NCBI GenBank assembly: GCA_029261095.1
Contig: JAJDBZ010000492.1
Coordinates: 1 to 35,181, forward strand
DNA from: Candidatus Omnitrophota bacterium
GTDB lineage: Bacteria; Hinthialibacterota; Hinthialibacteria; OLB16
Direction of reading: 5' to 3'
Length of the DNA: 35,181 nt
The translations under genes and the position numbers were made by a program. Positions within the stretch are counted from its first letter, which is position 1. Each line of letters begins with the position of its first letter. The notes under the pieces were generated by a model. It saw only the letters and a list, made by a program, of their open reading frames with translations. It did no database searches and had not been told where the DNA came from. Positions 1 through 35,181 of this stretch are shown in pieces.

Positions 1-2
1 CT

Positions 3-1307
3 GGAACCACAAACCTGAGCGAAGGAATCGACACAGTCACGCTGAGATATCGGCTGAATGGTGGCGGTATCCAGACGGTCGCTATGGTGCGAGCCGGTTT
101 CGCAAGCCATGATGGTGACTATCTCCAAAGTGTCACATCGCAAACGGAAGGGACGCTTATCGAATACTGGTTCGAAACGATGGACGATCTCGGGTTGACG
201 GATCGACTGCCCGAAACCGGATCGTTTTTCACTGAGGTTGTGGGGAATCCAATTCCTTCCGCGTCTTTAATCACTATCACTGAGATCATGTACCACAGCG
301 ACCTTAGGGGAAACGAATGGGTCGAAATTCAGAATCTCTCTTCCCGATATGTGGATGTCAGCGGGTGGTCGCTTGGGGACAGTAGCCCGGAGCATCGCTT
401 CCGATTTCCAGTGGATCTGGTTTTGGCCCCGGGGGAGCGCTTGGCGGTCGCCGCCAATGAGTTCGTGGTCCGGGAACATTACGGCATCGACAATGTGGTG
501 GGAGATTTCGCATTCAATTTCGGAAATGGTGGGGATACGGTATCGGTTTTCAATTCGATAGGGACCCTGATCGATACAGTGGTCTATTCAGACCTGTCCC
601 CTTGGCCGGCCGCCGCCGATGGGGAAGGACCTTCGCTGGAACTGATGGATAATGCGACGGACAATTCGGACCCCGCAAACTGGCTCCCCAGCACCGCCTC
701 TCGAGGAACTCCCGGACAGTCTAATGGGGGGACAGGCATGGGACCCGCTGTGGTCATCAACGAGTGTTCCTACGACCCCAACGACCAGGGGACAACTGGC
801 GACTACAACGGCGATGGTATCGGTGAAGAGTCAGAAGATGAGTTTGTGGAGTTCTACAATACGACGGATACGCCCATCGACATCTCCGGGTGGACTGTCG
901 ATGACGATAACCCTGGAAACCTGAACACCTTCACATTTCCGATGGGGACGATCCTTGACGCCAGGAGTTATGTGGTTGTCTTCGGCGGTGGAACTCCGAC
1001 AGGGTTCAGCGTTCCGACTTTTATCGGACTTCCTCGACTGGGGAATGGCGGTGATCAGGTTCGACTCCATGACGGAACTCAGGAAGTGGATTCAATCGGG
1101 TTCGAGGATAGCGCGATCGGAACCCAGAATAATCTGATGGTCTCTTCGAATGGGGGTGTCGTGGCGAGGATCACCGATGGTTCTCCCGATTTCGAGGCTC
1201 GCGATCTCGGCCAGGTCACTGTAGGCGCCAGCAACAACCTCAACGGGTCGCCGACCCCCACACCCACCCCACCCCCACTCGACGTGTCGTCCTGGCAATT
1301 CTATTAG
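3..1307 (+). CDS. Secreted/cell-surface protein with two lamin-tail (LTD) domains, 5'-partial, C-terminal Pro/Thr linker
   Basis: The frame is open from base 3, so the 84 start is internal. LTD-like motifs 'ITEIMYHSDLRGNEWVEIQNLSS..DVSGWSLGD' and 'VVINECSYDPND..EFVEFYNTTDTPIDISGWTVDDD'. C-terminus PTPTPTPPPLDVSSWQFY. Confidence 0.8.
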   Translation, partial: GTTNLSEGIDTVTLRYRLNGGGIQTVAMVRAGFASHDGDYLQSVTSQTEGTLIEYWFETMDDLGLTDRLPETGSFFTEVVGNPIPSASLITITEIMYHSDLRGNEWVEIQNLSSRYVDVSGWSLGDSSPEHRFRFPVDLVLAPGERLAVAANEFVVREHYGIDNVVGDFAFNFGNGGDTVSVFNSIGTLIDTVVYSDLSPWPAAADGEGPSLELMDNATDNSDPANWLPSTASRGTPGQSNGGTGMGPAVVINECSYDPNDQGTTGDYNGDGIGEESEDEFVEFYNTTDTPIDISGWTVDDDNPGNLNTFTFPMGTILDARSYVVVFGGGTPTGFSVPTFIGLPRLGNGGDQVRLHDGTQEVDSIGFEDSAIGTQNNLMVSSNGGVVARITDGSPDFEARDLGQVTVGASNNLNGSPTPTPTPPPLDVSSWQFY

Positions 1308-1348
1308 AATCCCTGGCGCGACGATATTGCTCCACGGGGTCTTAGGAA

Positions 1349-2878
1349 GTGAATCCCATTACGGTAAAATCGATGACTAACCTCAACCTCTCCATGTTTC
1401 GCGCCTATGACATTCGCACTCCCAGTGCTCCCTTGACCGATGATTTGGCGGCTCGTCTTTCGAGAGCCGAAGCACAGTATTTCCGTGAGACCCTCGGAGC
1501 GAAAGGAGTCGTCTTAGGAAACGATGCGCGGCTTACCGGTCCTCACTATTTGAACATCGCCTCCGAGGTCTATTTGGACTTCGGGCTGGATGTGATCCTC
1601 ATTCCGGGCGCCTGTTCGACCTCGAAGTATTATTTCGCCGCCATGGAACACCCCGACCACGCCGCAGTCCTGATCGGTGCATCGCATAACCCCGCCGGAG
1701 ATACAGGAAGGAAAATTCTCGGACCGGGAGTCAGCCCGATTGCCAGACGGATCGGACTGATGGGTGGTCTCGACAGGATCGAGGAGTTCTATCTAAAGGA
1801 CTCGCGTTTAGGTTCCTCTTCACGCGGGAATCTCTCAGTCCACGATCCAACCGGAGAATACATTGACTACAGCATGAAACTGGCCGGTGTCGAAACAGGC
1901 GGGTTGAGGGGATTCCGAACTCTTCACGACTACCTCAATGGCGCGGCGGGTTACGAAATGATCGAGGCATTCAACCGTGCCGGGGCCGACCTCACTCCCC
2001 TTCATTCCGTTCCCGATGGCAGATTTCCATTAGGAGATCCAAACCCAGTCAAGGAAACAGTCATCCAGCAGGGATATCAAATTCTTTTGGACAGCGATGC
2101 AGGGATGGGAGTCTTTTTCGATGGGGATGGGGATCGGATCGATTTCTATCTGGGAGACGGGCGTTATCTCTCTTCGAGTTTTGTCTATGCGGCGATCGTT
2201 CCGGAGATTGCGAAACGCATTGGTGGAAAGACCCCCGAAGCGTTTGCCTGTCTCAAATCGAACCCGCTCGCGGTTGTGGAAATGGCCAAAGCCGGTTTGA
2301 AAGTTTCGGTCAACCGAAACGGACACTCACAGATCAAACAATCCATGGTAGAGAACCCGGATGTGCTTGGAGGTGTGGAAGAATCCGCGCACTACTATGA
2401 AAGGTTTTCTTACAGAGGAGCGGATTACTGCACCGAGAACACTCTCTATTTCGTTCTTCTGGTCTCTCGATTGTGGAACGAAGATCCGGATAGATTCGAG
2501 CGCCTCTTCGAGATTCAGTCCCGGACGGCCCGTGAACGGGAGTGGGGGTACAAATTCCCTTCTGATGAGGAGAGAGAATCTGCTCTTCAAGCGGTTGAAA
2601 AAACCTTTATAGACCGAGGCGCCAAGGCGATGAAAGAGACCTCTCACGGAGCCGACCTAGAAGGGACCCTGATGCGTCGCGGCCTCCCCTTCACGATCGA
2701 CGCGGAAACTCAAATCGCCCCCGATTGGCTCCAGGTCTGCCAAAGGGTGTCTCACAGCGAGGACGGGCTCGCCCGGTGGGAGGTTGTGGCCGGACGAGAG
2801 GAACTAGCAAATGAGGCTAAAGCGGAAATCGAGGGGATCGTCCGAACCTTCGGAGCCGGAGAAGAATATCAGGGTTGA
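1349..2878 (+). CDS. Phosphomannomutase/phosphoglucomutase (alpha-D-phosphohexomutase superfamily)
   Basis: MFRAYDIRTPS..., catalytic Ser loop 'GASHNPAGD', metal loop 'FFDGDGDRID', 'GGVEESAHYYERFSYRGADY'. Start could be GTG 1349, ATG 1373 or ATG 1397. Confidence 0.88.
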   Translation: MNPITVKSMTNLNLSMFRAYDIRTPSAPLTDDLAARLSRAEAQYFRETLGAKGVVLGNDARLTGPHYLNIASEVYLDFGLDVILIPGACSTSKYYFAAMEHPDHAAVLIGASHNPAGDTGRKILGPGVSPIARRIGLMGGLDRIEEFYLKDSRLGSSSRGNLSVHDPTGEYIDYSMKLAGVETGGLRGFRTLHDYLNGAAGYEMIEAFNRAGADLTPLHSVPDGRFPLGDPNPVKETVIQQGYQILLDSDAGMGVFFDGDGDRIDFYLGDGRYLSSSFVYAAIVPEIAKRIGGKTPEAFACLKSNPLAVVEMAKAGLKVSVNRNGHSQIKQSMVENPDVLGGVEESAHYYERFSYRGADYCTENTLYFVLLVSRLWNEDPDRFERLFEIQSRTAREREWGYKFPSDEERESALQAVEKTFIDRGAKAMKETSHGADLEGTLMRRGLPFTIDAETQIAPDWLQVCQRVSHSEDGLARWEVVAGREELANEAKAEIEGIVRTFGAGEEYQG

Positions 2879-2967
2879 GGGATGAAGGAGAGCCGGAATC
2901 GAACGACAAAGATTTCGGCCTTGCTTCAAGACCACCACGGAATCAATTCCGTGGCTACGCAAAGCAA

Positions 2968-2985
2968 AACCTGTTAAAACAGGTT
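2968..2985 (-). terminator. Candidate Rho-independent terminator of glmS
   Basis: Perfect 8-bp inverted repeat AACCTGTT-(2)-AACAGGTT. On the minus strand it runs into TTGCTTTGC, 24 nt after the glmS stop. Stem is short and the tail imperfect. Confidence 0.45.
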
Positions 2986-3009
2986 CCGATGGATCGTCAT
3001 CGTAGTAGA

Positions 3010-4833
3010 CTATTCCACAGTCACACTCTTCGCGAGGTTTCGTGGCTTGTCCACATTGCATCCTCTAAGCAGTGCTGCATGGTAAGCCAGAAGTTGGAGG
3101 GGGACGACAGCCAACAGGGGTTGAAGCGGCTCTAGGGTGTCGGGGACGTAGAAGACATGATCGGCCCTTGCCCGAATTTCATCGTCGCCTTCGGTGGCAA
3201 TGGCAATGACACGACCCCCGCGGCTGCGAACCTCTTCGATGTTACTCATGATTTTTGCATGCTGCGAATTCTTGGTGGCGACAAAGACGACCGGCATATC
3301 TTTGGTAATCAACGCGATGGGTCCATGTTTCATTTCCGCGGCGGGCATTCCTTCAGCGTGGATGTAGCTGATCTCTTTCAACTTGAGAGCACCCTCGAGA
3401 GCGGTGGGATAGTTGAATCCACGCCCGAGGAAAAGCCAGTTTTCGCGGTCGACCCATTCTTTCGCAGCGATACGGATGGAATCGGACAATTCCAGAATGG
3501 TTTGGATCTGATCAGGAATTCGTTCGAGCGCCCGCAGATAAGCCTGAAACGCCGATTCGCTCAAGTGTTTCCTTCTCCCGAGGTAGAGAGCGAGCAGGGT
3601 GAAGACCAGGAGCTGGCCGGTATAGGCTTTGGTGCTGGCCACTCCGATTTCCGGACCGACATGGAGATAGACTCCCGCGTCGGTCTCTTTCGGAATGGCA
3701 CTGCCCACCGAATTCACGATCCCGAGGATCATGGCTCCCTTCTCTTTGACTTCTCTGACCGCGGCTAACGTGTCCGCAGTCTCGCCGGATTGGCTGACTG
3801 CAATGACCACTGCTCCTTCTTCGATAATCGGATTGCGGTAGCGGAGTTCACTTGCATACTCGACCTCAACCGGAATTCTCGCCAACTCCTCAAGGAGATA
3901 CTCGCCGACGAGACAGGTATGCCAGGCCGAACCGCAACCAGTCAGGATGATGCGTCGCGCACGGACAATCTCACGAGAGAGTTGGGAAAGGCCCCCGAGG
4001 ACAATCTTCCCGTCCTCCAAACGCATCCTTCCCCGCAAGCTGTCTTCGAGACATTTCGGTTGTTCGAAAATCTCCTTCGCCATGTAATGTTCGAATCCAC
4101 CGAGTTCGATCTCCTCGAGGGAGTACTCCACATCGTCGATCTCTTTTTCCACCGGTTTGGCATCGAGGGTGGTTGTCCGAAAACTTTCACGGTCAAGGAT
4201 CGCCACTTCCCCATCGCCGAGGCGAACGATTTGAGTGGTGTGCTGAACGATGGCGCCCGCATCGGAGGCGATCAGGTACTCCCCTTCCCCGATGCCGATC
4301 ACAAGTGGACTGCCATTGCAGGCCGCCACAATTCGATCGGGCTCCTCCGAGGAGATGGCCGCGATTCCATAAGTTCCTTTAGTCTCTTTGAGCGCCGCGC
4401 GAACCGCATCCTCCAGATCTCCTTGATAGAGATGACCGATCAGCTGAGCTAGAACTTCGGAGTCGGTATCGCTCGAGAATTGGATGCCCTTCTTTTCCAG
4501 AAAGACTTTCAGGGTTTGATAGTTCTCGATGATTCCATTGTGAACGACCGCGATTTTTCCAGACTGGTCGCAATGGGGGTGGGCGTTCTCTTCCGTGGGC
4601 GCTCCATGAGTTGCCCAGCGGGTGTGGGCGATCCCGGCGGTGGAGAGGATAGGTTGCTGTCCAACCCGTTCTTCGAGTCGAGCAATACGGCCTTCGCTCT
4701 TCCAGACAGAGAGTTTTCCATTGGCCAGCGCAAGACCGGCGGAATCGTACCCACGGTACTCCAGACGCTTCAGGCCTTCCAAGAGGATAGGCAAGGCTTT
4801 TCGTTTTCCGAGATAAGCAACAATTCCGCACAT
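3010..4833 (-). CDS. glmS: Glutamine-fructose-6-phosphate aminotransferase (isomerizing)
   Basis: N-terminal MCGIVAYLG (Ntn Cys), 'LEYRGYDSAGLA', 'HTRWATHGAPTEENAHPH', SIS domain 'GCGSAWHTCLVGEYLLEE', C-terminal 'DKPRNLAKSVTVE'. Confidence 0.97.
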   Translation of the reverse strand: MCGIVAYLGKRKALPILLEGLKRLEYRGYDSAGLALANGKLSVWKSEGRIARLEERVGQQPILSTAGIAHTRWATHGAPTEENAHPHCDQSGKIAVVHNGIIENYQTLKVFLEKKGIQFSSDTDSEVLAQLIGHLYQGDLEDAVRAALKETKGTYGIAAISSEEPDRIVAACNGSPLVIGIGEGEYLIASDAGAIVQHTTQIVRLGDGEVAILDRESFRTTTLDAKPVEKEIDDVEYSLEEIELGGFEHYMAKEIFEQPKCLEDSLRGRMRLEDGKIVLGGLSQLSREIVRARRIILTGCGSAWHTCLVGEYLLEELARIPVEVEYASELRYRNPIIEEGAVVIAVSQSGETADTLAAVREVKEKGAMILGIVNSVGSAIPKETDAGVYLHVGPEIGVASTKAYTGQLLVFTLLALYLGRRKHLSESAFQAYLRALERIPDQIQTILELSDSIRIAAKEWVDRENWLFLGRGFNYPTALEGALKLKEISYIHAEGMPAAEMKHGPIALITKDMPVVFVATKNSQHAKIMSNIEEVRSRGGRVIAIATEGDDEIRARADHVFYVPDTLEPLQPLLAVVPLQLLAYHAALLRGCNVDKPRNLAKSVTVE

Positions 4834-4955
4834 GATGGATTCTCCCTAGGTGGATCCCCATGAGACAACTGGGATGGGAATGGAGTCTGACACTTTAAGG
4901 TTATCGGATAGATGATCGGATGGATAAATCAGAAAATAAATAAAGAATCGAAATT

Positions 4956-6443
4956 CTACTTGAGAACAATCCCCGAAAACTCCCGGTCCAACTCCACATC
5001 CACCCGGGTGGCATCCCCCTCCTCCACAACCACGTTTTGAACCGTTTTTGGACGATACCCCTCTGCGCTGTACGTGAGAGTATGAATCCCAGGCAGGAGC
5101 ATCCGGTGGTAGTCACCCACATCCGGGTCGGTGAAGACCTCGTGATCACGACCCTCGACCACGACTGTTGCAGGCAATGGCTGACTTGTGCGGGAGTCAG
5201 TGACGAGGCCGCGCACCCCAATGTGGACTTGCTCCATGTAGGACAACATGGATTCCCGATTCTCCTCCCAGAATTGTGGGAGGGTCGAGGATGAAGGCTG
5301 GAAGGGATTGCTGAGTTCGATGAGGACTTCGTTGCAGCCAAGCCATTCATAGTTCCAATCCTGCATCCCCCCATAAACCGAGAACCAGGAAATCCCGTTC
5401 GTGATCCCATCTTCAAAGAAAGGTGAATTGAACATGGGCGGGTTATTCATTGAATAAAGGCGCGAAATGTATTGGAACAAACCGTCATCGGGGGAAAACC
5501 AACCGGGCTGCGGTGGAATGGAAGGCACCCCTTCTCCGACAGAGAAATCGGAGTCGTAGGGGTAGTTCACAAGCAGTGCCCCCCCATGAAAATTGGCGGA
5601 GAGTATGGAGGAGTGGTTAAACCCGAAATTCATGACAGCTTGGACTTCCTCGGGACGACCCTCTGGAGAGTTGACGGGATCATCGACCCGGTCCGGAAAC
5701 TCGCGGTTCAGATCGAATCCATTGGCGTTCGTTCGGGAACGTGGATTCCTGGAGTAACCGTCCGGGTTCATAAGCGGCATGATCCAGATCTCGGTGCCAT
5801 CGACAATATCGGTGATACGATCGTCGGACCCATAATCCTCAAGCAAGAGCCCGATCAGATTGAGCATCAGCGGGACACCCACGATCTCGTTGCCATGCAT
5901 GGTGGAGAGGTACTTGAATTCGGGTTCGTCTTCCTCCAGATCGGGATTGTCCGTGATCTTCAAAAACCAGAGTTCGCGTCCCTGAACGCTTTGGCCAATC
6001 GATTCGATCCTGCAGAGGTCGGGATAGTCGATCGCCATCCTCTGAAGAAACGCGGTGAGTTGCTCGAAGGTCGGATACTGCGTTGCGGGTGTGATGAAAT
6101 CTTCCGCCAACCCCTTAGGAGGTTCCCAATACGGTAATTCGAGGTCGGGGACCCACTGAATCTCCCACCCTTCCAGGACGAGCTGCTGAAACTCGGATTC
6201 ATCCACCCAAACATCGACATGATCCGGTCTCTCGAGGTGGAAATCAAAGGGAATGTCAGTTCGGCTCAAGTAATCGAAGAGGTCATCGCCGATCCCAAAG
6301 ATATTGGCTGGTTCCCGAGGAAAATGTTCCTGCGATTCTTGGATCTGTTGCGCGACCGAAAGAGAGCCCGTAACAAGAAGTCCAAAACAAAAGAGGAACT
6401 GGCGTAACACTGTCAGCATGCAGATTGGTTTATTCACTCCCAT
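4956..6443 (-). CDS. Secreted M14 zinc carboxypeptidase with C-terminal carboxypeptidase-regulatory-like domain
   Basis: 'STMHGNEIVGVPLMLNLI' (HxxE), 'WIMPLMNPDGYSRNPRSRTNANGFDLNREFPD', 'NFHGGALLVNYPYD', 'VLIELSNPFQP'; then 'VRGLVTDSRTSQPLPATVVVEG'. Signal peptide near N-terminus. Start uncertain (TTG 6461, ATG 6443 or ATG 6419). Confidence 0.88.
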   Translation of the reverse strand: MGVNKPICMLTVLRQFLFCFGLLVTGSLSVAQQIQESQEHFPREPANIFGIGDDLFDYLSRTDIPFDFHLERPDHVDVWVDESEFQQLVLEGWEIQWVPDLELPYWEPPKGLAEDFITPATQYPTFEQLTAFLQRMAIDYPDLCRIESIGQSVQGRELWFLKITDNPDLEEDEPEFKYLSTMHGNEIVGVPLMLNLIGLLLEDYGSDDRITDIVDGTEIWIMPLMNPDGYSRNPRSRTNANGFDLNREFPDRVDDPVNSPEGRPEEVQAVMNFGFNHSSILSANFHGGALLVNYPYDSDFSVGEGVPSIPPQPGWFSPDDGLFQYISRLYSMNNPPMFNSPFFEDGITNGISWFSVYGGMQDWNYEWLGCNEVLIELSNPFQPSSSTLPQFWEENRESMLSYMEQVHIGVRGLVTDSRTSQPLPATVVVEGRDHEVFTDPDVGDYHRMLLPGIHTLTYSAEGYRPKTVQNVVVEEGDATRVDVELDREFSGIVLK

Positions 6444-6470
6444 TGGCTCGGCGGCGCTCAATTGACGCCC

Positions 6471-7727
6471 TCAATCGCTGTGGTGTGTCAGAATTCTACC
6501 GCTTCCATGACAATGTGGGCATTCCTCCGAGAGGAGCTGGGCCAGACTCTCTCCGGTTCGTTGGCGTGTGATTTGAACGAGTCCAATTTCGGAAAACGTG
6601 GTGACATCGCTGGCTGCTTTATCCGCGCTCAACCCCTTCTCAAGGATCTGCATCACCTGGCTGTTGTCTTTTTTGGTTTTCATGTCGATGAAATCGATCA
6701 CGATGATACCGCCGATCCCACGGACTCTAAGTTGTCGGATGATCTCCTCGGCCGCTTCGATGTTGGTTTGGCGAATCGTTTTCTGCTGGTCTCCGCTCTT
6801 CACGTTCTTACCGGTGTTCACATCGATTGCGGTCAATGTTTCCGCTTCTTCGATGATCAGGTATCCCCCGCATTTCAACCAAACCCTGCGATCGAGCGCC
6901 TTTTGAAGTTCGCGCCGAAATCCGAACCGTTCCATCAAACGATCAGGCTCGAGGTACTCTGTAACCTTTTTTTGCAGGAGCCTCATGGGAGAAAGCGATC
7001 GGATAAACCGGTCGATATGTTGTTTGACTCTCAGGTTGTCGACCAGGATGGCGTTGAAGTCTTTTGAGTAATGATCGCGGAGAACCTGCTCAATCGGGGT
7101 GAGTTCTGTGTGGATAAGCGTGGGTTTCTTGCATTTCTCGATCTCCCTAGTGATCGCTTTCCATTTGGTGAGGAGATCCCGAGCATCTCGTTCCAGCTCT
7201 TTCTTGGTGACTCCCTCAGAGCTGGTTCGAACGATCCATCCGAGGTCCTCGGAATTCTTAAGTCCGGTGAGGATATCCTCGAGGCGTTTTCGTTCTTCTT
7301 TGCTGACGATGCGCTTGGAGATATTGATCTTCTTGTGGTAGGGCATGAGAACCAGATACCGGCCAGGGAGAGACAGGTCCATCGAGAGTTTCTTTCCCTT
7401 ATCGGCGATTTCATCTTTCTGGACTTGCACAGCAATGGTTTGCCCGGATTTGAGTCGCGATTGAAGAGAAGGTTTTCGAGTCCTTCCCCTCGGTCTGTTT
7501 CCGGCAAAGGCATCATCCCCTGGGAGAAACCCATCTTTCCCGATTCCTAAATCGACGAAAGCGGATTGGATGTTTTCTAAAATTTTTGTGACTTTCCCGA
7601 TGTAGATATTCCCCACGCTGCTTTCCTGATCGGGACGATCGAGAATGAGTTCGACCAACCTTTCATCCTCAAAAAGTCCGATGAGGGTGTGATCGTGGCG
7701 GACACTAAACGAAATCTGTTTGGACAT
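6471..7727 (-). CDS. Ribonuclease E/G family protein
   Basis: 'GNIYIGKVTKILENIQSAFVDLGIGKDGFL' (S1-like), 'EEAETLTAIDVNTGK', 'IGGIIVIDFIDMK', C-terminal 'CPHCHGSGR' Zn-type motif. Confidence 0.93.
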   Translation of the reverse strand: MSKQISFSVRHDHTLIGLFEDERLVELILDRPDQESSVGNIYIGKVTKILENIQSAFVDLGIGKDGFLPGDDAFAGNRPRGRTRKPSLQSRLKSGQTIAVQVQKDEIADKGKKLSMDLSLPGRYLVLMPYHKKINISKRIVSKEERKRLEDILTGLKNSEDLGWIVRTSSEGVTKKELERDARDLLTKWKAITREIEKCKKPTLIHTELTPIEQVLRDHYSKDFNAILVDNLRVKQHIDRFIRSLSPMRLLQKKVTEYLEPDRLMERFGFRRELQKALDRRVWLKCGGYLIIEEAETLTAIDVNTGKNVKSGDQQKTIRQTNIEAAEEIIRQLRVRGIGGIIVIDFIDMKTKKDNSQVMQILEKGLSADKAASDVTTFSEIGLVQITRQRTGESLAQLLSEECPHCHGSGRILTHHSD

Positions 7728-7809
7728 TCATTAACCTTTGCGATTTCTAGACGGGGTTTTCCAATATTGGCTCAAGGCAAGAATAAAGCAAACATCGACG
7801 CGAAGGAAT

Positions 7810-7844
7810 GAGCGACACCATCAACCCGCCGACACGTGTCGCTC
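7810..7844. promoter_or_regulatory. Operator-like inverted repeat in the rng/hsp20 divergent intergenic region
   Basis: GAGCGACAC (7810-7818) is the perfect reverse complement of GTGTCGCTC (7836-7844). A nested perfect palindrome CGACACGTGTCG lies at 7830-7841. Confidence 0.4.
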
Positions 7845-7975
7845 CCCAAACCAAGAATCCAGAAAGAAATGCATGTAAAGTCTTAATAGTGCGCCATAAT
7901 GGCATAATCATCTGTTCGATCCATGGTCATCACACACTTAAATCCATTGAAATCAGTTAGTTATGATTTGGCATA

Positions 7976-8027
7976 CTCTTTTCTTATCTGAGTTTTAACC
8001 AGGCGTAATCGCCTATACAGAAAGGAG
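7976..8027 (+). promoter_or_regulatory. Candidate RNA thermometer sequestering the hsp20 Shine-Dalgarno
   Basis: CUCUUUUCU (7976-7984) can pair with AGAAAGGAG (8019-8027), 9 bp with one G-U, covering the SD. An internal hairpin AGGCG-UAAU-CGCCU lies at 8001-8014. A -10-like TATGAT at 7962-7967 would put the TSS just upstream of 7976. Confidence 0.5.
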
Positions 8028-8036
8028 ATCCGTATT

Positions 8037-8498
8037 ATGTGGAATCGAGAATTGTTCAAGGAGTTAGACCGCTTTGGCAGCGAATTCTCTCGTGGTTTTA
8101 CCCCACTCGGGTTCACACGATTTCCGGGGAAATTCGGTACTGAATTGGTCTCTGGACAGAAAAGCGTGTCATTTCCGAAGGTCAATATTCAGGATGATGG
8201 CGAGAAATACCGAGTGCATGTGGTCTCACCAGGTCTGGAAGCAGATTCGGTCAAAGTCACAGCGCAGAAGAATCGACTTGAGTTTTCGGGGCAGATCCGT
8301 TCCGAAAAACTCTCCGAAGAGGATCAGTTCCATCGAACCGAACGGACAGTGGGTAGTTTTCAACGTTCGTTTCGCCTGCCGACCGATGTTTCTGTCGATC
8401 AGATAACTGCCGAATACAAGGATGGCATCCTTAGCATCGAAGTTCCCAAGGCGGAACAAGCACTGCCGAGGTCCATTCAGGTAACGATGGCCAACTAA
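8037..8498 (+). CDS. Small heat-shock protein, Hsp20/alpha-crystallin family
   Basis: 'FPKVNIQDDGEKYRVHVVSPGLEADSVKVTAQKNRLEFSGQ...FHRTERTVGSFQRSFRLPTDVSVDQITAEYKDGILSIEVPKAE'. SD AAAGGAG upstream. Confidence 0.95.
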   Translation: MWNRELFKELDRFGSEFSRGFTPLGFTRFPGKFGTELVSGQKSVSFPKVNIQDDGEKYRVHVVSPGLEADSVKVTAQKNRLEFSGQIRSEKLSEEDQFHRTERTVGSFQRSFRLPTDVSVDQITAEYKDGILSIEVPKAEQALPRSIQVTMAN

Positions 8499-8535
8499 AC
8501 TCATCCGGAAAGCCAAGTCAAAGGAGGAAAGAATC

Positions 8536-8961
8536 ATGGCAAACGCCTGCTGCGATACCCAAGTCGACCAAGTCCAAGGAACAAGCGACGAGGTCAAGAA
8601 AAGCGATGCGAGAATCGTGGAAGAGGAGTTCTGTATCCCGCCAGTCGATGTATTTGAAACTGGCGAGGAACTCGTTCTCTTGATCGATGTTCCAGGAGTC
8701 GTTCGGGAGAATATTAACCTCACGGTTGAACAGAACCTGCTAACCATCGAGGCCAAACAATCTCCCTCTGTTCCAGAAGGTCATGTCAAATGGCTGTGGA
8801 AAGAGCACGAACAGGTCTCTTACCGGAGACAGTTTCGACTGGGTGAGGAAGTTGACGTCGAGGGAATCAAAAGCGAGTTGAAAAACGGGGTTCTCAAGGT
8901 CTCCTTACCCAAGGTGAAACCAGCTCAACCCCGACGAATTGAAGTCAGCACCGCTGAATAA
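8536..8961 (+). CDS. Small heat-shock protein, Hsp20/alpha-crystallin family (second paralogue)
   Basis: 'FCIPPVDVFETGEELVLLIDVPGVVRENINLTVEQNLLTIEAK...YRRQFRLGEEVDVEGIKSELKNGVLKVSLPKVK'. SD AAAGGAGGAAAG upstream. Confidence 0.94.
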   Translation: MANACCDTQVDQVQGTSDEVKKSDARIVEEEFCIPPVDVFETGEELVLLIDVPGVVRENINLTVEQNLLTIEAKQSPSVPEGHVKWLWKEHEQVSYRRQFRLGEEVDVEGIKSELKNGVLKVSLPKVKPAQPRRIEVSTAE

Positions 8962-9056
8962 GATGAGCTCTGGTGTGTCAGACTATTTCAACAAATAGAG
9001 GTGGTCATGATACACGAGAATAATCGGGGGCACGCCCGATGAAGAGAAGTGAAAAG

Positions 9057-9096
9057 AAAACGGCTCTCTTTCCTATCAGGAAAGAGAGCCGTTTTT
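9057..9096. terminator. Strong, potentially bidirectional intrinsic terminator between hsp20 (+) and rplU (-)
   Basis: AAAACGGCTCTCTTTCC-tatca-GGAAAGAGAGCCGTTTT(T). Perfect long stem with an A-tract on one side and a T-tract on the other. Confidence 0.93.
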
Positions 9097-9128
9097 CAAA
9101 TTATCATCTTGCCCGTTAAAGGCTAACC

Positions 9129-9524
9129 CTATTCGTCGTCAGCCTCAGCCTCGACCTCGGGTTTGGCTTTTTTCGGAGCGGAATATTTTTCGTTGATTCC
9201 GTTCGCTTGGATTGAATCGACACGGAGTCGGGTAAACGACTGACGATGTCCATTCATCCGGTAATAGTTTTTCCGTCTCTTGTACTTTCCAACAAGGATC
9301 TTCTTGCCGCGATCCTGGCGGACGACTTCGCAGACGACTTTGGCTCCATCGACATAAGGTGCGCCGACTTGGAGGTCTTCTCCCTCACCAACCGCGAGGA
9401 CTTCACTGATCTCGATAGTTTCATCCACTTCTTTTGGAAGTTTTTCGACATCGAAACGGTCTCCGACAGAGACTCTTTGTTGTTTTCCGCCTGAACGGAT
9501 GATGGCGTATACCATTTTGTTCAC
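9129..9524 (-). CDS. rplU: 50S ribosomal protein L21 with acidic C-terminal extension
   Basis: 'MVYAIIRSGGKQQRVSVGDRFDVEKL...GKKILVGKYKRRKNYYRMNGHRQSFTRLRVDSI'; tail PKKAKPEVEAEADDE. Confidence 0.96.
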   Translation of the reverse strand: MNKMVYAIIRSGGKQQRVSVGDRFDVEKLPKEVDETIEISEVLAVGEGEDLQVGAPYVDGAKVVCEVVRQDRGKKILVGKYKRRKNYYRMNGHRQSFTRLRVDSIQANGINEKYSAPKKAKPEVEAEADDE

Positions 9525-9802
9525 TCCTTCACAGGTCGAAATTCGACCCTTCCACCTTCAATCTCATTATATCGTAGGACGGATCAGCGAAGCATAATCC
9601 ATCTCTTTACTCTGACACTTTTATCCTGGACTACCGATCTGGAATCGAGCCTCAATCGGAAACCGTAAGGACCTTTCTACGATTCCGGAGAATTCGCCCG
9701 AAATGCGGGTTCGGAAACACCAACCCTCTTTGAATCCTAAGGACGCAAACCCGGGGACGATAGGGATTTCAGACCCCTCCGTCAAGGGATACCACTGGTC
9801 GC

Positions 9803-10561
9803 TTACTTTCCAGCGTCAATAATGGCCCCAAAGGAATCGGCTTTGAGGCTTGCCCCTCCCACCAGGGCGCCGTCTATGTCCGGTTGAGAGAGCAATTCCT
9901 TGGCATTGTCCGGTTTGACACTACCTCCGTACTGAATGCGCAACCCATCAGCAACTGCGTCGTTTGTCAGATCCCGAAGGAGGGTGCGGATAAAAGCGTG
10001 AACGCTTTGCGCATCCTCAGGTGTGGCGGTTTTCCCTGTGCCGATCGCCCAGACGGGCTCATAAGCAATCACGAGTTTGGTGACATCATCCGGCCGAAGG
10101 CCGCCTAATCCGCCTCGGATTTGGGTTTCAACAACTTTTTCGGTCACTCCCTGCTCACGTTCCTGGTCGGTTTCTCCACAGCAAAGGATGGGGGTGAGTC
10201 CATGGGCCAGGGCGACTTTCACCTTTTCATTAATGAAGGCATCCGATTCTTTGAAAATGGTCCGACGCTCGGAATGACCTAGGATGACATGGGAGCATCC
10301 TACCGCAAGCAAGAAAGTGGGAGAGATTTCTCCAGTAAACGCACCGTTTTCAGCAGGATAGAGGTTTTGACCCCCGACTTGCACGTTTGTCCCTTGAGTC
10401 GCCTCGCAAACTGCAGCTATCGCAGTCGCGGGAGGACAGATGGCGACTTCGACATTGTCCTGAGATCCGGAGGCGTTCACCACTTCTTTGGCAAGCGCAA
10501 CCGCCTCGGCGGGAGCCCCATTCACCATCTTCCAGTTACCGGCGATAAAGATCTTACGCAT
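9803..10561 (-). CDS. tpiA: Triose-phosphate isomerase
   Basis: 'FIAGNWKMVNG', 'VILGHSERRTIF', 'VIAYEPVWAIGTGKTATPEDAQ', 'IQYGGSVKPDNAKELLSQPDIDGALVGGASL'. Confidence 0.98.
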   Translation of the reverse strand: MRKIFIAGNWKMVNGAPAEAVALAKEVVNASGSQDNVEVAICPPATAIAAVCEATQGTNVQVGGQNLYPAENGAFTGEISPTFLLAVGCSHVILGHSERRTIFKESDAFINEKVKVALAHGLTPILCCGETDQEREQGVTEKVVETQIRGGLGGLRPDDVTKLVIAYEPVWAIGTGKTATPEDAQSVHAFIRTLLRDLTNDAVADGLRIQYGGSVKPDNAKELLSQPDIDGALVGGASLKADSFGAIIDAGK

Positions 10562-10766
10562 AACGAACTCCTTGGTTGACTGATTCCGAGGGAGAAAACC
10601 TTGTAAAATGAATCGGAAATATCACGATCAGCGGAGGGGGTTTATGCCATGAAACCGGGAGATTGTATAGCGGATTCGGCCCGTTCTGGATTTCCTGCGA
10701 TCCTTTCCCTATTCTTCCCTCGCTCAGGAAATTTTGTAACCAAAAAAGGGAAAACTTGCAGATAAT

Positions 10767-12092
10767 ATGAGTGCACTTCAACAGACAGTCGCCAAAGAGG
10801 TCTCCTATTCGGGAGTCGGCCTCCACACTGGGAGCACGACCAAGGTTACTTTCAAACCGGCGCCACCCGACCATGGGTATGTATTTGTACGTACAGACCT
10901 TCCGGGGGAACCCAAGGTATCGGTCGATCCAGACAATGTCATCATTGAAGATGCGATCCGTCAGACAGCCTTAGGGTATGGCGAGGAGCGCATTTACACA
11001 GTCGAGCATGTCCTCAGCGCCTGTCGCGGAATGGGAGTCGACAACGTCATCATCGAAGTCGATGGAAATGAACCCCCGATCGCCGATGGGAGCGCGAAAC
11101 CTTTTGTCGATGTCCTCTTGGAAGCGGGATTCGTCAGCCAGGACCGTCCACGGCAATACATCACCATCAACGAACCGATCTGGTTGTTCAAGGATGGTCT
11201 CGAGTTGGCGGTCATTCCTTCGAACTCGACCGAAATCACCTTCAAGATTAATTATGACCACCCAGCAATCGGTATCGATTCCGCCAGTTTCCTGATCACT
11301 CCGGAGACCTACGCCCAAGAGATCGCACCAGCCCGCACCTTTTGTTTCCTAAGGGAGATTGAAGCACTGCGGGAACAGGGGAAAATCAAAGGCGGCTCCC
11401 TCGATTGCGCATTGGTGATCGGTGACGAAGGGTTTATCAATGAGGATCTCCGCTACCCCGATGAAATCATCCGGCACAAGATTCTCGATGTGATCGGAGA
11501 CTTCGCGCTGCTTGGAGCACCTCTCAAGGCACATATTATCGCGGTACGTTCCGGCCACGCATTCAATGTGGAGTTCGTGCAGAAAGTCGAGAAGACTCTC
11601 GGCATCAAACGCGGTCGTCCTGTATTCAATGTTCCTCTCGGATTGGGAGATATCAAGAAGATTCTGCCCCATCGTTACCCGTTCCTGATGGTGGATCGAA
11701 TCACCCAGATCGACGCGGAAACCGGGATTCACAAGGGATACAAGTCTGTCAGCGGCAACGAACCCTTCTTTGAAGGGCATTTCCCTGATCAAGCGATCAT
11801 GCCGGGCGCATTGATCCTGGAGTCGATGGCTCAGGTAGGGGCTGCCGCCATCTTGTCACTGCCTGAGAATCAAGGGAAATATGCCTACCTTCTCGGTGTG
11901 GACAAAGCCAAATTTCGTAAGCCGGTTCTCCCGGGAGATCGACTCGAAATTGAGTGCCGCCAGAAGAAATTCCGTAAGAAGATCGGATCCGTCGATTGTA
12001 CGGCTACTGTGAACGGCGAGACAGCTACCGAAGCAACGCTGACATTCGCTCTTATGGACCAGGAGTCGATGAACACTTCGGTCACCAAGTAA
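10767..12092 (+). CDS. Bifunctional UDP-3-O-acyl-GlcNAc deacetylase / 3-hydroxyacyl-ACP dehydratase (LpxC-FabZ fusion)
   Basis: LpxC part: 'SYSGVGLHTG', 'TVEHVLSAC', 'DGSAKPFVDVL', 'DEIIRHKILDVIGDFALLG'. FabZ part: 'ILPHRYPFLMVDRI', 'GNEPFFEGHFPDQAIMPGALILESMAQVGA'. Single uninterrupted ORF. Confidence 0.96.
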   Translation: MSALQQTVAKEVSYSGVGLHTGSTTKVTFKPAPPDHGYVFVRTDLPGEPKVSVDPDNVIIEDAIRQTALGYGEERIYTVEHVLSACRGMGVDNVIIEVDGNEPPIADGSAKPFVDVLLEAGFVSQDRPRQYITINEPIWLFKDGLELAVIPSNSTEITFKINYDHPAIGIDSASFLITPETYAQEIAPARTFCFLREIEALREQGKIKGGSLDCALVIGDEGFINEDLRYPDEIIRHKILDVIGDFALLGAPLKAHIIAVRSGHAFNVEFVQKVEKTLGIKRGRPVFNVPLGLGDIKKILPHRYPFLMVDRITQIDAETGIHKGYKSVSGNEPFFEGHFPDQAIMPGALILESMAQVGAAAILSLPENQGKYAYLLGVDKAKFRKPVLPGDRLEIECRQKKFRKKIGSVDCTATVNGETATEATLTFALMDQESMNTSVTK

Positions 12093-12095
12093 GAG

Positions 12096-12734
12096 ATGAA
12101 AACCCAAAACCCCATTCTGGCGATGGTGGCTGCTGTTCTCTTTCTGACCGTCGTGTCTGGGATCGCCCCTTATGATCGCGCGACGTGGATATTCGAACTT
12201 TTATTTGGTCTGATCGAGGTCGGAGTCTTGGTTGCCATCTCTCCCAGGATCCGGTTCTCCAATCTCGTATACTTTCTTGTAGTCTGCCATTTTGCCATCC
12301 TCGCAGTTGGCGCCCAATACACCTACGCAGAGGTTCCATTATTCAACTGGCTTCGAGATGAGTTCGGTTTAGCCAGGAACCACTACGATCGTGTGGGCCA
12401 TTTCGCTCAGGGATTCTTTCCGGCGATTCTGATACGGGAAATCCTGATTCGTGTCGGGAAAATCGAAAAGGGCTGGCTCTGTGGTTTTCTTAGCGTGTTG
12501 GTCTGCCTGGCCTTTAGTGCTTTTTATGAAATTGTCGAGTTTGTGTGGGTCATCTTATTCTATCCCGACAAAGGCCCGGAGTGGTTGGGGATGCAAGGAG
12601 ACCCTTGGGATGCTCAATGGGACATGACCATGGCACTGGTTGGAGCCTCGCTTTCGGTGGCTCTTCTGTCAAAGTGGCACAATCGGTCAATGGTCAGGTG
12701 TTCAGGGAAAGAGCCTGTCAACAATGACGGATAG
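12096..12734 (+). CDS. DUF2238/YjdF-family integral membrane protein
   Basis: 'HFAILAVGAQYTYAEVPLFNWLRDEFGLARNHYDRVGHFAQGFFPA', 'AFSAFYEIVEFVW', 'QGDPWDAQWDMTMALVGA'. Starts 4 bp after the lpxC-fabZ stop. Confidence 0.85.
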   Translation: MKTQNPILAMVAAVLFLTVVSGIAPYDRATWIFELLFGLIEVGVLVAISPRIRFSNLVYFLVVCHFAILAVGAQYTYAEVPLFNWLRDEFGLARNHYDRVGHFAQGFFPAILIREILIRVGKIEKGWLCGFLSVLVCLAFSAFYEIVEFVWVILFYPDKGPEWLGMQGDPWDAQWDMTMALVGASLSVALLSKWHNRSMVRCSGKEPVNNDG

Positions 12735-12766
12735 TTACCCTAGATTTCCAATCTAAGCCTGGTCAC

Positions 12767-14197
12767 TCACAATTTCCTGCCATCGGGCCAGGGCCATCTC
12801 TGGAGAAGAATCTTTTGGATGCGTTTCCAATCGCGTGTCTTGTCATTGCGCTCATCCCAGGTGAACATCCTATCGAGGGCCAGCTCAAGAGATCCCAGTT
12901 CTTGTTGAAAATCAATATGATCTTGCTCAAACCTAATCCGGTTATCTCCGGCGAGCACCGGGTTCGATACCCATTCACGAAGAGATGTGGTCGTTTCACG
13001 GTAGGACCATTGAGTCCGGGCGTGGTCCTCGGCCGCACTGGCAATCGAAAGCAATCGTTCTTTATTGCTCGCTGTCTCGAGAAGAATTCGGACGGCTTCG
13101 GTCGCATCGCCAAGGGGGAGCCCGATCGCCTTCCCCTCTTTCACTAATTGCTCTGATGGTTGACAGACCGGAGTGGTTGCTACCACGACACGCCGCGCCA
13201 TCCATGAAAGGAACCGCGATCGATCGCCGAACCAGCTCTCCGGGATGTCCAAATCGCAATTGATTCCGATATCCGCCTCGGATTCATATTCAACCACTTC
13301 GGCCTGAGGAACCCATCCCACGAGGTGAATCCTGTTCTTGACCGGACTCTCTGAAACCCATTTCTCGAAGTTTGTGAAGCCTTCGTTATGGTGACCCCCG
13401 ATTCCACCTCCTAGACAGACAAAGCAACTCTTCAGCTCAGCTTGGAGCGTTCCCTCGACCACTTCGAAAAACATCCGCGTGTCTTGCCAAGTGTTAAATC
13501 CGCCCGAAGAGAAAAGGACTAAGTCATTCTCTTCACAGAGTTTTCCTCGGATACGTCCAGAGTTCTCCAACCTCTTTGGGCTGTTCGGAGGAAGCCCTGT
13601 TGGTTTCACAGTTACAAGGTTCTCTCCCAGTGTGTGTGCGTTGAGCCTGCCTACCATTCCGAGTTCCCCAAGGACCATGTCTGCCTGGCGTTGAGTGACT
13701 GCGCTGAACCGGTCGCCACGGATCAACATGGACTTGTAAACTGGAAAGACCTCAAAAATTGCTTGTGGATCGGGTTTCTCCATGAGAAGTTGAAGTTCCG
13801 GCATGAATCCTCCCTTGATGTCATACCAAGTGGGGAGACGGTGTTTGAGGAGGGTGGAGACCCATGCGGCAATCATGGATCCGGCGCTGATGACGCAATC
13901 CGGATCGAAGGCTGAGAGGGCCATTTGGATCTGCCGGGCGATTTTTACACAGTTCGTTCTGAAAGGTTCTTCATAATACTGGTGTTCGAAGTTTGGGGAG
14001 ATTTCTCTGGGCTGCTGGAGATATTCGATCTCAGGGATACCCTGTTGGCCAAATTCCAGAGTTATGGCTCGAACTTTGTGTCCGTCCTCCAGGAGAGGTT
14101 GGATCACCTGCCAGGTTCCCTCCGAAATCGAGTTCTGTGGAATCCTGGATTTATAGAATGGGAGAGGGCCGACACCGACGACGAAAATTTTTTTCAT
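12767..14197 (-). CDS. Glycosyltransferase-like protein (GT-B fold, family 4-like)
   Basis: N-terminal 'KKIFVVGVGPLPF', 'LVLFSSGGFNTWQDTRMFFEVVEG', 'HLVGWVPQAEVVEYESEADIGINCD'. Confidence 0.7.
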   Translation of the reverse strand: MKKIFVVGVGPLPFYKSRIPQNSISEGTWQVIQPLLEDGHKVRAITLEFGQQGIPEIEYLQQPREISPNFEHQYYEEPFRTNCVKIARQIQMALSAFDPDCVISAGSMIAAWVSTLLKHRLPTWYDIKGGFMPELQLLMEKPDPQAIFEVFPVYKSMLIRGDRFSAVTQRQADMVLGELGMVGRLNAHTLGENLVTVKPTGLPPNSPKRLENSGRIRGKLCEENDLVLFSSGGFNTWQDTRMFFEVVEGTLQAELKSCFVCLGGGIGGHHNEGFTNFEKWVSESPVKNRIHLVGWVPQAEVVEYESEADIGINCDLDIPESWFGDRSRFLSWMARRVVVATTPVCQPSEQLVKEGKAIGLPLGDATEAVRILLETASNKERLLSIASAAEDHARTQWSYRETTTSLREWVSNPVLAGDNRIRFEQDHIDFQQELGSLELALDRMFTWDERNDKTRDWKRIQKILLQRWPWPDGRKL

Positions 14198-14207
14198 GTT
14201 ATTCGGG

Positions 14208-14636
14208 TTACCCCGCTAGGGCCGGCACCTTTTCCCAATGGTCGCCATCAAGTCGGCGGTAGTAACAGGAAACTCGGGTTTCACCATCTGGTTTCTTGGT
14301 GTGACAGGCACCTTTGCCTTCTAGTCGAACGCGATAGAGGAGCGAATTCTGTTCGCAATTGACACGGACCTCGACGATCTTGAGTGTATCCCCCGAAGTC
14401 TTTCCTTTAACCCAGAGTTCGTTCCGAGAGGTGCTCCAAAAGGTGGCGATCCCATGCTCGACGGTGTACTGGAACGCCTCTTGGTTCGCATAGGCAACGA
14501 TCAATACTTCGCCACTATCGGCATCCTGAACGGCAACCGGTAATACATCCTGTTCGCACTGAGCAACCTTTTTGAGTTTGCCGAAATCGAGTTGAATGGA
14601 GTTGCCCTCTTCAAGGGCTTGGTGATCTGTACTCAT
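14208..14636 (-). CDS. hisI: Phosphoribosyl-AMP cyclohydrolase
   Basis: 'VLIVAYANQEAFQYTVEHGIATFWSTSRNELWVKGKTSGDTLKIVEVRVNCEQNSLLYRVRLEGKGACHTKKPDGETRVSCYYR'. ORF may start at 14654. Confidence 0.95.
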   Translation of the reverse strand: MSTDHQALEEGNSIQLDFGKLKKVAQCEQDVLPVAVQDADSGEVLIVAYANQEAFQYTVEHGIATFWSTSRNELWVKGKTSGDTLKIVEVRVNCEQNSLLYRVRLEGKGACHTKKPDGETRVSCYYRRLDGDHWEKVPALAG

Positions 14637-14677
14637 GGTTTTAGTTCTCTCCAATTTAGACGGTTGTCGCCCTGCCT

Positions 14678-15655
14678 CTACCAGTCGATCAACATCGTCC
14701 CCCAGGTGAATCCGGCACCGAATGCAACGAGGAGCACCTTGTCACCGCTTTTGATCCGCCCCCCGCTCGCAGCCTCATGCAAGCAGATCGGAACAGAGGC
14801 GGCCGAAGTGTTCCCATAAAACTCGATGTTGCTGGCCACACGATCCTCCGAAAAACCAAGTCGTTCTTGGACTGCATCGGTGATCCGTTGGTTGGCTTGG
14901 TGCGGAACCAAGAGGGCGATATCGTCGACCGATAAGTCGTTCTTCTCCAAAGCGCGGGTGATGACCTTCTCGGCGAGAGTTACCGCTAACTTGTAAACAT
15001 CCCGGCCTTTGACGACCGCATACTGAAGACCCTGGTCGACAGTTTCATGGGTGGTGGGGACCTTCGATCCCCCGCCCGGGACATGAATGAGATCCGCATA
15101 GGCGCCGTCGGCTCCGAGCTCCGTGTAGCCGAGGCCCGGTTTGTCCGATGCAGTCACCAGAGTGGCTCCGGCGCCATCGCCAAACAGGATGCAGGACCCT
15201 CTATCTTCCCAATTGATCACCTTGGTCAAAGTCTCGGCCCCAACGACCATGACATTCTCGTAGAGACCTCCGCGGATGTAGGCATCGGCAATCGATAAAG
15301 CATAGACATACCCGGAACAAGCCGCGGATATATCGAACGCTGCGGCATTCTTGGCTCCCAGAGACTCCTGAGCGAGGCATGCGGATGCGGGGAAAGGGAG
15401 GTCCGGTGTGATGGTGGCGACTATCAGGCACTGAAGATCCATCGGATCCATCCCCGCCTTCTCGAGCGCCTGCTTCGAGGCGGCTGCGGCAAAGTTCGAG
15501 GTGGCTTGTCCCTCACTGGAGACTCTTCGCTCGTGGATACCGGTGCGTCCATAGATCCATTCGTCGGAAGTTTCCACTTTCTTTGCGATATCATCATTGG
15601 TGACGATGTTTTCGGGTAATGACATCCCGGTCGAAACGATACGGGCGAAGGTCAT
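14678..15655 (-). CDS. fabH: 3-oxoacyl-ACP synthase III (KASIII)
   Basis: 'TSDEWIYGRTGIHERR', 'AFDISAACSGYVYALSIADAYI', 'LLVPHQANQRI', 'YGNTSAASVPICLHEA', 'LLVAFGAGFTWGTMLIDW'. Start taken at ATG 15655 (MTFARIV). Confidence 0.95.
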   Translation of the reverse strand: MTFARIVSTGMSLPENIVTNDDIAKKVETSDEWIYGRTGIHERRVSSEGQATSNFAAAASKQALEKAGMDPMDLQCLIVATITPDLPFPASACLAQESLGAKNAAAFDISAACSGYVYALSIADAYIRGGLYENVMVVGAETLTKVINWEDRGSCILFGDGAGATLVTASDKPGLGYTELGADGAYADLIHVPGGGSKVPTTHETVDQGLQYAVVKGRDVYKLAVTLAEKVITRALEKNDLSVDDIALLVPHQANQRITDAVQERLGFSEDRVASNIEFYGNTSAASVPICLHEAASGGRIKSGDKVLLVAFGAGFTWGTMLIDW

Positions 15656-15864
15656 GCATCCTACTCCTGGTCCGATCCACAATCTCTCATGCTGGACATG
15701 AGAATTCTGGATGCGCTTATCATTCGAGGCCCTTAATTGCAGGGGCGGAATCTTACGCGGAAAGCGTATGAGAGATGAACCTTAAGCCCGCGATTCGGAA
15801 TCGGCAAGGTGAGCGAGGACGGAGTCGGTCAACCTGAAAAGAAGATTTCCTTTAAAGCGTTTTA

Positions 15865-16365
15865 TCAGGTTAATTCGCCCATGATGTCATTGAGAGTCGG
15901 AATGATCAGGCGCTCCATTCCGAGTTTGACGGCAGAAGGTGACCCCGGAAGACTAAACACAGGATGGTCCTCGATGATACCGGCAGAAGCCCGGGTTAAC
16001 ATTGCTTTCGGTCCCAGTTCTTTGTAGGCGAGATCGCGAAACAATTCCCCAAATCCAGGGATTTCACTCTCATAAAGTTGACTCAGGATACTGAAAGTAA
16101 TATCCCTTTTGGCGATGCCGGTTCCCCCTGTTATGAGGATGAGGTTGCATTCCTCATCGGCGAGGGCCTCCGCAAGTCCTTCGCGGATAGTGTTCTCGTG
16201 ATTCTTGAGTATTCGTTTATAGACCAACTCATGTCCCTGCCCATGCAAGAGTTCTTCGATCGCATGGGCGTTCTTATCATGGTCGCTACTAAGAGACCCG
16301 CTGATACTCAGAACCACACAGCGCGCGATTCCAGTCTGTGATTCCGCCCTATCGAGGACTGACAT
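15865..16365 (-). CDS. MoaB/MogA-type molybdopterin (cofactor) biosynthesis protein
   Basis: 'LILITGGTGIAKRDITFSIL', 'IPGFGELFRDLAYKELGPKAMLTRASAGII', 'VFSLPGSPSAVKLGMERLIIPTLNDIMGEL'. Start at ATG 16365 with SD AAAGGA upstream. Confidence 0.9.
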   Translation of the reverse strand: MSVLDRAESQTGIARCVVLSISGSLSSDHDKNAHAIEELLHGQGHELVYKRILKNHENTIREGLAEALADEECNLILITGGTGIAKRDITFSILSQLYESEIPGFGELFRDLAYKELGPKAMLTRASAGIIEDHPVFSLPGSPSAVKLGMERLIIPTLNDIMGELT

Positions 16366-16446
16366 GATGTTTTTCCTTTCTCTCTTTTTTTGGTCTGGAA
16401 AGCATCTCGTGCCATCGGCATCAAACACTGCTATATTATACTGGAT

Positions 16447-17886
16447 ATGAAAACTCCAATAAACACATTTTTTACCACTCCCTTGCTCGCATGTGCCGCG
16501 TTGTGTCTTTTCTCTATCCAGATATCGATTTCTCATGGACAAACATTCGATTCCGGGCAAGGTTTTTTCCTTTCCAGCCAAGTCAATCGTGGATCCGAGG
16601 GAATCTCTGTGGGGGACATCGATGAAGATGGACACCTGGATTTCGCGACCGCCGACAATGGGTTCCTGACCCTATTTCTAGGGGATGGAGCGGGAGGTTT
16701 TCCCACAGTCCAAACCCTTGCAACGCGCCCCTCGAATGAGGTCGATTCAGTCGTGTCGGACGACAACGAGGATGTGGTCCTCTTTGAGACCACCGGAGAC
16801 GGTCATCTGGATATCCTCACTCCGAATATTCTTCCTAACTTTACAGCGCTCACCCTCTTCCGAAGCAACCCCGACTCGGTGGGTCAATTCCTGAGTCCCT
16901 CAACTCGAATCACGAATGGTGTTGGGACAAACCCCGCTGCAGCCTCTCCCATCCATCTCAACCCCGGAGTCGATTCCTTCGTCGACCTGGTCCTGGTGAC
17001 GAGCAGTACACCCAAGGTCCGCACATTCCTTGGGAATGGCGAGGGCGGTTTTTCCTCGGGCCCTGGGGTCAATCTCTCTTCCTCTCCCAGTGCATCGGGA
17101 GAAGGAATCGCGACAGCCGATATCAATCACGATGCCCTCATCGATGTCGCAGTGGTCGACCGTCAGAGAGTCTGGATTCTCTTGAATGATGGCGTGGGAG
17201 GATTCATTCGTTCATCATCGGCAACCTCTTCCTCGATTGCGGGCGAACATTTGGAATACGATGTCGCCTTAGGAGATTTCAATGGGGATACCCATATGGA
17301 TGCGGTAGTGGCTAATGGAGGAATCTTTGACAATCTGATTTCTACATTGCATTCGGTCGCTGTTTTTTTCGGGGATGGGACTGGGGGGCTGAACCCCACT
17401 CCGGTTTCGATCGATCTCGGTTCCGAAGTGGCGGATGTGGAGACGGGGGATTTCGACAACGATGGAAATCTAGACATACTTGCTGCCGTACCGGACTTCT
17501 TCTCTACCCTGGGGGGAGCCAAGATCATCCGAGGCCATGGCGACGGGACCTTTGACACCGAGAATACCGTTTCCCTTCCCGCCATGGGAATCGCTAGCGT
17601 GTGTGTAGAGACTTCCGATCTGGACCGGGATGGCAGGTTGGATGTGATTATCGGAAACGAAGGATTGATTACCGGGTCGGGGTCGGATGTCCCCGGGACC
17701 GTAGGGGTCTATTTCTCCACGCTGCCCGACATCGGCCCCGCGACTCCCACGCCCACACCGACATTAGTGATGACCCCCACTCCGACGGTTCAGAAGAGTG
17801 AAGACATCGATGGAGATGGGTTCATCAATTCGAAGGATTTGATCATCCTTCTTGAGCAACAGGGGATTCAGAATCCGAACCCATGA
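16447..17886 (+). CDS. Secreted FG-GAP/VCBS-repeat protein with Pro/Thr linker and single EF-hand (dockerin-like) tail
   Basis: Signal peptide at ATG 16447. Repeats such as 'ISVGDIDEDGHLDFATADNG', 'IATADINHDALIDVAVVD', 'VALGDFNGDTHMDAVVANGG', 'VETGDFDNDGNLDILAAV'. Tail PTPTPTPTL..DIDGDGFINSKDLIILLEQQ. Confidence 0.9.
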   Translation: MKTPINTFFTTPLLACAALCLFSIQISISHGQTFDSGQGFFLSSQVNRGSEGISVGDIDEDGHLDFATADNGFLTLFLGDGAGGFPTVQTLATRPSNEVDSVVSDDNEDVVLFETTGDGHLDILTPNILPNFTALTLFRSNPDSVGQFLSPSTRITNGVGTNPAAASPIHLNPGVDSFVDLVLVTSSTPKVRTFLGNGEGGFSSGPGVNLSSSPSASGEGIATADINHDALIDVAVVDRQRVWILLNDGVGGFIRSSSATSSSIAGEHLEYDVALGDFNGDTHMDAVVANGGIFDNLISTLHSVAVFFGDGTGGLNPTPVSIDLGSEVADVETGDFDNDGNLDILAAVPDFFSTLGGAKIIRGHGDGTFDTENTVSLPAMGIASVCVETSDLDRDGRLDVIIGNEGLITGSGSDVPGTVGVYFSTLPDIGPATPTPTPTLVMTPTPTVQKSEDIDGDGFINSKDLIILLEQQGIQNPNP

Positions 17887-18226
17887 TCTCTAGTATTCCC
17901 TCGAGTTCTCGTTTGACCAACGAGATCTCCCTTTGAAGGCCTTCGGGCGTGGTGTCCACCTCGGGTTGCCCGCCACCGGTAGTGAGTTTTTTCTCGGCCC
18001 CTTCCAGAGTGAATCCCTGTTCGTACAGTAAATCGATGATCTGGAAGATGATTTCGAGATCCGACCGGGAGTATTTTCGTTGATTCCCTCCCACGCGTTT
18101 AGGGCGAAGTTTGGTGAATTTTGTTTCCCAATAACGGAGAACATGGGGTTCCACCCCCGTATACTCACTGACCTCGCTGATGGAGTAGTAAATCTTGTCC
18201 GGTATATCTCCGCGCATTCTAACCAT
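17843..18226 (-). CDS. MerR-family transcriptional regulator
   Basis: 'YYSISEVSEYTGVEPHVLRYWETKFTKLRPKRVGGNQRKYSRSDLEIIFQIIDLLYEQGFTLEGAEKKL' (winged HTH). 3' end overlaps the FG-GAP CDS by 44 bp. Confidence 0.92.
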   Translation of the reverse strand: MVRMRGDIPDKIYYSISEVSEYTGVEPHVLRYWETKFTKLRPKRVGGNQRKYSRSDLEIIFQIIDLLYEQGFTLEGAEKKLTTGGGQPEVDTTPEGLQREISLVKRELEGILEIMGSDSESPVAQEG

Positions 18227-18324
18227 GATGTCGCCTCATTCGCTCTTTGGATCAATCGTCAATTTGTTGAGTATAATATGCTATTCTCATCTGAAAACAA
18301 TGGACTTGGGGGAGGTGGATTCAT

Positions 18325-18858
18325 TTGACTTCTAAACAATCTCAGAGCGTGATCGGCGTTCTCTCGGACACTCATGGAAGATTAGACCGCCGCATCTTCG
18401 GTCTCTTCGAAGGGGTCGTTGGGATCATTCATGCTGGGGATGTGGGAATGCGGGACATCCTCATCGAACTGAATGCCCTGGCTCCGACGCTTGCGGTGCT
18501 AGGGAACACCGATCAGGGTGGAGACTGTCGAAGCCTTCCACTCCAGGGTTCGCGGGTGTTCGCAGGCCTTAAGGTATTCGCCACACATGGGCACCTTCAC
18601 TCAGATCCTAGCCAGAGGATTTCCCGCATCTTGGAATCCACACAGGAGATCGCGCCCGATCTGGTGGTGGTCGGCCACAGCCATCGCCCCTATGTCGGGG
18701 TTCATGATGGGGTCACCTTTCTGAATCCCGGTTCCGCTTCTCAACCGCGTCATGGTCATGTCGCGTCGGTCGCGCTGGTGTCATCCGTGGAGGGTCGACC
18801 GAGGGTTCAAGTCATCGACTTGGATGGAAATGAGATCCCGACCGATACGCAGATCTAA
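18325..18858 (+). CDS. YfcE/MJ0936-family metallophosphoesterase, TTG start
   Basis: 'IGVLSDTHGRLD', 'GIIHAGDVG', 'VLGNTDQGG', 'FATHGHLH', 'LVVVGHSHRPYV', 'FLNPGSASQPR'. GGGGGAGG SD upstream of TTG. Confidence 0.93.
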   Translation: MTSKQSQSVIGVLSDTHGRLDRRIFGLFEGVVGIIHAGDVGMRDILIELNALAPTLAVLGNTDQGGDCRSLPLQGSRVFAGLKVFATHGHLHSDPSQRISRILESTQEIAPDLVVVGHSHRPYVGVHDGVTFLNPGSASQPRHGHVASVALVSSVEGRPRVQVIDLDGNEIPTDTQI

Positions 18859-18864
18859 TGGCTT

Positions 18865-19440
18865 TCAGGACCGCTTCTTTTTTCCTTTGAGTGCACGGTA
18901 GAGGAGGAATTGGACCGCGGTCCCCACCAGGGTGAGGGTCAACCATTTTTCCTCGAGCGAGTTTCCCTGAACCATCATGGTGGCTCCGGCAACCGCAGTT
19001 AAGACAATGAGGAGATACTTTTCGAGGAACATGAGCACGACGCCGCCGACCAATCCCGCCACCACTGGAAACCAAGGGGATTGAGGAAAGTTGCCCCACC
19101 ACCCACCGGATATTTGTTCGCAGAGATTGAACGCCTCATCGAGGCGGACGATCGAGACGACTGAGGTCAGAAATCCAATAATGAAAAGAAACAGGCGAAA
19201 TATCTTTTGGACGAGAAAATAGCCGATGGCCATTCCCACCACACCCGCTAGCACGATCATCCACAGTTCAGGACGAAAATCCGGGATGGTGAGTGTCAGG
19301 ATATCCAGGATGAGTAGCGCGCCGCCACCCCCTAAGCAGAGGCCAAGAACCTTGATCGCCAGATCAATCGCGAACCATCCCGATACAAGCAGGACCAGAC
19401 CCAAACAAAAATTGGGGTCGAGAGTCATTGAGGGTTCCAC
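18865..19440 (-). CDS. Polytopic membrane protein of unknown function (TMEM198/DUF4203-like)
   Basis: Multiple hydrophobic segments with glycine-rich motifs (GLCLGGGGALLIL, VVAGLVGGVVLMF). Confidence 0.6.
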   Translation of the reverse strand: MEPSMTLDPNFCLGLVLLVSGWFAIDLAIKVLGLCLGGGGALLILDILTLTIPDFRPELWMIVLAGVVGMAIGYFLVQKIFRLFLFIIGFLTSVVSIVRLDEAFNLCEQISGGWWGNFPQSPWFPVVAGLVGGVVLMFLEKYLLIVLTAVAGATMMVQGNSLEEKWLTLTLVGTAVQFLLYRALKGKKKRS

Positions 19441-19449
19441 AGGTGTCTC

Positions 19450-20823
19450 CTAGTCGGTGGATTTCGAAGATTGATGGATGAGGCGCTTGATCTTCGCAAG
19501 ATTTCCGGAAGCCTGGCTATCCCTCGGCGCAAGTTTAACCACTTGACTCCAGGGTTCGACCGCACCTTGGTAATCTTTCAAACGAGTCAGCGCGATCGCC
19601 AAATGTCGCCAACCCTCCACCTTTTGAGGGTCCGATGTAACGACGGCCCGGAGGGGAGTGACCGCCTCACGATCCCGGCCCTGCTGTAGGTGCTCAATTC
19701 CGAGTGCAAAATTCGCTTCGAGGTGTAGTGGATTGTGCTTGATGGTCTTCACCAATGCTTCATGACATTCATTCAGATTCCCCTGACGCTTTTGGATTTT
19801 GGCCATGAGGAACCACATCTCGGGATCCTCGGGATTGATGGCCAATCCCTCTGTTGCAACATCTTGAGCCTCTTGGATCTGGTCAGTAATCAAGAGACCT
19901 TTGGCGAAATGGACAAGAAAGAGAGGATCGTAGCGATATTCCTGGTGGAGCGGTCTCAGAATCTCGACCGCTTTTTCAGCGTCTCCGGAATCCAGAGTGA
20001 GGAATCCTTCGAGCCGCTTCAGACGGGTGTCGTTCGAGGGACTCTCTTCAAGCAAAGTAAGTCCGAGATGGATTTGACCCTGTTCCCGGTAGAGGTCGAC
20101 CAACATTTCGCAATAGGTCGGATGGCCCGGGTACTTTTCTCTCCAGAATTCCATCAACTCGGCGGCACGATTCAGATACCCATCACTCTTCAACCTACTG
20201 CACTCTGTCAAGAAGATCTCATCGTAGGTCAAGCTTAGGGGGCTGCTCTCCAAAGGTTTACCCACTCGGAGGCGTTTGATATTTTCCTGGGCCCCGTGAT
20301 GATCCGGGGTCAAGTCCAGCGCCCGTTGATAGGCTTCCTCGGCCTCCATTAATCGCCCTTCTATTTCGTGAATGTTGCCCAGGTAAAGGTACCCTCCCAC
20401 CCAGTTGGGATTGGCCTCTAAGCATTTTTTGACATCTCTCAATGCTTTCTTGGGACCTTCATGGACGAGGGATATGGCGATACAAAGCGAGGCAACATCT
20501 TCATCCTGTGGATCGAGCATGTGCAGGGACTCGTAGAGTGTGGTTGCTTTCTCGATATCTCCCGCGAGAAACTTGATTTCGGCCGATTCCCGAACCACCT
20601 CGGGGTCCTCGGGAAGGTTGCTCAGGCATCGGTCCAAGTGGGTAATGCAGTCCTTGTACTGGCCCATGGTCCGGAAGACTCTGGCAAGACCGAAATGGGA
20701 ATCGAGAAACTCCGGGTCATCATCGAGAGAACGCCGGAATTCCTCCACTGCCTGATCCAATTCTCCCCGATTGATCGAATCGAGGGCCGATTCGTATTGG
20801 GTCAGCGCGATTGAGGTTTCGAT
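19450..20823 (-). CDS. TPR-repeat protein; probable start at ATC 20823 rather than the track's TTG 20760
   Basis: Multiple TPR motifs. The frame extends upstream as (I)ETSIALTQYESALDSINRGELDQAVEEF, completing a TPR. SD GGAAAGGAG sits 7 nt upstream of ATC 20823. No in-frame ATG/GTG before the TAG stop. Confidence 0.8.
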   Translation of the reverse strand: METSIALTQYESALDSINRGELDQAVEEFRRSLDDDPEFLDSHFGLARVFRTMGQYKDCITHLDRCLSNLPEDPEVVRESAEIKFLAGDIEKATTLYESLHMLDPQDEDVASLCIAISLVHEGPKKALRDVKKCLEANPNWVGGYLYLGNIHEIEGRLMEAEEAYQRALDLTPDHHGAQENIKRLRVGKPLESSPLSLTYDEIFLTECSRLKSDGYLNRAAELMEFWREKYPGHPTYCEMLVDLYREQGQIHLGLTLLEESPSNDTRLKRLEGFLTLDSGDAEKAVEILRPLHQEYRYDPLFLVHFAKGLLITDQIQEAQDVATEGLAINPEDPEMWFLMAKIQKRQGNLNECHEALVKTIKHNPLHLEANFALGIEHLQQGRDREAVTPLRAVVTSDPQKVEGWRHLAIALTRLKDYQGAVEPWSQVVKLAPRDSQASGNLAKIKRLIHQSSKSTD

Positions 20824-20860
20824 GGTCGGTCTCCTTTCCTCATTCTATTCAGCCTTTCGC

Positions 20861-20964
20861 TCCCTAGAATATAAAGATTCGATAGTGCCAGGATGACCAC
20901 TCTTAATATGACTCGGGTGGTCCCTCTTCTTGCTGATCCAAGATAACATTGGTAGCCTAAGGGA
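20861..20964 (+). ncRNA. Possible structured 5' leader upstream of thiS
   Basis: UCCCUAG (20861-20867) can pair with CUAAGGGA (20957-20964, one bulge). Inside it GACCAC/GUGGUC (20895-20900/20917-20922) and CCAA/UUGG (20938-20941/20949-20952). Confidence 0.3.
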
Positions 20965-20998
20965 ACAATCGTTACAGGCTCCAAAGCAAAGCACGGCC

Positions 20999-21199
20999 AT
21001 GTTACTCACAGTAAACGGAAAGAACAAAGAATTTGGCGGGATATCGACTGTTTCCGACCTCCTTGGAAGTCTAGATCTAGATCCAAGAATGGTGGTTGTC
21101 GAGTTGAACGAGAAGATCGTCCGCCGAAACCTTCTCTCAGAGACTCACCTGTCAGATAAGGATTCGGTGGAGATACTTCGGTTTGTTGGCGGAGGATGA
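20999..21199 (+). CDS. ThiS-family sulfur-carrier protein (ubiquitin-like, C-terminal GG)
   Basis: 'MLLTVNGKNKEFGGISTVSDLLGSLDLDPRMVVVELNEKIVRRNLLSETHLSDKDSVEILRFVGGG'. Confidence 0.88.
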   Translation: MLLTVNGKNKEFGGISTVSDLLGSLDLDPRMVVVELNEKIVRRNLLSETHLSDKDSVEILRFVGGG

Positions 21200-22153
21200 A
21201 TGAGTTTGTCTAACCCAATTGTGGAAAAGCCGCGAGTTTTGGTTGTTGATGATGAAGAGGTGATCCGTACGCTGCTCACCTCTTTCTTCAAGAAAGACGG
21301 ACGATTCGAGGTGGACACCGCCGAGGACGGTCGGAAAGGGTTAGAGGCCCTCAACCAAGAGACTTATTCCGTAGTGATTAGCGATTTGCAGATGCCCAAC
21401 ATGGCGGGCATCCCATTCATTCGAGCCCTCAGGAGGGCTCACCCGGATATTCCGGTAATCGTTTTTACGGGGTTCGGGGAGTTTGATGATGCGATCGAGG
21501 CATTGCGCTTGGGAGCAGTCAATTTTCTCCGGAAACCAAGCGACTTGCAGAATGTCATATCTGCGGTGGGGAAAGCCCTGGAGTTATCGCGACCTCATGA
21601 AAACCGCCGGCAGGTTTTTTCGTGGGCACAATCAATGACTTCCGAACTATGGATTCCCCCATTGATCTCGAAGAAGAATTCTTGTCTTCAATTCTTGGTG
21701 GAGCCGCTGGTCCCCATGAATCTGGTAACTCCGGGTGAAGTCAAAAACGTCATCCTTTCGTTGGATGAAATTCTGAATAATGCCATCATCTATGGTGCCC
21801 TCGGAATCGATTCTGCGATTCGTGACGAACCCCAGGGTCACACAAGGTTTCAGGAAGCGATCCGCGAATGCGAGGCGATCCCAGAGAATCTAGCGAAGAG
21901 GATCAAGATAGATGCTGTTTACGGTCGCGATGAAGCGGTATTCACCATCACGGACCCTGGAAACGGGTTCGATTCCGAAAACTTGCCTGACCCCACAGAT
22001 CCGGAGAACCTGATGCGAGAACATGGACGCGGGTTGTTACTCGTCCAATGTTTTATGGATAAAATTGAGTTCAACGACCCCGGTAATTCGGTCACGATCA
22101 CCAAGAAGCGAAATCAGCCTGAAACAAGTCAGTTTCTAGAAGATTCAGATTGA
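21200..22153 (+). CDS. Response regulator (REC) fused to RsbW-like HATPase domain
   Basis: REC: 'RVLVVDDEEVIRTLL', 'VVISDLQMPNMAGIPFIRALR', 'VIVFTGFGEFDDAIEALRLGAVNFLRKP'. HATPase: 'ILSLDEILNNAIIYGA', 'FTITDPGNGFD', 'REHGRGLLLVQCFMDKIEF'. Start ATG directly abuts the thiS stop. Confidence 0.88.
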   Translation: MSLSNPIVEKPRVLVVDDEEVIRTLLTSFFKKDGRFEVDTAEDGRKGLEALNQETYSVVISDLQMPNMAGIPFIRALRRAHPDIPVIVFTGFGEFDDAIEALRLGAVNFLRKPSDLQNVISAVGKALELSRPHENRRQVFSWAQSMTSELWIPPLISKKNSCLQFLVEPLVPMNLVTPGEVKNVILSLDEILNNAIIYGALGIDSAIRDEPQGHTRFQEAIRECEAIPENLAKRIKIDAVYGRDEAVFTITDPGNGFDSENLPDPTDPENLMREHGRGLLLVQCFMDKIEFNDPGNSVTITKKRNQPETSQFLEDSD

Positions 22154-22178
22154 CCTAGAATGGACGTTTTTGGTTTTC

Positions 22179-24416
22179 CTAATTCCGAATGGCAGGAGCC
22201 GAAGTGATCTGCTCTAGAATTTGCTCGATGTTTTCGTCATCGGGAACCAACCGCATGTACTCGGTCAGATAATCCGCCGCTTTCTCAGTCTGATCGGTTC
22301 TCCAATAGAGTTCGCCCAATGCACCCAGACATTGAACCCTTCGCGATTTGCCCAAGGGCCCGGTGTCGGTCCTTGCGAGAGTGAGCGCTTCCTCATAGTG
22401 ATACAGGGCTTTCTGGGGGTTTTTGGATTCGTACAAAATGGCAACGTTGTAATGGGCATCCCAAAAGGTGGGGTTCATTTCAAGCGTTTTCTCGTAGGCG
22501 TTGATGGCCAGTCGATCCTTGGTATCGTCGTACTGGCTTTGGATGGCCACCCCATAGTTGTACCAGTCTTTGTAATTGCCACCAGAAATATCCAACAGTT
22601 TCCGATAGGAAGCCTCTGCGCGACGCCACTCTGTGGCGATCGCCGCCCTCACATCGGGTGACTCAAGGCCGCTTGCGGCCAGTTCTTGTTCGCGGGAGAA
22701 AGCAGATTTGCTGTATGCTTTGGCAAGTTCACGATAAGCCGGGGCCATGTTGGGGAAACGTTCCACGGTTTGAATCAAGATCTCGGAAGCAGCCAGATAC
22801 TTGCCCTCCTCGACCAGTTTCCTGGCTTGTCCGACCTCAACACTTGCGAGCGCTTGTTTGTATTCTTGACGGTTAGGTGAATACCGGATCGCGAGGAGGT
22901 ATTCCTCTCGGGCGAGCGGGTATTGCCCACTGGTCTCATAAATCTTCCCGAGTTCATAATGCAGCTCGGAACTTTCGGGAAAGTCGATTCGCTTGTCTCG
23001 GAAACATCGGATCGCGCCTTCCAAGTCTCCCTCTTCGTAGAACCGCTTCTTGCAGGCTTCCAGATCGAAGGTGGCTGCCCGTCGACCTTTAAACCGATCG
23101 GAAAATGAGGAACCGGATATGTCTAAAACTTCTTTCTCAAATCCCGGTGCGGGGAGCGGATCGATCACCGTTGATCCCGGTTTGGGTTGCGGGGTCGGAT
23201 AAACAATGGGATCTGCCGAAAGAAAACCATCGCTCTTGGTGGGAAGGTCGGGGTTCCTTTCGAGGTCGGGAGTGTCCACCGATATATCCGCGACCGGTCG
23301 ACCGCCAGGTGGAGATACTGAGGTGTAGGTCCCGAAGCTGCGTTCTTCCAATCGGACTGTATCAGCCTGTTTTTCGGCGGGAAGTCGAGATGTGGTTCCA
23401 AGCCCCCGTCCTCCTCGCGGTGTAATGGGCCCGGCTCCCGCGGTTGAAGCAATCTGTTGTCCATCGAGAGAGTTATACGTCCCCGCTCTTGTGCTGTCGA
23501 ACGAGAGGTCGTTATTCAAATCAAAGTTGGGCGCGGGAGACCTTGTCATGGGTGGCCCGCTTGCCACCACCTGAGTCACCAAACCGCCCCCATGAATCAG
23601 GCCACGCCCACCAGGGAGAGGTTTCCTTCCTCCCAATGCGGATTTTGTGGGAGCGATGGGACTGGAGGCCGTTTGCGATGGGCTGGGTGAGAATGAGGGA
23701 GATGCCGAACCGAAGTCTTTGAATTCGATGTTGTCGGATCCAAATGAGTTGGCGGTTTCGCTTGAATAGCCGAGATCGAGGTTGTCTTCACCCACGCCGA
23801 ACAAATCGCGGGCATCTTTGGCGAGATCCGAACCGCTTGTCGAACCCTCTCCGCGAACACTATTCACTGGGGGAGCACCCGCTGGAGTGTATTCCGACAT
23901 CTCTCTGAAGGCCGCTTCTTCGTCCATGAACTCGAATGAGTCAGTGGATCGTTCCCTTGAGGAGGTGTCGGCCACACTGTACTCGCCCATACGAGTGCCT
24001 CCGCCCGATGTGGCGGGAGACAACCTGTCGACTTCCGCTAATTCAATCTGGGCGTCGAGTTCCTCGAGCGCGACTTCTGCTTCTCGCATTCCGGGATTCT
24101 CGAGGAGCGCGAGTTCGTATTGTTTTCGAGCTTCGGGAAAACGATTCAAGTCCGCGAGAACGCCCCCGAGTTCCTGATGAATGGAGGGACTTGTATGGTA
24201 TCGGAGCGCTTCTTGATACTTGACCACGGCCGACTCGAGATTACCGGCGTCACGCAGTTCTCGCGCTTCCTCCTGGGTATCCAACGAGAGTTTCACCAGA
24301 TCTTTTTGGCTTTCGGGTTTCTTTCCCACACTACATCCGATCAGAGGGATCAGGACAAATGCGGCGGAAATCAAAATCCGAAAGGTTTTACGCTCTGAAA
24401 AGACCAATGTATTCAA
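22179..24416 (-). CDS. TPR-repeat lipoprotein with long low-complexity central region
   Basis: Lipobox-like 'VLIPLIGCSVGKK'; TPRs 'LRDAGNLESAVVKYQEALRYHTSP', 'YYEL..IYETSGQYPLAREEYLLAIRYSP', 'YNVAILYESKNPQKALYHYEEAL'; Gly/Ser/Pro-rich centre. Confidence 0.82.
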   Translation of the reverse strand: MNTLVFSERKTFRILISAAFVLIPLIGCSVGKKPESQKDLVKLSLDTQEEARELRDAGNLESAVVKYQEALRYHTSPSIHQELGGVLADLNRFPEARKQYELALLENPGMREAEVALEELDAQIELAEVDRLSPATSGGGTRMGEYSVADTSSRERSTDSFEFMDEEAAFREMSEYTPAGAPPVNSVRGEGSTSGSDLAKDARDLFGVGEDNLDLGYSSETANSFGSDNIEFKDFGSASPSFSPSPSQTASSPIAPTKSALGGRKPLPGGRGLIHGGGLVTQVVASGPPMTRSPAPNFDLNNDLSFDSTRAGTYNSLDGQQIASTAGAGPITPRGGRGLGTTSRLPAEKQADTVRLEERSFGTYTSVSPPGGRPVADISVDTPDLERNPDLPTKSDGFLSADPIVYPTPQPKPGSTVIDPLPAPGFEKEVLDISGSSFSDRFKGRRAATFDLEACKKRFYEEGDLEGAIRCFRDKRIDFPESSELHYELGKIYETSGQYPLAREEYLLAIRYSPNRQEYKQALASVEVGQARKLVEEGKYLAASEILIQTVERFPNMAPAYRELAKAYSKSAFSREQELAASGLESPDVRAAIATEWRRAEASYRKLLDISGGNYKDWYNYGVAIQSQYDDTKDRLAINAYEKTLEMNPTFWDAHYNVAILYESKNPQKALYHYEEALTLARTDTGPLGKSRRVQCLGALGELYWRTDQTEKAADYLTEYMRLVPDDENIEQILEQITSAPAIRN

Positions 24417-24561
24417 TGCTTTCTAGATCGAATGTTCTAATCTGATAACTGGTTACAGACTTCATGTCCTAAGTCCAGAGAATCCAGATTGGTTACGTTC
24501 CTGTTCATTGAAGAGTCTACGGCTCCCATCAAAACCCGTCAATCCGAAAAAGGTTAATCCC

Positions 24562-25944
24562 TTATTCTTCGCCAAACAAGGATTTTAGAACGATTTCCTT
24601 GATTTCGGTACAAGGAACCCGCGGCCCCTCCGACAAAATGGGGTTAGAGCCCATCAAAACCGGCTGGAGCTCCGGATCTTCGATGTGCCGCCCATGCGAA
24701 CCTTTGACTAGATGAGGATCGAGGGGGATGACCTCGAGCAATCCTCGAAACCCAAGTCTTTTTTTCAAGAGATAGGATCCGATCTTCACTTTGGGAAAAG
24801 CCAGGGCTGGGTCGAGGTAGAGATCCAATGGGTCGTATCCCGGTTTTCTGTGAATATCGACAGTTCTGGCGAAGTCAGGCGCGCACTCATCCTCAAGCCA
24901 GTAGTTGTAGCTAAACCAAGATCCTTTGTCGGCGACGAGGACGAGGTCTCCGGACCGATCATGATCGATACCGAATTCTTTCTGTTCATCGCGATCGAGA
25001 CAGAGTTCGACCCCATCGAGGTCTTCCATCTGTTGACGGACTTTCTCAAGGGGTGTGACAGGTGAGGTATAAACATGGGCGACCTGATGGTCCGCCACCG
25101 CGAAGGCATCGCTCGCTCCGGCATCGAGCAGTTCCAGGCCCTCTTCTTCCCGCACCTTTAAGAATCCGGCTTCGCGAAGGAGACGGTTTATCTGGATGGG
25201 ATGGTTGACCTGTTCGATTCCATACTCGCTCAAAATCAGAATTCTAACGCCTCGGTTCGAGAAATAATCGATGAGTCTTCCCACCACCTCGTCGACCTCG
25301 GCCACTGCTTTCGGGATCTCCGGATCATGGGGACCGAGTTTCTGGAGCGAGTAATCGAGGTGAGGGAGGTAGATCAAGGAGAGGGTCGGGTTCTTCCATT
25401 CGTGAACTTTCATGGAGGCTTCCGCGATCCACTTCGAGGACTCGATGGAAGACGCCGGACCCCAAAAATTGAACAGCGGAAAGGTTCCCAGTTCGGCCTG
25501 TAGACGATCCCTTAGATCGGAGGGAGAGGAATAGACATCGGGTAGTTTTCGTCCATCCGCTTTATAAATCGGACGGGGGGTCACCGAATAATCGGCACTC
25601 GAGTACATGTTGTACCACCAGAACAGGTTCGCGCAGGTGACCGATGGGTCTCGGTTCTTTGCGGTTTCCCAAACTTTCTCGCCTCCGACCAGTCGATTCG
25701 ATTGTTTCCAGAATTGAACTTCCGCCACCTCACGGTTGTACCAACCATTCCCCACAATCCCGTGACCGCTGGGGGGAAGACCCGTCAACATGCTCGATTG
25801 GACGGAACAAGTCACTGCGGGAAGAACTGGTTGAATACGCTGTGAAGAGTGCGCGGCAAGAAAGCGATTGAGGTTGGGGGTCGCTTCCCCCATCAATGAA
25901 GGGGTTAATCCAACCACGTTGATTACCGCTGTCGGGTGGGTCAT
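24562..25944 (-). CDS. eboF: Type I phosphodiesterase/nucleotide pyrophosphatase (alkaline phosphatase superfamily); EboF-like
   Basis: 'AVINVVGLTPSLMGEATPNLNRFLA', 'PAVTCSVQSSMLTGLPPSGHGIVGNGWYNRE' (catalytic Thr region), 'PHLDYSLQKLGPHDPE', 'LILSEYGIE', 'KGSHGRHIEDPELQPVLMG'; position in ebo-type operon. Confidence 0.75.
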   Translation of the reverse strand: MTHPTAVINVVGLTPSLMGEATPNLNRFLAAHSSQRIQPVLPAVTCSVQSSMLTGLPPSGHGIVGNGWYNREVAEVQFWKQSNRLVGGEKVWETAKNRDPSVTCANLFWWYNMYSSADYSVTPRPIYKADGRKLPDVYSSPSDLRDRLQAELGTFPLFNFWGPASSIESSKWIAEASMKVHEWKNPTLSLIYLPHLDYSLQKLGPHDPEIPKAVAEVDEVVGRLIDYFSNRGVRILILSEYGIEQVNHPIQINRLLREAGFLKVREEEGLELLDAGASDAFAVADHQVAHVYTSPVTPLEKVRQQMEDLDGVELCLDRDEQKEFGIDHDRSGDLVLVADKGSWFSYNYWLEDECAPDFARTVDIHRKPGYDPLDLYLDPALAFPKVKIGSYLLKKRLGFRGLLEVIPLDPHLVKGSHGRHIEDPELQPVLMGSNPILSEGPRVPCTEIKEIVLKSLFGEE

Positions 25945-25947
25945 CGA

Positions 25948-26826
25948 TTAGGTTCCTGAGACTCCGCGATGTCCCCAGACCGTTGCCAAAAAACATCCCA
26001 AGGCGATCATGAACATGAGTGGTTGTGCCATCAACGCCAGAAAAAAGGCGTCCAGCAGACACATGCCCGAGAGCCAGGTCAGGACAGCATCCTTGGTTTT
26101 GGGTGGAGATTTCCGAATGAATCCTATCGCACGCACCATCCAACCGATCCCCAAGATGAAGGCAACAAAAATCAGAAGCGGCATCAAATACGAGGGTAAG
26201 ATCAATACAGGAAGAAAGAGGATTGGCATCACCCAGGAAAGCATTCGTTGTTTGCCAAGATATCGCGCGTTTTCGCTACGAGCGATGATTGTGATCATCG
26301 AGGTGTAGACAAAGATGGTGAGACCGAACCCGATGAGGAACCACCAGACCGGCGGCCACTGCACGGTTGAAGCGGCGACCGCATACACAGTGGCGCGACA
26401 GGCGCCCATCAACAGGAAGGAACCCGCAAACTTTTTGTGGAGGGCGTTGTAGGCGGTGATCAGGCCAAGAAGGAGTAACCCAAGGTAAAACGTAGCCCCC
26501 CCAAACCAAGCCAAGATTCCGATCCCTCCCCCGAGGCAAAGAGACATAAAAGTCAGAGCGGAGAAGCGGCTCACTCTCCCCGATGGGAGGGGTCTTTCGG
26601 ATCTTTCCCGGCGGTCGATCGCTTCGTCGAACAAATCGTTCATAGCCATCCCGCCGGTGTAGAGAAGGCCGATCGCGAGAGCGACCCAGAAGGTCCCTCC
26701 CCAATCAATAGAATTTCCGACAGCGTCGATGGAACATCCCACCATGACATTGGTGAGGCATGTGGGGAGGTTCGAAATGCGCCCCAGCTCTGCGAAGGAT
26801 TTCAGCTTCGAGGGGTTTGGGGTCAC
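25948..26826 (-). CDS. eboC: UbiA-family prenyltransferase; EboC-like
   Basis: 'GRISNLPTCLTNVMVG', 'GMAMNDLFDEAIDRRERSERPLPSGRVS' (NDxxDxxxDxxxxRPxxxG-type motif), multi-TM. GTG start at 26826 overlaps the upstream gene's TGA by 4 bp; the track's 26916 start is probably too long. Confidence 0.82.
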   Translation of the reverse strand: MTPNPSKLKSFAELGRISNLPTCLTNVMVGCSIDAVGNSIDWGGTFWVALAIGLLYTGGMAMNDLFDEAIDRRERSERPLPSGRVSRFSALTFMSLCLGGGIGILAWFGGATFYLGLLLLGLITAYNALHKKFAGSFLLMGACRATVYAVAASTVQWPPVWWFLIGFGLTIFVYTSMITIIARSENARYLGKQRMLSWVMPILFLPVLILPSYLMPLLIFVAFILGIGWMVRAIGFIRKSPPKTKDAVLTWLSGMCLLDAFFLALMAQPLMFMIALGCFLATVWGHRGVSGT

Positions 26827-27995
26827 TGTCCGAAAGTCTCTTTCACCCAGTCGATTTCGCGAGCGATCCCTTCCGAGAGTTCCTCGAACTGGAGGTCTCG
26901 CGGTAGAACCTCCCAAGCGTAAGTCTCAACCTCGTAGTGTTTGACCTCGCCCTTCTCCAGGAGCGTCTGCATCCCCTCCTGGACCATCGCTTGAGTGGTT
27001 CCAACCGCGCCCTCTCTTTCCAGGAAGAGAGGCACATGGAAATGAACACGCAACTCTCCCCTAAAATCCGGTGCGATCTCTCCCAAAGCTTCGGGCAGGT
27101 CTTGAAAAAAAATGGACTCCGTACCGGTTCGTCTGACAACAGTTTGGTGAAGGTATCGATCCTCTTGGAAAGTCTGTAGTTGTCGAAGGGCATCGACTCG
27201 TTCGTCGGGATTCATCTGTTCGAAATCGATTCGAATCGCGGAAGAGATCTGGACCTTGCCGATTCGTATTCCCGATGAGGCGTAGGCGTCGATCGCCTCT
27301 CGTTGGTCTTCGAACATGACTGCGGAGTGACAGATATCATGACAGACCCGGAGGTAGCGCAAAACCGATTTTTTATCGCCTTCCTTGAGCAGGTGGTCAT
27401 CGAAGAAGGCGGTCACATCCTGGTGGCAATCCAGGAAGCAGCCCGGTTCCGGTTCCAGATTCAGGTGAATGAGTTTGCCGGATTCGTCTTCCAGTCTACG
27501 GAGGTGATCGGAGACAGAGAGCAGGTTCGCGGTGGCCTTCTCGATGTCGATTTTCGAATTCCCGCCCTTCCCCCAACCGAGGGGGAGAGTCGAGATACTT
27601 CCCTCCTCTCCCTCCTTCATCAATCCGGCCAGTATTTCGATGAGGTCGAAGGTGTAATCGAGCCGTGAGGTCTGCCCCCAATCGGGTTGGTAGACGAGGT
27701 GTTTGACTTTCGGTTGATGGAAATCCCCATGCGGGAACCCATTGAAAGTAAAGGCCTTCAATCCGCAATGATCCAACCATCGTTTCAGGTGGTCGATTCC
27801 GACCCGGTCGATCACATCGCGAGCGCTCCGTGCCGAAAGCCAAAGGCCGATGCCCATCGGCTCATTCGGAGAAACAGATTCCTTCACACGGAGCGCATGT
27901 CGTTCGAGGTTCTTGCGAGTCTCGTCCCAACTCGCTCCAGCATGGACATTGGTGCAATACCCGAGTGTGGTTCCGGGACCTAGAAGATTATCCAT
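26823..27995 (-). CDS. eboE: Sugar-phosphate isomerase/epimerase-like TIM-barrel (xylose isomerase-like); EboE-like
   Basis: 'LGYCTNVHAGASWDETRKNLERHALRVKE', 'FTFNGFPHGDFHQPKVK..VYQPDW', 'IHLNLEPEPGCFLD', 'RYLRVCHDICHSAVMFEDQREAIDAY'. Confidence 0.8.
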   Translation of the reverse strand: MDNLLGPGTTLGYCTNVHAGASWDETRKNLERHALRVKESVSPNEPMGIGLWLSARSARDVIDRVGIDHLKRWLDHCGLKAFTFNGFPHGDFHQPKVKHLVYQPDWGQTSRLDYTFDLIEILAGLMKEGEEGSISTLPLGWGKGGNSKIDIEKATANLLSVSDHLRRLEDESGKLIHLNLEPEPGCFLDCHQDVTAFFDDHLLKEGDKKSVLRYLRVCHDICHSAVMFEDQREAIDAYASSGIRIGKVQISSAIRIDFEQMNPDERVDALRQLQTFQEDRYLHQTVVRRTGTESIFFQDLPEALGEIAPDFRGELRVHFHVPLFLEREGAVGTTQAMVQEGMQTLLEKGEVKHYEVETYAWEVLPRDLQFEELSEGIAREIDWVKETFGQ

Positions 27996-28794
27996 CGACT
28001 TTGAATTTCGAGCATTGGCTCAGGAAAGTTTGGGGATTGGTAAACGAAACTTTTTCGATCTCTTCGGTGGTGTGGCCCCTCCTGGCCATTTCACGGCAGG
28101 CTTTCGGCACCGAGAGAGGATCGCTCGGCCCCCAGTCTCCGGCCGAGTTCATCCACAAGCGTTCGTTGCCATACATTTCGAGGATGTCCACCGCTCGCTG
28201 GGGCGTGCATTTGGTGTCGGGGTAGAGTGTCATCCCCGCCCAATATCCCTCATCGAGAACGATCTGCACGGTGTGTTCTTCAACATGATCGATCAGCACA
28301 CGGCCCGGGTCGATGTTCCCGTTCCGTTTGATGGCGTCCATGATCAGTTTCGTCCCCTTCAGTTTGTCTTCGAGGTGCGGTGTGTGGACCAGGATGAGTT
28401 CATTGTATTTCGAGGCGAGTGCGATTTGTTCTTCGAGGATTTGGATTTCGTTCTTGCTGTTCTTGTTCAATCCGATCTCACCTATGCCGAGAACATTGGG
28501 GCGTTCGAGAAAATCCGGAATGAGAGAGATGACTTCGCGGGCCAACCCGACATCCTCAGCCTCTTTCGGATTGATGCAGAGCCAGCTGTAGTGCTGGATT
28601 CCATAGGTCGATGCGCGAGCCGGCTCGACTTCGGTGAGTTGTCTGAAGTAATCGTAAAAACCCTGCGCGGTTTTGCGATCATAGCCGGCCCAGAAGGCCG
28701 GTTCGGTCAGGGCCACACACCCCGCCTGAGACATCTTTTGGTAATCGTCGATGGTCCGCGAGACCATATGGATGTGGGGGTCGATGTACTTCAT
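27988..28794 (-). CDS. eboB: TatD-like metal-dependent hydrolase; EboB-like
   Basis: 'KYIDPHIHMVSRTIDDYQKMSQAG', 'NVLGIGEIGLNKNSKNEIQILEEQIALASKYNELILVHTPH', 'VLIDHVEEHTVQIVLDEGYWAGMTLYPDTKCTP', 'LWMNSAGDWGPSDPLSV'. Confidence 0.82.
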   Translation of the reverse strand: MKYIDPHIHMVSRTIDDYQKMSQAGCVALTEPAFWAGYDRKTAQGFYDYFRQLTEVEPARASTYGIQHYSWLCINPKEAEDVGLAREVISLIPDFLERPNVLGIGEIGLNKNSKNEIQILEEQIALASKYNELILVHTPHLEDKLKGTKLIMDAIKRNGNIDPGRVLIDHVEEHTVQIVLDEGYWAGMTLYPDTKCTPQRAVDILEMYGNERLWMNSAGDWGPSDPLSVPKACREMARRGHTTEEIEKVSFTNPQTFLSQCSKFKVDG

Positions 28795-29090
28795 GGCTTC
28801 GCTCCCGGGTAGGTTCCAAAAGCCCCCTTGAGCCCGGCAGCCGATTCCAGGGGTTCCATTGTCGGATCGCTGAAGTGGTCGAGGACCCGCTTGGCGCGGC
28901 CCGGTTCTTCATCCGACAGGATTTTGAGGGCCTCGCGAAAAGATAGAATCCGAAAGTCCTCACCATTGTCCCCCTCTTCGGATTCAGCTCGGTCGAGGCG
29001 ATCGAGAAATGCGGCGAGGTCCAGGAGTTTGGCGCGGTGTTCCAGGTAATAGAGTTCGATGACCTGTTGTCGGTTCAATGGGCAAGACAT
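28791..29090 (-). CDS. Small (99 aa) helical protein, first gene of the ebo-type operon; function unknown
   Basis: 'ELYYLEHRAKLLDLAAFLDRLDRAESEEGDNGEDFRILSFREALKILSDE'. ATGA overlap with the eboB-like gene; 5'-most of five coupled ORFs. Confidence 0.75.
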   Translation of the reverse strand: MSCPLNRQQVIELYYLEHRAKLLDLAAFLDRLDRAESEEGDNGEDFRILSFREALKILSDEEPGRAKRVLDHFSDPTMEPLESAAGLKGAFGTYPGAKP

Positions 29091-29301
29091 CCTTCATCAC
29101 TCCTCATCGGGCGGGCAGCGTTCTTTTGTTGTGAATGAGGAATATTAGACAATTCGGAATGGAGGGTCTATTGGCGGGGTCGATGGGTTTCTTTCGGCAT
29201 CTCGTCGACTTAAGACCGAGCATTAGCGATACGGAGCCGGCTTCGACCAGTGCAGATTTACAAGTCCCTCCAGGGGATTTGGTCGGGGTCAGCCCTGGGA
29301 T

Positions 29302-29694
29302 TTATCCCTGGGTGGGTTTGACTTTGAGGTCATGAATATCGAATTTCAATAATTGGGCATCATTCGTGACCAGAGTGAATTCATGGACAATCGCGGTAGC
29401 CAGGATCAAGGCGTCCGGGATTTTCAGTCGGCGCCGCCGCCGGATTTGAATCGCTTCTTTTTCCACTTCCTCGGTGATGGGAATGACCTCGATACGATCG
29501 AGAAAGGCTATCTCTTTTTCTTGTTCTTCATCAGTGATATCGGGATAAGAAAGGAGTTCTATGCGGGTGATCTGGCTGACAGCGATTCCAAGCTCTTCTT
29601 TGAGCGAGTCTTCCAGGAAGGAGACCGCGCGCTCTTCCCCGGCGAGGAAGTCAATCGCGATATTCGTATCTAAGAGTAGATCAATCCCACTCAT
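29302..29694 (-). CDS. PIN-domain (VapC-like) toxin
   Basis: 'DLLLDTNIAIDFLAGEE', 'QITRIELLSYP', 'RRRRRLKIPDALILATAIVHEFTLVTNDAQL'. PIN acidic residues present. Confidence 0.9.
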   Translation of the reverse strand: MSGIDLLLDTNIAIDFLAGEERAVSFLEDSLKEELGIAVSQITRIELLSYPDITDEEQEKEIAFLDRIEVIPITEEVEKEAIQIRRRRRLKIPDALILATAIVHEFTLVTNDAQLLKFDIHDLKVKPTQG

Positions 29695-29917
29695 CTCTCA
29701 GCTCGCGCTGGACAGCGACACTGTTCCTTCTGGCCAGGACGGAGCCCGAGAGGGAACCGGCAAATGACATGAGATCCGGATTTGCCGATGTTCTCGCGCC
29801 TGAGGAAATCGTCAGAGTCACCTCGGCCGGGCCTGTGGGAACCTCATCGGGGAGAGTCAGATTCAGAAGGATTCGATGATCTTCCGGAACCTCGATTTGA
29901 GTACGGATCTTTTCCAT
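29681..29917 (-). CDS. Putative cognate antitoxin of the PIN toxin
   Basis: 78-aa ORF directly upstream of the PIN gene with 14-bp overlap; N-terminal 'IEVPEDHRILLNLTLPDEVPTGPAEVTLTI'. Confidence 0.72.
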   Translation of the reverse strand: MEKIRTQIEVPEDHRILLNLTLPDEVPTGPAEVTLTISSGARTSANPDLMSFAGSLSGSVLARRNSVAVQRELRDEWD

Positions 29918-29971
29918 GGTGTTCTCAGTCTATCCCAAGTGGACCTTGTTTGGGAGTCTCGAACCGATCCC

Positions 29972-31636
29972 TCACCCCGCCCCCGAAACCTTCCCCCAAT
30001 CCTCCAGCAGAATCAGCAGGTCCTCTGCATCGATGTTCCCATCGAGGTTAATGTCGGTAGCGTAGGTCGGGGTCGGCGTGGCGGTACTCGTCGGGGTCGG
30101 AGTGGCTGTCGGCGGTTCGCCCGCCCAGGGTGGGTGGAAGAGACGGAAGACGGTATCGCGCTCCATTTGTTCGCCCCGGCAATTCAGACCGGGATTAAAA
30201 GATTCGGAATACCATGCGACTCCCGCGAATGTGTCATCGGCGGCGCACTTGATGGTGTGCTCCCCAGAGTTCTGATCGTTCTCCTCGAAAGTGCTGACCC
30301 AAAATGTCGGCGACATCGGGTTTTGATCCGCATCGTAAAATCGCGCAACCGGCGCCCCATCCCCACCGTTTCGCCATGCGACAAAGAGGTTCCCTTCATC
30401 GGGTTGGGCATACAAATCCATCGCAGTTGGGTCAGAGAAATCGGGTGGGTCGGTGAGATCGTCGTCCGCTTGCAGCACATTGATCACTGAAGCATCGGAT
30501 AGGTCTTCCTCTACCTCCACCACGACCACACACGGGTGGTATCTGCCCAAACCATCCATCCCCCTCACCGCGATATATCCGAGACGCCTTCCCGCCGCCA
30601 CGGCACGTTCCTCACCCCCCGGTTCCAGCGACACGATACCGGGAGGAAGAGGCGCCCCGGATAAGTAATCTCCCAAATCCTTGACCACACTCCCCCCGTC
30701 ATCGAAAACCGTGGCGGTGTTGACCGCTGTCCTGACAATGAACCAAGGGTCTAATGGAATGGTTCCAGCACTTCCATAGACTCTCCCTTCCGCAACGCTT
30801 TGGCGAGCGGGAGAGTTTCGACCCGCATGGGGGTAAGCAAAGCTGGGGACCAGTACACTTCCATCGTCATCGTAGATTGAAATGACGATGATGGGCTTTC
30901 CTGGGTTCGAGAAACCGAAAACGGCTCCGGGATCACCACCGGTGCGATCCTCCGTCACCACGACGACTTGATCTTGGACGAGGGCTTCGATACCGCATGA
31001 CCGACTTGCCCCTGTTCCAGGTGTACGAGAGGGGTGGTTTTCTATCGTTCCCGCTGGAATTGACTGACCCGCGATTGCGTTAATTCTTGAGTGTATTTGA
31101 ACGAGATGCATATCACTATTCGAATTCACGTAAGAGGTGGCGCTGATTGTGTTAGTTGGTGAGATGATTTCACTAAAGTCAGCCATTCGAAATGCTGAGA
31201 AACTGAATGGAGCACTTGCCATAATTGAATAGTATCCGCCTCCTGAAACTGCAATTCCAAACCCTTCGGTATCGCTGGCACCATCCACCACTGCTCCAAG
31301 AAATCCTTGAGGGTCTTCATGATCCTTTCCATCTAGAAGAATTCCATCTGCCCTTCGAGTCCCTAAGCCAAAGATGGGATGAATCTCATAAAACATCTGA
31401 ATCGGACCGCACGGTGAGATGGCATCATGACCAAAAATGTTGACACCCGGATGAGCCAGTCCTTTCGCCCTTGCGCTCATATCCAACGAATTGAACCCAT
31501 TCCCTCCCACTTCGTATTCAGGCCAGGGTTTAATCTCCGCCGTCAGCGGAAACACATCCGCCGATTCGAGGTCCATTTGGGCGAGGGAGAGCGCGGGGAA
31601 GAGGCCGAGAAGGAGGAGGGCCGGGAGGGGGCGCAT
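29972..31636 (-). CDS. Secreted protein of unknown function with Pro/Thr linker and single EF-hand (dockerin-like) tail
   Basis: Signal peptide MRPLPALLLLGLFPALSLAQ; tail PTATPTPTSTATPTPTYATDINLDGNIDAEDLLILLEDWGKVSG. Confidence 0.8.
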   Translation of the reverse strand: MRPLPALLLLGLFPALSLAQMDLESADVFPLTAEIKPWPEYEVGGNGFNSLDMSARAKGLAHPGVNIFGHDAISPCGPIQMFYEIHPIFGLGTRRADGILLDGKDHEDPQGFLGAVVDGASDTEGFGIAVSGGGYYSIMASAPFSFSAFRMADFSEIISPTNTISATSYVNSNSDMHLVQIHSRINAIAGQSIPAGTIENHPSRTPGTGASRSCGIEALVQDQVVVVTEDRTGGDPGAVFGFSNPGKPIIVISIYDDDGSVLVPSFAYPHAGRNSPARQSVAEGRVYGSAGTIPLDPWFIVRTAVNTATVFDDGGSVVKDLGDYLSGAPLPPGIVSLEPGGEERAVAAGRRLGYIAVRGMDGLGRYHPCVVVVEVEEDLSDASVINVLQADDDLTDPPDFSDPTAMDLYAQPDEGNLFVAWRNGGDGAPVARFYDADQNPMSPTFWVSTFEENDQNSGEHTIKCAADDTFAGVAWYSESFNPGLNCRGEQMERDTVFRLFHPPWAGEPPTATPTPTSTATPTPTYATDINLDGNIDAEDLLILLEDWGKVSGAG

Positions 31637-31773
31637 GGTAGGGGGATTTTAGGATAGGTATGGGGGTTGGGGATAGGGGGAAACAGTGCTTTAGGCCCGA
31701 AAACTCTTCCATCCTCTACACTCGACTGGACAGCCGAGATAAACTAAATCGATGTGTCGATAGGAGATAAACC

Positions 31774-32004
31774 ATGTCGAAAACCCTCAATGAAATCGAG
31801 TGCGCGGCTCTGTCGCTTTCCGACAAGGAGCGCGCTTTGCTGGCTCACAGGTTGATTGAAACCTTGGATCAGAGCATCGAGGAGGATGTTGAAGAGGCTT
31901 GGTTAGACGAGGCGGAGAAAAGGTACGAGGACTACCGCAAGGGGCGCATCGGAAAAGTCTCCGCCGAGGTCGCACACAAAGCAGCTCGCGAGTCCCTTGG
32001 ATGA
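31774..32004 (+). CDS. Addiction-module antitoxin (TIGR02574/PF09720-like)
   Basis: 'LSDKERALLAHRLIETLDQSIEEDVEEAWLDEAEKRYEDYRKGRIGKVSAEVAHKAARESLG' has the classic pattern of this family. Confidence 0.9.
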   Translation: MSKTLNEIECAALSLSDKERALLAHRLIETLDQSIEEDVEEAWLDEAEKRYEDYRKGRIGKVSAEVAHKAARESLG

Positions 32005-32294
32005 AAACGGTTTCCTACCTCGATCCCGCCAAAGCGGAAATGATCGAGGCGGCGCGTTACTACGAGGAGGAAGCGCATGGCCTCGGCCATGATTTTCTGG
32101 ATGAGATCGAACACACCGTCTCCATGCTCCAGAAATACCCGCGTTCGGGAAGGCTCGTCCGAAATGGAATCCGCAGGCGGTTGGTCCGGCGATTCCCATT
32201 CGGAATCCTTTTCGGCGAGGAATCGGATGAGATTGTGATCGTCGCGGTCATGCATCTCAAGAGGCGACCGGACTATTGGTTGAATCGGATTTGA
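32001..32294 (+). CDS. ParE/RelE-family toxin
   Basis: 'YLDPAKAEMIEAARYYEEEAHGLGHDFLDEIEHTVSMLQKYPRSGRLVRNGIRRRLVRRFPFGILFGEESDEIVIVAVMHLKRRPDYW'. ATG overlaps the antitoxin stop by 4 bp; the longer ORF start at 31899 is not credible. Confidence 0.92.
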   Translation: MKTVSYLDPAKAEMIEAARYYEEEAHGLGHDFLDEIEHTVSMLQKYPRSGRLVRNGIRRRLVRRFPFGILFGEESDEIVIVAVMHLKRRPDYWLNRI

Positions 32295-32356
32295 ATGTGG
32301 TCTCGGATTGGTCGGGAGCGGCCTGCGGCGTCGATCAAGAAATCTAAAACCTCTCC

Positions 32357-32640
32357 TCACTGCACCCCCGAAACCTTCCCCCAATCCTTAAGCAGAATCA
32401 GCAGGTCCTCCGCATCGATGGTCCCATCGAGGTTGATATCGGTGGCATAGGTGGGTGTAGGCGTGGCAGTGCTTGTGGGAGTCGGTATCGCAGTAGGCGC
32501 TTCACCAGCCCAGGGGGGATGGAAGAGGCGAAAGACAGTGTCGCGTTCCATTTGTTCGCCGCGACAGAAGAACCGAAACCTTCAGTATCGGTTGGTCCCG
32601 CGGACCTGCCCCCATCGTGAACCTGTCGTAAATTCGATTG
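32357..32640 (-). pseudogene. Decayed, internally deleted copy of the 29972-31636 gene (C-terminal end plus a short upstream fragment)
   Basis: C-terminal 64 residues match the intact gene's tail at 58/64 by eye. Upstream another frame gives 'PTDTEGFG' (parent 'ASDTEGFG'); the middle of the gene is absent and the two pieces are out of frame. Confidence 0.75.
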
Positions 32641-32783
32641 ACAGAAGCCCAAAGGCTGATGAAAATAACTTACCGGAGCCGAGACCACGGAGAGTTAAGG
32701 CTCTATCCAGGAAATTACGGTCAAGATGACAGAGAATGCCAGGTTTTCCCAGATTTAAACGAGACCCAACGGAAGGTTGCTCC

Positions 32784-35181
32784 ATGCGACGCAGTGCTTG
32801 TTTCGCCATCTCGATGTTAGTCCCCTGTTTGTTCGTCACCGGAATTGCATCGGGTGAGGAACTGTCCGGCGATGAGAAGGCGGCGTTGTCAAGACTTCAC
32901 GAGGCGCTCGTCACCCTGGAAGCGCATCCCGACGACATCGAGGATTTGCGGTCCTGGATCGCTCGAGAAGAGGAGATGACCACTACCCGAATCAACGCTC
33001 TGGGCGATGAGATCGCGGAACTCTCCAGCCTTCTCGATCGGACCGGGATCGATTTGGACGAGATGAATTCTCGCTTGGAGTTACTTGCGGGAGGAAAGAG
33101 GTCTGCGCGCGGTCAAGGACTGATCGCTTCTTCCGAACAGGTTGCCTTCAACCGTGATATCCGTCCCATTCTTTCGGAAAACTGTTTCAGCTGTCATGGC
33201 CCCGACGAACAGCAAGCCAAACTGCGTCTGGACAATCGCGATGATGCGACGAAAAGGCGCAGAGGCGGCGCGGCGATTGTTCCCAGCGATAGTGACGCCA
33301 GCCTCATCATCAAGCGTATTATCCATTCCGATCCGGATGAACGAATGCCGCCAGAAGAGTCACACAGGGAACTCACTGAAAACGAGATCGCCGCGCTGCG
33401 GCTCTGGGTGGATCAAGGCGCAACCTACCAGGCCCATTGGGCGTATGTTCCAGCGGTCGAACACGAGGTGCCGGATGTGAAGCGGAAGGAATGGCCGCTC
33501 AACTGGATCGACCATTTCATCTTATCGCGAATCGAGTCGGAGCAATTACAGCCCTCCGACGAGAGCGATAAAACAACGCTGGTTCGCCGTTTGTATTTCG
33601 ATCTCACCGGGTTGCCGCCCACCTATGAAGATGTGCAACGTTACTTGACCAACCCCTCTCCTGACGCCTACGACAATCTGGTCGATGAATTACTTGCTTC
33701 CCCCCGTTTTGGAGAGCGCATGGCGATGTACTGGCTGGACCTCGTTCGTTACGCGGATACCGTTGGCTACCATGGCGATCAGGATCACAGCATTTCTCCT
33801 TATCGCGATTGGGTTATCAAATCTCTTAACGACAACATGCCTTTCGATCAATTCACCCGCCTGCAACTTGCGGGCGATTTGGAACCCAATAGCACCCAAC
33901 AAGACAAAGTCGCTTCGGCGTATAATCGGCTCTTGCAGACTTCACATGAAGGTGGTGTGCAACCCAAGGAATATCTCACCATATACGCCGCGGATCGTAT
34001 TCGGAATTTTTCACAGGTTTGGCTTGGGTCGACCATCGGCTGCGCACAGTGCCACGACCACAAATTCGATCCCTTTACCGCAGAGGATTTCTATTCGCTG
34101 GTAGCGTTCTTCGCGGACATTGATGAAGCGAAGCATTTTACATTGGGTTCGAATGATCTACCGACTAAACGACCCCCTGAAATCATGGTCCAGGGTGAAG
34201 GCGATGCGGAACCGCGCGCATGTATGATCACATCTGCCACCACTCCGAGAGTCATTCGTCTCCTCAATCGCGGCGACTGGTTGGATGACAGTGGGCCGGT
34301 GATGAGTCCAGCGATTCCCGCCTTTATAGGTGACCTGGGGATTCAAGACCGCCGCCCGACACGGCACGATCTTGCAAAATGGGTGTGCAGTCCGAACAAT
34401 CCGCTGACAGCGCGCACTTTTGTGAACCGTCTGTGGTATCTGATGTTTGGGCGTGGCCTAAATAAAGACCTGAGCGATTTTGGCAATCAGGGGACGCCGA
34501 CCGATCAGCCTGAGCTGCTCGATAAACTGGCGCTGAAGTTTTCCAGCGATTGGGATATCAAGGGTTTGGTCAAGTTCATTGTCATGAGTCGCACCTATCG
34601 GCAGTCCTCTCTAGGGAGTCGGGAAACTCTCGAAACCGATCCCGAGAATAATCTCTTCGCTCGTCAGGGACGTTTTCGGCTGCCGGCGGAAATGATTCGG
34701 GACAACGCATTAGCTGTCAGCGGTTTATTGGTTGATGGCATCGGCGGTGCAAGTGTCAGACCTTCTCAGCCTGAAGGACATTATAAGCACCTCAACTTTC
34801 CTAAACGGGAGTATGAGCAGCACAACGACGAAAGACAGTGGCGCCGAGGTGTCTATGTTCATTGGCAGCGGCAGTTCCTCCATCCCATGTTAAAAGCTTT
34901 CGATGCGCCGAACCGGGAAGAATGCACCACCCAGCGCGCGAGGTCGAATACTCCATTAGCGGCATTGGCTTTGCTCAACGATCCCAATTTTATCGAAGCG
35001 GCCCGTGTCTTCGCGGAGCGGGTCATTACCGAGGGGGGAGACAGCGACAGGAGACGACTTAACTTCTGTTTTAATTCCATCGTGTCACGGGATGCGTCCG
35101 ATCAAGAGATGGAAATCATGCTGCGGTTTTTGAAATCGCAGCGCGAAGCGTTCTATCAAAAGCCTGAGGACGCCGAGGCCT
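32784..35181 (+). CDS. Planctomycete-type cytochrome c / DUF1549 / DUF1553 protein (PSCyt1-PSCyt2-PSD1), 3'-partial, with N-terminal coiled-coil-like segment
   Basis: Open from ATG 32784 to the window end. Signal peptide MRRSACFAISMLVPCLFVTGIASG; 'FNRDIRPILSENCFSCHGPDEQQAKLRLD'; 'WIDHFILSRIE', 'YFDLTGLPPT', 'FGERMAMYWLDLVRYADTVGYHGDQ'; 'WLGSTIGCAQCHDHKFDPFT'; 'LAKWVCSPNNPLTARTFVNRLWYLMFGRGL'. Not in the supplied ORF track. Confidence 0.95.
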   Translation, partial: MRRSACFAISMLVPCLFVTGIASGEELSGDEKAALSRLHEALVTLEAHPDDIEDLRSWIAREEEMTTTRINALGDEIAELSSLLDRTGIDLDEMNSRLELLAGGKRSARGQGLIASSEQVAFNRDIRPILSENCFSCHGPDEQQAKLRLDNRDDATKRRRGGAAIVPSDSDASLIIKRIIHSDPDERMPPEESHRELTENEIAALRLWVDQGATYQAHWAYVPAVEHEVPDVKRKEWPLNWIDHFILSRIESEQLQPSDESDKTTLVRRLYFDLTGLPPTYEDVQRYLTNPSPDAYDNLVDELLASPRFGERMAMYWLDLVRYADTVGYHGDQDHSISPYRDWVIKSLNDNMPFDQFTRLQLAGDLEPNSTQQDKVASAYNRLLQTSHEGGVQPKEYLTIYAADRIRNFSQVWLGSTIGCAQCHDHKFDPFTAEDFYSLVAFFADIDEAKHFTLGSNDLPTKRPPEIMVQGEGDAEPRACMITSATTPRVIRLLNRGDWLDDSGPVMSPAIPAFIGDLGIQDRRPTRHDLAKWVCSPNNPLTARTFVNRLWYLMFGRGLNKDLSDFGNQGTPTDQPELLDKLALKFSSDWDIKGLVKFIVMSRTYRQSSLGSRETLETDPENNLFARQGRFRLPAEMIRDNALAVSGLLVDGIGGASVRPSQPEGHYKHLNFPKREYEQHNDERQWRRGVYVHWQRQFLHPMLKAFDAPNREECTTQRARSNTPLAALALLNDPNFIEAARVFAERVITEGGDSDRRRLNFCFNSIVSRDASDQEMEIMLRFLKSQREAFYQKPEDAEA

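Follow-up and report, generated by a model that had tools for sequence, protein, structure and literature searches.

The ebo genes eboA-F were defined by Yurchenko et al. in 2016 (PMC5133447). In a second operon class recognised by the same authors, a short and poorly conserved gene, eboG, takes the place of eboA (PMC5133447). They named EboG as the substitute for EboA and found no homology between the two (PMC5133447). Hosts of the eboG class in that survey were Deinococcales, Herpetosiphon, an acidobacterium and Thermithiobacillus, and it already noted both departures from the usual gene order and genomes in which no eboD was detected. The ebo cluster is also contained in the EDB cluster of Pseudomonas fluorescens (PMC6282210). 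In Nostoc, each ebo deletion tested leaves the scytonemin monomer confined to the cytoplasm, eboD having been left out (Klicki et al. 2018, PMC6282210); a glycolipid carrier has been proposed for ebo, and loss of export on ebo deletion has been shown for Nostoc only (PMC6282210). An EboC homologue of marine Flavobacteria (Maribacter) farnesylates quinoline-like aromatic acceptors, with a preference for 8-HQA (PMC9235831).

The eboG-type operon and its first gene

The window, by which we mean the whole 35,181-nucleotide stretch of DNA analysed here, contains five adjoining genes:

eboG, 28791..29090, minus strand: 99 aa, first in the operon; small helical protein
eboB, 27988..28794, minus strand: 268 aa, TatD/amidohydrolase-type metallohydrolase
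eboE, 26823..27995, minus strand: 390 aa, xylose-isomerase-like TIM barrel
eboC, 25948..26826, minus strand: 292 aa, GTG start, UbiA-superfamily membrane prenyltransferase
eboF, 24562..25944, minus strand: 460 aa, last in the operon; type I phosphodiesterase/NPP-fold protein

As a preliminary description of this DNA had claimed, the five minus-strand reading frames run head to tail, with overlaps of 4, 8 and 4 bp in the operon order G-B-E-C followed by a 3-bp gap before eboF, all at the coordinates given there. Its assignment of the genes to the ebo cluster is likewise borne out: with the NCBIfam model TIM_EboE (NF035939), EboE reaches 432 bits (cut-off 250), and EboB, EboC and EboF align lengthwise with Ebo proteins. 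Each of these four proteins aligns over most of its length with its Ebo counterparts from either operon type. We regard it as virtually certain that the locus is an ebo operon of the eboG type (G-B-E-C-F). To the explanation as a whole, which joins this operon to an eboD partner on another contig (C459) and to the mechanism proposed below, we assign a probability of roughly 0.85. A scan for promoters and terminators returned no more sites than were found in shuffled sequences.

Directly upstream of the operon, at 29302-29917, lie a PIN-domain toxin-like gene and a small overlapping upstream partner, with the look of a VapBC-type toxin-antitoxin pair. Elsewhere in the window, a 441-aa open reading frame (10767-12092) resembles an LpxC-FabZ fusion, its translation having been judged by eye. 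The products of two further genes (29972-31636 and 16390-17886) look secreted and combine a PTPTPT-rich linker with a dockerin-like repeat at the C terminus; the former, the only one of the two included in the family scan, gave a weak Dockerin_1 match.

Gene order was compared with two sets of loci. Annotated ebo operons returned by a plasmid search with EboE include two Deinococcus records, both with the order D-G-B-E-C-F and a G protein of 108-112 aa. Relatives were collected by an EboB-alignment scan of genome contigs, in which the best 80 loci were kept from at least 574 relatives, mostly Planctomycetota and Verrucomicrobiota; among these fetched loci D-G-B-E-C-F is the commonest complete order (25 loci). 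The window differs from it solely by the missing D. What had been called an altered gene order is therefore the standard order of the eboG type, as in Deinococcus and in those 25 loci. Lack of synteny in relatives had been named beforehand as grounds for abandoning the Ebo reading; synteny is present, and the reading stands. The operon is an ordinary case of the class already described, and nothing odd is left in the features that had been flagged.

The first protein had seemed unusual, and in our scan its 99 residues matched nothing in Pfam or NCBIfam. Its blastp comparison with the two Deinococcus EboG proteins, however, gives E values of 2.5e-13 and 1.6e-10, and by this sequence homology the protein is identified as EboG, a member of a known family and not a new component. 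Besides the window, an EboG profile matches 78 of the 80 fetched eboB loci, the two Deinococcus records and Gemmatirosa. The family extends over Planctomycetota, Verrucomicrobiota, Deinococcota, Gemmatimonadota and one Acidobacteriota MAG. This breadth disposes of the suggestion that the protein is a lineage-specific partner. The 99-aa frame is a real conserved gene, with homologues upstream of eboB in most relatives. Two fetched loci (L042 and L057) showed no eboG beside eboB, perhaps through frame errors or true loss. In an alignment of 50 EboG proteins, R19, A26, D30, R31, R34, D45, R47, S74, D75, A90 and G92 are invariant, and the window protein has them all. The AlphaFold2 model predicts three helices (pLDDT 85), with a tail that is less certain but conserved and bears the motif KGAxG. 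Neither a sequence search of the PDB for a solved relative at a meaningful E value nor a fold search with the predicted structure found a match, and the 50 EboG proteins gave weak, scattered matches only against Pfam and NCBIfam. An orphan-looking gene thus now belongs to a named family that is still without a Pfam or NCBIfam model.

Being small, helical and placed directly upstream of eboB, as EboA is in eboA-type operons, the 99-aa protein might instead be a diverged EboA that was shortened in this lineage. We consider this highly improbable. Aligned with hhalign, the EboG and EboA profiles reach a probability of 0.5% (E 0.12 over 27 columns). An EboA profile had no match in 16 of 16 eboG genomes, including the present one (84% complete), whereas four eboA-type control records were matched. 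With the clear homology to Deinococcus EboG, and with the two families already judged unrelated in PMC5133447, a diverged-EboA identity was rejected.

Linkage in other genomes bears on what EboG may do. In 79 of the 82 loci where both were found, eboG is no further than 300 bp from eboB, and often overlaps it by 4 bp as in the window. EboE, EboC and EboF are absent from 21 eboG-eboB loci whose flanks both measure 4 kb or more, and EboE was found elsewhere or on another stretch in all 15 searched genomes with an isolated eboG-eboB pair or a short flank. In eboA-type plasmid loci, eboA sits directly upstream of eboB (5/5). EboG and EboA would accordingly be alternative partners of EboB, as far as gene linkage, itself no proof of contact, can indicate. 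Retention of the pair while the other genes scatter points to a complex, and we lean towards EboG as a non-catalytic partner of EboB that does EboA's job in the other operon class. That eboG and eboB persist as a pair when the other genes disperse is not described in the ebo papers cited here. Loci in which the two stand alone, with EboE elsewhere in the same genome, include L015, L019, L020, L025, L047, L055, L080 and L082.

A distant eboD and the origin of the operon

The preliminary description reported no EboD, which holds for the window and fails for the genome, where a search ruled out a missing eboD. The genome encodes two DHQ-synthase homologues. TIGR01357 identifies one of them as aroB; the other is

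eboD, C459:992-2161: EboD homologue, NF004852 score 477 bits, cut-off 333

This EboD is 42-47% identical to the EboD of other operons, compared with 27% to the aroB product of the same genome. In a tree it lies inside the eboD set, with the eboD of three loci (L016, L018 and L028), although no starred branch sets this group apart; it is nearest to the eboD of complete eboG operons, and these neighbours are close to the operon's own nearest relatives (L028, L013 and L016). No second DHQ-synthase homologue above the NF004852 cut-off was found in any of 13 class relatives. Because genes flank it on both sides within the 3,998-bp contig C459, eboD is truly unlinked from the operon, and its role with the operon therefore rests on phylogeny and co-occurrence. 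We infer that the genes arrived as a full D-G-B-E-C-F operon, from which D separated afterwards.

EboE and EboG were looked for in 13 further genomes from the same class and detected in none of them. In a concatenated B+E+C+F tree, eboG-type and eboA-type operons separate with an SH-aLRT value of 100, and the window falls among Planctomycetota operons (98), beside a Bryobacterales MAG (94); it is a tree of a quick kind, drawn from the best 80 EboB matches, so that sampling favours close relatives. Placement of these proteins outside the Ebo clades, which had been set beforehand as a refuting outcome, was not seen, B, E, C and F all falling in the eboG clade. Since the operon is absent from the 13 class relatives and nested among Planctomycetota operons, these data suggest that it was gained horizontally.

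The same absence, together with the fact that all the Ebo proteins are closest to operons of Planctomycetota or of the Bryobacterales MAG, would also be expected if the ebo contigs were binning contamination from a planctomycete. That alternative is made unlikely by the native DNA next to the operon, which directly abuts a five-gene block (18865-24416) whose order is kept in a genome of the same family (G001), and we give it very little credence. The adjoining TPR gene has full-length matches only in the two same-family genomes, the ebo genes resemble the remainder of the contig in GC and GC3, and contig C459 carries a PQQ-type protein family that is present in several copies in the class. The ebo-bearing contig is native. 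In G001, unrelated genes lie on the other side of the TPR gene.

Conserved and altered active sites

EboB matches TatD_DNase (PF01026, 1.7e-10) and is 55-58% identical to Deinococcus EboB and up to 78% identical to that of Planctomycetota. Its putative metal ligands H7, H9, E106, H137, H170 and D220 are each kept in 83 of 83 sequences. For EboE, the AlphaFold2 model has a pLDDT of 93.6, and its best fold matches in the PDB are sugar-phosphate 3-epimerases and xylose isomerases. EboC matches UbiA (PF01040, 2.2e-22); its best NCBIfam model is that for EboC itself (NF035940), although at 105 bits it stays under the cut-off of 250. We suspect that this model may rest on eboA-type sequences, hence the low score. 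Deinococcus EboC aligns with the window protein over its whole length (1e-31). The NDxxDxxxD motif is intact, as it is nearly throughout the EboC set, and ARxE takes the place of the second motif, a change shared by nearly every EboC in the set.

EboF matches Phosphodiest (PF01663, 5.5e-68), is 49-58% identical to the EboF of other operons and aligns to autotaxin/NPP. The canonical NPP ligands, established for autotaxin and bacterial NPP, are D, T, D, H / D, H, and they were located in EboF by alignment. Four of them are replaced in all 35 EboF sequences, namely that of the window and those of 34 other operons, with both operon types included: D to V/A, H to Q, D to E and H to Y. The Thr at the nucleophile position and one Asp of the canonical site are retained, and H195, D285, H286 and H290 are conserved in 35/35. 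Without the canonical metal ligands, the phosphoester hydrolysis assumed for EboF may be wrong, and a loss found across the whole set makes this activity a testable question. The passage on EboF in the original description (PMC5133447) treats the protein as a hydrolase and leaves the ligand loss unmentioned, nor is this loss described in the other ebo papers cited here. A broader reading, which we regard as somewhat doubtful, is that EboG is an obligate small partner of EboB and a non-homologous replacement for EboA, and that EboF in both classes is a pseudoenzyme or has a rebuilt one-metal site. Were EboG obligate and EboF unconventional in this way, the accepted view of ebo chemistry would need revision.

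Possible function and comparison with known ebo systems

In the mechanism that we propose, EboD would form a cyclitol by cyclisation of a sugar phosphate, for which sedoheptulose 7-phosphate has been proposed (PMC5133447) and is a possible candidate. EboE, with its sugar isomerase/epimerase fold, and the metallohydrolase EboB would tailor this cyclitol. EboC would then prenylate the tailored cyclitol in the membrane, and the resulting lipid could help a small molecule across the inner membrane, as for the scytonemin monomer in Nostoc (PMC6282210). For this organism, a lipid carrier with an export step is put forward tentatively.

A serious possibility, though short of an even chance, is that the operon's product is a secondary metabolite, secreted or bound to the capsule (a proposal made in PMC5133447 and also for the Pseudomonas EDB cluster), and not a lipid carrier for transport. 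Cyclase, isomerase, hydrolase and prenyltransferase families are what a biosynthetic pathway needs, and in E. coli a Maribacter EboC attaches a prenyl group to an aromatic acceptor (PMC9235831). Yet the Nostoc ebo deletions tested all accumulate the same scytonemin monomer, none of them an intermediate of its own (PMC6282210), and the ebo operon is spread across many phyla with different metabolites.

Among described systems, the eboG-type operon of Deinococcus (NZ_CP140100, NZ_CP097151) shares with the window the G-B-E-C-F order, B, E, C and F proteins homologous along their length and a small EboG upstream of eboB; there, however, eboD is the first gene, whereas here it lies on another contig. 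The closest relatives are the D-G-B-E-C-F operons of Planctomycetota MAGs (for example L013, L014, L016 and L018), which have the same order and tight packing and are 74-78% identical in EboB, 61-63% in EboF and 46-64% in EboG, but belong to another phylum and have a linked eboD. With the eboA-type ABCDEF operon of Bacteroidetes, Cyanobacteria, eustigmatophyte plastids, Nostoc and the Pseudomonas fluorescens EDB cluster, the present operon has homologous B, C, D, E and F in common; it differs in having the unrelated EboG for EboA, in gene order and in belonging to a separate B+E+C+F clade.
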